A DNA stretch of 64,000 bases from Brachyspira innocens ATCC 29796 (GTDB lineage Bacteria > Spirochaetota > Brachyspiria > Brachyspirales > Brachyspiraceae), in assembly GCF_000384655.1 (NCBI RefSeq), contig NZ_ARQI01000125.1:1-64000 (forward strand). The letters are read 5' to 3'. The notes below the pieces were generated by a model. The model saw only the letters and a program-made list of their open reading frames with translations. It was not told the DNA's origin and ran no database searches. Made by a program: the position numbers and the translations under genes. Shown here piece by piece: positions 1 to 64,000 of the stretch; positions within the stretch are counted from its first letter, which is position 1, and every line of letters begins with the position of its first letter.

Positions 1-15
1 GGCTTTTTTATAAAT

Positions 16-50
16 ACTAGATAACTATGTTTTCTAGTTTTTTATTTTTA
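16..50 (+). terminator. Probable intrinsic terminator of a gene left of the window
   Basis: A 6-bp stem (ACTAGA at 16-21 with TCTAGT at 33-38) is followed by a run of T residues. It would end a plus-strand transcript entering from outside the window. The stem is short, so confidence is moderate. Confidence 0.45.
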
Positions 51-79
51 AAATCTTTAAATCAAAAAGAAAGTTTAAA

Positions 80-155
80 AGTAGGTAGGTAAGTAGTTAA
101 CCTACTGCAAGAAATGTGCCAAAAAACTGCATACAAACCTACCCACCTACCTACT
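80..155. repeat. Imperfect inverted repeat of GTAG/GGTA units
   Basis: AGTAGGTAGGT followed by AAGTAGTT (80-98) is inverted at 135-155 (AAACCTACCCACC then TACCTACT). The arms are about 20 bp and each consists of tandem AGGT-type units. No T-run follows, so it does not look like a simple terminator. Function unknown. Confidence 0.6.
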
Positions 156-260
156 AAAAAATCAAATTTATTTTATTAAAAAATTAATTTTAAAAATTTT
201 TTGTATTTTGTTGACTTTAAAATTATTTTGTGTATATTAGTTAATGCTACATAAATTAAA

Positions 261-301
261 AAATGCTATCAAAAAAAGGCGTGAGAAACCTTTTAGCATT
301 G
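261..301 (+). other. RNA hairpin before a small ORF
   Basis: AATGCTA and TAGCATT bracket an inner AAAAGG/CCTTTT stem with a short GTGAG-containing loop. The hairpin ends about 12 bases before the ATG at 313 and is followed by AAGGA. It could be a leader structure for the small ORF or a remnant of something else. Confidence 0.4.
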
Positions 302-312
302 AAGGATAAAAC

Positions 313-585
313 ATGTATAATATAGTTGTATTATGCTCTGGTATATTGTATACTTTGAGCAAGTTTAATAATAGTTCTTTTAATTTAATAGCTAGAAATG
401 CAGTACAAGTAATGATTATATTATACTCTCAATTTTATAATCCTTCTTGTAATTTATGTAGCAATAAAAACAAATACTTGTACTGCTTTTTCATAGATTT
501 TAAAAAATTCGTTAAACTTTTAAGTTTGTCAATTTTTTGTTGTTCTTTTTCCCGCCGCAAAAAGAACCAAAAAGTGCAAGTGTAA
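313..585 (+). CDS. Small ORF, doubtful; 3' third is repeat-derived
   Basis: This is a 90-residue ORF with ATG preceded by AAGGATAAAAC, so a plausible ribosome site is present. The product is rich in Ile, Phe, Ser and Cys and starts with a weakly hydrophobic stretch. I recognise no family. From about residue 65 onward the sequence runs into the dispersed repeat that ends at 786, so the C terminus is encoded by repeat DNA. It may be a truncated gene whose original 3' end was replaced by the repeat insertion, or a chance ORF. Confidence 0.25.
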   Translation: MYNIVVLCSGILYTLSKFNNSSFNLIARNAVQVMIILYSQFYNPSCNLCSNKNKYLYCFFIDFKKFVKLLSLSIFCCSFSRRKKNQKVQV

Positions 586-786
586 AAAATTAGCACTAAA
601 TCATACTAAAGTTGTCTTACATGTAAGATATCTTTAGTAAATTAAAGCCAAAATGTAGCCTTTCGCGACTGCGGGCTGTGCCTGCTTCTTTGTGGCAACA
701 AAAGAAGTAGGGTCTGGGGCAAAGCCCCGCAAATATCAAAATTTAAAAAATTAATTTTTTGATAAACTGTATTTGTTTAGGTATAT
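506..786. repeat. Family A MITE-like element, copy 1
   Basis: This copy is similar over its whole length to the complete copy at 47281-47549. Both have TTTGTCAATTTTTT, then CTTTTTCCCGCCGCAAAAAG, then a GC-rich core, then GCAAATAT and the right terminal repeat TATTTGTTTAGGTATAT ending at 786. The left end is a variant (AACTTTTAAGTTTGTCAA). The core at about 658-730 is near-identical, in reverse complement, to 19985-20095. No ORF is conserved between copies. Confidence 0.7.
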
Positions 787-817
787 ATATAAACAAATAT
801 AATTCATCAAAAAATAT

Positions 818-1810
818 TTATTCTATATCATTGTATATATTAATCAGACTAGGTAGAATTTCTTTTGGTTCTAATTTTTTCAAACAGTCTATAGTTTTGC
901 ATCCTCTTTTTATATATTCGCAGTGAAAACTTTTTATACTACTGCAGTATTTTTTTCTTGCCTCTATATTAAAAGCCTTACTTCCTCTGGTTCCGTAAAT
1001 TGCTGGAAGAGTATCTCCAAATATACCTATAGAGTATATATTACATGCATTAGCTATATGAAGCGGGGCACTGTCTCCTCCTATCAGAGCATAAGAATGT
1101 TTTATTACCGATATAAGTTCTCTTATATTTAATTTGCCTGTAAAGTCATCTTTAATTATGTCTCCTAATTTACTTTTCATGTTATCAGCAAAACTTATAT
1201 CATCTTTAGAGCCTATTAATATTATAGGAACTTTTTTCTCTTTGTAGAACATCTCTATAAGTTTAGAAAAATTTTCATAACCATATCTTTTGCTTATCCT
1301 AGTAGCTCCTCCATGTACAAGCAATGCATTTTTATAATCTTTCATTTTATTAATACCGAAATTATTTTCTTCTTCATTTAAAAATATTTCTGTATTAATG
1401 CCGTCATCATCTATATTAAGAGGCTTTAGTATAGAGAGTATAGTATCAACAATATGTCTTTTATGTTTTTTCCAAGATGTTTTTTTAGTGAGGAGAAATC
1501 CCCTACATTCACTGTTTACTCCTACTCTTACTGGTATTTTAGCTTTATATAATAATGAAGCCCCGTAAAATGCCGTTGTAGCTGTGAAACCTATATCATA
1601 TTTTTGTTTTTTTATATATTCTAATGTATTATTATCTCTTACTATTATATTATTTATATAAGGATTTTCTTTTAATATATCAATTCCTTTTGCTCCGTTT
1701 ACAACATCAATAATACAGTCTTTATAATATTTTTTTACAGCTCTTATAAGAGGAGTAATAAATATAGTATCTCCTATATAATTCATTCCTATAATTAATA
1801 TTTTTATCAT
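818..1810 (-). CDS. Glycosyltransferase family 9 (heptosyltransferase-like)
   Basis: A 330-residue protein with the GT9 (ADP-heptose:LPS heptosyltransferase) layout. The N-terminal Rossmann strand carries IGMNYIGDTIFITPLIRAV, and the C-terminal nucleotide-sugar site carries VHGGATRISKRY, LIGSKDD and IGGDSAPLHIANACN. The family transfers a sugar from a nucleotide donor to lipid-linked acceptors at the inner face of the membrane. In this organism that is probably outer-membrane lipooligosaccharide assembly. The ATG overlaps the TGA of the upstream permease gene by four bases, so the two are translationally coupled. The precise sugar cannot be told from sequence. The 3' end abuts the repeat at 506-786. 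Confidence 0.85.
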   Translation of the reverse strand: MIKILIIGMNYIGDTIFITPLIRAVKKYYKDCIIDVVNGAKGIDILKENPYINNIIVRDNNTLEYIKKQKYDIGFTATTAFYGASLLYKAKIPVRVGVNSECRGFLLTKKTSWKKHKRHIVDTILSILKPLNIDDDGINTEIFLNEEENNFGINKMKDYKNALLVHGGATRISKRYGYENFSKLIEMFYKEKKVPIILIGSKDDISFADNMKSKLGDIIKDDFTGKLNIRELISVIKHSYALIGGDSAPLHIANACNIYSIGIFGDTLPAIYGTRGSKAFNIEARKKYCSSIKSFHCEYIKRGCKTIDCLKKLEPKEILPSLINIYNDIE

Positions 1811-2943
1811 TTTTTATTAACTCTTAAAATATTTTTTCTTCTTCTTAGTATTTTTTCTTTTTTTGCTTCTAATATTCTCTCTTCATTGTATATTTTCATA
1901 ATTTCAAAGAATAGTATAAAAGTCAAAGGTCCTAGTATAATTCCAGACAGTCCGAAGAATAAGACTCCTCCAAGTATAGCAAAGAAAATAAATAAAGGGT
2001 GAAGTTCTATTCTGTTTCCAAGAAGAAGCGGACGTACAAAGTTATCAGGTATCGTTATAAAAAACCAAGAACAAATAACAAATATTATAGCTTTTATTAA
2101 TTGTCCATTAATAATAAAAAGTACACCCAAAGGAAGCCATATTATAGTAGTTCCTATTATAGGCATAAAAGAAGCTATTATAGTAAGAAATGCAAATGTA
2201 AATGAGTTGGCAACTCCAAATACACTGTATACTATAAAGGCACAAATTCCCTGAAATAATCCAGTAAATAAATTGCCGAATACAATGCCTTTAATACCTT
2301 CAGATACCTGCTTTATAAGTCTATCAAGATATTTTCCATCTATGGGTACTAATGTTCTTACCTGTTCTACTAAATATTCTCCGTCTATAAAGAAAAAGAA
2401 TAATGAGAACATCATAAATATAAATGAACTTACAAATCCGCCTGTGCTTTTTAATAAACTTGCAACATTCTGTGTTAAATATGAGCTTATAAATGTTAAA
2501 TTAGAAAGTGATGAGTCTTGTATTCTTTTTAATATAGTTTCCATAGACACATCTATAGGAAGACTTTTTAAAAAATTATTTATATTAGAGTTTCTTAAAA
2601 CTTCATTAACATCAAGATTCATAAAATATTTTATTCCTATATTTGATATATCTATAAGCTGAACTATTATAGTGTATGCTAATATACTAGTAGGAACTAA
2701 AAATATAATTAAAGATGTAAGAGAAAAAAGTAATGCTAGAGTATTTCTTTTAATAGTAGATAATTTATCTTTTTTCTTATAGCTTTTTCCCATAGCTTTT
2801 ATAAATAATGGATTTAATACTACATAAAAAACTACGGCAAAAAATATAATCATACCGAATGGTTTTAGCAGTTTATACATTATAAATATAGCTAAAAATA
2901 TAAAAGCTATAAAAAATATATACCCAATATTGTTTTTATTCAT
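1807..2943 (-). CDS. AI-2E family transporter (PerM/YdiK type)
   Basis: A 378-residue polytopic membrane protein with about eight hydrophobic segments: two N-terminal, one long pair around 70-95, and a C-terminal group from about 210 to 350. The C-terminal region has the family's GLSGIILGPLTFILFFEIMK-type motif and the preceding PDNFVRPLLLGNR. The family (formerly UPF0118) includes exporters of autoinducer-2 and Na+/H+ antiporter-like members, so substrate is unknown. It is first in a two-gene unit with the GT9 gene. The ATG lies before an A/T-rich divergent promoter region shared with the helicase gene on the other strand. Confidence 0.88.
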   Translation of the reverse strand: MNKNNIGYIFFIAFIFLAIFIMYKLLKPFGMIIFFAVVFYVVLNPLFIKAMGKSYKKKDKLSTIKRNTLALLFSLTSLIIFLVPTSILAYTIIVQLIDISNIGIKYFMNLDVNEVLRNSNINNFLKSLPIDVSMETILKRIQDSSLSNLTFISSYLTQNVASLLKSTGGFVSSFIFMMFSLFFFFIDGEYLVEQVRTLVPIDGKYLDRLIKQVSEGIKGIVFGNLFTGLFQGICAFIVYSVFGVANSFTFAFLTIIASFMPIIGTTIIWLPLGVLFIINGQLIKAIIFVICSWFFITIPDNFVRPLLLGNRIELHPLFIFFAILGGVLFFGLSGIILGPLTFILFFEIMKIYNEERILEAKKEKILRRRKNILRVNKK

Positions 2944-3049
2944 AAAATCTCCGTAATCTAATTAATTAGAATATTTATCATAATATATATACCATATTTT
3001 TCAAGCATTTTAAATTTGAATTATTATGTATTCATGTTATTATATATGC

Positions 3050-6000
3050 ATGGAATTTGCATTAAATAAACAGCAAGAGGATATAATAAACTGTTTTTTT
3101 GACAATGGAATATGTTTTGTTAATGCCTCAGCAGGTACTGGTAAAACAAGCACTATAACAGAATTATATATAAAATTGTTAGAAAATAGAGAAAAAGTAT
3201 CTTCTATAGTAGTTATTACATTCACTAAAGCAGCAGCCAATGAAATGCTTCTTAGAATAAGGCTTAAAGTAAGAAATAAGATATCGTCTGTAAAAACTTC
3301 AAAAGAAAAAGAATACTGGCAGAAAGTGTATAAAGATATACTTACAAATGCTAAAATATCAACTATAGATGCATTTGCTAATTCTATAGCTATGGAAAAT
3401 GCCTTGTCTCTTGCCATGCCTCCTAATGCTTCTATTTTGGAAGATAATTCTGATATAAAAGAAACATTAAAAGATGAAATACTTAATGTACTTAATGAGG
3501 TAAGCTACAGCGAAACGATACGCACAATATACAGAATATATACAGAAGAATCTAAAGATGATTTTGCTGATAAAATATTGAGTTTTCTTTTAAAAATAAA
3601 GCCAAGACTAAAAACTATAGATGAATTTGAAAAAAGAGCATTGTCTGTATTGAATATAAAAGAAGATTATAAAAAACTTCATAATGAAATATCTTTTTTA
3701 AGCAGTTCTTTAATCAATGATGACGGAAGTGAAAATAATACTATAAAACAATTTAAAGTATTGATATCAAATACAATAGATTCTATAAATAAATTATCAA
3801 ATTTTGAAGATATAAAAAATATTAAAGAAAATGATCTTGAGGCTTTAATAAATTCTTTTAGCGGTGTAATTAATCAAAAAAATTCATGCGGAAGTAAGAA
3901 TGCAGCATTTAGAGACGGTGTTAAGTCTTTAAAAGAAATATACCCAAAACTTTTTTATTATATAGATATAGAAAGAAATAAAGAAAAATATATAACTGTA
4001 ATAAGATTTATAAAAGATACATATATACATTTTGAGGAAGTGAAAAAAAATATCGGAGTATATTCATATGAAGATATAATGTATAAAGCTATAGAGGCAC
4101 TAGAAGATAAGAATATATCATATAGAATAAGAGATAATATCTCTACTTTGATACTAGATGAAGCACAAGATACAAGCTATCTTCAGTTTTCTTTTATAAA
4201 TTTGATAGTATTTGGAAAAAAAGATATCACTCCTAATGATAAAAATCAAAAAAAATTAATGATAGTAGGAGATAAAAAACAGTCTATATACAGGTTTAGA
4301 AATGCTAATTTTAGGGCATTTATTGAGGCTAAAAATAATTTTAATAAATATGTGAAATATTTAAAAAATAACTATAGAAGCAATTCTATGTTAATAGAGT
4401 TTTTTAATGATTTTTTTGAGAGTGTAGTATTTAAATGTGATGATATAGACTATATAGAAGAAGATAATCTTCAGTATAGTAAAGAATCTAAAGATAAATC
4501 AGTATCTCTTCTCATATTAAACAGAAATATAGAAAGCGAAAATATAGATTTAAATATAGAAAAAAGAACAGAATTAGAATCCTATTCAATAGCAAAATAC
4601 ATAAAAAAATATTATGATAATAACTATAAAAATGTTGTAATACTTCTTCAGACATTTAATAGATTAAATGTATACTTAAAGGCATTATCCGATTTTCAAA
4701 TACCTTATTATATTGACGGCGGAAATGGTTTTTATGAAAGAGAAGAGATTGTTTTAATAAAAACATTTTTGGAATATTTAATACTTAGAGATCATGCCAA
4801 ATTGCCTTCACTACTTAGAAGCGAATTATTTGATATAGATATAAGCAATTTATCAGACTTTTTATTCAGTTTATTTATAAATGGACTTGATATTAATGAT
4901 TATTTTCCAAAACATATAGATAATGAAGATAATTATAAAAAAATATTAGAAATAGCTTCTTCAAAAAGTTATTATAGTCAATTAAAAGAGGCAAAAGAGC
5001 TTTTAAACTCCATAGAGAGCAAAGTATCTATGCTAAATGCTTCGGATATAATAGAGACTATATGTATTGATACAAACTTTTATAATTATTTAATGACTAT
5101 GGAAGATGCCGAGCTTTCATATGCCAATATAGAAAAATTAAAAAAAATAGCTGATGAGTTTGAAAATCAGACGGGTAATAATGTTTATGATTTTGTATTA
5201 AATTTGCAAAATGCTGGAGGAAATGAAGCCTATTCTTCAATACCTAAACTATCAGTGGATGCTGTAAAGATTATGACTATACATAAATCTAAGGGATTGG
5301 AATTTGAAAATGTATTTTTAGCTGGAATGGGGCATTATATGTCTCCTAAATATAAAGATTTTGATTTTATAGAAGATTATCCTTTTATAAGACTTCCAGT
5401 ATATGAAAAAAATAAATATTATACATTAGATTTTTCATTCTTTGATAAAAGTTATAATGCTGAAAGTGAAGAGTCAGAAAAAAGAAGACTTTTTTATGTA
5501 GCTTTAACACGTGCTTCTAACAATTTAATACTTTCAGGAGAGTACTCAAAAGGAAAGAGCTATATGTCTTATATTAATAATTATATTTCTTATGACGCTA
5601 AAAAACATCATACGGATATAAAAAGCGAAGAAAATGATGATTTTGTAATGGAAAATAGTTTGGAGAATAAATTTATTAATTCATACTTATATGGAATTGC
5701 TTTTGAGCCTCAAAATACAGCTAATAATACAGAAGCTGATATAGAAGATATGTTTCAAAAAATGGAAAGTATAAGAGAAAATAAAAATGAATTAAAAGCA
5801 AAGACTATATCAAATATTATGCCTTCTTTGAGAAACAAGTATGATAATCATTATAGTTATTTTGATATATCAGGTCTTCTTGACAGGAAAATATTAGAGC
5901 TTGAGAATTATATAAATAATGATGAGGAAGATTATGATGATGAAAATGTATCATTTATATCATTTAAAGATTTGGGTATTATAATACATAAAACACTTGA

Positions 6001-6424
6001 ACATTTTGATTATAATAAATATATTAAAGAAAAAGATTTATATTTAGAAAAAGTAAAAACATTTGTATTAAAAAGCAATATTCAATATAATCAAAAACAG
6101 CTATCTGATAGTTTAGATACGGCATTTAAAAGATTGTTTGAAAATGAACATATAAGTAATATATTAAAAGGCGATGAAGAGATAATATCAAGAGAGCATA
6201 CATTTCAGGATTATGACGGAGAATATAGGACTACTGGAAAGATTGATATTATAACTAAAAATAAAAATGGAGAGTATTTTATTTTAGACTATAAAGTATC
6301 CAAGTTCAGTGAAGAGAATATAAACTTTTATAAGCCTCAATTAGAAAGCTATAAATATATGTTTCAAAAGACTTTTAATATAGATGAAAGTAAAATAAAT
6401 ACTGGTATTATATTCTTGAAATAG
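3050..6424 (+). CDS. AddA/UvrD-type helicase with C-terminal nuclease
   Basis: A superfamily 1 DNA helicase of about 1124 residues. Helicase motifs run in order: Walker A ASAGTGKTST, Ia ITFTKAAANEM, II LILDEAQDTS, III GDKKQSIYRFR, IV NNYRSNS, V MTIHKSKGLEFENVFLAG, VI RRLFYVALTRAS. The last 100 residues hold a RecB/AddA-like PD-(D/E)xK nuclease (GKIDII...ILDYKVSK). Order and length fit AddA, the helicase-nuclease subunit that processes double-strand breaks to load RecA. No AddB is encoded nearby. The reading frame opens at 3026, but I prefer the ATG at 3050 because MEFALNKQQ matches the family's usual N terminus. No clear ribosome site is visible before either start. Confidence 0.85.
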   Translation: MEFALNKQQEDIINCFFDNGICFVNASAGTGKTSTITELYIKLLENREKVSSIVVITFTKAAANEMLLRIRLKVRNKISSVKTSKEKEYWQKVYKDILTNAKISTIDAFANSIAMENALSLAMPPNASILEDNSDIKETLKDEILNVLNEVSYSETIRTIYRIYTEESKDDFADKILSFLLKIKPRLKTIDEFEKRALSVLNIKEDYKKLHNEISFLSSSLINDDGSENNTIKQFKVLISNTIDSINKLSNFEDIKNIKENDLEALINSFSGVINQKNSCGSKNAAFRDGVKSLKEIYPKLFYYIDIERNKEKYITVIRFIKDTYIHFEEVKKNIGVYSYEDIMYKAIEALEDKNISYRIRDNISTLILDEAQDTSYLQFSFINLIVFGKKDITPNDKNQKKLMIVGDKKQSIYRFRNANFRAFIEAKNNFNKYVKYLKNNYRSNSMLIEFFNDFFESVVFKCDDIDYIEEDNLQYSKESKDKSVSLLILNRNIESENIDLNIEKRTELESYSIAKYIKKYYDNNYKNVVILLQTFNRLNVYLKALSDFQIPYYIDGGNGFYEREEIVLIKTFLEYLILRDHAKLPSLLRSELFDIDISNLSDFLFSLFINGLDINDYFPKHIDNEDNYKKILEIASSKSYYSQLKEAKELLNSIESKVSMLNASDIIETICIDTNFYNYLMTMEDAELSYANIEKLKKIADEFENQTGNNVYDFVLNLQNAGGNEAYSSIPKLSVDAVKIMTIHKSKGLEFENVFLAGMGHYMSPKYKDFDFIEDYPFIRLPVYEKNKYYTLDFSFFDKSYNAESEESEKRRLFYVALTRASNNLILSGEYSKGKSYMSYINNYISYDAKKHHTDIKSEENDDFVMENSLENKFINSYLYGIAFEPQNTANNTEADIEDMFQKMESIRENKNELKAKTISNIMPSLRNKYDNHYSYFDISGLLDRKILELENYINNDEEDYDDENVSFISFKDLGIIIHKTLEHFDYNKYIKEKDLYLEKVKTFVLKSNIQYNQKQLSDSLDTAFKRLFENEHISNILKGDEEIISREHTFQDYDGEYRTTGKIDIITKNKNGEYFILDYKVSKFSEENINFYKPQLESYKYMFQKTFNIDESKINTGIIFLK

Positions 6425-6653
6425 ATATGTCTTTTTATATAAAAAAGCATAATTTATAATTTTTATATATTTGCAGTGTTTTAAATTTAATAAAAGTTTA
6501 AATAACTCTTAATATTAGGTGAATAATATATAAATACAGTATTTTTGTATATTATCTTTACATATTTTTATCAATTATATTCTATTATATTAATAATTTT
6601 CTTTACTTTTTTCTATTATAATGTATATATTATAATTATAAGGAAAAGAATTA

Positions 6654-7370
6654 ATGAAAAAAACTTTAAAATATTTTTTATTATTAATAATTTGTTTTGT
6701 ATTAATGATATCATGCAATACTCAGGTTTTTCAAAACAGGTTTAAATTAAATAAAGCATATTCTCTGTATGAAAAAGGAAAAAATGCTGATGATGATAAA
6801 GCCTTGCTTGATATAACTTCTACGTATAATGATATTATTAATCAAAAAATATATGCTCAAGACAGACTTGCAGCGGTATACCGAACATTAGCGGAGCGAA
6901 GTCTAGTAAAGGAGCAGTACGGCTATTCCGCAAAATATTTTTCTGAAGCATTAAAAATACTTCCTAACAGTCCTTATTTAAGATACGGTCTTGGTATATC
7001 TTATGCTAATTTGGCAGATAGTGCAGATACTGAAGATAAAAAGACAAATTTTTTACAAAGAGCTGAAAATAATATTAATTTTGCTATTAGTAAAGACCCT
7101 AATAATGCAAACTACTATGCTGCTTTGGCATCTTTGAAAGGCTTGCAGCAAAATGATTATGAAGCAGCATTTGAAAATATAAAAAAAGCAGTTGAGATAA
7201 ATCCTAATAACGTAGACTATTTATTTATATTAGCTAGAATACAATACAGCAGAGGTAATTATAATGAAGCAGTAGCAGCATATAGGAAAATATCAAACAT
7301 TGCAACGGAAAATAATATAAAACAAACTGCATTAAATAATATTAATCAGATAATAGGACAGCAAAATTGA
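6654..7370 (+). CDS. TPR-repeat lipoprotein
   Basis: A 238-residue protein with a signal peptide ending in a lipobox (VLMISC, Cys about 21). Tetratricopeptide-like repeats follow: about 92-110 (YSAKYFSEALKILPNSPYL), 130-165 and 165-215 (AFENIKKAVEINPNN and YNEAVAAYRK). TPR lipoproteins act as scaffolds for envelope assemblies in the periplasm; no specific partner is evident. AAGGA stands before the ATG. The stop overlaps the TTG start of dprA, so the two are co-translated. Confidence 0.75.
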   Translation: MKKTLKYFLLLIICFVLMISCNTQVFQNRFKLNKAYSLYEKGKNADDDKALLDITSTYNDIINQKIYAQDRLAAVYRTLAERSLVKEQYGYSAKYFSEALKILPNSPYLRYGLGISYANLADSADTEDKKTNFLQRAENNINFAISKDPNNANYYAALASLKGLQQNDYEAAFENIKKAVEINPNNVDYLFILARIQYSRGNYNEAVAAYRKISNIATENNIKQTALNNINQIIGQQN

Positions 7371-8641
7371 GTACAGATAATGATATTAAAACATATTTGA
7401 TTGCCTTAAATCAAATTGATAAAGTAGGAGATAGAAGAATATCCGAACTTATTAGTCATTATGAATCTGTAGAGAATATATTTGAAGATAAAGAAGAAAA
7501 TATAAAAGATTTGCTTAAAAAGAAATTCAAATCTCAAGTAGGGGATTTTGATAAAAATGAAATATTAGATAAAGCAAATGAAATAGTAAATAAATCAAAA
7601 GATTACGGGATAGGGATATTAAGTTTATTCGATGAAGAATATCCGTTTAACTTAAAACAAATAGATAATCCTCCTTATATACTTTATTATAAAGGTGATA
7701 TAAAAAAGTTAAGAAGAAATGCTGTAGCAATAGTAGGTACAAGAGAGCCTACTAATGAAAGCCGTAAATATTCTTTTGAGCTTGCTAGCAAATTATCTTC
7801 TTTAAATATCACTGTAGTGTCTGGAATGGCTAAAGGGGTGGACAGAGAGGCACATCTTGGGGCTATATCATCACTTGTTAATACTGCTGCTGTTTTGGGT
7901 AATGGAATAGATACAGTTTATCCTTCTGAAAACTTAAAGATATATAATAAATTAATAGAAAAAGGAATAATAGTAAGCGAATTTGAAATAGGAAGAAAAC
8001 CAGATAGAATGAATTTCCCTAGAAGAAACAGAATAATATCAGGTCTTTCATATGCTGTTGTTATGGTTGAAGCTGCAAGCAAGTCTGGGGCTTTGATAAC
8101 AGTTGATTATGCTCTTAATCAGGGAAGAGATGTTTATATAGCTCCTTATGATGAGAAAAATAATGCTTATTTCGGTAATCATAAACTATATAAAGACGGT
8201 GCTAAAATAGCTTATGGTGTACAGGATATATTAGAGGATTTTGATTCTATATTTTCAAATGATGATGATTATGTGAAAATGAAATTAAAATACTTTGAAG
8301 GCGGAGATATAAGTGGTAAGTCTAAAGATGAAAATAAAGATAAAAAAGAGAATAAAAAACATAAAGAGCATAAAGAACAAATTGTAGAAATTAATAAGAA
8401 ACATGATGATAAGAAAAATTATAAGAAAGTTAAAGGAAAAAATAATGAACTTATCAGCAGTTTGAATGATGATGAAACTTCACTTTATAATATAATAAAA
8501 AAATCTGATAAAATACATATAGATGATATAGTAGAAGAGAGCAATATAAAAGTGCATACAGCAGCATCTATTTTAATGCAGCTTGAGATTAAAGGTGTTA
8601 TAAAGCAGTTATCTGGAAAATTTTATACTATAGAAAAATAG
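7367..8641 (+). CDS. dprA: DNA processing protein DprA
   Basis: A 424-residue protein. The N-terminal helix-hairpin-helix-like region (about 1-70) precedes the Rossmann fold (about 110-300) with VAIVGTREPTNESRKYS, VVSGMAKGVDREAHLGA, GNGIDTVYPSEN and FPRRNRIISGLS. A Lys-rich linker (about 310-365) is followed by a winged-helix domain at the end. DprA protects incoming single-stranded DNA and loads RecA. It starts with TTG overlapping the TGA of the TPR gene (TTGA). It lies directly before topA, an arrangement common in bacteria. The long charged linker is longer than in most homologues. No other competence genes are in the window. Confidence 0.93.
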   Translation: MSTDNDIKTYLIALNQIDKVGDRRISELISHYESVENIFEDKEENIKDLLKKKFKSQVGDFDKNEILDKANEIVNKSKDYGIGILSLFDEEYPFNLKQIDNPPYILYYKGDIKKLRRNAVAIVGTREPTNESRKYSFELASKLSSLNITVVSGMAKGVDREAHLGAISSLVNTAAVLGNGIDTVYPSENLKIYNKLIEKGIIVSEFEIGRKPDRMNFPRRNRIISGLSYAVVMVEAASKSGALITVDYALNQGRDVYIAPYDEKNNAYFGNHKLYKDGAKIAYGVQDILEDFDSIFSNDDDYVKMKLKYFEGGDISGKSKDENKDKKENKKHKEHKEQIVEINKKHDDKKNYKKVKGKNNELISSLNDDETSLYNIIKKSDKIHIDDIVEESNIKVHTAASILMQLEIKGVIKQLSGKFYTIEK

Positions 8642-8688
8642 AAATTAATTATATATAACTTTTTTAGGATATTAAAGGAGATTTAACT

Positions 8689-10842
8689 ATGTCTGATACA
8701 ACAACAGAAGCAAAAGTAAAAAAAACAGCAAGCAGAAAATCTAAGGATAAAAAAGAATCTAAAAAGAAAAAACTTGTTATCGTAGAGTCTCCTGCAAAAG
8801 CTAAAACTATTAACAGATATTTAGGCTCTGATTATCTTGTAATGTCATCAATGGGGCATTTAATAGATTTGCCTAGAAGCAGACTGGCTATAGATGTTGA
8901 TCATGGCTTTGAACCAGAATATATTACAATAAGAGGAAGAGCCAAAATATTAAATGATTTAAAAAAAGAAGCTAAAAAGGCAGAAGAAGTTTTACTAGCA
9001 GCCGATGATGATAGAGAGGGAGAGAGTATTGCTTGGCATATAGGAAATAAAATCAGAGGTGTTAATTCTGCTGTACCTATAAAAAGAATAGTTTTTCATG
9101 AGATAACTAAAGATGCATTAAAAGAGGCTATTGATCAGCCTAGAGACATAGATATTTCAAAGGTAAATGCCCAAAAGGCGAGAAGAGTATTAGACAGACT
9201 TATTGGTTATAATCTTAGTCCTTTGCTTTGGGAGAAGATAAAAAGAGGACTCTCAGCAGGACGTGTACAGAATGTTGCTTTACTTATCATATGCAACAGA
9301 GAAGATGAGATTGAAACTTTTGTACCTGTAGAATATTGGACATTCGGAGTATTTTTAAAGCATAAAAATAAAGAGTTTTTAGCGGATCTTCAGAAATATA
9401 AAGGTGAGAAACCAGATTTAAAAACAAAACAAGATGTTGAAGATATAATGGAGCATCTTAAAGATAAAACATATACTGTTTCAAGCATAGAGGTAAAAGA
9501 CAGACTAAGAAACCCAACAGCACCATATACTACAAGTAAACTTCAGCAGGCGGCAAGCAGTGCATTAGGATACAGTGCTTCAAAGACTATGCAGGTAGCT
9601 CAGTCACTTTATGAAGGGGTGGATATTGCAGGAGAGGCAACAGGTTTGATAACTTATATGCGTACTGACAGTGTAAGAATATCTCCAGTGGCACAGGAAC
9701 AGGCAAGAGAGTTTATAGGTAAAGAGTATGGAAGTAATTATTTGCCTGCAGAAGCTCCTACATATTCTGTGAAAAAGAATGCCCAAGACGCACACGAGGC
9801 TATAAGACCTACTAATGTATTTTTAACTCCAGACAGCATTAAAGAATATTTAAAAACAGATCAATATAAACTATATAAACTTATATGGGAGAGATTTGTA
9901 TCTTCTCAAATGCTTCCAGCCAAAATGAAAAATACAAGAGCAATCATAACAGCAGGCGACTGTGAGTTTTCATTATCTTCATCAAAAATAGAGTTTGACG
10001 GATTTATGAAAGTTCTTACTATAGATAAAGAAGATAAAGAAAAAGCTTCCAAAATGCCTAATTTGTCAAAAGACGATGTATGCGATTTTGTTGAAAATAA
10101 TCCGCAGCAGCATTTTACAACTCCTCCTCCTAGATATACAGATGCTTCACTCGTTAAAATACTAGAAGAGTCTGGAATAGGAAGACCTTCTACTTATGCT
10201 CCTACTATTAAAACTATCATATCAAGGCACTATGTACAAAGAAAAGGTAAGCAGTTAGTACCTACAGAATTAGGTAAATTAGTTAATGAACTTATAAGTG
10301 AAAACTTCCCAGAACTTGTAAATATTAACTTTACAGCTGACATGGAAAGTAAACTTGATAAAATAGAAGACGATAATATAGAATGGAATAATATATTAAA
10401 AGAATTCTATCCTCATTTTTTGGATACATTGAAAACAGCTACTGAAAATATTAACAATATGAAAGACTTTTTCAATGAAGAAACAGATTTTGTATGTGAA
10501 AAATGCGGTAAGAAGATGATTAAGCGTTTGGGAAGATACGGATATTTTATAGCCTGTTCCGGATTTCCTGAATGCAAAAACACTAAAGGTATATCATTCG
10601 GTGTTTGTCCTAAATGCGGAGGCGATATAACTTTAAAACGTTCAAAAAGAGGAAGGGAATTCTATGGCTGTTCCAATTATCCTAAATGCGATTTTGTAAG
10701 CTGGGATAAACCTCTTCAAGAGCCTTGTCCTAAATGCGGAGGACTTATGGTTGAGAAGAATATTAAAAACAAAGGATTGTTTAAAGTTTGTATCAAGGAA
10801 GATTGTGGTTATTCAGAGGAGATAAAAGAAGACGAAGAATAA
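8689..10842 (+). CDS. topA: DNA topoisomerase I
   Basis: A type IA topoisomerase of 717 residues that relaxes negative supercoils through a 5'-phosphotyrosine intermediate. A Lys-rich tail (about 1-27) precedes the Toprim domain (LVIVESPAKAKTINRYL, then DDDREGESIAWH). The catalytic tyrosine is in LITYMRTDSVRIS. Three C-terminal four-cysteine zinc fingers follow, with pairs CEKCG...C, CPKCGGD...C and CPKCGGL...C; the last is degenerate (CIKEDCG). A strong ribosome site (AAAGGAG) precedes the ATG. It is downstream of dprA with a 47-base gap, and the amidase reading frame overlaps its 3' end. Confidence 0.96.
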   Translation: MSDTTTEAKVKKTASRKSKDKKESKKKKLVIVESPAKAKTINRYLGSDYLVMSSMGHLIDLPRSRLAIDVDHGFEPEYITIRGRAKILNDLKKEAKKAEEVLLAADDDREGESIAWHIGNKIRGVNSAVPIKRIVFHEITKDALKEAIDQPRDIDISKVNAQKARRVLDRLIGYNLSPLLWEKIKRGLSAGRVQNVALLIICNREDEIETFVPVEYWTFGVFLKHKNKEFLADLQKYKGEKPDLKTKQDVEDIMEHLKDKTYTVSSIEVKDRLRNPTAPYTTSKLQQAASSALGYSASKTMQVAQSLYEGVDIAGEATGLITYMRTDSVRISPVAQEQAREFIGKEYGSNYLPAEAPTYSVKKNAQDAHEAIRPTNVFLTPDSIKEYLKTDQYKLYKLIWERFVSSQMLPAKMKNTRAIITAGDCEFSLSSSKIEFDGFMKVLTIDKEDKEKASKMPNLSKDDVCDFVENNPQQHFTTPPPRYTDASLVKILEESGIGRPSTYAPTIKTIISRHYVQRKGKQLVPTELGKLVNELISENFPELVNINFTADMESKLDKIEDDNIEWNNILKEFYPHFLDTLKTATENINNMKDFFNEETDFVCEKCGKKMIKRLGRYGYFIACSGFPECKNTKGISFGVCPKCGGDITLKRSKRGREFYGCSNYPKCDFVSWDKPLQEPCPKCGGLMVEKNIKNKGLFKVCIKEDCGYSEEIKEDEE

Positions 10843-11732
10843 CATTAATTTTTATTTTGGTATTAATTCTATTTAATACATGTTTTTTATACAGTCAGAA
10901 TAATGATAAAATAAAACTAAACAATTTAAATATAAAAGTAGAAGATTTAAAAAATGCTTTTAATCCTGCTGTAAATAAATTTAATGAAAAAACTATATCT
11001 ACTATCATAATAGATCCAGGTCATGGAGGAAAAGACCCAGGTGCTATTGGAGTAAATAAACTGTTTGAAAAAGATGTAGTTTTGTCTTTTTCGCTTGAAT
11101 TAAAAAAAGAGTTAGAAGAATTACTTCCAGATGTAAAAATAGTTTTAACGCGTACTAATGATATATATCCTACACTTGAAGAGCGTTTTAAGATAGCAAA
11201 TGAGGCTGCTAAAATAAATACTGATAAATCTAAAAATGCATTATTTGTAAGTGTGCATGCCAATGCATCGTTCAGTACCAGTGCAAGAGGTTTTGAGGCC
11301 TATTTTGTAAGTGCTCAGGAATCAAGCGAATATGCTAGAGCAGTATCTATGTTTGAAAATAATGCTTTGGTCAAGTTTGATAATATAGATACTTCAAGAT
11401 ATGAAAATGATTCTTCGCAGATAACACATAATTATATGCTTATAGAACAGTATCAAAAAGAAAGCCGATTATTAGCCGAATCTATAACAGATGAAGTGCT
11501 TAAAGTATCTGGGGTGGCAAGAAGAACAAAACCTGTGCAGAACGCTTTATTTTATGTATTAAAAGGTGCTATTATGCCTTCTACTTTAATAGAGTTGGGC
11601 TTTATTACTAACCCAGAAGACGCCAAACTTATGAATACAAAAGAGACAAGGCTAAAAATGGTAAAAGCAACGGCTGATGGTATAAAAAAATATATAGAAC
11701 TCTTTGAAAAGACTAAAGGTTTTACAAAATAA
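10788..11732 (+). CDS. N-acetylmuramoyl-L-alanine amidase (Amidase_3)
   Basis: A zinc-dependent amidase of the AmiC/CwlD type that cleaves the lactyl-peptide bond in peptidoglycan. An Arg-rich n-region (RGDKRRRR) and a hydrophobic signal core lead into the catalytic domain. Motifs seen are IIIDPGHGGKDPGAIG (first zinc His), a Glu in LFEKDVVLSF, SVHANASF (second His) and LIELGFITN (catalytic Glu). The start is uncertain: no ATG lies before the signal core. TTG at 10788 (after AAAGGATTG) or TTG at 10803 (close to AAGGA) are candidates, and both overlap the end of topA. Translation is therefore probably coupled to topA. Confidence 0.88.
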   Translation: MYQGRLWLFRGDKRRRRITLIFILVLILFNTCFLYSQNNDKIKLNNLNIKVEDLKNAFNPAVNKFNEKTISTIIIDPGHGGKDPGAIGVNKLFEKDVVLSFSLELKKELEELLPDVKIVLTRTNDIYPTLEERFKIANEAAKINTDKSKNALFVSVHANASFSTSARGFEAYFVSAQESSEYARAVSMFENNALVKFDNIDTSRYENDSSQITHNYMLIEQYQKESRLLAESITDEVLKVSGVARRTKPVQNALFYVLKGAIMPSTLIELGFITNPEDAKLMNTKETRLKMVKATADGIKKYIELFEKTKGFTK

Positions 11733-11743
11733 TTTAAGGCTGC

Positions 11744-11783
11744 CCTAGATAATGAAAATTTTAATAATTTTAAATTATCTAGG
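11744..11783. terminator. Bidirectional hairpin between convergent genes
   Basis: A perfect 10-bp stem (CCTAGATAAT at 11744-11753, ATTATCTAGG at 11774-11783) lies between the amidase gene and the convergent oppA-like gene. The T-run is weak on both sides, but the position fits a shared terminator. Confidence 0.7.
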
Positions 11784-11828
11784 ACATTTCCAAATAAATA
11801 TTTATTAGTTTCAAAATAGATATAATAA

Positions 11829-13433
11829 TTATTTCTCTAAATATGAATATGAGAATTTATATTGAGCAAATGGAATATAAAATACATCTTTTAGTCTTGG
11901 ACTTTTTAATACAGCAGGTTCAAAGTATGCTATAGGTATTATAACGGCCTCATCTTCTATAAGAATTTTTTCTGCTTTATGAAGTTCTCGCATTCTGATA
12001 TTTTGATCTATTGTTTTTGAAGCAGTTATTATTGCATTATCAAATTCTTTATTTGTAAATAGAGAGTGATTTTTATATGAATAACTTACAAACATGCCTA
12101 AAAAAGTTGTAGGATCATTATAGCTTCCAGTCCAGCTTGCTGATGCCATAGTGTAATTTCTTTCTGTTCTAAATGAATGTATAAAAGGCGCAAATTCCAT
12201 TTGAGTAAGTTTTACATCTATTCCAAGATTAACTTTCCACATATTCTGCACAGCCTCAAACATAGGTATATCATTGCTAAATGTAAGAGCAAATTCTAAT
12301 ACTGGAAATCCTTCTCCATTAGGATATCCAGCCTCAGCCATTAATCTTTTAGCTTCTTCAACATTTTTTTGATAATCTGCTTTATTTGTGCTTATATATT
12401 CTCCCGCATTATCTCTAAAATATCCTTGAACATCGGTAACCCCCCAAGGTACTAATGCACCAGCAGGTCTTCCAGATTTTAATACATTATCTACTATATA
12501 GTTTCTGTCTATAGCAAGCGATAATGCACGTCTTACTCTTTTATCTTTTAGAACGGCATTTGTAGTGTTTAAGGCATAATACTGCGTTCCTATTCTTGTA
12601 GCAGTGTCAATTAAACCTTCTGCTCTTAATGTATCTATATCCTGATATGGAAACTGATCAGAGAAATGCAAAGAGCCTTCTTTAATTCCAGCAACTGCCG
12701 AATTAGGATTATCCATAAGTACAAATTTTATTTCTTTAGCTACTATAGTATCGGCATTCCAATAATTTGTATTTTTTACAACAGTTATACTTTCATCAGT
12801 TTTTCTTTCTTTTAGGAAGAAAGCACCGTTTCCTATACATGTTTCAGGATTTCTTGTCCAATTATCAGGATCTTTTTCTACCATATCCTTTCTTACTGGA
12901 GAAAATACTGGAAGATTTACAAGTTCCAAAAAGTATGCAGTAGGGTATTCAAGTTTTACTTCCAAAGTATAATCATCTATTGCCTTTATTCCAAATTCAT
13001 CTACAGGCAAATATCCGCCATTAACATTTGAAAAATTTAGTATAGGCTCAAATAAATAACTAGGCTCGCTTGCAGTTTGAGGATCAACAACACGCTTCCA
13101 AGAATATTCAAAATCCTGAGCAGTTAATGGTTTTCCATCAGACCATTTGCCGTTAGTTCTTAAATGAAATATATATGTAAGTCCATTATCAGAAATATCC
13201 CAGCTTTCAGCAGCACCGGGCTGTATTTCTATGTCTTTATATTTTGTAGTTAAGCATTCAAATAGATGTGTTACATAAGTAGATCCCTGTAATGTTATAT
13301 TCAAAGCAGGGTCTATAGTTTTTGGCTCTGAACCTAGATTAACATATATTGTACCGTTGTTGTCTGATATGTTCTTTTTAGAGCATGATATAAAAAAAAC
13401 TAATATAATAATTATTAAGTAAAACTTTTTCAT
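11829..13433 (-). CDS. Oligopeptide ABC transporter substrate-binding lipoprotein
   Basis: A 534-residue SBP_bac_5/OppA-type protein. The signal peptide ends at a lipobox (VFFISC, Cys about 17). The family opening is seen in NLGSEPKTIDPALNITLQG, then GLTYIFHLR and WSDGKPLTAQDFEYSWKRV, and VRRALSLAIDRNYIV in the second lobe. It captures peptides in the periplasm for an OppBCDF permease, which is not in the window. A paralogue with the same layout is at 58401-60035. The gene is monocistronic, with its promoter in the 13434-13976 spacer. Confidence 0.9.
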   Translation of the reverse strand: MKKFYLIIIILVFFISCSKKNISDNNGTIYVNLGSEPKTIDPALNITLQGSTYVTHLFECLTTKYKDIEIQPGAAESWDISDNGLTYIFHLRTNGKWSDGKPLTAQDFEYSWKRVVDPQTASEPSYLFEPILNFSNVNGGYLPVDEFGIKAIDDYTLEVKLEYPTAYFLELVNLPVFSPVRKDMVEKDPDNWTRNPETCIGNGAFFLKERKTDESITVVKNTNYWNADTIVAKEIKFVLMDNPNSAVAGIKEGSLHFSDQFPYQDIDTLRAEGLIDTATRIGTQYYALNTTNAVLKDKRVRRALSLAIDRNYIVDNVLKSGRPAGALVPWGVTDVQGYFRDNAGEYISTNKADYQKNVEEAKRLMAEAGYPNGEGFPVLEFALTFSNDIPMFEAVQNMWKVNLGIDVKLTQMEFAPFIHSFRTERNYTMASASWTGSYNDPTTFLGMFVSYSYKNHSLFTNKEFDNAIITASKTIDQNIRMRELHKAEKILIEDEAVIIPIAYFEPAVLKSPRLKDVFYIPFAQYKFSYSYLEK

Positions 13434-13976
13434 CGTACCTAACCTTAGTATAGTTATTTGAAGAGAATTATATTTGATAATTAAGTATTGTCAACTATTA
13501 ATTATATTTTTTATATTATATATTTCTATTATAGTTATTAATAAATAATATTTACAGTAATTATAAAAATAATATAAGAAGAAAAATAAAAGAAAGAAGA
13601 TAAATAAAGGCTAAAGAAAAAGGTAAATATAATATCCTTAAATATTCAAGATTGAAACTTGAATTTTATAAATTATATCTATATATACCTAAACTATTTT
13701 ACCTAAACAGCTATAATTTGTCAAAAATTAATTTTTTTTATTTTAAATATTTCATGGCTTTAACTTTAAGAAGTACAGACTGCCGCTCTGCATGACATAG
13801 GCAAGAGAATGCGGGTAAAAAAACAATAAAAAATTGACAAACTTAAAAATTTTTAGTATAAAATATCAGCTCTTGAATTTTTATATTATTCATAATCGTT
13901 AATAATATCCTAAATTATATTTATAGTTTTCCGACAAATTAACATAATATCTAATAATTATTATAAGGGGAATGAA
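13434..13976. other. 543-base spacer between divergent genes, with repeat ends
   Basis: This region contains no credible gene. It holds the promoters of the oppA-like gene (minus) and the YbjQ pair (plus). In the middle lies a degenerate dispersed element, with family A-like left ends (ATACCTAAAC-type, twice, 13683-13723) and a right end TTGACAAACTTAAAAATTTT near 13835-13862. A small GC-richer core (CTGCCGCTCTGCATGACAT) sits between. Confidence 0.6.
13683..13862. repeat. Degenerate family A-like repeat
   Basis: The left end carries two tandem ACCTAAAC motifs followed by TATAATTTGTCAAAAATT. The right end carries TTGACAAACTTAAAAATTTT then AGTATA. The TTTGTCAA/TTGACAAA inner parts are inverted relative to each other. 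The same right end recurs at 34977-35005 and 35219-35245. Confidence 0.55.
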
Positions 13977-14303
13977 ATGAGTTCTGATATTAAAATGTTT
14001 TCAGTTAATTATTTGCCAAGCAATTATAATTATGAGCCATTAGGTTTAGTAAAAGGAAATGTGTCTTTGGCTAAGCATGTAGGTAAAGATTTGCTTGCAG
14101 GATTAAAAAACATAGTGGGCGGAGAGGTAGAAAGCTATACAGAAATGCTTAATGAGGCTAGAGAAATAGCAACAAAAAGAATGATAGAAGAAGCTAAAAA
14201 ATTAGGAGCTAATGCTGTCATAGGTATAAAATATTCATCATCATCTGTACTTCCGGGTACAGTAGAAGTTGTTGCTTACGGAACAGCTATTAATTTAAAA
14301 TAA
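13977..14303 (+). CDS. YbjQ/UPF0145 family protein, copy 1
   Basis: A 108-residue cytosolic protein of the YbjQ (UPF0145, 'heavy-metal-binding') family. Family features are the LGLVKGNV strand, the helix REIATKRMIEEAKKLGANAV and IGIKYSSSS. The fold assembles into small homo-oligomers; biochemical function is not established. It starts at ATG after AAGGGGAATGAA. It is about 82% identical by eye to the gene that follows 18 bases later, so the pair is a recent tandem duplication. A four-gene run with the LOG-family and exported-protein genes follows. Confidence 0.85.
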   Translation: MSSDIKMFSVNYLPSNYNYEPLGLVKGNVSLAKHVGKDLLAGLKNIVGGEVESYTEMLNEAREIATKRMIEEAKKLGANAVIGIKYSSSSVLPGTVEVVAYGTAINLK

Positions 14304-14321
14304 TAAAATAAGGATAATAAA

Positions 14322-14642
14322 ATGGATATAAAATTATTTACAGTTGATTATTTACCAAGCAGCTATAATTATGAGTTATTAGGTTTAGTAAAAGGAAATG
14401 TGGCACAGGCTAAACATATAGGTAAAGATTTGCTTGCAGGATTAAAAAACATAGTCGGCGGAGAAGTAGAAGGCTATACAGAGATGATTAATGAGGCTAG
14501 AGAAATAGCAACAAAAAGAATGATAGAAGAAGCTAAAAAATTAGGAGCTAATGCTATTATAGGAATAAATTATTCATCATCATCAGTAATGGAAGGAACT
14601 ACAGAAGTTATAGCTTATGGAACCGCTGTAATAATAAAATAA
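14322..14642 (+). CDS. YbjQ/UPF0145 family protein, copy 2
   Basis: A 106-residue paralogue of the preceding gene. About 19 of 106 aligned positions differ, mostly conservatively (Val/Ile, Ser/Ala). The central KDLLAGLKNIVGGEVE and EAKKLGANA segments are identical. The nucleotide sequence is also nearly unchanged there, which argues for recent duplication or gene conversion. It has its own AAGGATAATAAA before the ATG. The two proteins could form mixed oligomers; that is inference. Confidence 0.85.
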   Translation: MDIKLFTVDYLPSSYNYELLGLVKGNVAQAKHIGKDLLAGLKNIVGGEVEGYTEMINEAREIATKRMIEEAKKLGANAIIGINYSSSSVMEGTTEVIAYGTAVIIK

Positions 14643-14659
14643 AATATAGCGGAGAATAT

Positions 14660-15322
14660 ATGAGAAGAGAAACTTATGAACTTCAGAATTCTGATATGCC
14701 TAATGAATCTTGGCGTATATTTAGAATAATGGGAGAATTTGTAGAGGGTTTTGAAACTATGTCTTATTATAAGAATGCAGTTTCAATGTTTGGAAGTGCA
14801 AGAACTTCTGAAGATCATCCTCATTATAAATTAGCTTATGAAACCGCCAAATTATTGGGTGAAAATAAATATGATATAATAACAGGAGGAGGACCTGGTA
14901 TTATGGAGGCTGGAAATAGGGGAGCTTTTGATGCGGGTGCTGGTTCTATAGGATTATGCATAGAACTTCCTTTTGAGCAGAAAACTAATGCTTATGTAAA
15001 AGAAGAACTTAAATTCAGATATTTTTTTGCAAGAAAGGTTATGTTTTTAAAATATGCTAAAGCTGTTATAATATTTCCGGGCGGATTTGGTACTATGGAC
15101 GAATGGTTTGAGACTTTAACTTTGATACAGACTAAAGTTCTTCAAAGAATGCCTCTTATTGTTATGAATAAAAATTATTATTCTGACCTTATTGAATGGC
15201 TAAAGAAAGATATGGTTAAAGAAAGATATATAGATATTTCTGATTTGGATTTAATGCAGTATGCCGAAAAGGCAGAGGAAGTATTGTATATTATTAACAA
15301 CTTTTATAAAAATAATAAATAA
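14660..15322 (+). CDS. LOG family protein (nucleoside monophosphate phosphoribohydrolase type)
   Basis: A 220-residue protein with the Rossmann-like LOG/'lysine decarboxylase' fold. The hallmark motif PGGFGTMDEWFE and the upstream GGGPGIMEAGNRGA are intact. Members hydrolyse nucleoside 5'-monophosphates to base and ribose 5-phosphate (cytokinin-activating enzymes are the characterised examples), and many bacterial members are mis-annotated as lysine decarboxylases. The N-terminal 40 residues form an extra helix region, as in the longer LOG subgroup. A GCGGAGAATAT ribosome site precedes the ATG. It lies 17 bases after the YbjQ pair. Confidence 0.88.
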   Translation: MRRETYELQNSDMPNESWRIFRIMGEFVEGFETMSYYKNAVSMFGSARTSEDHPHYKLAYETAKLLGENKYDIITGGGPGIMEAGNRGAFDAGAGSIGLCIELPFEQKTNAYVKEELKFRYFFARKVMFLKYAKAVIIFPGGFGTMDEWFETLTLIQTKVLQRMPLIVMNKNYYSDLIEWLKKDMVKERYIDISDLDLMQYAEKAEEVLYIINNFYKNNK

Positions 15323-15324
15323 AA

Positions 15325-15912
15325 ATGAAATATATAATAGTAATTTTATTAATAAGTGCTAATATCATGTTTGCTCAACTGCCTGAACTTTTTGACCTTA
15401 ATGGTTATAAAGATTTAAAATTTGGTATGAGTATTGATGAGGCTAATAATAAAATTACTAATTATAATTTAAATGTATATGCTGATTTTTTAGAATCATT
15501 TGAACTTAAAAATAATAGGATTATTAATATATACAAAAATGATACTGAAAAATTAGCGTATTATTTATATTTCTATAATAATGAACTTTACAGAATAGAA
15601 ATATGCAATCATATAGGTGATATTTATAATAATCCTTCATTTTATAATCCTGCCTCTTTAGCTGAAATCGATGATATAAAAGAGAAACTCAAGTTTAAAT
15701 ATGGTGAAATAACAAAAACAGATGTAAAATATTATTCATTCAATAAAAAACCTTTTGAAGAATATACTATATGGTGGTCATCAGATTTAGCTAGTGTGTC
15801 TTTGTATGTAAAACCTGACTTGGATAGTTTGGATAGAGTCATTAAACTTTATTCTTACAGAATATCTTTTTATGATGAAATAAGATTAAAAGAAATATAT
15901 TCATCAAATTAA
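15325..15912 (+). CDS. Exported protein of unknown function
   Basis: A 195-residue protein with a short signal peptide (MKYIIVILLISANIMFAQ, cleavage likely after Ala17). No lipobox cysteine is present. The mature part begins with LNGYKDLKFGMSIDEA, a pattern typical of small periplasmic proteins that follow a beta-alpha start. It then alternates Tyr- and Phe-rich strands. I recognise no family. The ATG is two bases after the stop of the LOG gene and there is no strong ribosome site, so translation is probably coupled. A family A repeat end lies just downstream at 15923. Confidence 0.6.
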   Translation: MKYIIVILLISANIMFAQLPELFDLNGYKDLKFGMSIDEANNKITNYNLNVYADFLESFELKNNRIINIYKNDTEKLAYYLYFYNNELYRIEICNHIGDIYNNPSFYNPASLAEIDDIKEKLKFKYGEITKTDVKYYSFNKKPFEEYTIWWSSDLASVSLYVKPDLDSLDRVIKLYSYRISFYDEIRLKEIYSSN

Positions 15913-15922
15913 ATTTTTTATC

Positions 15923-15948
15923 ATATACCTAAACAAATACAGTTTGTC
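15923..15948. repeat. Solo family A repeat end
   Basis: ATATACCTAAACAAATA followed by CAGTTTGTC matches the left terminal repeat of the complete element at 47281. TTTTTGACA lies shortly after it in inverted orientation, so this may be a collapsed, core-less element between convergent genes. Confidence 0.6.
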
Positions 15949-15981
15949 TCAACAAATTTATTTTTGACATATTATAATTGT

Positions 15982-17154
15982 CTATAATTGACTATAAAAT
16001 AAAGGCATTATAAAACATATTATAAAAGCTATAATTCCATAAACATATACATAATAGCTTCTATTGTTTGTTAATATAATATCTTTTATATTTTTTATAC
16101 TGCCTAATTTTTTTAATGATTTTATATTATCAATAATTATCAAAATAAAATGAACAAGAATTATCATATTTGTAAAAATTAAAGTTAATTTATTTGGGCT
16201 TATTCCATATTCTTTTATTCTGTATATAAGAGAACTAAAAATTATTATATTAAAAATAAATGCCGTTATAGGAAATATAATATAAACTACCTTTGTGAAT
16301 ATACTTGCTTTATAATCAATACGTACAAAAAATAAATTAACTGCTCCTATAGTAATAGCAACATTATAAAGTATAAAATTTATTCTGATGTCATAAGGAT
16401 TATTATAAGGCATATACATAGTAAATAAATATTTAACTATATTATACAAACTTATATACATCATTATTCTTGAAAAGTATATTGAGATATTTTTATCCTT
16501 CATATCCTTTTTATATACACTATAAATTATAAAAGGAGTAAATGCAAATATATAAAAAATAAATAATACAAATGTATTTATGATTAAAGATGTATCAGAA
16601 AAAGTATTGATAAAAAAATTTTTAAGTAAATTTATAATAAATACAAAAACTATCATAAATATAACAGATGAAAATATAGAATAAAAGACAGAATATATAA
16701 TCATATTGAAAGAAAAAGTAAAGACTTCAGAAATATTTTTATAGTTTTTATATTCATTAAATGATAAAGCAGTCATTATAAAAAATATAATATCTAAAAA
16801 TAGATTTTTATTTAAAATAGTATGAACGAAAAAAATAAAATTATTATCAGCGGACATTATATCTTTAAATGTAAATTCCGAGGAAGGTATAAGAACACTA
16901 AGAATGCCTATAATCAAAAATATAAAAAAAGTTATAAATGTATTTTTCTTATTATTTAAATTAAACAGTAAATTAAAACAGAACAAATAAAAAATCTTAA
17001 AAGCAAAAAAATATGATGTTATTTGAGTTATTTTATAATTATCAATAGAAATGCCTTTAACAAATAATAAATACATTGTAAAAGGCATAACAAAAATTAA
17101 TGCTAATATTATAATATTTTTTTGTGATTGTATTTTTAATTTTAAATTATTCAT
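15982..17154 (-). CDS. Polytopic membrane protein, possibly DUF4153
   Basis: A 390-residue, very hydrophobic Phe/Ile-rich protein with about 11-12 predicted membrane segments and short loops. Near the C terminus is a RIKEYGISPNKLTLIFTN segment. It resembles the conserved 'R-x-YG-I-T/S-PN-R/K' loop of DUF4153 membrane proteins, and that is the only family clue I see. Function unknown. It lies convergent to the exported-protein gene and downstream of pckG, from which a terminator separates it, so it is probably transcribed alone. Confidence 0.55.
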   Translation of the reverse strand: MNNLKLKIQSQKNIIILALIFVMPFTMYLLFVKGISIDNYKITQITSYFFAFKIFYLFCFNLLFNLNNKKNTFITFFIFLIIGILSVLIPSSEFTFKDIMSADNNFIFFVHTILNKNLFLDIIFFIMTALSFNEYKNYKNISEVFTFSFNMIIYSVFYSIFSSVIFMIVFVFIINLLKNFFINTFSDTSLIINTFVLFIFYIFAFTPFIIYSVYKKDMKDKNISIYFSRIMMYISLYNIVKYLFTMYMPYNNPYDIRINFILYNVAITIGAVNLFFVRIDYKASIFTKVVYIIFPITAFIFNIIIFSSLIYRIKEYGISPNKLTLIFTNMIILVHFILIIIDNIKSLKKLGSIKNIKDIILTNNRSYYVYVYGIIAFIICFIMPLFYSQL

Positions 17155-17252
17155 AATTACAAACTATAATATAAAATTCATAAAGATAGATTATATTTAT
17201 TTTTAGAGTTTTTTCAACTTTTTAATCAAGTATAAAAATAGTGATAAAAAAA

Positions 17253-17282
17253 CCGACAGCTTAATATTAATTAAACTGTCGG
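17253..17282 (-). terminator. pckG terminator
   Basis: CCGACAG (17253-17259) pairs with CTGTCGG (17276-17282), with a TTAA/TTAA inner stem. On the minus strand it is followed by a long T-run. It is placed 33 bases after the pckG stop. Confidence 0.85.
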
Positions 17283-17314
17283 ATTATATTTTTTAGAAAA
17301 ACTATTAACTAAAA

Positions 17315-19108
17315 TTATTTGCTTAATCTAGCTCTTAATTCTTCTAATTGTTTTTTAAGTCTAGCTGGAAGTCTTGAACCTAATTTAGCATAATGAGCTT
17401 CGATTTGATTAGCCTGATCTTTCCAAGCTTCAACATCAACTCTCATAAGTTCTTTGAAATCAGCTTCTGGTATATCTAAACCTTTAAGGTCTAAATCGCC
17501 TTCTTTAGGCATTTTACCTATAGGAGTGTCAACAGCATCAATTTTACCTTCAACTCTTTCACACATCCATTTTAATACTCTTGAGTTATCACCGAATCCA
17601 GGCCATAACCATTTACCATCAGCATTTTTTCTGAACCAGTTTACATAGAAGATTCTAGGAGCTTTATCGCCTAATTTATCTCCCATTTCAAGCCAGTGAT
17701 TCATATAATCGCCCATATTGTATCCAGCAAATGGAAGCATAGCAAATGGGTCAAATCTTAAAGCACCAACTGCACCGATATTAGCAGCAGTAGTTTCACT
17801 AGCAGCAGTAGAACCCATAAATACACCATGATCCCAGTTATAAGATTCATGTACTAAAGGCATAACAGAAGCTCTTCTTCCGCCGAAGATGAATATATCT
17901 ATAGGTACACCTTTAGGATCTTCCCAGTCTGGACAAATTACAGGACATTGTCTAGCAGGAGCAGTAAATCTAGCATTAGGGTGAGCACCTTTTTCTCCGC
18001 TTTCTGGAGTCCAGTCATTACCTTTCCAGTCTATACCATGTTTAGGTGCAGGTCCCATACCTTCCCACCATACATCGCCGTCATCTGTTTCTACACAGTT
18101 AGTAAATATTGTGTTTTCTTTGATAGATTCCATAGCCATAGGGTTAGAATCATAAGAAGTACCAGGAGCTACTCCAAAGAAACCAGCTTCTGGGTTGATA
18201 GCATAAAGTCTTCCATCATCTGGATTAATTTTCATCCAAGCAATATCATCACCTATAGTTTCACATTTCCAACCAGGGATTGTTGGCTGTAACATTGCAA
18301 GGTTAGTTTTACCGCAAGCACTTGGGAATGCAGCAGCAATATGGAATCTTTTGCCTTCTGGATTAGTAAGACGTAAGATAAGCATGTGTTCTGCCATCCA
18401 GCCTTCTCTTCTAGCCATAGCAGAAGCAATACGTAAAGCGAAACATTTTTTACCAAGTAAAGCGTTTCCGCCGTAACCAGAACCATAAGACCAAATTAAG
18501 TTTTCATTAGGGAAGTGAGAAATATATTTTTTCTCTATTGGAGCACAAGGCCATTTAGTATCTTTTTGACCGTCAGCTAGAGGAGCACCTACAGAGTGTA
18601 AGCAAGGTATAAACTCACCGTCAGAACCTAATACTTCTAATACTTTAGTACCTACTCTAGTCATTATATGCATGTTACAAACAACATAAGGGCTGTCAGT
18701 AATTTCTACACCTATTTTAGCAATAGGAGAACCTACAGGACCCATAGAGAAAGGAATTACATACATAGTTCTGTTTTTCATACAGCCTTTATATAATTCT
18801 TTCATAGTACCTTTTAATTCATCTGGAGCCATCCAGTGATTAGTAGGACCTGCATCTTCTTTATCTGGATAACTGATAAAAGTTCTATCTTCAACGCGTG
18901 CTACGTCAGAAGGATCACTTCTGAAAGAGTGACTGTGAGGTCTTTTAGTTAAAGGCTTTGCTAAACCTAATTCTACTAAGCCGTTCATGCAGCTGTCATA
19001 TTCTTCTTTAGTTCCGTCACATACATATATATCTTTTGGCTGACACATATCTGCTACTTCTTTAATCCAAGCTTTTAGCTTCTCATGTTTTAATTCTTCA
19101 ACCTTCAT
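17315..19108 (-). CDS. pckG: Phosphoenolpyruvate carboxykinase (GTP)
   Basis: A 597-residue GTP-type PEP carboxykinase, which interconverts oxaloacetate + GTP with PEP + CO2 + GDP. The active-site loop [13 protein letters not shown] contains the hyper-reactive Cys and P-loop. The metal-binding [14 protein letters not shown] and the guanine-site region [12 protein letters not shown] are present, and length matches the family. In fermentative anaerobes the enzyme often runs toward oxaloacetate, linking glycolysis to succinate or aspartate; that direction is inference. AAGGAG precedes the ATG. GC content and codon bias are higher than the neighbours, as expected for a highly expressed gene. Monocistronic. 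Confidence 0.97.
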
Positions 19109-19385
19109 GAATATTACTCCTTATAAAAATTTGTTGCAAGTATTATACAATAAAATGATTTTTTAGTAAATGATTTTTATAAATTTATTCTTTATTTTAT
19201 AAATATAATAAAATATCTATTTTTACCAGTAAAAAAATACAAAAAATTAATATTAATAAAAAACAATATTAATCGTAATATATGTAATAATGCTTATATA
19301 CATAATACAACTTTTCTCTAATATACTATTAACATTATAGAAAAATAATATACAATATAAATAATTACTAATATAAGGATTAAAA

Positions 19386-19481
19386 ATGTTTAAAACTATT
19401 ACCTATATAATATCAATTTCAGCTTTAATTTTAAGCATAATAAATTTAATTATGATTATAAAAACATCTAAACAAAGATAA
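19386..19481 (+). CDS. 31-residue membrane peptide
   Basis: A short ORF with ATG after AAGGATTAAAA. The peptide has a single hydrophobic segment (ISISALILSIINLIMII) and a basic tail (KTSKQR). That layout is seen in type I toxins, small holin-like proteins and regulatory micro-peptides; nothing decides between them. It is the first of three closely spaced small frames that look like one unit ending at the terminator at 19828. Confidence 0.4.
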   Translation: MFKTITYIISISALILSIINLIMIIKTSKQR

Positions 19482-19501
19482 TGATATAAATGGGGGTCAA
19501 T

Positions 19502-19614
19502 ATATGGAAGATAAAAAGTTTAATAGAATAATAAAAATCATTGATAGTGCTAGTTATTTTATAATTGCTATATCTATAATAATAATAGCTCTAAGTCATA
19601 TAATTAAAGGATAA
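19502..19614 (+). pseudogene. Small membrane-peptide gene, frameshifted
   Basis: The ATG at 19502 follows GGGGTCAATAT. The frame reads MEDKKFNRIIKIIDSASYFI and stops at 19562-19564. A strongly hydrophobic continuation (IAISIIIIALSHIIKG) is present in another frame up to the TAA at 19612-19614. An AT dinucleotide expansion in TTTTATATAATT would explain the break. Without it the product would be a 36-residue single-span peptide. The alternative is that the short peptide is the real product. Confidence 0.45.
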
Positions 19615-19618
19615 TATT

Positions 19619-19806
19619 ATGTCAAGAGGCGGAGCAAGAGAGGGAGCAGGAAGAAAAAAACTAGAACCTGAAAAAAAATAAAACCTGTTAAAGCTATATC
19701 TTTTAAAGTAAATAAAGATTTATATTTACAAATAGATAAAATAGCAAAGGAAAATAATTTAAGTATAGGACAATATGCTAAAAAAATATTATTAGAAAAA
19801 ATATAA
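19619..19806 (+). pseudogene. Ribbon-helix-helix-like protein gene, frameshift at A8
   Basis: ATG at 19619 follows AAGGATAATATT. The frame gives MSRGGAREGAGRKKLEPEKK and stops at 19679-19681, directly after a run of eight A (19671-19678). One extra A would join it to 19678-19806, which encodes KPVKAISFKVNKDLYLQID and then IAKENNLSIGQYAKKIL. This tail resembles a CopG-type ribbon-helix-helix DNA-binding domain. The GGARxGAGRK head is common in phage- and plasmid-borne small proteins. It is either a pseudogene, a sequencing error in the homopolymer, or a slippage-dependent gene. Confidence 0.6.
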
Positions 19807-19827
19807 AGCACAGAATAAAAAATACAA

Positions 19828-19858
19828 GCCGATGTCATAAAAATGATGTCGGCCTTTT
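19828..19858 (+). terminator. Terminator of the small-peptide unit
   Basis: An 11-bp stem with two G-U pairs (GCCGATGTCAT at 19828-19838, ATGATGTCGGC at 19843-19853) is followed by CTTTTTA. Confidence 0.85.
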
Positions 19859-19917
19859 TACGATAAACTAACTATAGTATAAATCTTTTTTCATTGTTTT
19901 ACTTATAATTTCAATAA

Positions 19918-20194
19918 ACTTGTTTCAAAACTAAATTAATATGTAGTTACACTATTTTAATTTTCAGTATTTTTTATTTTATAAGTGGGGCTTTGCCCCA
20001 CACCCCACTTCTTTTGCGACCGCAGGAAGTGCCTGTGGTATTGCCACAAAGAAGCAGGCACAGCCCGCAGCCGCGAAAGGCTGCATGTTTATATACTAAA
20101 ATGATAATTTATACAACATGTAAAACATCATATTTCCAATTTTAAAAATTAAATAATTTTATACATAATCTTGCCAAGTACTTCTGAAACAAGT
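19918..20194. repeat. Family B MITE-like element with inverted core
   Basis: ACTTGTTTCA at 19918-19927 is inverted as TGAAACAAGT at 20185-20194. The GC-rich core (19985-20095) is near-identical in reverse complement to the core of the element at 506-786, and shares about 40 bp with 35495-35535. The element is bracketed by the 14-bp direct repeat GATAAACTAACTAT (19862-19875 and 20225-20238). No ORF. Confidence 0.7.
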
Positions 20195-20273
20195 CTAATA
20201 TAAAAATAAAAATTATTAAAATAGGATAAACTAACTATGATTTATATTATTATAATTAAATAAAAAATATAAA

Positions 20274-20777
20274 TTACAAATCATAAATATAAATACTTTC
20301 TTCTATATCTTCATCATCTATTTTTAGAGTATTTTTATTTCCAGAATCTTTAAAACCATTTTTCTTATAGAACTCTTTTGCATTTTCATTTTTCTCAAAA
20401 ACGCAAAGACATATATTTGTATAACCCAAATCCTTCATATATTTTAAAGCCTCTTCAAGAAGCAAAGTCCCTATTCCAGAACCCTGATATATTGGATGTA
20501 CATATAAGGATATTATCTCCCCATAGCCTTCCATACTGCATCTGCTTTTTCCATGCGAAATAACTGCTATAGGTTTATCATCAATGTATGCTATATGAGC
20601 CTCTCTTGTTTTATTATTAATACCATCTTCAAACTCTCCGCACCAATCATCTAAATATATTCTCTTTAAATAAGAATCGGGGATAATATTTTTATAAGCA
20701 TCTTTCCAACATATAGCATGAAGTTTGCTTATATCAAAAATATCTTTTAATTCGGCTTTTTTTACGACTATATCCAT
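20274..20777 (-). CDS. GNAT family N-acetyltransferase
   Basis: A 167-residue GCN5-type acetyltransferase. The acetyl-CoA loop is seen in LYVHPIYQGSGIGTLLLEEA and the C-terminal family segment in VFEKNENAKEFYKKNGFKDSG. It transfers acetyl from acetyl-CoA to an amine of a small molecule or protein N terminus; the substrate cannot be inferred. It lies 85 bases after ruvA on the same strand and may be read from the same transcript, though it has room for its own promoter. Confidence 0.88.
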   Translation of the reverse strand: MDIVVKKAELKDIFDISKLHAICWKDAYKNIIPDSYLKRIYLDDWCGEFEDGINNKTREAHIAYIDDKPIAVISHGKSRCSMEGYGEIISLYVHPIYQGSGIGTLLLEEALKYMKDLGYTNICLCVFEKNENAKEFYKKNGFKDSGNKNTLKIDDEDIEESIYIYDL

Positions 20778-20862
20778 AATAATATCCTAATAATAATCAT
20801 TATTAATTACTATTATTATATATCAATAGCTATTTATTTTCAATTATTTTTAAAAATGATTT

Positions 20863-21447
20863 TTATATAGAACTTAAATTTCTCAAAGCATTACTTATCA
20901 AATCTTCAGGCGACATATTATCTTTATTTTCTACTTCCGACAAAGCCTTAACAGCCTCATTATTTGAAAACCCTAATGATATCAAAGCCTTTATAACATC
21001 GCTTTCATTATCATTATAATTTTGAACAGATGAAGAAGAAATATTAATATCAATCTTTTCTATTTTGTCTCTAAGTTCAAATAAAAGCTTCTCAGCCTTT
21101 TTTAATCCCATACCCTGAACTTTTTTCAATAAATTAATATCCTTATTAAAAAGTATATGCATAAGATCATTAATTGAATATGTAGAAAGTATCTCCATAG
21201 CAAGTTTAGGTCCAACCCCTGATGCCGCTATAAGCGTAGAAAACATCTTTTTTTCTTCCCTAGTAAGAAAACCGTAAAGTATCATAGCATCTTCTTTATG
21301 TATAAGCTGTGTATAAAGCCTTATCTTATCATCATTTTTTACTTCAAGTTTTTTTGATACTATAATCTCATACCCAACACCATTACAAACAAGAGCTATG
21401 ACACCCTCGGATATTATCTGAACATTACCTTCTATAAAAGCAAACAT
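20863..21447 (-). CDS. ruvA: Holliday junction helicase subunit RuvA
   Basis: A 194-residue RuvA of normal length. The N-terminal OB fold starts MFAFIEGNVQIISEGVIAL. Helix-hairpin-helix motifs are at about 70-130 (GVGPKLAMEILSTYS, VQGMGLKKAEKLLFELRDK), and a flexible linker precedes the C-terminal UBA-like domain III (DVIKALISLGFSNNEAVKAL). RuvA tetramers bind four-way junctions and recruit the RuvB motor. ruvB and ruvC are not adjacent here. The gene follows the copZ-like gene by 12 bases. Confidence 0.95.
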   Translation of the reverse strand: MFAFIEGNVQIISEGVIALVCNGVGYEIIVSKKLEVKNDDKIRLYTQLIHKEDAMILYGFLTREEKKMFSTLIAASGVGPKLAMEILSTYSINDLMHILFNKDINLLKKVQGMGLKKAEKLLFELRDKIEKIDINISSSSVQNYNDNESDVIKALISLGFSNNEAVKALSEVENKDNMSPEDLISNALRNLSSI

Positions 21448-21459
21448 AAAAAAATATTA

Positions 21460-21669
21460 TTATAAACTAGGCTCGTATTCTAATTCTTTTATAACTTCAA
21501 GCATTTTATCAGTGCTTACTTTAGACTCATCATACTCTACTTCAGCACATGCTTTTTCCAAACTTACATCAGCTTTGCTTACACCATCTAAAGCAGTTAA
21601 TTCTTCTGTAACAGCTTTAACACAGTTTTGACAACCCATTCCTTTTATTTTTATAGTTACATTCTTCAT
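21460..21669 (-). CDS. Heavy-metal-associated domain protein (copper chaperone type)
   Basis: A 69-residue single HMA domain with the metal-binding loop KGMGCQNCVKAV (GMxCxxC). The usual fold ends with YDESKVSTDKMLEVIKELEY. Such free-standing domains carry Cu(I) in the cytosol to a P-type ATPase or a repressor. No copper ATPase is in the window. It has a good ribosome site (AAAGGAG) and sits just upstream of ruvA, probably by chance of operon structure. Confidence 0.88.
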   Translation of the reverse strand: MKNVTIKIKGMGCQNCVKAVTEELTALDGVSKADVSLEKACAEVEYDESKVSTDKMLEVIKELEYEPSL

Positions 21670-21750
21670 TTTTTAATACTCCTTTGTTTTAATCATCTAA
21701 CAAAATTATATACTAGATAAGGGTATTTTGCAATATAAAAACAATGTTAT

Positions 21751-23502
21751 TTATTTATTTTTTTCTTCTTCTTTATACAAATTAAAAACAACAGTCATCT
21801 CAGTTCCAACATTCTCTTCACTTTTTATATGTATGTCAGCATTGTAGTAATTGCATATATTTTTTACTATTGTAAGTCCAAGTCCAGTACCATGAACTTT
21901 AAGATATTTATTATTTTTTACTCTGAAAAATCTTTCAAATATCCTGTTTAAATACTGAGGAGCTATTCCGCATCCTGTATCTTTCACTGTGAATACCGCT
22001 TTATCTGCCTTTTGTTTTAAAAATACCTTTACTTTTCCGCCGTCATCAGTATATTTTATAGCATTATCAACTAAGTTATTAACTACCTCTGTAATCTTTT
22101 CCTTATTAGCCATTATAAATGCCGATTCTATATCAAGCTCTATATTTATTTCTCTTTGTTCTGCCTTTATTTTATTGCTTTCAAAAACGTCAAGAATAAT
22201 GTCTTTAATATCTATCTTTTCATCAATAGTTTCCTTCCAATTAGCTTCTATTCTGCTTAATGTAAGCATATCTATAACAAGGTCTTTCATTCTCAAAGCT
22301 TCATTATTTATACGCTTAATAAAATCAGCCTGATTTTTACCGCCGCCTGTAGCAATAAGAAGTTCAGAGTATCCTATTATAGAAGTAAGAGGAGTTTTTA
22401 ATTCATGAGAAGCATTAATAAAGAAATCCTGCTTTTCTATCTCTACTTTTCTTATATCAGTAACATCTTCAAATTTTATTAACGCTGATATATTCTCATT
22501 ATTGCGTATAGGTATAATAGTAATTTCTATATCCATAGTATGTTCTTTCACATCAAATTTAGAAAATCTATTAAACTCTATAGCATTATTAATTCTCTCT
22601 ATTACTTCGCTGCTTTTTATGATTTCACTTAAATTTTTTATATTGCTGTCAGATATTTCAAGCAAATCAACTGCATACTGATTAATAAAAAATATCTCTT
22701 TATTTTTATTAACTGCTATAATACCCTGTGCTATATTTTCAAGTACATAATTAAGTTTTTCTTTTTCAGTTTGATAACCTGTAATATTTTCATTAAGACT
22801 AATAGCTAGCTCATTAATATCATAAAGAATAGTATTAATATCATTATAACCTGTCAGATTCTTGGGGGCTGCTGATTTATTATTATATATATTATCAAGA
22901 GTTTCTTTTATCATATAAAAAGGAATCATTATATTTCGGCTCATCAAAGGAAGTACCAAAGCCATAATTATAATAACAACGCCTATAACCATAACAGCAG
23001 TAAATAAAAAACTAATCAAATATTTATTAACAGAATCTATAGGTATCGAAATCCTTAATATATAATCTCTATCATCATCAGCCTTAATCTTTTTTGATAC
23101 ATACATATAAGGTGTTTTCTGGCTTATAGATGTATGTATAGAAAAAGCAGGTTTATTTTCAACACTATGAAGTGCCTCTATTACATCGCTTCTATTAGTA
23201 TGATTTCCCATAGGATTTTTAGAAGTATCTGTTAGAGTATCTGCTACAACCATTCCATTAGTAGATATTATGCTTATTCTAAGTTCCTCTTTATCTGATT
23301 GAAGCACAAATTTTCTAAAAGCATCTTCTGTTTGTACATCATATAAATCAATTTCTTTTTCAAGCATATCCATAATGTTTAATATCATAACCTGACTGTA
23401 CATAATATTATTATATTGAACAGTAAAAAGTATTCCTATAAACATTAATGCACTTGATAATATAAGAATAAGTAATGATTTATAAAATATATTCCTAATC
23501 AT
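21751..23502 (-). CDS. Sensor histidine kinase, PhoR/WalK-like
   Basis: A 583-residue membrane kinase. A first membrane helix (about 8-30), an extracytoplasmic sensor region, and a second helix (about 163-187) precede a HAMP-like linker and a PAS domain (about 245-345, with GIIAVNKNKEIFFINQYAV). The HisKA H-box is ASHELKTPLTSIIGYSELL. The HATPase domain carries NNLVDNAIKYTDDGG, DTGCGIAPQYLNRIFERFF and GTGLGLTIVKNI. It autophosphorylates and passes phosphate to the response regulator encoded seven bases upstream. The signal is unknown. Phosphate or envelope stress would be typical for this architecture, but no neighbouring gene supports either. Confidence 0.93.
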   Translation of the reverse strand: MIRNIFYKSLLILILSSALMFIGILFTVQYNNIMYSQVMILNIMDMLEKEIDLYDVQTEDAFRKFVLQSDKEELRISIISTNGMVVADTLTDTSKNPMGNHTNRSDVIEALHSVENKPAFSIHTSISQKTPYMYVSKKIKADDDRDYILRISIPIDSVNKYLISFLFTAVMVIGVVIIIMALVLPLMSRNIMIPFYMIKETLDNIYNNKSAAPKNLTGYNDINTILYDINELAISLNENITGYQTEKEKLNYVLENIAQGIIAVNKNKEIFFINQYAVDLLEISDSNIKNLSEIIKSSEVIERINNAIEFNRFSKFDVKEHTMDIEITIIPIRNNENISALIKFEDVTDIRKVEIEKQDFFINASHELKTPLTSIIGYSELLIATGGGKNQADFIKRINNEALRMKDLVIDMLTLSRIEANWKETIDEKIDIKDIILDVFESNKIKAEQREINIELDIESAFIMANKEKITEVVNNLVDNAIKYTDDGGKVKVFLKQKADKAVFTVKDTGCGIAPQYLNRIFERFFRVKNNKYLKVHGTGLGLTIVKNICNYYNADIHIKSEENVGTEMTVVFNLYKEEEKNK

Positions 23503-23509
23503 AATATTT

Positions 23510-24193
23510 TTATGCTTCTGTCAATTTATACCCCATACCTCTGACAGTTATTATATTTTCTTTAGTTAAATCAAGTTTTTGTCTGATAGATTTTATATGC
23601 ATGTCAATAGTTCTTGTTTCCATAGAATGATCTACACCCCATACCTCTTCAAGCATAGTTTCCCTATCAACTACATTATTGGCATTTTCCATTAAAAGTT
23701 TAAGCAAATCAAATTCTTTTTGTGTTAAAATAACCTGCCTTTCTCCCACAAAAACACTTCTTTTTTTAACTACAAGTTTTATTTCACCGAAAGTAAGCTC
23801 TTCAGCATCAAGCCTAACATCTTTTTTTCTTAAATTAGCCTTAATTCTAGCAAGAAGTTCAAGAACAGAAAAAGGTTTAGGCATATAATCATCAGCACCT
23901 AAATTAAGCCCAGTAACAATATTAATTTCGCTTGCCTTTGCTGTAAGCATTATTACCTTAATAGGCAGATGGGCATAATCTGTTCTGATAATCTTTAATA
24001 TTTCTGTACCTTCTATGTCTGGAAGCATTATATCAAGAAGTACTAAATTAGGTGTCTGCTTCTTTAATGCCTCAAGCATGTCATTACCGTTTGAGAAACA
24101 TTCTATAGTATATCCAGCTTCCTCAACGGTATACTTAATAAGATCTCTGATGTTATCATCATCTTCAACTGAGTAAATAAGTTCTTTATTCAT
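23510..24193 (-). CDS. OmpR/PhoB-family response regulator
   Basis: A 227-residue regulator. The receiver domain (1-120) has the acidic pair VEDDDN, the phospho-acceptor Asp in LVLLDIMLPD, the Thr in IMLTAKA and the Lys in MPKPFS. The C-terminal winged helix (about 130-225) has LTQKEFDLLKLLMEN and the recognition helix region TRTIDMHIKSIRQKL. It is the partner of the kinase that follows and is transcribed first. The 200-base spacer to the divergent DtxR-type gene contains its promoter. Confidence 0.95.
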   Translation of the reverse strand: MNKELIYSVEDDDNIRDLIKYTVEEAGYTIECFSNGNDMLEALKKQTPNLVLLDIMLPDIEGTEILKIIRTDYAHLPIKVIMLTAKASEINIVTGLNLGADDYMPKPFSVLELLARIKANLRKKDVRLDAEELTFGEIKLVVKKRSVFVGERQVILTQKEFDLLKLLMENANNVVDRETMLEEVWGVDHSMETRTIDMHIKSIRQKLDLTKENIITVRGMGYKLTEA

Positions 24194-24435
24194 AATCTAA
24201 ACTACCAAAATAATATAATTTTTTGTTATATAAACTGTATATTTTATACTATTAATATACATCTTATATACAATATATAATATAATAAAAATTTATTTTT
24301 TGTCAAAATTTTTTATAGCCGCTAAAAAAATCATTTGTATTTTATTTAATATAATAACTTTTACAGCTAATATTAAGTAAAAAATATTAAATTTAAATGT
24401 TGACTTATAGCATATTTAATATTAAAATCATATTC

Positions 24436-24858
24436 ATGAAACAAGATATGACACCTATATTAGAAAATTATTTAGAAACTATCTACAACCTAGAAGTAGA
24501 AAAAAATTTTAAAGAAGCTATTAGAATAACAGATATAGCTGATGTTGTAAGACGTTCCAAAGCCAGTGTTAATACAGCTATAAAAACTCTGTCAAAACTC
24601 GGACATATAAAGCATGAACATTATGGAGACATAGAACTTACAGAATCTGGAAGAGCTATTGGAAAAGATATTGCAGAAAGACATGCTATATTCTATTACT
24701 TTCTTACAAATGTACTAAATGTAGATGAAAAAATAGCAGACGAAGAAGCCTGTTTAATAGAACATGCCATGAGCAGAGATACTGTACATAAGTTTAAAGA
24801 GTTTCTTTGCGGATACTGCAAAAAAGAAAATATATTTAATAATGCTAATAAAAACTAA
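24436..24858 (+). CDS. DtxR/MntR-family metal-dependent regulator
   Basis: About 140 residues from the ATG at 24436; the open frame starts 39 bases earlier, but MTPILENYLETIYNLE is the usual family start. The winged helix (about 10-70) carries ITDIADVVRRSKASVNTAIKTL and the dimerisation/metal domain carries ERHAIFYYFLTNVLNVDEKIADEEACLIEHAMS, with His, Glu and Cys ligands of the manganese/iron sites. No SH3-like third domain is present, as in MntR-type proteins. It probably represses metal import genes elsewhere. The nearest metal genes here (zinc, 40 kb) are 15 kb away. Confidence 0.88.
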   Translation: MKQDMTPILENYLETIYNLEVEKNFKEAIRITDIADVVRRSKASVNTAIKTLSKLGHIKHEHYGDIELTESGRAIGKDIAERHAIFYYFLTNVLNVDEKIADEEACLIEHAMSRDTVHKFKEFLCGYCKKENIFNNANKN

Positions 24859-24927
24859 TAGCATATATTAAAGTTTTTATATTTTAAACTATCTTTATAT
24901 ATTTGAGAATAATTTCATAAAAATAAA

Positions 24928-24970
24928 ATCCGCTGGAATTATTTTTTAATTAAATATAATTCCAGCGGAT
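24928..24970. terminator. Bidirectional terminator
   Basis: A perfect 14-bp stem (ATCCGCTGGAATTA at 24928-24941, TAATTCCAGCGGAT at 24957-24970) has an AT-rich loop. It is placed between the convergent dtxR-like and lysA genes. The minus strand is followed by TTTTATTTTTA. Confidence 0.9.
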
Positions 24971-24987
24971 AAGTATATATTTATTAA

Positions 24988-26226
24988 TTATATAATTTCA
25001 CTTTCTATCATCTCATCAAAAGTTTGTCTTTTTCGTATAATGTAATGCTTATCTTTATCTGCCATAATCTGTGCTATAAGAGGTCTTGAATTATAATTGC
25101 TTGACATACTAAATCCATAAGCACCAGCATCAAGTAATGCAACATAATCTCCTTCTTCCACTACAGAGCACTCTCTGTCATAGGCAAAAAAGTCAGAACT
25201 TTCACATATAGGTCCTACAAAATCATAATTAGATACACTTTCTCTTTTTACTAAAGGATATATCTCATTATAAGCATCGTACATAGCTACCCTTACATAA
25301 TCGTTCATACCGCCGTCTAATATAACATACTTTCTTCCAAGTTCCTCTTTTACATATTCTACTCTCATTATCAAAGCACCAGATTCTGCTACAAAATATC
25401 TTCCAGGCTCGGTTGTTACTTTAAGATTCATTTCTTTTAATAGATTTATGCTTTCATTTTTAAACTTATCAAAATCAAAACCAGAATGATCTTTATTATA
25501 CCTTACCCCATAACCGCCTCCTATATCAATATCGGTTATATTAAATCCCATGCTATTAACTTCGCCTATCAAGTCTTTCATTACTAAAATGGCTCTGTAA
25601 AAAGGCTCAGCATCTGTCATTTGAGAACCTATATGCATTGATAAAGACTCTATCTCTATATTATCTAATGATTTTAAAAGATTAGCATTTTCTATTATAG
25701 TTTTAATACATACCCCAAATTTGTTTCCATTTACACCTGTAGTAATCTTTTCATGAGTATGTGCATCAACATTAGGATTAACTCTTATAGAACATTTTAC
25801 TCTCTTTTTAAGTTCTTTAGCTATATTATTAATTCTTACAGCTTCTGGAATAGATTCTATATTAAAACGTTTTATATTAAGCTCAATAGATTTTTTTATC
25901 TCTTCTTCTGTTTTTGCCACACCAGAAAATACTATATTACGGGCATTTCCTCCAGCTTTTATATATTTCAAAGTCTCACCTATAGAAACAACATCTGCCC
26001 CAATTCCTTCTTCTACCATCATTTTTAATATAGATAAATTATTCTCAGCCTTAACAGCATATGCTATTAATACATCGTCTAAAGATGAAAATATGTCTTT
26101 TAAAAATCTTATTTTTTGTAAAATGTCATTTTTTGAATAAAGATAAAAAGGACTTCCATAAACTTTTGTAAGTTCTCTTATATCAATATCTTCGCACATT
26201 AATATATTATTTTTATAGCCTATCAT
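24988..26226 (-). CDS. lysA: Diaminopimelate decarboxylase
   Basis: A 412-residue fold-type III PLP enzyme that decarboxylates meso-diaminopimelate to L-lysine. The PLP lysine is in IAYAVKAENNLS. The glycine-rich phosphate site is DIDIGGGYGVRY, the TEPGRYFVAESG segment contributes to substrate binding, and the C-terminal GPICESSDFFA supplies the catalytic Cys. Length is normal. It is the last gene of a minus-strand run that starts at 29418, with a 48-base gap from the deacetylase gene, and is closed by the 24928 terminator. Confidence 0.95.
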   Translation of the reverse strand: MIGYKNNILMCEDIDIRELTKVYGSPFYLYSKNDILQKIRFLKDIFSSLDDVLIAYAVKAENNLSILKMMVEEGIGADVVSIGETLKYIKAGGNARNIVFSGVAKTEEEIKKSIELNIKRFNIESIPEAVRINNIAKELKKRVKCSIRVNPNVDAHTHEKITTGVNGNKFGVCIKTIIENANLLKSLDNIEIESLSMHIGSQMTDAEPFYRAILVMKDLIGEVNSMGFNITDIDIGGGYGVRYNKDHSGFDFDKFKNESINLLKEMNLKVTTEPGRYFVAESGALIMRVEYVKEELGRKYVILDGGMNDYVRVAMYDAYNEIYPLVKRESVSNYDFVGPICESSDFFAYDRECSVVEEGDYVALLDAGAYGFSMSSNYNSRPLIAQIMADKDKHYIIRKRQTFDEMIESEII

Positions 26227-26274
26227 TATACCGCTCCTATTTTTTTATTAATTGTTTTTTATAATTTTTTTATA

Positions 26275-27183
26275 TTATTCAAGTTTTTTAGTTAAAACTT
26301 CTGTTATATTCACGCTTACTATATTATCTTCATAAAGAAGAGGTAAATTATTTTCCAAAACCTTTAATGTTTCCTCACTTTGATAATGCCCTATACCAAC
26401 AGCAATGCCATACTCTTTTGATAATTTAATTAGCTCTCTCCACTGCTTCATTATGCTGTCATAATCTCTATCATTATCCAAAAATACATTTCTCTTTGCC
26501 GTTCCTACATCATTTTCTAATGCCAAATCATATATCACACTTTCTGCAGAAGTATAAGAATCTACAAAATATTTATTATTATTTTTAGCATAGTCAATCA
26601 TATATGAAACTATATTAATATCCTTACAAGCAAGAGAGCCAGTATGATTATTCATTCCATTAGCATAAGGAACTTTTGAAAATGAATAATCTAGTAAATT
26701 AAAAACTTCATCTTTATTCATTCCAGTTCTTATTATAGTTTTCTCTCCGAAATAACCGCTGCCCTCCATAGGCATATGCAAAATAACATCAACATCATTA
26801 CTGTATGCCAAATAAGAAAAATCTATACTATGAGGAGAATCTGGAAGCACTGCAAATGTTATGCCGTATTCATAAGCTAATTGAAAATACCTATCTGTAT
26901 AATCAAGAGTATTTCCGCTGTCATCTATTATAATAGTTATAAAATTACTGCTTTCTATGGGTTTTATAATATTATCTAATATAGGTTCTGACATATTAGG
27001 AGAATTAATATCTGCTGAATAAAATACATCATTAGTTTTTTTTGATGTTATAGTTTTTTCAGATGTATAATTTTCATCTGCATATTCAAAACTAATTCCA
27101 TAATTTTCTTTAACCTTAATAAAGGTAAAAGCAAATACGATAATTATAATAAATAAAAATACAAAAATAATTATTCTTTTCAT
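26275..27183 (-). CDS. Divergent polysaccharide deacetylase family protein
   Basis: A 302-residue protein with one N-terminal membrane anchor or signal (about 4-24), then a linker and a catalytic-like domain from about residue 80. Family features (PF04748 type) are ITIIIDDSGN, ITFAVLPDSPHS, VILHMPMEGSGYFG, NNHTGSLACKD and GIGHYQSEETLKVLEN. It sits in the periplasm and probably acts on peptidoglycan or other glycans. Related genes often lie next to cell-wall hydrolase genes. Its neighbour here is lysA. Confidence 0.85.
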   Translation of the reverse strand: MKRIIIFVFLFIIIIVFAFTFIKVKENYGISFEYADENYTSEKTITSKKTNDVFYSADINSPNMSEPILDNIIKPIESSNFITIIIDDSGNTLDYTDRYFQLAYEYGITFAVLPDSPHSIDFSYLAYSNDVDVILHMPMEGSGYFGEKTIIRTGMNKDEVFNLLDYSFSKVPYANGMNNHTGSLACKDINIVSYMIDYAKNNNKYFVDSYTSAESVIYDLALENDVGTAKRNVFLDNDRDYDSIMKQWRELIKLSKEYGIAVGIGHYQSEETLKVLENNLPLLYEDNIVSVNITEVLTKKLE

Positions 27184-27254
27184 AAAAACTAACTAAATAA
27201 TATTTACTTTTTATGATAATCTAAATATTAATAAAAGTCAATTATATAAAAATC

Positions 27255-27539
27255 CTACTTTTCAATCATACTGTCAATGCTTACAACAGAATGTTCTTTG
27301 CATTTAGGACATTTAGGGTAAGTTATATTTTTTATAATTTTTGTAAAAAAGGAATCTTTTTTATTATCATCATCTGAATTGATTTTCGTTATTACATTTC
27401 CATTTTCATCAGTTTCATTATTTTCAAAATCTAATGTAATATCAGAAAAAATAGAAGGAGCATGCAAGTTTTTATCCGAGCTAAAATAATGTCCGCATTT
27501 TGTGCATTTATAAAAGAAAGGCGGTTTATCTCTAAACAT
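27255..27539 (-). CDS. Small protein with a split zinc ribbon
   Basis: A 94-residue protein. Two CxxC knuckles are separated by about 65 residues: YKCTKCGHYF near the N terminus and PKCPKCKEHSV near the C terminus. Together they could form one zinc ribbon with an acidic Asp/Asn-rich insert (DENGNVITKINSDDDNKK) looped out. No known family is recognised. It follows the metallophosphoesterase by 19 bases, so the three genes from 29418 down to 27255 look like one operon. Confidence 0.6.
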   Translation of the reverse strand: MFRDKPPFFYKCTKCGHYFSSDKNLHAPSIFSDITLDFENNETDENGNVITKINSDDDNKKDSFFTKIIKNITYPKCPKCKEHSVVSIDSMIEK

Positions 27540-27558
27540 ATATTAACAACTCCTTAAA

Positions 27559-28254
27559 CTATATATCTAATACCAATAATTTATTTTGTTCGCTGTCAAA
27601 ATGATCCGACATGTAAATAACAGCATTATCTTTTTTTATAATACTATACGGCTTTACCCTATTATGCCCTACTACCTGATTATACCCAACCCAAGAATCC
27701 GCAAGCAAATCCTCTGTATCAGCCCATAAAATACCTGCAAATTTACTTAATCCTCCTCGTCTGAAGGATGCTATATTACAGTCATCTTTATCATTCTTAT
27801 ATACTATATTTACTACGCTTTCAATATTATCAATATCTATATTATCTATATTATATTTATTTTTTATATAATCAATCCAGCCATTTGTTATTCCAGCATG
27901 CGTAAATATATAATTATTTTCTATATGTATAGGCTTAAATATATTGACATTGCTATTAAATATCTCATTCATTTCTCTTGCATAGCTTTCTCTATATCTG
28001 CTTGCTGTAGGATATCCCACTATATACTGAAAATCATGATTGCCTATAAGAAGCTCAACATTATCATTATGATTTTTTTTAAACTCTATCACATCTTTAA
28101 GATTATTAATTATATCTTCATCATTAAAGCGTACCCAACTGTCATCACTGTAATCTCCCATAAATATTATTTTATCAAATTCAGAAAATCTTCCTTCAAG
28201 TAATTTCTTCCAGCAGTCTTTTCCATGCAAATCACCTATAACAGCTATTTTCAT
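27559..28254 (-). CDS. Calcineurin-like metallophosphoesterase
   Basis: A 231-residue protein with the metal-binding blocks of the family in order: GDLHGK (Asp, His), MGDYSDD (bridging Asp), LIGNHDF (Asn, His), FTHAGIT (His) and GHNR (His). It resembles the Ser/Thr protein phosphatase/ApaH branch in length and block spacing. Substrates could be phosphoprotein or dinucleotides. It starts three bases after the stop of the HPr-like fusion gene. That invites the idea that it dephosphorylates that protein, which is speculation based on linkage only. Confidence 0.85.
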   Translation of the reverse strand: MKIAVIGDLHGKDCWKKLLEGRFSEFDKIIFMGDYSDDSWVRFNDEDIINNLKDVIEFKKNHNDNVELLIGNHDFQYIVGYPTASRYRESYAREMNEIFNSNVNIFKPIHIENNYIFTHAGITNGWIDYIKNKYNIDNIDIDNIESVVNIVYKNDKDDCNIASFRRGGLSKFAGILWADTEDLLADSWVGYNQVVGHNRVKPYSIIKKDNAVIYMSDHFDSEQNKLLVLDI

Positions 28255-28257
28255 TTT

Positions 28258-29418
28258 TTAAATCCTCCTTGCAAGTCTTAATATATTATGATAATCTATA
28301 TCTAAATTACTTGTATCTTTTTCTAATACTTTAGCAGTATAAATATTTTCAAATTCTTTTTGTAAAATATCCTTAAACTCTTTTATATTATCACTATACT
28401 CATCTATATTAGATTTATTATTAATGGAAGGTTCATAATCAGATTTTATCCTATCGATTATATTATCTATAACACTATTTTTTATGTCATAAATCTTTCC
28501 TATAGTCTGTACTATATTTATTACTCTATACTTATTAGTGTTTGAATTAATATCGTCCATCATGTAAATATTAATAGAATAATCTGCTGATTTTCTTTTA
28601 TCTTCAAGAACATAATCTAAATTTTTTATTGCTTCTTCAACAAAATTATTAATTATAACAGTATCATATTCTTCATGCAAATCTTCTATACCTATTAGTT
28701 TTTCTATAAATAATTTATCAAACTGATAGGTTAAATATTTTTTTATGTCATTAAAAAACATATATATATAAAAAAATTTCATATCTTTTCCTTTTATTAC
28801 ACTTATTAGATATGAAATAAAATCCTTCGTTCTGCTTTCTTTTATAGGTATTTCATAATGTGATGATAAATATTTTATTACATCGTATATATTATTATTG
28901 ATAACATCAACAATTTTTGTTTTATCGTTATCCTTAATATACAGAATATTATTATCCAAATTCAGACTTTCTAAATGAATAGAATCTCTTTTTTCTTTTA
29001 AGAGTCTTACTTTATTTTCTATATCATTTTTTACAATTTCCTTTTTGTCTTCAGGTGTTAAAGATAATATTTCTTTTTCTATATATTTATTATGCTCATC
29101 TTCTTTTTCTTTTTCTAATTCTTGTATTTTTTCTAAAGTATAGAACTCTTTTTTATCAAGTATATCCTCTATTCTTTTGATGTTATTTTCTTTATCATCA
29201 CCATAAACATACAATTTAAATCTGAATCCGTATTTTACATCAAGCCCCATCATTTTTATAAAAGATTTGGCATTAACTCTCTTTCCATCTTGATTTTCTA
29301 TTTCAATTTTATCATCTATAGTCCTAAAAAAATCAACGATAGAATTAACAATTTTATTATCAGATGCCAAACTATTTCGGCATTCAAATTCTTTAGATAT
29401 AAAATCTTCCATAAACAC
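28258..29418 (-). CDS. HPr/Crh-like domain fused to a helical region
   Basis: A 386-residue cytosolic protein. Residues about 8-90 match the HPr fold: IEIENQDGKRVNAKSFIKMM, then GLDVKYGFRFKLYVYG and a last helix KENNIKRIEDIL. Ser52 in NAKS aligns with HPr Ser46, the HPr-kinase target, while no histidine occurs anywhere in this domain, so phosphotransfer through His15 is impossible. That combination is what defines Crh. A charged coiled coil (about 90-155, Glu/Lys-rich) and a mostly helical C-terminal half of unknown family follow. It heads an operon with the metallophosphoesterase and zinc-ribbon genes. The domain assignment is by eye. Confidence 0.6.
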   Translation of the reverse strand: MFMEDFISKEFECRNSLASDNKIVNSIVDFFRTIDDKIEIENQDGKRVNAKSFIKMMGLDVKYGFRFKLYVYGDDKENNIKRIEDILDKKEFYTLEKIQELEKEKEDEHNKYIEKEILSLTPEDKKEIVKNDIENKVRLLKEKRDSIHLESLNLDNNILYIKDNDKTKIVDVINNNIYDVIKYLSSHYEIPIKESRTKDFISYLISVIKGKDMKFFYIYMFFNDIKKYLTYQFDKLFIEKLIGIEDLHEEYDTVIINNFVEEAIKNLDYVLEDKRKSADYSINIYMMDDINSNTNKYRVINIVQTIGKIYDIKNSVIDNIIDRIKSDYEPSINNKSNIDEYSDNIKEFKDILQKEFENIYTAKVLEKDTSNLDIDYHNILRLARRI

Positions 29419-29510
29419 AAGCCTTAATAAGATATTTTCTATAAAATAACATTAATTTATTAAAATTTCAATAACTTTTTGTATAAATAAGATAAATAAA
29501 TTAAATAATA

Positions 29511-29542
29511 AAGGCTTATTCCATTTATAGAAATAAGCCCTT
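29511..29542 (-). terminator. Terminator of the mutarotase gene
   Basis: GGCTTATT (29513-29520) pairs with AATAAGCC (29532-29539). On the minus strand a TTTATTATTT tract follows. It is 48 bases after the stop at 29590. Confidence 0.75.
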
Positions 29543-29589
29543 ATTTATGGAAAACTTTTTAGTTGGATATGTCTTTATTATTATTTATC

Positions 29590-30750
29590 TTATTTAGCCA
29601 TAATTGTACCAACATACATTTTATCTGTTCTAATTCCTGGTTTAATTTCACCATTAATAGAATATATTTTATTTCCTATTAATATCAAACCTTCACCGCA
29701 AGGAGCATCAAAAGGAATCTCACCTATTGTTTTCCAAGTATTAGAATCAGAGTTATAAATCAATATATTACTGTTCCAATTAAATTCATAAGGATCAGCT
29801 CCGAAGTATCCAGCTCTGAAATTAGCTAATTCAGTACCTTGAAGATTACCTAAATTATAAACAGCATTATCATAAATAGCTTTATTAAATCCGCCTATAA
29901 CAAGCATTTCACTTTCATTAAGTTTAACGGATACAGCACCAAGCAAAGATATTCCTTCTCCATTAAGAGCTACTTCAGCAACAGGAGTCCAAGTATTATT
30001 AGCAAAATCATATTTATATCCGTCAGTATAAGCTATTGCATCGCCGCCGCTGAATACATATATATTGCCGTTTAGTAATTGAGCAACTGCCTGAGTTCTG
30101 CTTTCCTTACCAGGTACTGGAGCCAATTCTTTAGCTTCTTTAGTTGTCAAATCATATTCATAAAGTTTATTGCTGCCTTTGCCTGCTTGTTTGCCAGTAA
30201 TTATATATAATTTATTATCTTTATAAACAGCAACTCCATTTTGTAAAGTGAAAGGCAAATCACCTATTTTTTCAACATTTAATTTATTATCTTTTAATGT
30301 AATAAATAATATATCATCATCAGCTTCTGGGTTTGAAGAGCCTCCTATATAATATATACCATCAGCAGTAGTTATAGAAGAACCATATCCCAATTCATTT
30401 TCCCAATTAATATGCTCAACTACTTCTAATACACCATTTTTATCTTCAAGCATGTATATATCAGAATAAGTTTTTTTAGCTCCTCCGTTTAATACAGATT
30501 CTTCAGGGAAATTAGCTCCTCCGCCTACAACTATATATTTATCTCTTAAAGAACCATATAAAACTCCAGCTGTACCTATATTTTTGTCCATTCCTGTTTG
30601 AGCAGGTAAATGTCCTCCCATTTCCCAAACTATTTTTTTATCAGTTTTTGAATCTAGTACATTAGTATTATTATTAGCTGTATTAGTTCCAGAACAGCTA
30701 ATAACAGATATTGTAAATATAATAGATAAAATTAAACATATTTTTTTCAT
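29590..30750 (-). CDS. Kelch-type sialic acid mutarotase (NanM-like) lipoprotein
   Basis: A 386-residue lipoprotein (lipobox ISVISC, Cys about 20) with a six-bladed Kelch propeller. Typical blade starts are DKYIVVGGGANFPE, DGIYYIGGSSNPE, NKLYIITGKQAG, GNIYVFSGGDA and SEMLVIGGFNKA. It resembles the cyclically permuted mutarotase/NanM family, which converts alpha-N-acetylneuraminate released by sialidases to the beta anomer in the periplasm. It lies 27 bases after the Na+ symporter gene, supporting a joint role in sialic acid use. The catabolic genes nanA, nanE and nanK are not in the window. Confidence 0.8.
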   Translation of the reverse strand: MKKICLILSIIFTISVISCSGTNTANNNTNVLDSKTDKKIVWEMGGHLPAQTGMDKNIGTAGVLYGSLRDKYIVVGGGANFPEESVLNGGAKKTYSDIYMLEDKNGVLEVVEHINWENELGYGSSITTADGIYYIGGSSNPEADDDILFITLKDNKLNVEKIGDLPFTLQNGVAVYKDNKLYIITGKQAGKGSNKLYEYDLTTKEAKELAPVPGKESRTQAVAQLLNGNIYVFSGGDAIAYTDGYKYDFANNTWTPVAEVALNGEGISLLGAVSVKLNESEMLVIGGFNKAIYDNAVYNLGNLQGTELANFRAGYFGADPYEFNWNSNILIYNSDSNTWKTIGEIPFDAPCGEGLILIGNKIYSINGEIKPGIRTDKMYVGTIMAK

Positions 30751-30777
30751 ATTTTATTCCTTAATTATACACTGCCC

Positions 30778-32310
30778 TTATTTATGATTTTTTATAGTAG
30801 TAGAATAAGTTAATCCTTTTATTTTTTCTTCAGATGGTTTTCCGAAAGCAAAAGAAGCTAAGAAAGAACCTATTACACCAACACCTATGATTATAAATGA
30901 AATCATGAACTCAAAGATTTTTGGTTTAGCATATCCAGGTATAAATTTAGTAAGCATTCCAGCAGGATCGCTTATATAGAATGCTACTATAACAGAAAGT
31001 ATAAATCCTACCCAAACAGCTTTAGTTTCTACTTTATCGAAGAATATACCTACCAAGAATACAGCAGCTATAGGACCGCCTAAAAGACCTGTTATAGCTT
31101 GGAAGTATAAGAACATATCTCCCTGACCATTATATATAAAGTATATTGCAAGTATAGTACTGACTATACCTACTATCCAGCTTGATAATCTTGCAAATTT
31201 TAATTTAGAAGCATCTTCCATACCAGGTTTTAAAAACTCTAATATATCAGCTGTCATACAAGTAGAAACAGAGTTAAGGCTTGAAGATACTGTAGACTGA
31301 GCAGCAGCAAATATAGCAGCTATTACAAGTCCTGATATACCAACAGGTAAAGCATTTACTACGAAATAAGGAAGTATGGCATTTCCATTAACACTTTCTG
31401 GTAATGGAGTTTTGAAATGGAAATAAATATATAAAGCAGAACCCATACCTATAAATATTACAATACTAGTACAAAGCAAAGGAATATTCATATATAAACT
31501 TTTTTTAGCTTCATGTTCGTCTTTGTTTGTAGCATATCTTTGAACTATGTCTTGGCTTCCTACATATGAATATATTGAATTAAAAAAACCGCCTATTATC
31601 ATAACCCATATACTGGATTTAGCTAAATCTAAAGAGAAAAAGTCGGGGCTTATGATTTTTCCATCATCTGCTAATAATTGAAAACCTTGACCTATTCCTT
31701 CAGGAGCAGATGCAAAACCTACTATGATGATAAGGAAAGCTCCCAAAAGAAGTACTACTGTTTGTATAGCATCAGACCATAATACAGCTTCTATACCACC
31801 CATAGAAGTATAAGCAACACAGAATATGGATACAATAACTGTTATCAATACTGGATTAAGAGCAGGAAGTACTTGCTGTATAGCCAAAGTAGGAAGATAA
31901 ATTACTATAGCCATTCTTACAACGTGAAAAAGTATAAATGTTAAACTTCCAACTAGTCTGAAAGAGTTATTAAATCTTTTTCCTAAATATTCATAAGCAG
32001 TAGTAACATTAACTCTTCTAAAGAATGGTACAAATGTAGGAGCCACCCATAATACTATTAAAATAATACCTAAAGGAGCCATACCCAAAAGCCAGCTGTT
32101 ATTATAAACAGAAGCTGGTATAGCAATAAATGAAATAGATGATAAAGATGTAGCATAAATACTCATAGCTGTTACCAAAGCTGGAACCCTTCCGCCTGCT
32201 TTAAAATAATCATCTGTTGATTTTGTTCTTTTAGCAAAGAACATACCGATTAAAAACATTACAACAAAGTATAGTCCGATGACTACCCAGTCAAACCAAT
32301 GCCAAGCCAT
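30778..32310 (-). CDS. Sodium:solute symporter (SSS family), sialic acid type likely
   Basis: A 510-residue membrane protein with about 13 helices and the SSS core. It includes the early loop RTKSTDDYFKAGGRVPALVT, SIYATSLSSISFIAIPA in TM2, and the Na+-site helix AAIFAAAQSTVSSSLNSVST. The family couples uptake of sugars or acids to sodium entry. Linkage to a NanM-like gene suggests N-acetylneuraminate as substrate (SiaT/NanT-like); galactose-type sugars are an alternative. It is first in the operon. A perfect 16-bp palindrome lies 27 bases before the start codon. AGGAGA is visible before the ATG. Confidence 0.85.
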   Translation of the reverse strand: MAWHWFDWVVIGLYFVVMFLIGMFFAKRTKSTDDYFKAGGRVPALVTAMSIYATSLSSISFIAIPASVYNNSWLLGMAPLGIILIVLWVAPTFVPFFRRVNVTTAYEYLGKRFNNSFRLVGSLTFILFHVVRMAIVIYLPTLAIQQVLPALNPVLITVIVSIFCVAYTSMGGIEAVLWSDAIQTVVLLLGAFLIIIVGFASAPEGIGQGFQLLADDGKIISPDFFSLDLAKSSIWVMIIGGFFNSIYSYVGSQDIVQRYATNKDEHEAKKSLYMNIPLLCTSIVIFIGMGSALYIYFHFKTPLPESVNGNAILPYFVVNALPVGISGLVIAAIFAAAQSTVSSSLNSVSTCMTADILEFLKPGMEDASKLKFARLSSWIVGIVSTILAIYFIYNGQGDMFLYFQAITGLLGGPIAAVFLVGIFFDKVETKAVWVGFILSVIVAFYISDPAGMLTKFIPGYAKPKIFEFMISFIIIGVGVIGSFLASFAFGKPSEEKIKGLTYSTTIKNHK

Positions 32311-32336
32311 AGTTTTGTTCTCCTATAAATAAGTTT

Positions 32337-32352
32337 TTGTTCACGTGAACAA
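32337..32352. promoter_or_regulatory. Perfect 16-bp palindromic operator candidate
   Basis: TTGTTCACGTGAACAA is fully self-complementary. It lies between the divergent symporter (start 32310, minus) and Crp/Fnr (start 32594, plus) genes, 27 bases from the symporter ATG. This is where a repressor would block transcription. The GTTCACGTGAAC core is not the TGTGA-N6-TCACA pattern of CRP. Confidence 0.7.
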
Positions 32353-32593
32353 TTATATTATAGTCAAATAAATTTATATTGTCAATTGAAAAAGATAAAA
32401 TATTACAATTTATTACAATTCATCATAAAAAAAATGAAATTTATCACTAAAAACACCTGCTAAAATACTTTAAGTAATAACATTTAATAATATTAATATA
32501 AAAAATACACATATAACACAGAAATTTAATATGCATATTGATTTTTTGTAAAAAACTATTACTATATTATATCAAAAATATATTAGTTTTAAT

Positions 32594-33250
32594 ATGGAAA
32601 GATATATAGACATCATAAAAAAATCGAATCTCTTTTGCAATATGAATGATAAACAGATAATAGTTCTGTTAGAAGATTTCAAATCTGAAAAAAAATATTT
32701 TGATAAAGATAATATTATAATAGATGCGGGAGATAAAACTGATAGTATATATATTATTTTAAATGGAAGAGTAGAAATTTCAAAAGAATATGATGACACT
32801 AGAAAGAATATAGTAAATATATTAACTTACGGAGATATATTTGCAGAAGCATTAGCTTTTTCTACTAATAAAATATCACCTATACAGGCTATATCATTAG
32901 ATAAAACTGAAATATTAAAAATAAATATAAAAGATATATTTAACACAAATAACAATGATAAAAACATATTTTTACAGAATTTATTAATGGTAATATCTGA
33001 TAAAAACAAATTTTTAGCATTTAAAAATGATATTTTAAGCCAAAAAAGTTTGAGAAGCAAAATTACACTATATTTAAAATATATGTCAAATATACAGAAA
33101 AGTAAAAATATTGTAATACCTTATAACAGAGACAAACTTGCAGAGTTTATATCTGCTGACAGAAGTGCATTATCAAGAGAATTGAACAGATTATCAAAAG
33201 AAAATATCATAAAACTTGACGGCAATAAAATAACTATTATAAAATTATAA
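32594..33250 (+). CDS. Crp/Fnr family transcription regulator
   Basis: A 218-residue regulator. The N-terminal cyclic-nucleotide-binding-like barrel (about 10-120) has IIDAGDKTDSIYIILNGRVE and GDIFAEALAF. The C-terminal HTH has RDKLAEFISADRSALSRELNRL. The barrel lacks the Arg-Thr/Ser pair of true cAMP binders. It has a single cysteine (Cys15, NLFCNMN), so an FNR-type Fe-S cluster is unlikely. It is divergent from the symporter gene and may control it, though position is the only evidence. No strong ribosome site is seen. Confidence 0.85.
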   Translation: MERYIDIIKKSNLFCNMNDKQIIVLLEDFKSEKKYFDKDNIIIDAGDKTDSIYIILNGRVEISKEYDDTRKNIVNILTYGDIFAEALAFSTNKISPIQAISLDKTEILKINIKDIFNTNNNDKNIFLQNLLMVISDKNKFLAFKNDILSQKSLRSKITLYLKYMSNIQKSKNIVIPYNRDKLAEFISADRSALSRELNRLSKENIIKLDGNKITIIKL

Positions 33251-33259
33251 ATAAATGCA

Positions 33260-33700
33260 TCATTTATTCATAAAATCAATATGTTTTTTTCTCTTTCTCA
33301 CTTCATCAGCTATTTTTTTTATAGTTATTTTTGACATAGATTTCTCAAAATCAAGCCTTACACTATCAAACTCTTCTCCCAAAACATCAAACATAGCACA
33401 GCCTACAGGGCATACATGATTAGGCTCATGAAAATTAAAAAGTCCTCTTTCTTCTTCTGTGAATACTGCTTCATATATAGAAAGAAGTGTTATATCCTCT
33501 TCATCTTTTATAAGTCTGCTTCCTTTTTTATCTGTTTCAACTATTCCAGCAGCCTGAAGTTTTAATAGTATTCTCCTTATAATAGAAGGATTGGTTTTTA
33601 CACTTTTGGCAAGCAAATTTGATGTAGTGCCTTCATTTTCAAAAAATGCTATACATAATACTATATGAGTAGCTATAGATAATTTTGTATTAATCTTCAT
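33260..33700 (-). CDS. Rrf2 family regulator
   Basis: A 146-residue protein with the Rrf2 winged helix (IATHIVLCIAFFENEG, TSNLLAKSVKTNPSIIRRIL, LKLQAAGIVETDKKGSR). The later region NHVCPVGCAMFDVL has two cysteines spaced C-x3-C, not the three-Cys cluster loop of IscR/NsrR. It resembles the YwnA-like branch and might sense thiol or electrophile stress. It is convergent with the Crp/Fnr gene and divergent from the propeller lipoprotein. Confidence 0.87.
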   Translation of the reverse strand: MKINTKLSIATHIVLCIAFFENEGTTSNLLAKSVKTNPSIIRRILLKLQAAGIVETDKKGSRLIKDEEDITLLSIYEAVFTEEERGLFNFHEPNHVCPVGCAMFDVLGEEFDSVRLDFEKSMSKITIKKIADEVRKRKKHIDFMNK

Positions 33701-33757
33701 AGTAGTATAATAATAAAATAAAAATTGTTTATAGTCAATAACTAAAAGAAATAAGGT

Positions 33758-33768
33758 GTTGTGACAAC
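33758..33768. promoter_or_regulatory. Short palindrome between divergent Rrf2 and lipoprotein genes
   Basis: GTTGTGACAAC is a 5-1-5 inverted repeat 58 bases from the Rrf2 gene start and about 100 bases before the lipoprotein ATG. It is short, so it is only a weak operator candidate. Confidence 0.3.
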
Positions 33769-33868
33769 TTTGGTAACAATATTTTTTTGCTTTTTAGTTG
33801 ATATATATAAAAAAACATGTAAAATTATTTATCTAAATAAAAAAATTACTAATAAGGAGAACTTTAAA

Positions 33869-34804
33869 ATGAATAAAGTTTACTATGCAATAGTTTTATC
33901 TGCTTTCATATTTGCTGTATCATGTTCAAATAATGCTGATAAAACAAACAATAATGCTGCTTCAAATACTGCTGCCAAAAAAGAAGCTGTTACTATAAAT
34001 GTTGAAGGGGCAGCTGCACCAGAAAGTGTAAAATTGAGAAATGGAAAATTATATATAGCTAATTTAGGAGATCCTAATGCTCCTGCTGATGGTTTTATAA
34101 TCGTAGCTAATGAAGATGGCTCTAATCCTCAAAAATTTTTTGAAGGTCAATTAGACAGCCCTAAAGGTTTTTCTTTCTTAACTGATGATATTATTATTAT
34201 ACCAGACCAAGTTAATGACAGTTCTTTAACTGGAAATTTGGTATTAGCTAATATCAAAGAAAATAAAATAATTACTAAACTTCCTATAGAAGGTTCTAAA
34301 TTCTTAAATGATACAGTAGTAATAGATCCAACAACTGTAGCTCTAACTGATACAGGTGCTTCTACAGTTTATTTTGTAAAAGTTGATAATAACTCTGCTT
34401 TATCTATAACTTCATCAGTAACAGGTGTAGTTGGTGCTAACGGAATATTTTTAGATAACGGAGTATTATATATAGCTGGAAGTACATTCGGAGGAGATCC
34501 TAATGGCGGAGATATTTATACATTAAATATAGACGGTACTGGATTAACTAAATGGACAGCTTCAGTATTAGGTGCTGGTGCTTTAGACGGTATAGCTATT
34601 GCTGATGGTAAATTATATGTTTCTGATTGGGGTGTAGATGGTGCTAATAACAATGCATGCATATATGTATTTGATTTGAATACTAAAAATCAATTAGAAA
34701 AAATAGAAGGTTCTTTAAGCGGTGTTGCTGACATAGATTTGGTTAATAATGTTATATATATACCAGAACTTTCTACTAGTTTAATTAAAAAAGTTCAATT
34801 ATAA
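33869..34804 (+). CDS. Beta-propeller (SMP-30/NHL-like) lipoprotein
   Basis: About 311 residues from the ATG at 33869, chosen because AAGGAGA precedes it and the lipobox signal (FIFAVSC) starts there; the open frame extends 108 bases further upstream without a ribosome site. An Asn/Ala-rich linker precedes repeated strands: PESVKLRNGKLYIANLGDP, GFIIVANEDGS, NGIFLDNGVLYIAGS, DGIAIADGKLYVSDWGVDG and DIDLVNNVIYIPEL. The pattern fits a SMP-30/gluconolactonase-like or NHL propeller at the cell surface. Ligand or activity unknown. Confidence 0.7.
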   Translation: MNKVYYAIVLSAFIFAVSCSNNADKTNNNAASNTAAKKEAVTINVEGAAAPESVKLRNGKLYIANLGDPNAPADGFIIVANEDGSNPQKFFEGQLDSPKGFSFLTDDIIIIPDQVNDSSLTGNLVLANIKENKIITKLPIEGSKFLNDTVVIDPTTVALTDTGASTVYFVKVDNNSALSITSSVTGVVGANGIFLDNGVLYIAGSTFGGDPNGGDIYTLNIDGTGLTKWTASVLGAGALDGIAIADGKLYVSDWGVDGANNNACIYVFDLNTKNQLEKIEGSLSGVADIDLVNNVIYIPELSTSLIKKVQL

Positions 34805-34844
34805 TTTATAGTTCATATATAATTTTTTCGTTCATAGTAGCTCA

Positions 34845-34890
34845 AAAAAACGTGCATTTAAAAAATATTTTAAATGTGCGTTTTTTATTT
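34845..34890 (+). terminator. Terminator of the propeller lipoprotein gene
   Basis: ACGTGCATTTAAA pairs with TTTAAATGTGCGT (two G-U pairs), flanked by A- and T-runs, so it can work on both strands. Confidence 0.85.
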
Positions 34891-34974
34891 TAAATTTATA
34901 ACAGTGATTAATCCTAGTAAGTACTGTTAAATATTGTGTACTGATTGTGTATCGTATAAAAAATTTAAATAAAA

Positions 34975-35655
34975 AATTTACAAACTTAAAAATTTTTACT
35001 ATATACCTAAACAATTATAATTTGTCAAATTTTAGTTATCTATGAATGTAATTACAATTTATTCATAATATAATATATTTTTATTAATCAATAAAATATG
35101 TTTTAGATGTATAGTAAATTACTTGTTTGGTGTAATAATAGGTAATCAGCCGTACGTATAGTTGACATTTGATATAGAGTAGATAATACCGTGCGGTAAG
35201 GTGCAGCGGCTTGCTGTTGACAAACTTAAAAATTTTTAGTATATACTGGAACGATTTCATTTTGTCAACTGATGTACATTATATAGAATTATCAACTTTT
35301 TTGCCGCACACGCTCTGCGGGCTTCGCCAAAGTTTTCGCCAAAGGCACGCTTCGCGAAAAACGCAATTACTAGAACTTTATACTTTAAAGATATGTATTA
35401 AATGTATGATAATACCTGAAATTTGGGCTACACCTAAAGGGGGACTTCGTCAAATGCAGTTCTTTCACCGAAGGTGTACTGCGTATGGTTCTTTGTGCCA
35501 ATACCACAGGCACTTCCTACGGTCGCAAAAGAACTGGGGGGGTGCGTAAGTACGCAGAACGGTCACGCTGTGTACTTCGTAATGGCAAAGCCCCGCAAAT
35601 ATCAAAATTTAAAAAATTAATTTTTTGACAAACTGTATTTTTTTAGGTATATATT
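34975..35655. repeat. Composite family A repeat
   Basis: A left end ACAAACTTAAAAATTTTT, then CTATATACCTAAACAATTAT (34978-35016), is followed by a second TTGACAAACTTAAAAATTTT at 35217. GC-rich cores follow at 35300-35365 and 35455-35595, and a right end TTTTTGACAAACTGTATTTT then TTTAGGTATAT closes at about 35652. The last 60 bases match 722-786. The 35495-35535 segment matches 20005-20045 in reverse complement. It looks like two or three nested or tandem insertions. Confidence 0.65.
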
Positions 35656-35665
35656 AAAATTATAA

Positions 35666-36895
35666 TTATTTTTTCTTTTTATAATATTTGCTTACTATAT
35701 CAATCATTTTTTTATCCTGAATAGCCTCAGCATATTCCAAAACATTATAACTGTCTTTTATATCATCTCCATAAATATCAGGAGGATTTAATTTTATATT
35801 TAAATCCGCACCATTTTTTAATAAGTATTCAGCAACTTCATAATTATGTTGGTCTATAGCATGAAATATCGCAGTATAGTTTATATCATTAGGATAATAG
35901 TTCACATCAGCCCCATTTTCAACCAATGCCTTAACTATTTCTAAATTACCCTCACCTGCAGCAATTGCTATAGGAGGATAATAATATAAAAATTTTGTAT
36001 CTAAATCGGCACCATTATCTTTTAAGAGTTTTACTACTTCAGGAGTAGATGCCGCAAGTATAGTAGCAGGAGCAACTCCGCTGTTATTTGTAGCATTTAC
36101 ATCGACACCATTTTCTATTAAAAGTTTTGAAGCTTCATAAGGATTTTCTCCTGTAACAGCCCAAAGTAATGGAGTATCCCCATTATCATCAGCTTTTCCA
36201 TTAACATCTATTCCATTGTCTATTAGATATTGCATTATATTAATATTGCCTTTTTCAGAAGCATAAATAAGTGCAGATGCTCCCCAAGATGATTTTTCAT
36301 TTATATCTGCGTTATTTTCTACTAATAAATTAAACATTTCTTCATTGCCGTTTTCGCATGCTATTATAATCATATTTTTACCGTCTTTATTTTTTATATT
36401 TATATCAGAGTTATTGTTTATTAGTAATTTTGCCATCTCTATATTATCAGTTCTTACAGCTTCCATTAAAGCATTAAATCCATCGTTTGCTCTTAAATTA
36501 ACCAAAGCCCCATTATCAATCAATGCTTTTGCTATATCATAATGCCCGTATGATGAGGCTATCATTAAAGGGGTTGTATTAGCATAATGTGTAATATTGC
36601 CTATAAGAATCTCATCTTTTGACTGAGCATTTATACTGCCTTCATTTATTAATTCAATCATTTCAGCTACGCCTGTTTTATTTTTATTTTTTTCTAATAG
36701 TTTTGATAATTCATCGCTAGGCATTATTATTTCATTTGTAGTTATTGTGTTTTTTAATTTTTCATTATTAGTTTCATTAAATGTATTATTTTCTATATTA
36801 TTATCTTTTATTTTGTCATTATTGCTTTCGTTTATTTGATTTGAATATAGCGATGTAATTACTGTTAATAATATAATTATAATGTTCTTTTTCAT
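35666..36895 (-). CDS. Exported ankyrin-repeat protein
   Basis: A 409-residue protein with a signal peptide (MKKNIIIILLTVITSLYS) and an Asn-rich linker (about 20-65). About nine ankyrin repeats follow from residue 100 on. Clear units start at TPLMIASSYGHYDIAKALID, FNALMEAVRTDNIEMAKLLI, SALIYASEKGNINIMQYLID, TPLLWAVTGENPYEASKLLI and TAIFHAIDQHNYEVAEYLLK. Ankyrin stacks bind other proteins. Secretion suggests a periplasmic or surface role, possibly toward host proteins, which is inference. The 3' end abuts the composite repeat. Confidence 0.88.
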   Translation of the reverse strand: MKKNIIIILLTVITSLYSNQINESNNDKIKDNNIENNTFNETNNEKLKNTITTNEIIMPSDELSKLLEKNKNKTGVAEMIELINEGSINAQSKDEILIGNITHYANTTPLMIASSYGHYDIAKALIDNGALVNLRANDGFNALMEAVRTDNIEMAKLLINNNSDINIKNKDGKNMIIIACENGNEEMFNLLVENNADINEKSSWGASALIYASEKGNINIMQYLIDNGIDVNGKADDNGDTPLLWAVTGENPYEASKLLIENGVDVNATNNSGVAPATILAASTPEVVKLLKDNGADLDTKFLYYYPPIAIAAGEGNLEIVKALVENGADVNYYPNDINYTAIFHAIDQHNYEVAEYLLKNGADLNIKLNPPDIYGDDIKDSYNVLEYAEAIQDKKMIDIVSKYYKKKK

Positions 36896-37058
36896 ATAAC
36901 TCTCCGATTATTAATTGTTTTTAATATATCATAAATGATAAAAAAATAAAGTAATGGTATTAACTTAATAATCAAATTACTATCATAGCACTATTTTTTA
37001 TAAAATTATAGTTTGTAATAATAAAATAATAATAAATAAAATATTAAGGATAAATACT

Positions 37059-37724
37059 ATGATAAGCCAATTAAATGAATATAGAAAATTATTGTCTAAT
37101 GATATAATAAAAACATGTCTTAGAATGCAAAAAGACGGTATTAATCAGGGTACATCTGGAAATGTAAGTGTACGTTTTGAAAATGGTATGCTTATTACAC
37201 CTTCAAGTATGCCTTATGATACTATGAAAGCTGAAGATATAGTTTTTGTTGATGAGAATGGGAAAGCTGAAGAAGGCAAAAGACCTTCAAGTGAATGGAG
37301 ATTTCATTTATCAATACTAAAAGATAATCCAGATTTTAACTGTGTTATACATAGTCATTCTATATATTCTACAGTAGTATCTATAATTGGAGTTGATTAT
37401 ATACCTGCTATACATTATATGATTGCTGTTGCTGGAGGAAAAATTATACCTTGTGCTGAATATGCTACTTATGGAACCGAAGAGCTTTGCAATAATATAT
37501 CAAAGGCTATGAAAGGGTATAAGGCTTGTATTATGAAAAATCATGGACTTGTGGTTTCTGATTCTACTATAGAAAAGGCTTATGGTGTTTTGGTAGAAGT
37601 AGAAAATATTTCAAGAGAGTTTGTAGAGCTTAGTAAAATTGGTAAGTACAATATTTTATCAGATGAAGAGATGGATATAATACTTAAAAAATTTGGTAAT
37701 TACGGATTAAATGCCCAGAAATAA
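37059..37724 (+). CDS. Class II aldolase/adducin family (fuculose-phosphate aldolase type)
   Basis: A 221-residue zinc aldolase of the FucA/AraD family. Motifs are NQGTSGNVSVRF (phosphate loop), ITPSSMPYD, the catalytic Glu in PSSEWRFHL, zinc ligands in IHSHSIYSTVVS and the C-terminal His in KNHGLVVSD. It cleaves L-fuculose 1-phosphate or a related deoxypentulose phosphate to DHAP and an aldehyde. In a mucus dweller fucose is plausible, but no fucose kinase or isomerase is adjacent. Salvage of 5-deoxyribose 1-phosphate is another option. AAGGATAAATACT precedes the ATG. Confidence 0.85.
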   Translation: MISQLNEYRKLLSNDIIKTCLRMQKDGINQGTSGNVSVRFENGMLITPSSMPYDTMKAEDIVFVDENGKAEEGKRPSSEWRFHLSILKDNPDFNCVIHSHSIYSTVVSIIGVDYIPAIHYMIAVAGGKIIPCAEYATYGTEELCNNISKAMKGYKACIMKNHGLVVSDSTIEKAYGVLVEVENISREFVELSKIGKYNILSDEEMDIILKKFGNYGLNAQK

Positions 37725-37779
37725 TATTTTAAAACTAATAATATATCTTTTTTATTTTTTAATATTAAGGATATAATTA

Positions 37780-38013
37780 TTATTTTGTCTTCTTTAAAGT
37801 TACTAAAATATCTTCATTTTCTATATGTTCAAAAGTACCTTCATACCCATATTTCTGGCATCCTCTTATTACACTTTCACAGCTTGAATGTCCGCTTACC
37901 AAAACCTCTATTATAGTATTTAACTCCTGATTATTGATAGCAGCACATTTAGCCTGAAAAGATGCCTGAGAGCATGACATTCCTCTGGTATCAACTTTAA
38001 TAGTTTCAGACAT
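37780..38013 (-). CDS. TusA/YedF-like protein with altered active site
   Basis: About 77 residues from the ATG at 38013, preferred over 38031 because AAAGGAAAATATC precedes it. The fold follows TusA: VDTRGMSCSQASFQAKCAAI, then a strand, GHSSCESVIRGCQKYGY, and a last strand. TusA-family sulfur carriers normally have a CPxP motif; here the Cys is kept but both prolines are lost (CSQA). Extra cysteines occur in the second helix. It lies downstream of the YedE gene, the partner of YedF in selenium- or sulfur-related clusters. Confidence 0.75.
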   Translation of the reverse strand: MSETIKVDTRGMSCSQASFQAKCAAINNQELNTIIEVLVSGHSSCESVIRGCQKYGYEGTFEHIENEDILVTLKKTK

Positions 38014-38154
38014 GATATTTTCCTTTTTCATTAGTTTATATGTATTTCATAAAATATATTAAATTAATAAATAAGCACCATTTGTTAGAAGCCTTAATTA
38101 TTATAATAAGCATTAGAAATTAATAAATATCTAAATATCATTTTTTATTATAAC

Positions 38155-38218
38155 CTCTGCCTCTGCTGTATATTACCATAACTTATATATGTTATAATAA
38201 TACATAGCAGAAGCAGAG
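38155..38218. other. Long imperfect hairpin between yedE and the tusA-like gene
   Basis: CTCTGCCTCTGCTGTATATT (38155-38174) is inverted at 38197-38218 (AATAATACATAGCAGA then AGCAGAG), with an inner ATAAC/GTTAT stem. The arms reach about 28 bp with few mismatches. No T-run follows on either strand. It may protect or terminate the yedE mRNA, or be a small repeat element. Confidence 0.6.
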
Positions 38219-38296
38219 TTCATTATATAACTTCCAAAAATTTTGTGCAGTATATTTATTATATAATGACAACAACCTGCTGCACGATAAAGTGTA

Positions 38297-39382
38297 TCAG
38301 CTTGCAGTATTTTCTTTCATTGTAAATCCTATGATTACACAGAATATTAAACCTAAAATAACAGCTCCCATTCCATATACTGTAGGACCTGCAGTTGAAC
38401 TTGCCAAATTAAAGTTGTGAGCAAATCCTGCTCCTACTAGCATTCCTATAACGAATATAAAACTGTCCATATTTCCTTCAGCAGATTGTATCATTTGTCT
38501 TCCTGGACATCCTGCACCTAAAGTAAATGCTAAACCAGTAAGAATCATTGATACTGTATTCCATAAAATATTTGTGTGGGCTATTGGCTGATTTTCCATA
38601 GATAAATTGAATCTGCTTGTAGCTATATTAACTATAAAAGCAGCAATTATAAAAGCGATAACTCCTTTAGTCATATGAAAATCTTTCATAAATATTCCGT
38701 CTCTAAGTCCGCCTACAGTACAGAATCTTGATTTTTGAGCTACGAAACCTATTACTATAGAAGCTATTAATGCTATAGCTATAGGAGCTTTCATACTTCC
38801 TGGACCTGATTCAGAGAAAAATATTGGTCCTCCTTCAGAGAATTTAGTTTGTTTTAATAATAGAATTAAAAGAATTACTGCGATAACTAAAGGAAGAAAT
38901 CCAACTAATTTATTTTTATATGCTTTAGGCTGACCTAAAGAGAAATTTTGTTTCCAGAAGAAAACTCCGATTCCTCCTCCTATGATAATTCCTATTAATC
39001 CGAATATACCATTAATATCGCCTCCAGCTACTCTAAGCAAAGTTCTCCAAGGACAGCCTAAGAAAACTAAAGCACCTATCATAGCAAAGAAACCTAAACA
39101 GAATCTTATAATAGGTGAGCTTCCGCCTTTAGGAACAAATTCTTTTGAGATCAATGCAGATATTGTAGCACCAATAACAAGACCTATTAATTCAGGTCTT
39201 ATGTATTGTACTGCAGCGGCTCTATGCAGTCCTAGTGCACCTGCTAAATCACGGGTAAAACATGCTATACATATTCCCATATTAGCAGGGTTGCCCATTA
39301 CAGAGAGCCAAGCTGCTATAGCTCCTATTACGGCACCTATGACTATAATACCTATAGAGCTTGTGAAAAAGTCTTTTTTCAT
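38297..39382 (-). CDS. YeeE/YedE family transporter (selenium-associated YedE type)
   Basis: A 361-residue protein with about ten membrane helices and the duplicated YeeE/YedE fold. Conserved cysteines are in ANMGICIACFTRDLAGALGL, FLGCPWRTLLRVAGGD, KSRFCTVGGLRDG and LGAGCPGRQMIQSAEGN. YeeE members take up thiosulfate by relaying it along such cysteines. The ACFTRDLAGALGLH stretch is typical of the YedE branch that travels with YedF and selenium genes. A good ribosome site (AAAGGAG) precedes the ATG. The TusA-like gene follows after 283 bases. Confidence 0.88.
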   Translation of the reverse strand: MKKDFFTSSIGIIVIGAVIGAIAAWLSVMGNPANMGICIACFTRDLAGALGLHRAAAVQYIRPELIGLVIGATISALISKEFVPKGGSSPIIRFCLGFFAMIGALVFLGCPWRTLLRVAGGDINGIFGLIGIIIGGGIGVFFWKQNFSLGQPKAYKNKLVGFLPLVIAVILLILLLKQTKFSEGGPIFFSESGPGSMKAPIAIALIASIVIGFVAQKSRFCTVGGLRDGIFMKDFHMTKGVIAFIIAAFIVNIATSRFNLSMENQPIAHTNILWNTVSMILTGLAFTLGAGCPGRQMIQSAEGNMDSFIFVIGMLVGAGFAHNFNLASSTAGPTVYGMGAVILGLIFCVIIGFTMKENTAS

Positions 39383-39593
39383 TTTTGACTCCTTTATAAA
39401 TTATATTTTTTATGATTTTATAGTAAAAAAAATTAATTATCAATATAATTTATTAATTTATATTATAGTTATTCAAAAATAATTAATTACAAAGTAAATT
39501 ATTTGTTAATATTATTATTAGAGTAAAATATAAGATTGTTATTTATTTTTTTTGTAGTAAAATATATATAATTAAAAATTAAGGATTTTGTTT

Positions 39594-40202
39594 ATGAAAA
39601 AGATTATACTTTCTTTATTATTTTCTCTATTATTTATAGGCTGTTTAGATTATACCCAGTATGTAACTATAGATAATGATAAAAATATTACAGTTGTTGC
39701 CATAGTTACTATGTCCAAATCTTTAGTAGAATTAGCTGCTTATTCTGAAGGCTATGAAGAAGGCGTTCCAGATTATTATTATGATGATATACTTAGAGAT
39801 ATGGAAAGCGAAGCGAGAAGCAGTTATCCTAGAAATTTTAAATTCAGACAGATAAATAATGACAATGAAGTTGGTCTTTATATAAATGGTATTTTAAAAG
39901 CTCAAGATTTAACAGAAGATGACAGTCTATTAGTTCCTATAAGAAATGGAAATAAGTTTATCTTTACTCCTTTTAATTATTCAGAGGATTCTCAGGATTA
40001 CAGTGAATATGCTTCTATGTTTAGTTCTATGAAAGTAAAATTGATTGTTTCAAAAGATTATATACCTACGATAAGTTCTTGCTATATTTCATCTTATGAT
40101 GATGTAAAAGATGTTAATGTTTATGACTTGAAAGATGCATTCTTAATAGAAATTCCTATGTTTTCAGGTATAGACAGTCCTATTTTGTATATTGAGTTAT
40201 AA
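39594..40202 (+). CDS. Lipoprotein of unknown function
   Basis: A 202-residue protein from ATG 39594 (AAGGA at 39581; the frame also opens with TTG six bases earlier). The signal peptide ends at LLFIGC, Cys about 17. The mature part is beta-rich (TQYVTIDNDKNITVVAIVTM), has a Tyr-rich acidic turn (EEGVPDYYYDD), then IFTPFNYSEDS. I recognise no family. It is probably transcribed alone; a separate promoter for the zinc operon lies downstream. Confidence 0.65.
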   Translation: MKKIILSLLFSLLFIGCLDYTQYVTIDNDKNITVVAIVTMSKSLVELAAYSEGYEEGVPDYYYDDILRDMESEARSSYPRNFKFRQINNDNEVGLYINGILKAQDLTEDDSLLVPIRNGNKFIFTPFNYSEDSQDYSEYASMFSSMKVKLIVSKDYIPTISSCYISSYDDVKDVNVYDLKDAFLIEIPMFSGIDSPILYIEL

Positions 40203-40298
40203 TATTATTAAAGATGGTTTACAATAGATATTTTTATTAATATTTTTTGTAAACTTCTTTTTATAAAAAGTCATAGTGAACAATAAAAATAAATATTC

Positions 40299-40313
40299 AT
40301 AATTGACAATTAT
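40299..40313. promoter_or_regulatory. 7-1-7 palindrome over the zinc-operon -35 (Fur-family box candidate)
   Basis: ATAATTG-A-CAATTAT is a perfect 7-1-7 inverted repeat, the geometry of Fur/Zur/PerR boxes. It covers the -35 hexamer TTGACA (40303-40308), so binding would block RNA polymerase at the zinc operon. Confidence 0.65.
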
Positions 40314-40330
40314 TTATTATAAATTATAAT
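40303..40330 (+). promoter_or_regulatory. Sigma70-type promoter of the zinc operon
   Basis: TTGACA (40303-40308) and TATAAT (40325-40330) are separated by 16 bases; both hexamers are consensus. The ATG of the next ORF is at 40340, so the transcript would start about 3-4 bases before it and be almost leaderless. Confidence 0.65.
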
Positions 40331-40339
40331 ATAAAAATC

Positions 40340-40633
40340 ATGAAACTTATTGTAATATTGTTTACATTTATTATATCTGTATATATCTTTCCTGTATGCT
40401 ATATATTTTATCACTCTAATTATCATATGCACCATTCAGATGAACATTGTACGACATGTATTGAAATGTTTTCTATAGTGAAGGCTGTAACTAAAATAGC
40501 AAAATTTAATAATATATACAATTCAGTTATAATATATTTATCGGTTTCTTTCATATTTTTTGTAAAGATAATCAAAGTAATATTTTATTTAAATAATAAT
40601 CCTACTAAATTAAAAGTAAAACTGATAAATTGA
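40340..40633 (+). CDS. Small membrane protein with His/Cys metal motif
   Basis: A 97-residue protein. A hydrophobic N-terminal segment (about 1-25) is followed by YHSNYHMHHSDEHCTTCIEM, dense in His and ending in CxxC. A second hydrophobic segment (about 63-85) and a basic tail complete it. Small proteins with an H...C..C.I motif after a membrane segment occur near zinc transporters in other bacteria. Here it is the first gene after the palindromic promoter and before znuA, so a role in zinc capture or handling is likely. No ribosome site is seen, consistent with a near-leaderless mRNA. Confidence 0.6.
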   Translation: MKLIVILFTFIISVYIFPVCYIFYHSNYHMHHSDEHCTTCIEMFSIVKAVTKIAKFNNIYNSVIIYLSVSFIFFVKIIKVIFYLNNNPTKLKVKLIN

Positions 40634-40708
40634 TTTAATTTCCTTTATATTTTTTATATTTATTTAATTTAACAATGTTTTTATTTTTTATATATAAAGG
40701 ACTTTTTT

Positions 40709-41710
40709 ATGACAAAGAAAATATTAATTCTAATTTTTATTATGTCAGTATTATCATGTAATACTAATAAATCATCAAATAATGCTGATACAAACAAAGA
40801 AAACAATAAAATAAAAGTTGTAACTACAATATTTCCAATATATGATTTTGCAAGAAATATATTATTAGATAATTCCAGCTTGAAAATGATAATAAGACCT
40901 GGTATCGAAATTCATTCGTTTAATGCTTCGCCTTCAGATATAATAGATATACAGAATGCTGATGTATTTATTTATATAGGAGGGGAAAGCGAGGAGTGGG
41001 CTCAAAAGGTAATATCTTCTATGGATACCAACGGCAAAAAGATAATTAAATTAATTGATTATGTAAATGCTTTAGATGAGGAGATAGTTGAAGGTATGGA
41101 GCATGATGAAGAACATAATCATGATGAAGAATTAAATCATGAAGATCATGATAATATTTCAGAAATGCATACCCATGAAGGAGTTTATGATGAACATATA
41201 TGGACTTCGCCAAAAAATGCTGTTTTAATGGTTAATGCCATTAGCAAAGCTATGTCAGAAATAGATCCTAATAATGCCGATATATACAAAGCTAATGCTG
41301 ATAAATATAATAGTGAACTATACACTCTCGATAATGATTTTAGGAATACTATAAACTCATCAAAAAGAAAAGATATAGTATTTGGAGACAGATTTCCTTT
41401 CAGATATTTAGCTGATGAATACGGACTTAACTACAGAGCTCCTTTTAATGGATGCAGCAGTCAGTCGGATGTAAGTCCTAAAACATTAACATATTTAATA
41501 GGCTATATAAAAGATAATAATATACCATATCTTTATTATATAGAACTAAGCAATGAAAAAATAGCAAATACAATTATAGAACAGACTGGAGCAGCAAAAT
41601 TAAAACTTCATTCTGCACAAAATGTAACTAAAAAAGAGTTTGATGATGGAGCTTCATATTTATCCATTATGAGGGATAATTTAGAAAGTTTAAAAAAGGG
41701 TTTGAATTAA
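40709..41710 (+). CDS. znuA: Zinc ABC transporter substrate-binding lipoprotein
   Basis: A 333-residue cluster A-I metal-binding protein. The lipobox is MSVLSC (Cys about 17). The domain starts KVVTTIFPIYDFARNIL, with a first His in GIEIHSFNASPSD. A His/Asp/Glu-rich loop follows (about 131-155, HDEEHNHDEELNHEDHD), then DEHIWTSPKNAVLMVNAIS. The His-rich loop favours zinc over manganese. It captures Zn2+ in the periplasm for the permease encoded next. AAAGGAC precedes the ATG. The ATPase gene follows after three bases. Confidence 0.93.
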   Translation: MTKKILILIFIMSVLSCNTNKSSNNADTNKENNKIKVVTTIFPIYDFARNILLDNSSLKMIIRPGIEIHSFNASPSDIIDIQNADVFIYIGGESEEWAQKVISSMDTNGKKIIKLIDYVNALDEEIVEGMEHDEEHNHDEELNHEDHDNISEMHTHEGVYDEHIWTSPKNAVLMVNAISKAMSEIDPNNADIYKANADKYNSELYTLDNDFRNTINSSKRKDIVFGDRFPFRYLADEYGLNYRAPFNGCSSQSDVSPKTLTYLIGYIKDNNIPYLYYIELSNEKIANTIIEQTGAAKLKLHSAQNVTKKEFDDGASYLSIMRDNLESLKKGLN

Positions 41711-41713
41711 AAT

Positions 41714-42406
41714 ATGTTGGCTATAAAAGATTTATCAGTATTTTATGATAGTAATGAAGTATTATCAAATATTAATTTCTCTTTATCAAAAGGAGATTAT
41801 CTTTCTATAATAGGCGAAAATGGTTCTGGTAAAACTACTTTAATAAAAACTATACTTGGACTAATGAAACCTAAAAAAGGAAGTATAACATTTGATAGTA
41901 TAAAGAAAAACGAGATAGGTTATCTGCCGCAGCAGGGAATAGTACAGAAATCATTTCCTGCAAGCGTATTTGAAGTAGTGATTTCTGGAAGACTTAATAA
42001 TAAAAAATTTATTCCGTTTTATACTAATAATGATAAAAAAACGGCACTAGAAAATTTGAAGAAACTCAATATAGAAAATTTAAAAAATAAGTCATATAAA
42101 GATTTATCAGGCGGTCAGCAGCAAAGAGTGGCATTAGCTCGTGCTTTATGTTCTACTAAAGAGCTGCTTATATTAGATGAGCCTTCTACTGGATTAGACC
42201 CTATAGCTACTGCTGACCTATATAATCTAATAAAAAAACTTAATAATGAAGTTACTATAATAATGGTTTCTCATGATATAGCAAGTGCTGTAAAATATTC
42301 TAATAAAATACTTCATTTAAATAAAAATATTCTTTTTTTCGGAACAACTGAAGAATATATAAAAACTGATATATACAAAAGAATATCAGGGGAGGATATG
42401 AAATGA
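41714..42406 (+). CDS. znuC: Zinc ABC transporter ATP-binding protein
   Basis: A 230-residue ABC ATPase with Walker A GENGSGKTTLI, Q-loop LPQQGIVQKSFP, signature LSGGQQQRVALARAL, Walker B LLILDEPSTGLDP and the switch His in MVSHDIA. It drives metal import with the ZnuB-type permease. The stop overlaps the start of that gene by four bases, so the two are coupled. Confidence 0.93.
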   Translation: MLAIKDLSVFYDSNEVLSNINFSLSKGDYLSIIGENGSGKTTLIKTILGLMKPKKGSITFDSIKKNEIGYLPQQGIVQKSFPASVFEVVISGRLNNKKFIPFYTNNDKKTALENLKKLNIENLKNKSYKDLSGGQQQRVALARALCSTKELLILDEPSTGLDPIATADLYNLIKKLNNEVTIIMVSHDIASAVKYSNKILHLNKNILFFGTTEEYIKTDIYKRISGEDMK

Positions 42407-43221
42407 TTGCTTTGCTTCAGGAACTTTTTTCATATACCTTTATTATTAGGGCTGTTATAGTTGGAATATTGGTTTCATTATGTGCGGCACTTTTGGGTGT
42501 TAATCTGGTATTAAAGAGATATTCTATGATAGGTATAGGACTTTCTAATGTGGGCTTTGGAGCTTTGTCTCTTTCTATGATGCTAGGCTTTTCTACTCTT
42601 CAGCTTTCTATACCTATAGTGGCTTTGGCATCAATACTGCTTTTGAGAATAAGTGAAAACAGTAAAATAAAGGGTGATGCTGCTATTGCTTTAATATCAA
42701 GTGTATCTTTAGCTGTAGGTATTATAGCTATTACTGTAAAGACAGGTATTAATACAGATGTATGTAACTATATGTTTGGAAGTATACTTGCTATGAGTAA
42801 GAGCGAAGTTTATATAAGTATAGCAGTTAGTGTAATAGTGATAGTTCTTTATATATTGTTTTATAACAAAATATTTTTAGTAACTTTTGACGAAAACTTT
42901 GCCCGTGCTGTTGGTATTAATATAGGGTTTTATAATACACTTATATCCATACTTACATCTTTGATTATAGTATTAGGTATGAGAATGATGGGAGCTATGC
43001 TTATATCGAGCCTTATAATATTTCCAGCATTAACTTCTATGAGGGTATTTAATACTTTTAAGGGAGTTATAATTTCATCGGCAATATTATCAGTGTTCTG
43101 CTTTTTTATAGGTATAGTTCTTTCATTTCAATTAGAATATCCTACTGGAGCATGCATTGTTATGGTGAATTTGGCTATGCTTTTAATATTTTCTGTAATA
43201 GGAAAAGTATTAAAAAGATAA
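42403..43221 (+). CDS. znuB: Zinc ABC transporter permease
   Basis: A 272-residue ABC-3 family permease with about eight membrane helices. Family landmarks are LCAALLGVNLVLKRYSMIGI near the N terminus, the coupling region FDENFARAVGINIGFYNTL and GMRMMGAMLISSLIIFPA. It forms the membrane channel for the metal captured by ZnuA. The ATG overlaps the end of znuC. The next gene begins 14 bases after its stop. Confidence 0.93.
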   Translation: MIALLQELFSYTFIIRAVIVGILVSLCAALLGVNLVLKRYSMIGIGLSNVGFGALSLSMMLGFSTLQLSIPIVALASILLLRISENSKIKGDAAIALISSVSLAVGIIAITVKTGINTDVCNYMFGSILAMSKSEVYISIAVSVIVIVLYILFYNKIFLVTFDENFARAVGINIGFYNTLISILTSLIIVLGMRMMGAMLISSLIIFPALTSMRVFNTFKGVIISSAILSVFCFFIGIVLSFQLEYPTGACIVMVNLAMLLIFSVIGKVLKR

Positions 43222-43235
43222 TTAAGGAGATAATA

Positions 43236-43805
43236 ATGAATCGTAAATATATATTATTTTTATTTATAATGATGTTAATTTTATCATGTTCAAAAAAAGA
43301 GTATAATGACGGCTGGTTTGATATAGAAAAAAATTATGTTGATATACCTCAAAAAAAATATGATTATGGTAATCCTAGAGATAAGGCAGAAAATAATCAG
43401 GAAGAAACTTCAGCTTTGAAAGTTAATATGAATAATATTGATATGAACAATATTATAGAAATTAAGGAGAGAATGTTTATCAATCAATGCAATGATGTTT
43501 ATTTAAATCCTGATGATTACAGAGGGAAATTAATAAAACTTGAAGGAATATATGACGGTTTTACTGATGAAGAGACTGGAGAAAAACTCAATTTTGTATT
43601 CAGATACGGACCTGGCTGCTGCGGCTATGACGGAGTGGCTGGCTTTGAGTTTAATTATAATGGTACTATACCAAATCCTCAGGACTGGATTGAAGTAGTC
43701 GGAGTTGTAGAGATATTAGAGATAGATAATTATGAAACGGTGAGGCTCAATGCTATAAGTTTGAATGTTCTTGATAAAAGAGGAAAAGAATTTGTAGCTA
43801 ATTAA
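43236..43805 (+). CDS. Lipoprotein with DUF1980-like C-terminal domain
   Basis: A 189-residue lipoprotein from ATG 43236, chosen for AAGGAGATAATA before it and a lipobox signal (MLILSC). The C-terminal half has YLNPDDYRGKLIKLEGIYDG, FRYGPGCCGYDGVAGFEF and DWIEVVGVVE. This resembles the C-terminal domain of TIGR03943/YcgQ-type proteins, which are linked to zinc homeostasis genes. The Cys-Cys pair may bind metal. It is the last gene of the zinc unit, 14 bases after the permease, and is closed by a terminator at 43848. Confidence 0.7.
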   Translation: MNRKYILFLFIMMLILSCSKKEYNDGWFDIEKNYVDIPQKKYDYGNPRDKAENNQEETSALKVNMNNIDMNNIIEIKERMFINQCNDVYLNPDDYRGKLIKLEGIYDGFTDEETGEKLNFVFRYGPGCCGYDGVAGFEFNYNGTIPNPQDWIEVVGVVEILEIDNYETVRLNAISLNVLDKRGKEFVAN

Positions 43806-43847
43806 TTAAGACAATTTCGTATATTTATATTTTATAAACCTTGTTTA

Positions 43848-43884
43848 GGGCAGGATAATCGTATTACTATCTTGCCCGCTTTTT
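43848..43884 (+). terminator. Terminator of the zinc operon
   Basis: GGGCAGGATA (43848-43857) pairs with TATCTTGCCC (43868-43877) with one G-U pair, followed by GCTTTTTTA. Confidence 0.88.
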
Positions 43885-43902
43885 TATTTATATTAAATAA
43901 TT

Positions 43903-44898
43903 TTATTTCCAAAAAGCATTAAGTCTTTTTTTGGTATTTTCTTTCAAATCATAATAGTAAAGCGATATATCATAAGTATGATAAACACCTTTTTCAAAAA
44001 TACTTTGTCCGCCAAAATAAAAATCATCAGCATTTATAGTGCTGCATTTTACAACGCCTCTTTTTTTATCTACTTTAGCATCTGCTATTTTTGTAGGAAT
44101 ACCATAATTTGTATATATATTAGCTCCTAAACTCTGCTCTTTTGAGGCTAAAGTATCTTCAGTAGTCCAAGTTATAGGATTAATTGCTATTGAATCTTCT
44201 AAAAGAGTAGGATTATATCCGTTAAAATCAGGACTCTCTGTATTATAAGAAATTATAACTCCAGTATCATATTCATTATTTGCAAATCTCAAATGAGGAT
44301 TTTCTTCTAGGTCTTTTTTTGTAACAGAATATCCGAATATATAAGCTGCAATCATTCTATTTTTTAAGTTTTCATTTGTTTTAAAATAGTCTATAAGTAT
44401 TTGTTTTATCATCATAGCACCCTGAGAATGCCCTGACAATATAAAAGGTCTTCCATTATTATAATTTTTTATATAATAATCAAATGCAGCAATTGCATCA
44501 TCTTTTGGAGCAGAATAAAAATATTTATTTTTCTCTTCTTCGCTTATATTGTTATTTTTATCCAAAAGATATATAGCATCGGCCTGCCTGTAAAAAGGAG
44601 CATATATACTTGCTATTTCTTCAAATATTCCAGTTTGTTCAATCATTACATTTGTAGTATATCTTCTCATAGAAGGAGAATCTATAGAACATATCATATC
44701 TTCATTGGTATTTTCTCTTGACCAAGTTGTAGGATACAAATAAAAAACATCTGCTTCTCTTTCATTTTGATTTTCTGCTATATTAAGCCAATTATTTTTA
44801 TCCGAATAATCTGATGTTTTTGTAGTTATATTACCTGTATTATTTGAACAGCTTATTATAATGCTTATTAATATAAGACTAGTTAATATTTTTGACAT
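43903..44898 (-). CDS. DUF3089 alpha/beta-hydrolase lipoprotein
   Basis: A 331-residue lipoprotein (lipobox SIIISC, Cys about 16). The DUF3089 hallmarks are ADVFYLYPTTWSRENTN, IYAPFYRQADAI, the nucleophile elbow RPFILSGHSQGAMMIKQIL with Ser in GHSQG, and a C-terminal His in GVYHTYDISLYY. It is probably a surface- or periplasm-exposed esterase or lipase; substrate unknown. Transcribed toward the zinc operon, with the 43848 terminator between. Confidence 0.85.
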   Translation of the reverse strand: MSKILTSLILISIIISCSNNTGNITTKTSDYSDKNNWLNIAENQNEREADVFYLYPTTWSRENTNEDMICSIDSPSMRRYTTNVMIEQTGIFEEIASIYAPFYRQADAIYLLDKNNNISEEEKNKYFYSAPKDDAIAAFDYYIKNYNNGRPFILSGHSQGAMMIKQILIDYFKTNENLKNRMIAAYIFGYSVTKKDLEENPHLRFANNEYDTGVIISYNTESPDFNGYNPTLLEDSIAINPITWTTEDTLASKEQSLGANIYTNYGIPTKIADAKVDKKRGVVKCSTINADDFYFGGQSIFEKGVYHTYDISLYYYDLKENTKKRLNAFWK

Positions 44899-44991
44899 AA
44901 TAATTCCTTTAATTTTTAATATATTATTTTGTAATTCTAAAATTATTATATTATCAAAAATATATAAATCAATAAAGATATTAAATAAAAT

Positions 44992-45031
44992 AAAAACATG
45001 CTATTTAAAAATAAAAAAATAGCATGTTTTT
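44992..45031. terminator. Terminator of thrCB
   Basis: ACATGCTATTT (44996-45006) pairs perfectly with AAATAGCATGT (45017-45027), with A- and T-runs on both sides, so it can work in both directions. It lies just after the thrB stop. Confidence 0.9.
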
Positions 45032-45048
45032 TTAAGATTTTTTTGATA

Positions 45049-46017
45049 TTATTTTATGATAATACCTTTTTTAGGTATATTAAGAACTTTTATTTCGGAT
45101 TTGATTTTCTTTTTAGAAAAACTATTTTCCATAGCATTAGAAACTTTTTTTATTATTTTTTCATCATCTTTGACCAAAGCAAGTATTGAAGAGCCTGCTC
45201 CGCTTATAGTAACAGAGTATGCACCAGCAATTTTTACTTGTTTAAATAAATCTTTTAGACCAGGTATAAACTTAGCTCTATAACCCTGATGAAGTTTATC
45301 GTCTGTTGCCACTTCAAGCAAATCAAGTCTGTTAGAAGATAATGCAGAAGTGAGAAGTGCTGCTCTTGAAATATTAAATATAGCATCCTTTAAGCTAATC
45401 TCTTTAGGGAGAGCATTTCTAGCTTTTTCTGTACTTAAATAAAAATTTGGTATTGCAACTACAGCTTTTAGTCCTTTAGGAGGATTTATTTTAACATATT
45501 TAAAATCTTCATCTTTTCTAACAACACCAGATATTATTCCCCCCAATATGGCAGGCGACACATTGTCTGGGTGTCCTTCAAGCTGAACTGACATATTTAG
45601 TATTTCATTTTCAAGAGAAAGTTTATTTCCCAATATATAATTGGCCGTCAATAAACCTCCTATTATAGCGGCAGAACTGCTTCCAAGCCCTCTTGAAAGC
45701 GGTATTCTATTTATACATTTTATTATATATCCTTTATCAGGCTTTGCTTTTAATCTTTTAAATACCAGTTTCATAGCAGAAAGTATCATATTATCATCTT
45801 TTGATATTTCTTTTTCTCCTTCGCCTGTTATTTCAAAATCTATTTTTTTAGAGTTATTATTTTCATATATATGTATTTCATTATATAAATCTAAAGCGAG
45901 TCCCACGCTGTCAAAAGCAGAACCTATATTTGCACTAGTAGCTGGTATTTTAAAAGTTACAAGTTTTTTATTTGTTATATTATTTTCTTTATTGTTTTTC
46001 TTTTGAGATTTATTCAT
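45049..46017 (-). CDS. thrB: Homoserine kinase
   Basis: A 322-residue GHMP kinase that phosphorylates L-homoserine to O-phosphohomoserine for threonine synthase. Motifs: PATSANIGSAFDSVGLALDL (motif 1), PLSRGLGSSSAAIIGGL (ATP loop) and SVTISGAGSSILALV (motif 3). The Lys/Asn-rich first 19 residues are an extension beyond the usual start. It begins one base after the thrC stop (TAA-T-ATG), so the two genes are translationally coupled. Confidence 0.93.
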   Translation of the reverse strand: MNKSQKKNNKENNITNKKLVTFKIPATSANIGSAFDSVGLALDLYNEIHIYENNNSKKIDFEITGEGEKEISKDDNMILSAMKLVFKRLKAKPDKGYIIKCINRIPLSRGLGSSSAAIIGGLLTANYILGNKLSLENEILNMSVQLEGHPDNVSPAILGGIISGVVRKDEDFKYVKINPPKGLKAVVAIPNFYLSTEKARNALPKEISLKDAIFNISRAALLTSALSSNRLDLLEVATDDKLHQGYRAKFIPGLKDLFKQVKIAGAYSVTISGAGSSILALVKDDEKIIKKVSNAMENSFSKKKIKSEIKVLNIPKKGIIIK

Positions 46018-46018
46018 A

Positions 46019-47074
46019 TTATATTCCTATAGCCTTCCTTATTTCTTCTATATTGTTATCAACTTTTATAGGAGCAGAGCAAATTTTTATAGCATTATCA
46101 GGATCTTTAAGTCCGTTGCCTGTAAGTACAGAAACTACAGTATCTCCTTTGTTTAATTTTCCAGCCTTATAAGTTTTTATAACTCCAGCAAGAGAAGCAG
46201 CAGAAGCAGGTTCAGCAAATATTCCTTCTTCTCTTGTGAGCATCTTATAAGCCTCTAATATTTCATCATCAGTAACAGAATCTATAAATCCGTTTGATTC
46301 ATTAGAAGCATTAACAGCCAATTTCCAGCTTGCAGGATTACCGATTTTTATAGCTGTAGCAATAGTTTGAGGATTTTCTATTACTTTATTTTGTACTATA
46401 GCCGCACAGCCTTCAGCCTCAAAACCTATCATTTTAGGTAAGTTTGATACTTTTCCATTTTCTTTATATTCTTTAAAACCCATCCAATAAGCAGATATAT
46501 TTCCAGCATTTCCAACAGGTATAGCCAAGTAATCAGGAGCTTTTCCTAATGCATCGCAAATTTCAAATGCAGAAGTTTTTTGTCCCTGAAGTCTGAAAGG
46601 GTTAATTGAGTTTACTAATGTAATAGGATATTTATTTGTAATATCAACAACAGCTTTTAAGGCTTCATCAAAATTACCTTTAATAGCTATAACTTTAGCA
46701 CCATACATCAAAGCCTGAGCCAATTTTCCTAAAGCAATATTTCCATCTGGTATAACTACTATACATTGAATACCGCTTCTTGCAGCATAAGCAGCAGCGG
46801 ATGCAGAAGTATTTCCAGTAGAAGCACACATAATAGCTTTTGAACCTTCTTCAAGTGCCTTAGCAACTGCCATAACCATTCCCCTGTCTTTGAATGAGCC
46901 TGTAGGATTAAGACCGTCATATTTAAAATATAATTCTATTCCGCCAAGTTCTTTTCCTATTTTTTCAGCTTTTATTAATGGAGTATTTCCCTCATTTAAT
47001 GTAATAAGAGGTGTTTTATCTGTAATAGGTAAATATTCTTTGTACTCTCTTAAAAGTCCGTTCCATGTTTTCAT
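46019..47074 (-). CDS. thrC: Threonine synthase
   Basis: A 351-residue fold-type II PLP enzyme that converts O-phosphohomoserine to threonine. The PLP lysine is in [17 protein letters not shown]. The phosphate loop is [12 protein letters not shown], with [17 protein letters not shown] and [14 protein letters not shown] also present. It is the short, ~350-residue class (as in Bacillus), not the long ~430-residue class. It is upstream of thrB. Its promoter lies in the spacer shared with carA. Confidence 0.94.
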
Positions 47075-47280
47075 AGTATTATCCTTTATTGTTATTAATT
47101 AATAAAAATAATTATCATTAGCAGTATTCAATATAGAATATAATATAAACAATAATTTTTCAAGGCTTTTTATGTATTAATGTTATATAAAAGTTTTTTA
47201 TTTTAGTATTATAATTGCTTGTTTAAAAGTTTCTTTAATTACTTTATAAAATAAAAATAAATTTTTATAACATGTGTAAT

Positions 47281-47549
47281 ATATACCTAAACAAATATAG
47301 TTTGTCAATTTTTTTATTCAACTTTTTCCCGCCGCAAAAAGTGCAAGTTTAAAAATAATACTAAATAGTACTAATTATGCTTTATATTTAGAATAAATTA
47401 TTAAATATAGCCTTTTGTGCATTCTTCTCGCCTGCCTGCGGCAAGGACAGCGTCATAAAAGAACTGGGCACAAGCGTGGTGGGCAAAGACCTGCAAATAT
47501 TTAAAATTAAAAAAATTAGTTTTTTACGATTATATTTGTTTAGGTATAT
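47281..47549. repeat. Family A MITE-like element, complete copy
   Basis: A perfect 19-bp terminal inverted repeat, ATATACCTAAACAAATATA (47281-47299), has its complement at 47531-47549. The 269-bp body has CTTTTTCCCGCCGCAAAAAG near the left, a GC-rich core (about 47420-47500) and GCAAATATTTAAAATT near the right. No ORF. Related copies are at 506-786, 34975-35655 and, degraded, 13683-13862 and 15923. Confidence 0.8.
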
Positions 47550-47668
47550 GTTTATTTTACTTTTTATAAAAAATGATTGTAATATTAATTATATATGTTA
47601 TAGTGTATCAAAATAAAATACAGAAAAATAAAATTATGAATTGTAATAAGTATAAATTAAAGAAAGTT

Positions 47669-47745
47669 CTGCAAACGATGCAGTGTTTAATAATCTTAAA
47701 AAAGATTGGAGATTGACATTTTGTTGATTTCCAATCTTTTTTTTA
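47669..47745 (+). promoter_or_regulatory. carA leader attenuator
   Basis: An intrinsic terminator, 13-bp perfect stem AAAAAAGATTGGA (47698-47710)/TCCAATCTTTTTT (47730-47742) with a T-run, sits 50 bases before the carA start. No plus-strand gene lies upstream, because thrC is divergent. A competing stem AATCTT (47692-47697)/AAGATT (47702-47707) shares bases with the terminator, and an upstream CTGCA/TGCAG hairpin (47669-47683) is present. The arrangement fits transcription attenuation. Confidence 0.7.
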
Positions 47746-47793
47746 TTTTAATCAAAAATCTAAAAAAAATTTAGAATAATAGGAAGGCTAAAA

Positions 47794-48873
47794 TTGAAAC
47801 GTTATTTAATACTTGAAGACGGAAGTCATTATGAAGGCATAGGATTTGGTTCTGATAATTTCAGAATAGGTGAATTGGTTTTTAATACATCTATGACAGG
47901 ATATCAGGAAATACTTTCAGATTTATCATACTGCGGACAAATAACAGTTATGACTTATCCATTGATAGGTAATTATGGTATAAACAGAGATGATTTTGAG
48001 AGTTTGAATCCAGCTATATTTGGATTTGTAGTTAAAGAGGCTTGTAAAAGTCCTAATAATTTCAGGAGTGCTGAAACTATAGACGAGTTTTTAAAATTAA
48101 AAAATATTCCAGCTATAGAAAATATTGACACAAGAGAGATAACAAAAAAAATAAGGGATGTAGGGACTCTTAAAGCCGTAATGAGCGATACTATAGATAA
48201 TAAAGATGATATAGTAAAAATGCTTAAAGAGACTCCTTATATGAATGATCATGTAAAAAGAGTTTCTACAAAAAACGCCTTTCCTATACCAAACAGAGGA
48301 AAAAAAGTTGTACTAATTGATTTCGGAGCAAAACTAGGAATAATAAGAGAATTAAGCAAAAGAGATTGTGATTTGGTGGTAGTGCCTTATGATACAGATT
48401 ATAAAACTATAATGAGTTTAAATCCAGACGGTATAATGCTTTCAAACGGACCGGGGGATCCAAAAGATGTAAAGGAATCAATTAATACTATAAGAGAGCT
48501 TATAGGAAAAGTACCAATATTTGGAATATGTTTGGGTCATCAGCTTATAAGTCTTGCATGTGGGGCAAATACAATTAAATTAAAATTCGGACATAGGGGA
48601 GGCAATCACCCTGTTAAAGATTTAGAAACTTCAAAAGTGAGCATAACAAGTCAGAATCATAGCTATGCCGTTGAGAAAGAGAGTTTACATAATACTGGCT
48701 TAATTATAACTCATGTATCTTTAAATGACGGAAGTGTAGAGGGAGTTAAACATAAAAAGTATCCAGTATTTTCTGTTCAGTATCACCCAGAGTCTAATCC
48801 AGGGCCTGAGGACAGTAAATATTTATTTGACAAGTTTATTAATATGATGAATGAAGGGGTAAAAAATGCCTAA
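47794..48873 (+). CDS. carA: Carbamoyl-phosphate synthase small subunit
   Basis: A 359-residue glutaminase subunit that supplies ammonia to CarB. The N-terminal CPSase_sm domain (about 1-140) has [20 protein letters not shown]. The class I amidotransferase domain carries [10 protein letters not shown], the nucleophile Cys in [23 protein letters not shown] and the catalytic His/Glu in [14 protein letters not shown]. Translation starts with TTG after AGGAAGG. The stop overlaps the carB start by eight bases. An attenuator precedes the gene. Confidence 0.95.
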
Positions 48874-51800
48874 AAGAAATGATATAAAAAAGATATTAGT
48901 AATAGGTTCAGGTCCTATAGTGATAGGGCAGGCTGCAGAGTTTGATTATGCTGGTACTCAGGCTTGCCAGTCTTTAAAAGAAGAGGGTTATGAGGTTATA
49001 CTTATCAATTCTAATCCTGCAACCATAATGACTGATAGTGCTGTGGCAGATAAAGTGTATATTGAGCCTATTAATTTGGATTTTGCTAAAAGAATAATTT
49101 ATAAAGAAAGACCAGATGCGATACTTGGTTCTTTAGGAGGACAGACTGGGCTTAATTTGGTTGTTGAGCTTGCAGAAAGCGGGATATTAGATGAATATAA
49201 TGTTGAAATTTTAGGTACGGATTTAAATGCTATAAACTGTGCTGAAGATAGAGAGCTTTTTAAAAAACTTATGAATGATATTAATGAGCCTGTACCAGAC
49301 AGTGTTATAGTGCATAGTGTAGAAGAGGCGGTTGCTTTTGCCAATAAAATAGGCTATCACTTGGTTGTGCGTCCTGCTTATACTCTTGGAGGCACTGGAG
49401 GGGGATTTGCACGCAATGAGAAAGAATTAATCGAAATATGCGAAAGCGGTTTAAAAATAAGTCCAGTACATGAATGCTTGGTTGAAAAGAGTATTGCAGG
49501 ATATAAAGAGATAGAATACGAGGTTATGCGTGATAATAATGACAATGCTATAGTGGTATGTAATATGGAAAATGTTGACCCAGTAGGAATACATACTGGA
49601 GACAGTATAGTAGTAGCTCCTTGTCAGACATTAAGCGATAGAGAAAATCAAATGCTTAGAAATGCAAGCCTTAAAATAATAAGAGCTTTGAAAATTTGCG
49701 GAGGATGCAATGTACAGCTTGCACTTGACCCTAAAAGTTTTAATTATTATATAATAGAAGTTAATCCTAGAGTATCTCGTTCCAGTGCTTTGGCTAGTAA
49801 GGCTACAGGTTATCCTATTGCTAAGATAAGTGCAAAAATAGCTGTGGGTATGACTTTAGATGAAATACTTAATCCTATTACAAAAAAAAGCTATGCATGT
49901 TTTGAGCCTTCTATTGACTATATAGTTACAAAATTCCCAAGACTTCCTTTTGACAAATTTCCTAATGCCGATAGACAGCTTGGCACTCAGATGAAAGCCA
50001 CAGGCGAAGTTATGAGTATAGGACGCAATTTTGAAGAGTCATTTTTAAAAGCTGTTCGTTCTCTTGAAATAAAATGCGATCATATAATTCATAATGATGT
50101 TTCTAATTATACTACCAAAAAATTATGGGAGCGTATAGAATTAAGAGACGATTTGAGAATATTTATTATAGCAGAACTATTAAGAAGAGGTGAGGATATT
50201 AATGATATTATATATATTACTCATATAGACAGATTCTTTTTAGAAAAAATAAAAAATATAATTATATTAGAAGAAAAATTAGAAAATAATAAAATGAATA
50301 TAGATGTATTAAGAGAATGTAAGGAGAGAGGATTTTCTGACAGCTATATATCAAAAGTTTGGGGCATTGAAGAGATTGATTTATACAGATTAAGACATGA
50401 AAATAATATAGTGCCAGTATACAAAATGGTTGATACTTGTGCTGGAGAGTTTGAAAGTGAGACTCCTTATTTTTATTCTACTTATGAAAAAGAAAATGAA
50501 TCTGTAAAAAGCGGCAAAGAAAGCATAATAGTATTAGGTTCTGGACCTATAAGAATAGGGCAGGGTGTTGAGTTTGATTATTCTACTGTTCACTGTGTTA
50601 TGACCATAAGAGAGGCTGGATATGAGGCTATAGTTATAAATAATAATCCAGAAACGGTTTCAACAGATTTTTCAATATCTGATAAACTTTATTTTGAACC
50701 TCTTACTATAGAGGACGTTATGCATATAGTAGAATTAGAAAAACCAAGAGGAGTTATAGTACAGTTCGGAGGACAAACTGCTATTAACTTGGCTGAAAAA
50801 TTAGTTATGCATGGAGTTAATATATTAGGTACTTCATTAGAAAATATTAATAAAGCAGAAGACAGACATGAATTTGAAGAGATGCTGAAAGCTCTTGATA
50901 TACCGCAGCCTAAAGGAAAAACTGCTTTTACAATAGATGAAGCTGTGATAATAGCTAAAGATATAGGTTATCCTGTTTTGGTACGTCCTAGTTATGTACT
51001 TGGAGGACGTGCTATGGAGATAGTTGATAATGATGTTTCTTTAAAAATATATATGGAAACTGCTGTAAAAGAGATAAGCAATAAAGCCCCAATATTGATT
51101 GATAAATATGTTATAGGTAAAGAAATCGAAATTGACGCTATTGCTGACAGTGAGCATAATGTATTTATTGCGGGTATTATGGAGCATATTGAAAGAGCTG
51201 GTATTCACTCTGGGGATTCTATAAGTGTATATCCTGCACAGACTATTTCAAAAAAAGTAAAAGATACTATTATTGATTATACTAAAAGAATAGGAGAGGG
51301 CTTTAATTTTATAGGTCTTTATAATATACAGTTTATAGTTGATAAAAATGATAATGTTTATGTTCTTGAGGTTAATCCTAGAAGCAGCAGAACAGTGCCG
51401 TTTTTAAGTAAGATAACAAATGTTCCAATGGCTAATGCGGCTACTATGTGCATACTTGGGAAATCATTAAAAGAGCAAGGTTATAATAATATATACAAAG
51501 AAGAATCTAAAAATGTATTTGTTAAAGCACCTGTATTTTCTTTTGCCAAATTAAGAAGAGTTGATACTATACTTGGTCCAGAGATGAAAAGTACTGGGGA
51601 GGCTTTAGGTTTTGATGTTAATTTTGAGAAGGCTTTATATAAGGCATTGATAGCAAGTGGGGTTAAAATACCTCTTCAAGGAAATGTTCTTCTTACTATA
51701 TCAGATAATCATAAAGATGAAATATTAGACTTGGCTAAAAGATTTTCTAATATTGGTTATGGAATATATGCCACAAAAGGAACAGCAAATTTTTTAAGAA

Positions 51801-52057
51801 AAGAAGGTCTTTATGTTAAGGAGGTTTCAAAGATTGATGAAGAAGGTTTTGAAAATATAGTAGATACTATAAGACTAGGAAGGGTTGATTATGTTATAAA
51901 TACAATAGAAACTAATAGTCAAACTCATTCTGATAGTTTGGAATTAAGAAGGGCATCTGCTGAAAATAATATATCATGCATTACATCATTAGATACGGCG
52001 TACGCTTTGCTTAGAGTAATAGAGTCTATAAACTTTAGTATAATGCCTATTGCATGA
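48866..52057 (+). CDS. carB: Carbamoyl-phosphate synthase large subunit
   Basis: A 1063-residue synthetase with two homologous halves. The first (about 1-400) opens with [19 protein letters not shown] and makes carboxyphosphate. The second (about 550-930) opens with [19 protein letters not shown] and makes carbamoyl phosphate. ATP-grasp signatures are [15 protein letters not shown] and [15 protein letters not shown], with metal sites [20 protein letters not shown] and [17 protein letters not shown]-terminal MGS-like allosteric domain follows (about 935-1063). It feeds pyrimidine and/or arginine synthesis; no pyr or arg genes are adjacent. Confidence 0.97.
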
Positions 52058-52082
52058 TTATATATAATTAATAATAAATTTT

Positions 52083-52126
52083 AAAAAGATGGGCAGATTT
52101 ATTTTTTATGTTCATCTTTTTTTATT
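52083..52126 (+). terminator. carAB terminator
   Basis: AAAAGATG (52084-52091) pairs with CATCTTTT (52113-52120) and a T-run follows, 26 bases after the carB stop. The loop is long (21 bases). Confidence 0.75.
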
Positions 52127-52156
52127 TATAAAAAGATTTATAATATTGAGTAACAT

Positions 52157-52399
52157 TAGACTTGTTTCAAAACTACTTGACAAACAATTTTTATAAGTTT
52201 ATTACTTTATGCTAAATTATATAATATTGATTATTATATAAATAAATATTTTATATATTTAAACTATAAAAATGCAGTTCTTTTGGTTCTTTTATACCAA
52301 TAAAAGAACTGGGGTTTGGGGCAAAGCCCCAACTATAATTAAAAAATATTAAATTAAAAAATTATAAATATTAAGAAATTGAGTTTTGAAACAAGTCTA
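52157..52399. repeat. Family B MITE-like element, complete copy
   Basis: A perfect 18-bp terminal inverted repeat, TAGACTTGTTTCAAAACT (52157-52174), has its complement at 52382-52399. The 243-bp body has a core (about 52273-52332) with AAAAGAACTGGGGTTTGGGG and CAAAGCCCC, similar to the family A core. No ORF. A related copy is at 19918-20194 and a solo end at 58272-58285. Confidence 0.8.
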
Positions 52400-52421
52400 T
52401 TAATATTTTTATGAGTGTAGT

Positions 52422-53057
52422 ATGTCAAATTTTTCTATAGTATATAAAATAATAATAATTGTAATTGGTACTTTCGCTGTGCTTAATGGATTTTTCTATG
52501 ATAATTTTAAACTTGATATAGAAACAGCATACTACTTCACATATCAAAGCAATATACTTGTAATAGTGTATTTTATTTTGGATATTTTAAATATTATAAA
52601 GAAAAAAGAAACATTTTATCCAAGATTCAAAGGTGCTGTTACAATGTCTATAACAGTTACATTTTTGGTGTATCATTTTTTATTGAGTACAACTTCGGGT
52701 AAATTAGAAGGCATTGATTATATTAGAAATATTATACTTCATTATATAGTGCCTATTATGACTATTTTTGATTATATTATTTTTGATAAGAAAGGAATTT
52801 ATAAAATAATAGATCCTATTCTTTGGCTTATAATACCAATTTTATATTTTGTGTTTATACTTATAAGGGCTAGAGTTGGAAGTCCTTTTTCGGACGGAAG
52901 TTATTATCCTTACTTTTTTGTTGATATATATAAATATGGACTTAAAACTGTATTAAGAAATGTATTTTTTATCACCTTATTTTTTGCAGTTTTAGGTTAT
53001 ATAGAATATTTTATTGACAGATTATTTAATAAAGTATATGGTAAACATAATAAATAA
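52422..53057 (+). CDS. Pr6Pr-type integral membrane protein
   Basis: A 211-residue protein with about six membrane helices. It has the Pr6Pr layout: YYFTYQSNILVIVYFILDIL in TM2, GAVTMSITVTFLVYHFLLS in TM3, LHYIVPIMTIFDYIIFDKKG, and the YPYFFVDIYKYG loop before the last helix. These features are shared with the FAR-17a/AIG1-like family. Function in bacteria is unknown. The ATG is 23 bases after the end of the family B element and no ribosome site is obvious, so promoter signals may come from the repeat itself. Confidence 0.75.
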   Translation: MSNFSIVYKIIIIVIGTFAVLNGFFYDNFKLDIETAYYFTYQSNILVIVYFILDILNIIKKKETFYPRFKGAVTMSITVTFLVYHFLLSTTSGKLEGIDYIRNIILHYIVPIMTIFDYIIFDKKGIYKIIDPILWLIIPILYFVFILIRARVGSPFSDGSYYPYFFVDIYKYGLKTVLRNVFFITLFFAVLGYIEYFIDRLFNKVYGKHNK

Positions 53058-53107
53058 TTTTATTTTTTAGCTATATTATAAAATAACTATTATTGATTAA
53101 TTTATAT

Positions 53108-54325
53108 TTAATTTCTCTCTTTTCCAAGCCAAAAAATGTCTTTTTTTAAATAGCTTTTATATAGATTCATTATCTGTAAAGTAAGCCCTATTTCTATGCA
53201 TTCTTCATCAGCATCAAAGAGTCCGTTATGAGCTTCATGTATTATTCCTTTTTTTTTGTTTCTTGCACCTATATTAAAAAATGCTCCTGCTTTATTTTGT
53301 ATGAAAAAAGAAAAATCTTCAGCTCCCATAGAAGGCTTTAATTCAAGTACATTTTTCTCTCCAAGCAAATTAATAGCATTTTCTCTTACAATATCAGAAG
53401 CTTCTTTCCAATTAATGAGACTTGCAAAATATACCGTTTCTATAAATTCAGCATCAGCATCAAAAGAGTATGCTATACCTTTTATTATTTTTTTTATTTT
53501 TATTATTATTTTCTCCATAGTGCTTTCTCTTAAGGCTCTTATTGTACCAGTCATCTCAGTATAACCGCATATAATATTTTCAGCACTACCTCCGTTTATT
53601 GTTCCTATTGTTATAACAGCACTATCTTCTGCATGTACATTTCTGCTTATTATTGTCTGAATACTATCTATTATTTTGGCGGCTATTACTATAGTATCAA
53701 TTCCTCCAGAAGGATTAGCAGCATGTGCTGTTTTTCCATAAACTTTTATCTTAAAGTCCAAACATGAAGCATTAACAATATTATCATTTATCTGTACAAA
53801 ACCTATATCACTATGAGTAGAAACATGCAGACCATATATAACATTAACATTTTCCAATGCATTTTCTTTTATCATTCTCAAAGCACCTCCTACAGTTTCT
53901 TCTGCAGGCTGAAATATAAGCCTTATATTGCAAGGAGGTATTATTCCTTTGCTATTATTTTGAAATACTGAAGCTATACCTAAATTGATTGCAGTATGTA
54001 TATCATGTCCGCATGCATGACACACACCTTTATTTTTTGAGCTGTAGCTGCAGTTTTTTAAATCATCTATTGGAAGTGCGTCTATATCTGCTCTGAATGC
54101 TACTGTAAAACTTTTATCCTCTCCTTTTATATCAGCTATAATTCCAGTATCAGCAACTTCTGTTTTATGTTCTATATTGTATTTTTTTAAATGATTAGAG
54201 ATCGTATTCATGGTTTGGAATTCTTTTTCTGAGAGTTCAGGGTTAGAATGCAAATCTCTTCGTATATTTATTAATTCTTCTTTTATTTCTTTTATTTTGC
54301 TTTTTATTAACTCTAATTCTTCCAT
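53108..54325 (-). CDS. M20 family amidohydrolase (IAA-amino acid hydrolase-like)
   Basis: A 405-residue metallo-amidohydrolase of the M20D/hippurate hydrolase type. Zinc-site residues are in CHACGHDIHTAINLG (Cys and His), the Glu pair in FQPAEETVGGALRMI and the His of YGLHVSTHSDIG. The C-terminal metal His is in IIHEAHNGLFDADEECIEIG, and the lid-domain insertion is in the middle (about 185-300). It cleaves N-acyl amino acids or peptides; related enzymes include N-acetyl-diaminopimelate deacetylase. It is convergent with the Pr6Pr gene and divergent from fruR. Confidence 0.9.
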   Translation of the reverse strand: MEELELIKSKIKEIKEELINIRRDLHSNPELSEKEFQTMNTISNHLKKYNIEHKTEVADTGIIADIKGEDKSFTVAFRADIDALPIDDLKNCSYSSKNKGVCHACGHDIHTAINLGIASVFQNNSKGIIPPCNIRLIFQPAEETVGGALRMIKENALENVNVIYGLHVSTHSDIGFVQINDNIVNASCLDFKIKVYGKTAHAANPSGGIDTIVIAAKIIDSIQTIISRNVHAEDSAVITIGTINGGSAENIICGYTEMTGTIRALRESTMEKIIIKIKKIIKGIAYSFDADAEFIETVYFASLINWKEASDIVRENAINLLGEKNVLELKPSMGAEDFSFFIQNKAGAFFNIGARNKKKGIIHEAHNGLFDADEECIEIGLTLQIMNLYKSYLKKDIFWLGKERN

Positions 54326-54490
54326 AAAATAAAACTTTGTTAATGTATTTATTATTATTATATATTTTTGATTATTAACTTCAATACTTATTATTTATGA
54401 TATATATTTAAAGTTATTAAACAGTTTTTTACAGCTATAATTCATATATATTGTAGTACATATTATACAAAATATAGAATTTTTTAATAA

Positions 54491-54540
54491 ATTTTGATTG
54501 ATTTTGATTATTTTTGATTGAAATTGATTGATTTTTTTAG
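54491..54540. promoter_or_regulatory. Phased TTGATTGA operator ladder before fruR
   Basis: Four copies of a 10-base unit (ATTTTGATTG, ATTTTGATTA, TTTTTGATTG, AAATTGATTG) follow one another at 54491, 54501, 54511 and 54521, so TTGATT faces the same side of the helix each time. The array ends about 60 bases before the fruR GTG. DeoR-type regulators bind direct repeats of this kind. Confidence 0.65.
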
Positions 54541-54590
54541 CTTTTTTTATATAATTATTAATATAGATAATAAATAAGGATATTAAAGAA

Positions 54591-55334
54591 GTGCTAAAAG
54601 TAAGCAGATATGAATTGATACTTGAAGTTATAAAAGAAAAAAAGAACTTAAAGATAGAGGAACTAATAGAAAGACTTAATGTATCAGAGGCTACAATCAG
54701 GCGTGATTTAACGTTTCTTGAAGAGGCTGGTAAGATAAAGCGGGTTCATGGTGGGGCAGTATTAACTGACGCTCAGGAAGAGAGTTTATTATATAAAAGA
54801 GAAATATTTTCAAAGGAAAAAGACAATATAGGTAAGTTTGCTGCTTCTTTAGTAGAAGAGGGAAGCACTGTATATCTTGATGCTGGCAGTAGTGTTTTCG
54901 CTATGATTAAATATTTATCTGTCATTGAGAATATAAAGGTTATAACAAACGGTGTAAGCCATATAGATGAACTTAATAATAAAAGAATAGAAACTTATTT
55001 GATAGGCGGAAAGATAAAAACACTTACAGGGGCATTGGTTGGAGGAACTGCTGCAATGTCTGTAAAGAATTTCAATTTTGATTTGGCATTTATGGGAGCT
55101 AATGGTGTTGATATATACGGATATTCTACACCAGATAGTGAGGAGGCATTGATAAAAAGTGAAGCTTCTAAGAGGGCAGATAAAACTTACTTTTTATGCG
55201 ATGAATCCAAATTTAACAAAAGAAGTCTTATAAACTTTTGCAGTTTGGAAGATTCTTATTTAATAACGAATGCTAAAGAAATAGATGATAATATAAAAAA
55301 TAAATTAAAAGGATTATTTATTGTTAATCAATAA
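54591..55334 (+). CDS. fruR: DeoR-family repressor of the fructose operon
   Basis: A 247-residue DeoR regulator. The N-terminal HTH carries ERLNVSEATIRRDLTFLEEA and GKIKRVHGGAVL. The sugar-phosphate-sensing domain carries VYLDAGSSVFAMIKYL, NGVSHIDEL and CDESKFNKRSLINFCSL. It starts with GTG after AAGGATATTAAAGAA. It is the first gene of fruR-fruK-fruA, so it probably represses its own operon and responds to fructose 1-phosphate. The symbol is given by context. Confidence 0.9.
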   Translation: MLKVSRYELILEVIKEKKNLKIEELIERLNVSEATIRRDLTFLEEAGKIKRVHGGAVLTDAQEESLLYKREIFSKEKDNIGKFAASLVEEGSTVYLDAGSSVFAMIKYLSVIENIKVITNGVSHIDELNNKRIETYLIGGKIKTLTGALVGGTAAMSVKNFNFDLAFMGANGVDIYGYSTPDSEEALIKSEASKRADKTYFLCDESKFNKRSLINFCSLEDSYLITNAKEIDDNIKNKLKGLFIVNQ

Positions 55335-55351
55335 AAAGTGGGAGATTATTT

Positions 55352-56269
55352 ATGATATATACTTTAACACTAAATCCTGCTGTTGACTATTATATAGACA
55401 TGAATATCTTTGAAGAGGGAGAATTAAACAAAGTTGATAATGCCTATACATTAGCAGGAGGAAAAGGGATTAATGTTTCTAAGGTATTAAAAAACTTTAA
55501 TATCGATTCTGCGGCTTTAGGTTTTTGCGGCGGATTCACTGGAGATTATATCAAAAAGCATCTTAAAGAATATGGTATTAAAGAGCATTTTATATACTTA
55601 GAAGAAGATACAAGAATAAATATAAAATTAAAAACTTCAAAGACTGAAAGTGAAATAGCAGGCAAATCACCAAATATTTCAAAAGAAAAAGTTAATGAAT
55701 TATTAAACTTCATAAAAACTAATATAAAAGAAAATGATATTTTAGTATTGTCTGGAAGCGTACCTAGTTCTGTAGAAAGCTCTATATATAAAGACATTAT
55801 ATCAATAGCAAATAAAAATATAAAAGTAATACTAGATGCTAGAGATGAGGCATTCAAATTTGGATTAAAAGAAAAAGTATTTCTTACAAAACCAAATAAA
55901 AAAGAATTAAGCGAATATTTTAATAAACAAATAGAAAAAACAGAAGATATAATAAAATATGCTAGAGAGTTAATAAAAGAGGGAAGTGAAAATGTAATAG
56001 TATCTTTAGGAAAAGATGGATCTATTTTAGTAACAAAAGATGAGGCTTATTTAGGAAATGCTCCAGACGGAAAATTGATAAGTTCTGTTGGGGCTGGAGA
56101 TTCTATGGTTGCTGGTATAGTTTATGGATTAAGCAATAATTTAAATATAATTGATTCTTATAAATATGCTATAGCAAGCGGAAGTTCTACTGCTTGTTCT
56201 GAAGGTTTAACTACATTTGATAGTATGAAGAAATTTTTAGAAAATACAGAAATAAAAAAAGTTAATTAA
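55352..56269 (+). CDS. fruK: 1-Phosphofructokinase
   Basis: A 305-residue PfkB-family kinase that phosphorylates fructose 1-phosphate to fructose 1,6-bisphosphate. It has the typical start YTLTLNPAVDYYIDM, motif 1 AGGKGINVSKVLKNF and the anion-hole/catalytic Asp motif SSVGAGDSMVAGIVYG. GGGAG precedes the ATG. It is 17 bases after fruR, and fruA follows after 23 bases. Confidence 0.94.
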   Translation: MIYTLTLNPAVDYYIDMNIFEEGELNKVDNAYTLAGGKGINVSKVLKNFNIDSAALGFCGGFTGDYIKKHLKEYGIKEHFIYLEEDTRINIKLKTSKTESEIAGKSPNISKEKVNELLNFIKTNIKENDILVLSGSVPSSVESSIYKDIISIANKNIKVILDARDEAFKFGLKEKVFLTKPNKKELSEYFNKQIEKTEDIIKYARELIKEGSENVIVSLGKDGSILVTKDEAYLGNAPDGKLISSVGAGDSMVAGIVYGLSNNLNIIDSYKYAIASGSSTACSEGLTTFDSMKKFLENTEIKKVN

Positions 56270-56292
56270 TTTTATAAATACGGAGGCTAACA

Positions 56293-58173
56293 ATGCTAAA
56301 AGATGTCATAACTTTAGATTGTATAGATATTGATTTAAAAGGAAAAACTAAATCAGAAATTATAGATGAAATGGTTGATATTCTCTATAAGAACGGCAAA
56401 TTAAATGATAGGGAAGAGTATAAAAGAGAAATATTAAAAAGAGAAGCTCAAAGTTCTACAGGTATGGAGGAAGGTATAGCAATACCGCATGGTAAAACTA
56501 AAGCCGTAAAAATTCCAACAGTTGCTATAGGTATTTCTAAACAAGGTGTTGATTATGAATCATTAGACGGAAAGCCTTCACATTTATTTTTTATGATAGC
56601 AGCCCCAGAAAACTCTAATGACTCTCATATAGAATTATTATCAAAAATAACTACTCTTCTTCTTGAAGATGATATAAGAGAAGCATTATTAAATGCAAAA
56701 AGCAAAGAAGAAGTACTTGATATATTAATGAAAAATGCTGAAAAAGATAATGAAAACTCATCATTAAATCAGGAAAGCAGTAATAATAATGATTCATATC
56801 AGGTATTAGCAGTAACAGCATGTCCTACTGGAATAGCACATACTTATATGGCTGCTGATGCTTTGCTTAAAAAAGGTAAAGAACTCGGAATTACTATAAA
56901 AGTAGAAACTAACGGTTCAAGCGGAGTAAAAAATGAGCTTACAAAAGATGAAATAAAAAATGCCAAAGGTATAATAGTAGCAGCGGACAAAAATGTTGCT
57001 ATGGATAGATTTGCTGGAAAGAATGTTGATATAGTAGGTGTTAAAGAAGCTATAAAAAATCCAGAGCAGTTAATAAAAAATGCATTAAATCAAACAGCTC
57101 CTATATATCATATTAATTCTGAAGGAGGCTCTTCAGACAGATTTGCTAAAAAGCCTAAAACTGGAGTATACAAGCATTTAATGTCTGGTGTATCAAATAT
57201 GCTTCCTTTTGTTGTAGGCGGAGGTATACTTATAGCATTTTCATTTATGTTTGGTATTAACTCAAGCAATCCTAATGATCCTTCATATAATGCATTTGCT
57301 AAACTTTTAAATGATATAGGAAGTGGTAATGCTTTCTTCTTGATGGTACCAGTAATGGCTGCATTTATAGGTATGAGTATTGCTGACAGACCTGGATTTG
57401 CTCCTGCTATGGTTGGAGGGCTTATATCACTAAATAGCGGCGGAGGATTTTTAGGCGGACTTATAGGCGGTTTTTTGGGCGGATATATTACTCTTTTACT
57501 AAAAAAAGTATTTTCTAAATTGCCTGAAAGTTTGGACGGAATTAAACCTGTTTTACTATATCCTTTATTTGGAATATTCCTTACTGGTGCTGTAATGTAT
57601 TTATTCATAGTTGACCCAATAGCTGCGATAAATACTGGACTTTCTAATTTCTTAAAAAATATGGGTACTGGAAACTTAATATTATTAGGTGCTTTACTCG
57701 GAGCTATGATGTCTACTGATATGGGAGGACCTATAAATAAAGCTGCTTTCACATTTGGTATAGCAATGATAGCTTCAGGTGATTATGCTCCTCATGCTGC
57801 TGTTATGGCTGGGGGTATGGTTCCGCCTTTGGGTATAGCATTAGCTACTACAATATTTAGAAATAAATTCACGTCCGATGAAAAAGATGCTGGTAAAACT
57901 TGTTATGTTATGGGGCTATCTTTTATTACTGAAGGAGCTATACCATTTGCTGCTTCTGACCCTATAAGAGTTATTCCTTCCTGTATGATTGGTGCTGCTA
58001 TTGCTGGTGCTTTAACTATGGCTTTTCGTATACAGTTAAGAGCTCCTCATGGAGGAATATTTGTACTACCTATAGTTAATAATCCTCCTCTATATCTTCT
58101 TGCTATAGTAATAGGCTCTGTTATAACAGCGGTAATACTAGGATTTATTAAAAAGCCTGTCAATAATAATTAA
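56293..58173 (+). CDS. fruA: PTS fructose transporter subunit IIABC
   Basis: A 626-residue fused permease in the order EIIA-EIIB-EIIC. EIIA (1-150) has the phospho-His in GIAIPHGKTKAVKIP. EIIB (about 172-270) has the phospho-Cys in AVTACPTGIAHTYMAADAL. EIIC (from about 295) has about nine membrane helices with GVSNMLPFVVGGGILIAFS, PGFAPAMVGG, DMGGPINKAAFTFG and TEGAIPFAASDP. It imports fructose as fructose 1-phosphate using phosphate from EI and HPr, whose genes are elsewhere. A ribosome site GGAGG precedes the ATG. Confidence 0.96.
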   Translation: MLKDVITLDCIDIDLKGKTKSEIIDEMVDILYKNGKLNDREEYKREILKREAQSSTGMEEGIAIPHGKTKAVKIPTVAIGISKQGVDYESLDGKPSHLFFMIAAPENSNDSHIELLSKITTLLLEDDIREALLNAKSKEEVLDILMKNAEKDNENSSLNQESSNNNDSYQVLAVTACPTGIAHTYMAADALLKKGKELGITIKVETNGSSGVKNELTKDEIKNAKGIIVAADKNVAMDRFAGKNVDIVGVKEAIKNPEQLIKNALNQTAPIYHINSEGGSSDRFAKKPKTGVYKHLMSGVSNMLPFVVGGGILIAFSFMFGINSSNPNDPSYNAFAKLLNDIGSGNAFFLMVPVMAAFIGMSIADRPGFAPAMVGGLISLNSGGGFLGGLIGGFLGGYITLLLKKVFSKLPESLDGIKPVLLYPLFGIFLTGAVMYLFIVDPIAAINTGLSNFLKNMGTGNLILLGALLGAMMSTDMGGPINKAAFTFGIAMIASGDYAPHAAVMAGGMVPPLGIALATTIFRNKFTSDEKDAGKTCYVMGLSFITEGAIPFAASDPIRVIPSCMIGAAIAGALTMAFRIQLRAPHGGIFVLPIVNNPPLYLLAIVIGSVITAVILGFIKKPVNNN

Positions 58174-58190
58174 TACATATATCTTATAAA

Positions 58191-58233
58191 AAGGCTTGAA
58201 CTCTTTATTAATTTTAGTTCAAGCCTTTATTTT
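58191..58233 (+). terminator. fru operon terminator
   Basis: A perfect 12-bp stem (AAGGCTTGAACT at 58191-58202, AGTTCAAGCCTT at 58216-58227) is followed by TATTTTTT. Confidence 0.92.
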
Positions 58234-58271
58234 TTATAATGCTTAAATTTTGGTATTTTTATAAAGTTAAT

Positions 58272-58285
58272 ATACTTGTTTCAAA
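58272..58285. repeat. Solo family B repeat end
   Basis: TACTTGTTTCAAAA matches the family B terminal repeat. No partner is seen within 130 bases before the next gene. Confidence 0.45.
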
Positions 58286-58400
58286 ATAAAATATTTATAA
58301 TTGCAAAACTAATATCTGCCGCTATGTGAACTGAGTAAAGTCAAATCTAATATATCAAGAATAAAATATAATCTTTTAGCGTACATTAAAGCCAATTTTA

Positions 58401-60035
58401 TTATTCTAATAGATATGCTTTTGAGAAATTGTGTTGTCCCATAGGATCATATTCTACACCCTTTAATTTTGGAGAAACTAAAAGAGGTTCATTATAAAAA
58501 TAAATAGGTATTATTGCCATATCTGATATTAACATCTCTTCAGCTTTATGCATAGTCATCATTCTATGAGAGGTATCTCCTATTAAACTTGCAGTTTTTA
58601 TGAGATCATCATATCTTGTATTGCTGTAAACGCTGTTATTATTAGGGGATGTGCTTAAAAATATTGATAAAAAGTTAATAGGATCATTAAAATCCCCGTT
58701 CCAGCCTCCGCTAGCAATCTCAATGTTTTTATCAAATCTTTGTTTTAGCAAATCAGACCATTCAAGCTCTTCCATAACTACATCAATACCAAGATTTTCT
58801 TTCCACATTTTTTGAACAGCCTCAAATATATAGGTATGTACACCATGAGTTGTTTTAAATGTTATGGTTGGAAAGTTATTACCATTAGGATATCCAGCAA
58901 GCATCATAAGTTTTTTTGCTTCTTTAATATTATTTTCATAGTTGTTTTTTGTAATATTAATATAATCTCCTCCGTTTTCCCTAAAATCTCCAAAAAATCC
59001 GGGTACTCCATAAGGCACTAAAGCAGCAGCTGGTCTCTCTCCGCCTTTTGTAATATTTTCAACTATATAATTTCTATCTATAGCAAGAGATAATGCTTTT
59101 CTTACATTTGAGTCTGATAATGTTTTGTTTGTTGTATTAATAAAATAGAAATATGAAGATATTCTAGGTACATTGTGTATATATCCAGCTTTTTCTAGTG
59201 AAGAAATATATTCTCTTGGGAAGTTTCTGGAAAAATGAAGAAGACCATTTTCTACAGAATTGAGAGAATATTCATTATCATTTCTAAGTATGAACTCCAA
59301 TCTGCTTGGTATAACTTCTTTCGTATTCCAATATAATTCATTTTTTTCCATAATGATATATTCATCAAATTTTCTTTCAACAACTTTAAAAGGTCCGTTT
59401 CCTATAAATGTTTGAGGGCTGTCAGTCCATTTTTCTCCATATGTTCTAATTATATCTTCTCTTAATGGGTAAAAAGTAGGGTATGCTAAAATTTCTAAAA
59501 AATATGTTAATGGCATTTCTAACATAATTTCTAAAGTATAATCATCAATAGCTTCTATACCAAGATATTTAGGCTCTATTTTTCCCATGTTAATATCTTT
59601 TGCATTTTTTATCATATTATATTGATAAGCATATTTACTTTTAGTATTTGGGTCAAATAATCTTCTAAATGAATATACAAAATCCTGAGCTACTACTCCT
59701 CTTCCATCACTCCAATATGCATTATCTCTAAGATTAAATGTGTATACTAATCCATCGCTGCTTACAGTCCAACTTTTAGCTACGGCAGGTATTATTTTTC
59801 CATCTTTATCTTTTGCAACTAATCCTTCAAATATATGTCTTAAATATATTAAAGTATCTGATGTTACATTAAAACTTGGGTCCATAGTATATGGTTCTGA
59901 ACCTATATTTATCTGTAAAGCAAAATATTTTGAAGCTTGATTTTGAGATACACTTTCTTCTATTTTTGAACAAGATATATTAACGATTAAAGATATGAAA
60001 ATCATTAATAAAATGCGATAATGACTACTAAACAT
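58401..60035 (-). CDS. Oligopeptide ABC transporter substrate-binding lipoprotein, second copy
   Basis: An SBP_bac_5 lipoprotein of about 544 residues. I use the ATG at 60035, 21 codons inside the open frame, because a normal lipoprotein signal (MIFISLIVNISC) follows it. Family features are INIGSEPYTMDPSFNVTSD, WSDGRGVVAQDFVYSFRRL, ALSLAIDRNYIVENITKGG and AGYPNGNNFPTITFKT. It is a paralogue of the 11829 gene, diverged but with the same layout, so peptide specificity may differ. No permease gene is adjacent. It stands alone between fruA and the chemoreceptor cluster. Confidence 0.9.
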   Translation of the reverse strand: MFSSHYRILLMIFISLIVNISCSKIEESVSQNQASKYFALQINIGSEPYTMDPSFNVTSDTLIYLRHIFEGLVAKDKDGKIIPAVAKSWTVSSDGLVYTFNLRDNAYWSDGRGVVAQDFVYSFRRLFDPNTKSKYAYQYNMIKNAKDINMGKIEPKYLGIEAIDDYTLEIMLEMPLTYFLEILAYPTFYPLREDIIRTYGEKWTDSPQTFIGNGPFKVVERKFDEYIIMEKNELYWNTKEVIPSRLEFILRNDNEYSLNSVENGLLHFSRNFPREYISSLEKAGYIHNVPRISSYFYFINTTNKTLSDSNVRKALSLAIDRNYIVENITKGGERPAAALVPYGVPGFFGDFRENGGDYINITKNNYENNIKEAKKLMMLAGYPNGNNFPTITFKTTHGVHTYIFEAVQKMWKENLGIDVVMEELEWSDLLKQRFDKNIEIASGGWNGDFNDPINFLSIFLSTSPNNNSVYSNTRYDDLIKTASLIGDTSHRMMTMHKAEEMLISDMAIIPIYFYNEPLLVSPKLKGVEYDPMGQHNFSKAYLLE

Positions 60036-60118
60036 TTTACTACCCAAATTATATTTTAATATTGTTTTCAGTATATATTCTATATAGTATAATGTCAAAC
60101 AATATTTTTCTATATTTC

Positions 60119-61507
60119 TTATTCTCTAAGTTTGAAATATTCTATAATTTTCTGTAATTCTTTTGATTCTTCTAAAAGAGATTTTGAAGTTTCAGTAACT
60201 TGATTTACAAATTGATAATTTTGATTTTTTATCGTTTTGCTTTCTTTATCATTAATTTTGTCTACAAATTCAGATATATCATTTGAGTTTTCAGAAATTT
60301 TATCAACTTTTCCTTTTACAGCAGTAACCAAATCATTTAAGTATTCTACTGTATTATTAATTCCTCTGCTCATATCGCCTATCTCATCATTTAATTTCAA
60401 ATAATCTTCAGAAACATTCCAAGATATATCCCCTTCTTTTATTTTAGTAATATTATCATTTAAATCATTCATTACAGATAATACTCTTTTATTTATAATT
60501 GATGGTACTATAATGACTATTAATATAATTATTGTTGCTATTATAGTCCACATCATTATTATAATTTTATTATTACCGAAAAATTCAGCTTTGGAAGATA
60601 CAGCCAATTCTATTGCCCAATACACATCATCAAACATATGTATAGGTTTGAATATATGAAAATATTTACTCGAAGTTTGTTTATTATATGATTCTTTAAA
60701 TATAGTATTATTTGAACATACAGTTTCTAATAGATCATTGTATCCGTATATATCAGATGAATTAGTTATATTTTCTCCTATACGGTATTTATCGGTAGTG
60801 CAGTAAATAATATTTCCTTTTTCATTAAATAATGAAATTGTAAATCCGTTTGTATCATCATAAAACATTATATTGTCCAAAGATAAATTCAGTGAAGATA
60901 CGGCAATTATTTCATTGTCTTTAGAAAATATTGGTATTGAGTAGGTATACATAGGTCTGTATTTACCCTGTACTGGATAATAGTTTAATGATGTAATATG
61001 CGGTTCTTTGCTTTTTATAGTAGTATCTAAATAGCTGTATTGCAAATCTGATTCTTCCATATTAATTCTATGTACATTATTATTTGTATCTTTGAGCAAA
61101 TATATTCCAAATCTTCCGTCAATGTTTTTATAAAGAGGATTATTAATATACATACTGTCAATAGCATTAGAAGAAAATATTAAAGACACAGACACCGCAT
61201 TTGTACTCATTTCATCTGCAAATCTTTTCATTAAATCTTCATATACTTCTCTTTCTCTAATATTGTAATTATACATATTTTCTACTGTATATTTTATATT
61301 ACTTAGATAGTTTAACTCTACATCAATTATAGATTCTATTTCAAATACTTCTTTTTGAGCCATTTGAGATATTGTAAATAATGACATTTGTTTTGTAATA
61401 TTGTATGTATGGATAGTGTTTATAATACCGAATATCAGTATTATTGTTATAATAGGTATTATAATAAATAAACTTATTTTTATATTTAAGCTTACCTTAT
61501 CATTCAT
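60119..61507 (-). CDS. Chemoreceptor-like protein lacking the signalling domain
   Basis: A 462-residue protein with TM1 (about 9-31), a dCache-type periplasmic sensor (about 32-300), TM2 (about 312-340) and a HAMP domain (KEGDISWNVSEDYLKLNDEIG). A short helical tail of about 80 residues ends in ELQKIIEYFKLRE. The tail's end matches the C terminus of the full receptors (IEYFKLRN), but the cytoplasmic hairpin with the CheA/CheW contact ([15 protein letters not shown]-type) is absent. It looks like an internal deletion of an MCP. It could be a ligand sink, a dimerisation partner of the neighbouring receptors, or a decaying gene. Confidence 0.8.
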   Translation of the reverse strand: MNDKVSLNIKISLFIIIPIITIILIFGIINTIHTYNITKQMSLFTISQMAQKEVFEIESIIDVELNYLSNIKYTVENMYNYNIREREVYEDLMKRFADEMSTNAVSVSLIFSSNAIDSMYINNPLYKNIDGRFGIYLLKDTNNNVHRINMEESDLQYSYLDTTIKSKEPHITSLNYYPVQGKYRPMYTYSIPIFSKDNEIIAVSSLNLSLDNIMFYDDTNGFTISLFNEKGNIIYCTTDKYRIGENITNSSDIYGYNDLLETVCSNNTIFKESYNKQTSSKYFHIFKPIHMFDDVYWAIELAVSSKAEFFGNNKIIIMMWTIIATIIILIVIIVPSIINKRVLSVMNDLNDNITKIKEGDISWNVSEDYLKLNDEIGDMSRGINNTVEYLNDLVTAVKGKVDKISENSNDISEFVDKINDKESKTIKNQNYQFVNQVTETSKSLLEESKELQKIIEYFKLRE

Positions 61508-61587
61508 AAAAAACGCCTCTTAATTTATAATTTTTATTATAGAATAAACCATTATATCTTTTATAAGAAAAAATTTGAATATAAAAT

Positions 61588-63540
61588 TTAGTTTCTTAAT
61601 TTAAAATATTCTATAACTTTAATAAGTTCATTAGCTTCACTTAGCAGTGATTGTGAAGCTGCAGTTGCTTCTTCCACTAAAGCAGCATTTTTTTGAACAG
61701 CACTGTCCATATTGCTGATTGCAATATTAACCTGATCTATCCCTCTTTCCTGTTCCTGTGCTGCCGTATTTATTTTATCCATTACCATAGAAGCATTATC
61801 CATCTTCTGCAAAATATCATTAAACATTTCTTTTGATTCTTGTACGCTTTTAGCAGCCAGATTAGCTTTATCATTACTGTCTGTTATCAAAGCTGTAATA
61901 TTTTTTACAGATTCCTGAGTATTTTGTGCTAAGTTTCTTACCTCGCTTGCCACAACTGCAAATCCTTTACCTTGATCTCCAGCTCTTGCTGCCTCCACTG
62001 AAGCATTAAGGGCAAGTATGTTTGTTTGAAAAGCTATATTTTCTATAAGTTTTGTAATGTCCATTATTTTAGTACTTGCTTCATGTACATCATTCATTTT
62101 ATTAACGCTTTCTTCTATTATAAGCCCCGTATTATTCAAAGCATCTTTAGCATCAGTTACCATGTTTGTACTTTCTGCTACACTCTCTGCAGATTCTTTT
62201 ATTGCACTAGCCATTTCATTCATAGAGGCAGCAGTTTCTTCCAAACTTGAGGCTTGTGATTCGGTTCTTTGGGATAAATCATTGTTACCCGCCAAAACCT
62301 GATTTGCAGCAGTGGAAACTTGCTCTGCAGAGCGTTTTACAGTTGTAACCACCTTATTTAAATTATTTAAAATATTTTCACAGCTTTTAGCTATATCTCC
62401 CCATTCATCATTCATATTTAAAAAATCATTATTTATATGGAAAGATATATCACCGTTTGAAATTTTTAGCAGAGATTTAGATAATCTCACTATTATACTT
62501 GTAACTTTATGTTTTAGAATAATAGGTACTATAATAGATGCTATTACTATAATTATTAACGATATAATTATCATAACATTTCTCATCATATCACTGTCTT
62601 TAAATATATCGCTGTTAGCAGCCATTATTTCAAGTATCCAATACTGACCTTCTGCAATTTCTAAAGGAATAAAGTAGTATGTAGCATAGCCTTTATAATA
62701 TGTTGTATAATCCTCAAATGATATAGTTTGTCCTTTTGATAAGGTTTCAAATACATTATGATCTTTATATTTGGGGTATATATCGTACATATTTTTTCCT
62801 AAATTTTCTGTACTTCCCATATCATACATTAAATTTCCGTAGTGATCAAACAGTAAGCCTTCAGAGTGTTCAAAAGGCTGTATATTCTTCATAGTTTCAT
62901 TTAATGTCTCTATTTTTATATCAGCAGTTATAACACCTATAGGCTTATTTTGGTACATTATTGGTATAGCCCAAGTATACATTGATACTATATCATTATT
63001 ACCAAGATTAAATTCATATATGCCAGATAAATATTCTTTTCTTTTTGCTATAGGTTCATTATAGTAGTCGGCATCTATTTCATCTCTGCTCATAGATCTT
63101 TCTGTTACAGCATTAGCTGATGACCTTGATATATAGTATGTCTGCTGTCCTTTAGTTAGAGGATAATCATTAGTATAATTAGCATCATTTCCTATAGCAT
63201 TAGGTTCTAGAGCTATCATAACTCCTATTACAGTATTTGGAAGTATATTAAAGAAATTTTTTGTTACACTTTCATATGTTTTTCTGTCTGTAACACCTGA
63301 ATTGTACATATTTTCTAATGTATATTTAAGTCCAGTTATTTGATATAAGTCTTCTTTTACAACAGCACTTAATTGATTTCCTTCTCCTTTAGCAACCTCT
63401 TCTAAAATTTTGTAAGATAATTTTTCGCTGATATTCTGTACATAAATAATATTGATTATATTTGATATAGCTATCATTATTAATAGCGGTATCAATATAA
63501 CCAAACTAATCTTGACTTGTAAACTCACTTTCTTAAACAT
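61588..63540 (-). CDS. Methyl-accepting chemotaxis protein
   Basis: A 650-residue receptor. TM1 (about 9-31) and a dCache sensor (about 35-305, with [20 protein letters not shown]) precede TM2 (about 322-345), HAMP ([20 protein letters not shown]) and the MA signalling domain. The tip is [20 protein letters not shown], and methylation helices include [20 protein letters not shown]. The tail ends VIEYFKLRN. It signals ligand binding to CheA/CheW and so to the periplasmic flagella. The ligand is unknown. It is the middle gene of three related genes on this strand. Confidence 0.95.
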
Positions 63541-63561
63541 AATATAAACCTTTTATCCTTA

Positions 63562-64000
63562 TTAATTTTTTAATTTAAAATATTCTATAGTTTTTATTAA
63601 TTCATTAGCTTCGCTTAGTAAAGACTCGGATGCAGATGTAGCTTCGGATACTAAAGCAGCATTTTTTTGAACAGCACTGTCCATATTGCTGATTGCAATA
63701 TTAACCTGATCTATTCCTCTTTCCTGCTCCTGTGATGCTGTATTTATTTTATCCATTACCATAGAAGCATTATCCATTTTTTCTAATATTTCGCTGAATA
63801 TTTCCTGAGATTCCTGTACACTATTTGCAGCTAATTTTATTTTGTCATTACTGTCTGTTATTAGAGAAGTAATACTTTTTACAGATTCCTGAGTATTTTG
63901 TGCTAGGTTTCTTATTTCGCTTGCAACAACTGCAAAACCTCTTCCCTGATCTCCAGCTCTTGCAGCCTCAACTGATGCATTAAGTGCAAGTATATTAGTT
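63562..64000 (-). CDS. Methyl-accepting chemotaxis protein, partial (5' end outside window)
   Basis: The minus-strand frame is open from the stop at 63562 to the window edge and encodes the end of an MCP. It reads [20 protein letters not shown], then [20 protein letters not shown] and a tail ending TIEYFKLKN. It is nearly identical to the corresponding part of the neighbour at 61588, including at DNA level, so the two are tandem duplicates. The sensor domain is outside the window. Confidence 0.9.

Follow-up and report, generated by a model that had tools for sequence, protein, structure and literature searches.

What does an HPr domain do once its catalytic histidine has been lost and a long helical region has been attached to it? 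The question is raised by a minus-strand gene of the window, that is, the whole stretch of 64,000 nucleotides of Brachyspira DNA that was analysed. The open reading frame 28258-29418 described there by a sequence-only reading does exist on the minus strand, and its start is better placed at the ATG at 29412, because this codon is aligned in all orthologues and is preceded by AAGG. We named the product HPrF and numbered its residues from this ATG, so that the serine previously called Ser52 (numbered from a GTG) becomes S50. The gene is organised as follows:

28258..29412, minus strand: HPrF gene, 384 aa from the ATG; the alternative GTG at 29418 would give 386 aa
29143..29412, minus strand: HPr-fold domain, residues 1-90, recognised by Pfam profile, AlphaFold2 and Foldseek
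28978..29142, minus strand: charged helical linker, residues 91-145, with predicted helices at 93-117, 121-129 and 131-143
28258..28977, minus strand: all-helical C-terminal domain of no known family, residues 146-384 plus the stop codon

Whole-gene dN/dS values of 0.10-0.23 between close species pairs indicate a real, constrained protein under purifying selection, and the HPr part gave values of 0.04-0.25 between close species. The protein is functional, and its HPr domain is genuine. The Pfam profile PF00381 matched residues 8-87 with 36.7 bits (E=4.3e-9; the cut-off is 23 bits), and residues 1-90 matched known HPr structures at the sequence level with E-values down to 1e-5. An AlphaFold2 model built from 20 relatives (mean pLDDT 88) showed the order beta-alpha-beta-beta-alpha-beta-alpha in this domain, arranged as the open-faced beta-sandwich of the HPr family. 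When the model was compared with the PDB by Foldseek, the top folds were HPr (probability 1.00) and Crh, with TM-scores of 0.87 to 1kkl (HPr in complex with HprK) and 0.84 to 1zvv (Crh). The HPr fold that had been proposed for the N-terminal residues is therefore upheld by profile, model and structural comparison alike, and the serine on which the proposal also depended is conserved, as described below.

The model also bore out the helical C-terminus, which, with a total length of 384 aa, is found in every intact HPrF orthologue. This part of the protein matched no family in searches of Pfam, NCBIfam, PHROGs, PADLOC, PDB sequences, PDB folds and viral folds. The helical region (about 290 aa) had no convincing relative outside the genus among 393 genomes of the phylum (best E 0.002), a scan of GTDB contigs returned HPrF relatives in Brachyspira only, and viral contigs yielded none. 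Neither a IIA nor an enzyme I domain was found in residues 91-384. The view that a fusion of HPr to such a long helical part is unusual is supported by these searches.

Three residues of the HPr domain bear on its function:

29359..29361, minus strand: D18, at the position of the catalytic His15
29353..29355, minus strand: K20, at the position of Arg17
29263..29265, minus strand: S50, at the position of the regulatory Ser46

D18 and K20 were placed by an ungapped alignment to canonical HPr, and both are invariant in the main-copy HPrF orthologues (17/17, paralogues left out), while positions 14, 15, 16, 17, 19 and 21 of the same loop vary, with 3-6 different residues each. In the AlphaFold2 model the first helix begins at residue 19, just as helix A of HPr begins directly behind His15, an agreement that supports the register D18 = His15. 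HPrF thus has D18 and K20 where an HPr phosphocarrier has His15 and Arg17. As had been noticed from the sequence, the protein of the window contains no histidine in residues 1-90 and the catalytic one is lost; a few relatives have a single histidine in the HPr domain, none of them at the His15 position. The further claim that the domain cannot relay PTS phosphate goes beyond the evidence, since engineered H15D HPr both accepts and donates phosphate, according to the title of Napper 1999 as cited in PMC6763467, and loss of the histidine alone is thus no proof that HPrF refuses phosphate from enzyme I. Nor is the label "Crh-like" appropriate, as position 15 is an invariant aspartate, position 17 an invariant lysine, and the nearest relative is the HPr of the genus and not Crh.

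The regulatory serine has been kept, as the earlier reading held: none of the 20 aligned proteins, three paralogues among them, departs from S50 or from the NAKS motif around it. The organism has enzymes that could act on such a domain, with HprK encoded in 25/26 Brachyspira genomes and in that of the window, in which HprK clusters with a PtsN-like protein and which also carries an HPr-enzyme I operon. Conservation of S50 alone is nevertheless weak evidence for control by HprK, given that E. coli HPr has Ser46 (1opd) and the search for HprK gives no E. coli match; for the same reason, conservation does not tell phosphorylation from a structural role at this position. Indeed, S50 and D18 both lie at helix N-termini and could be purely structural, and in the model D18 could be simply a helix N-cap. 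HPrF looks like a phosphocarrier turned regulatory switch. A stand-alone HPr paralogue encoded elsewhere (L059:5125-5412; G000:C126), next to a BglG-type regulator and PTS genes, is its mirror image, with His15 kept and lysine in place of Ser46.

HPrF was found in 18/26 Brachyspira genomes and was absent elsewhere among the 393 genomes of the phylum and the GTDB contigs, where the matches include B. hampsonii, B. alvinipulli and Brachyspira sp. G79. In the last of these, HPrF and an associated GTPase gene (see below) appear disrupted, and this is due to an assembly gap of Ns and not to mutation. In a midpoint-rooted rpoA tree, from which two HPrF-positive genomes without rpoA are missing, the HPrF-positive species form one fully supported clade, suggesting a single gain, and no sampled member of this clade lacks HPrF. 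The HPr domain groups in its own tree with canonical Brachyspira HPr, to which it is about 42% identical over 66 aa, so that duplication of the genus's own HPr and fusion within Brachyspira would be the simplest origin. Three genomes hold a second copy just upstream of the first, about 37% identical to it:

L046:6903-8039, L043:8110-9246 and L044:7991-9127: tandem HPrF paralogues

In each of these paralogues the active-site loop has lost 4 residues and the Asp/Lys pair is not conserved; the NAKS serine is kept.

The reading that we prefer, with a probability of about 0.38, is that HPrF acts as a receiver that monitors PTS state and carbon supply and signals through its helical domain to a partner. 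HPrF would have arisen once in Brachyspira, when a copy of its own HPr was fused to a lineage-specific helical domain, and the HPr part would have been converted from phosphocarrier to receiver by the replacement of His15 with Asp and of Arg17 with Lys, with Ser46 kept. Sensing would most likely depend on HprK of the same organism phosphorylating S50, and enzyme I may in addition place a short-lived acyl phosphate on D18; the helical domain would then pass the state on to another protein, for which a dynamin-like membrane GTPase is the most probable candidate. Within this scheme we infer the phosphorylation, the direction of signalling and the physical interaction with a GTPase.

Alternatively, the HPr domain may be only a docking or decoy module, in which D18 and S50 imitate or stabilise a single unchanging state and HPr partners such as HprK, enzyme I or regulators are bound without any phosphorylation. 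This is the main alternative and, in our view, only a little less probable than the receiver. It would account for the helix that starts at residue 19, with D18 as its N-cap, for the N or D that the paralogues retain at the D18 position despite their shortened loop, and for the persistence of Ser46 in HPrs without HprK. Moreover, H15D HPr has been called phosphomimetic, yet its serine can be phosphorylated in vitro (PMC3526391). What argues against a docking module is that K20 and the whole NAKS motif are invariant too, neither of which is required by a mere N-cap, and that HprK and enzyme I are both present and could act on HPrF.

Downstream of HPrF lies a cluster of four genes:

27559..28254, minus strand: metallophosphoesterase (PF00149) with the five metal-site motifs GDLHG, GDYSDD, GNHD, THAG and GHNR
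27255..27539, minus strand: zinc-ribbon-like protein of 94 aa with a split CxxC...CxxC motif
26275..27183, minus strand: divergent polysaccharide deacetylase (PF04748), following the CxxC protein in the conserved cluster
24988..26226, minus strand: LysA-like protein that closes the conserved cluster, read from its sequence as a probable diaminopimelate decarboxylase

Practically all orthologous loci show this succession of genes, from HPrF through the metallophosphoesterase, the CxxC protein and the polysaccharide deacetylase to the LysA-like enzyme. The metallophosphoesterase begins 3 bases downstream of HPrF and is followed by the split zinc-ribbon gene, both as first described; the CxxC protein is found in the 18 HPrF-bearing genomes, with a partial match also in G006. 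It had been proposed that the metallophosphoesterase is the matching phosphatase, which would strip from S50 the phosphate added by HprK. Across the 13 measured orthologous loci the two genes abut or overlap, with spacings from -1 to 14 bases, the enzyme retains all five metal-site motifs, and its sole PDB sequence match, a weak one, is to a Ser/Thr phosphatase (E=0.034). However, it is encoded in 25/26 genomes against 18/26 for HPrF, which is not the distribution of a dedicated P-Ser-HPr phosphatase, and seven of the 25 lack the fusion and carry the enzyme mostly at other loci with all motifs kept. The metallophosphoesterase is thus not dedicated to HPrF. Since, in addition, HprK enzymes are often themselves bifunctional, a kinase-target/phosphatase pair is improbable.

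On the other side of HPrF, the divergent gene upstream encodes, in most HPrF-bearing genomes, an XRE helix-turn-helix fused to a GTPase (HTH-GTPase). It is present in exactly the same 18/26 genomes as HPrF and is kept even where it is unlinked to HPrF (G000, G017 and G024); in the window's own lineage it lies elsewhere in the genome. Because the HPrF-positive genomes form one clade, this co-distribution may reflect one gain followed by retention and not repeated co-gain. The fold is dynamin-like by Foldseek (BDLP 1.1e-5, IniA 8e-5), in a model of moderate confidence (pLDDT 73) that shows the GTPase domain and helical trunk of bacterial dynamin-like proteins; the P-loop reads GRYSSGKTS. No profile similarity was detected between the HTH-GTPase and the C-terminal domain of HPrF, and no shared operator was found in the promoters of the two genes. 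GTPase genes recur at the locus in other forms. Two further ones lie directly upstream of HPrF in G022, a 100-bp remnant of one lies upstream of HPrF in G011 (alignment score 163, shuffled maximum 42), and the corresponding locus of G021, a genome without HPrF, has two GTPases beside the metallophosphoesterase. The window may hold a trace of the same kind:

29435..29480, minus strand: possible weak relic of the 3' end of a GTPase gene, upstream of HPrF (score 50, shuffled maximum 48)

This segment aligns at the same query position as the clear relic of G011 and is suggestive only. Taken together, gene content and gene order point to the dynamin-like GTPases as better-linked partner candidates for HPrF than the metallophosphoesterase.

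Several features of these loci were observed in passing. In the HTH-GTPase G000:C107:13580-15160 (L092:8584-10161), the N-terminal HTH of about 67 residues is almost invariant in 15 species, across which the remainder is about 75% identical, and the promoter contains a repeated TACAT element that may be autoregulatory. A second cluster of GTPase genes, akin to a 503-aa GTPase, occurs at G022:C3:100576-105773. At 29590-32310 of the window, upstream of HPrF, a kelch-type NanM-like protein and a sodium-solute symporter, a pair that by its sequence could serve sialic acid uptake, replace the HTH-GTPase; they do so only in the G000/G017/G024 lineage.

More improbable still is a role of HPrF in a rapidly changing defence or membrane-stress module of dynamin-like type, in which its HPr part would sense an attack on metabolism and not tune sugar use: the linked GTPases give weak LeoA/LeoBC profile matches, GTPase genes have been gained, lost and left as relics at a locus where HPrF itself was duplicated in 3 genomes, and in B. 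subtilis a dynamin-like protein gives protection against phage (PMC8844932), but HPrF has neither a defence-model match nor a viral relative and, unlike typical defence genes, has been retained throughout its clade. As for the receiver reading, its most explicit version, a natural aspartate-phosphorylated HPr in which D18 would receive a short-lived acyl phosphate from enzyme I and S50 a phosphate from HprK, and in which this domain, readable in two ways, would set the activity of the dynamin-like GTPase and so connect carbon status with membrane remodelling, is the least probable of all the schemes considered here.

HPr relatives without the histidine are the clearest cases of a metabolic phosphocarrier turned pure regulator. 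Crh is, to our knowledge, the only well-studied one, and HPrF would add an independent one from a gut spirochaete, with an output domain attached, so that what a non-carrier HPr controls becomes directly testable. If the link to the GTPases is true, PTS/carbon signalling would be tied to membrane remodelling. The literature searched, which takes in only a minority of subscription journals, yielded no natural, conserved H15D HPr joined to a helical domain from outside the PTS.

With canonical HPr (ptsH, PF00381), HPrF has in common the fold and Ser46 with its flanking motif; it differs in having Asp for His15, Lys for Arg17, no Pro18 and some 290 extra residues. Crh, the catabolite repression HPr of Bacillus, which HprK phosphorylates and which serves CcpA as a corepressor, likewise combines the HPr fold with a retained Ser46 and no active-site histidine, but it is free-standing, with Gln at position 15, whereas HPrF has the invariant Asp and Lys and a helical C-terminal domain in a protein of 384 aa. 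The multiphosphoryl transfer proteins FruB/FPr and DhaM resemble HPrF in carrying HPr within a larger polypeptide, but they keep the histidine and, like the HPr fusions known from the literature, combine HPr with PTS domains (IIA, enzyme I; PMC2405797) and not to a non-PTS helical domain. Brachyspira has a known fusion of this type, a DhaM-type IIA-HPr-enzyme I protein with its histidine kept, in a dhaKLM operon (L060:4624-6069; G000:C97). The linked HTH-GTPase shares a GTPase and a long helical bundle with BDLP, IniA and LeoA/B/C, to which it adds the N-terminal helix-turn-helix that is almost invariant across species. Finally, engineered His15Asp HPr (PDB 1cm2, 1cm3, 3ccd) has an aspartate at the phosphorylation site, as HPrF does; in HPrF, a replacement of the kind so far studied in laboratory mutants is natural, is accompanied by R17K and is conserved across species.
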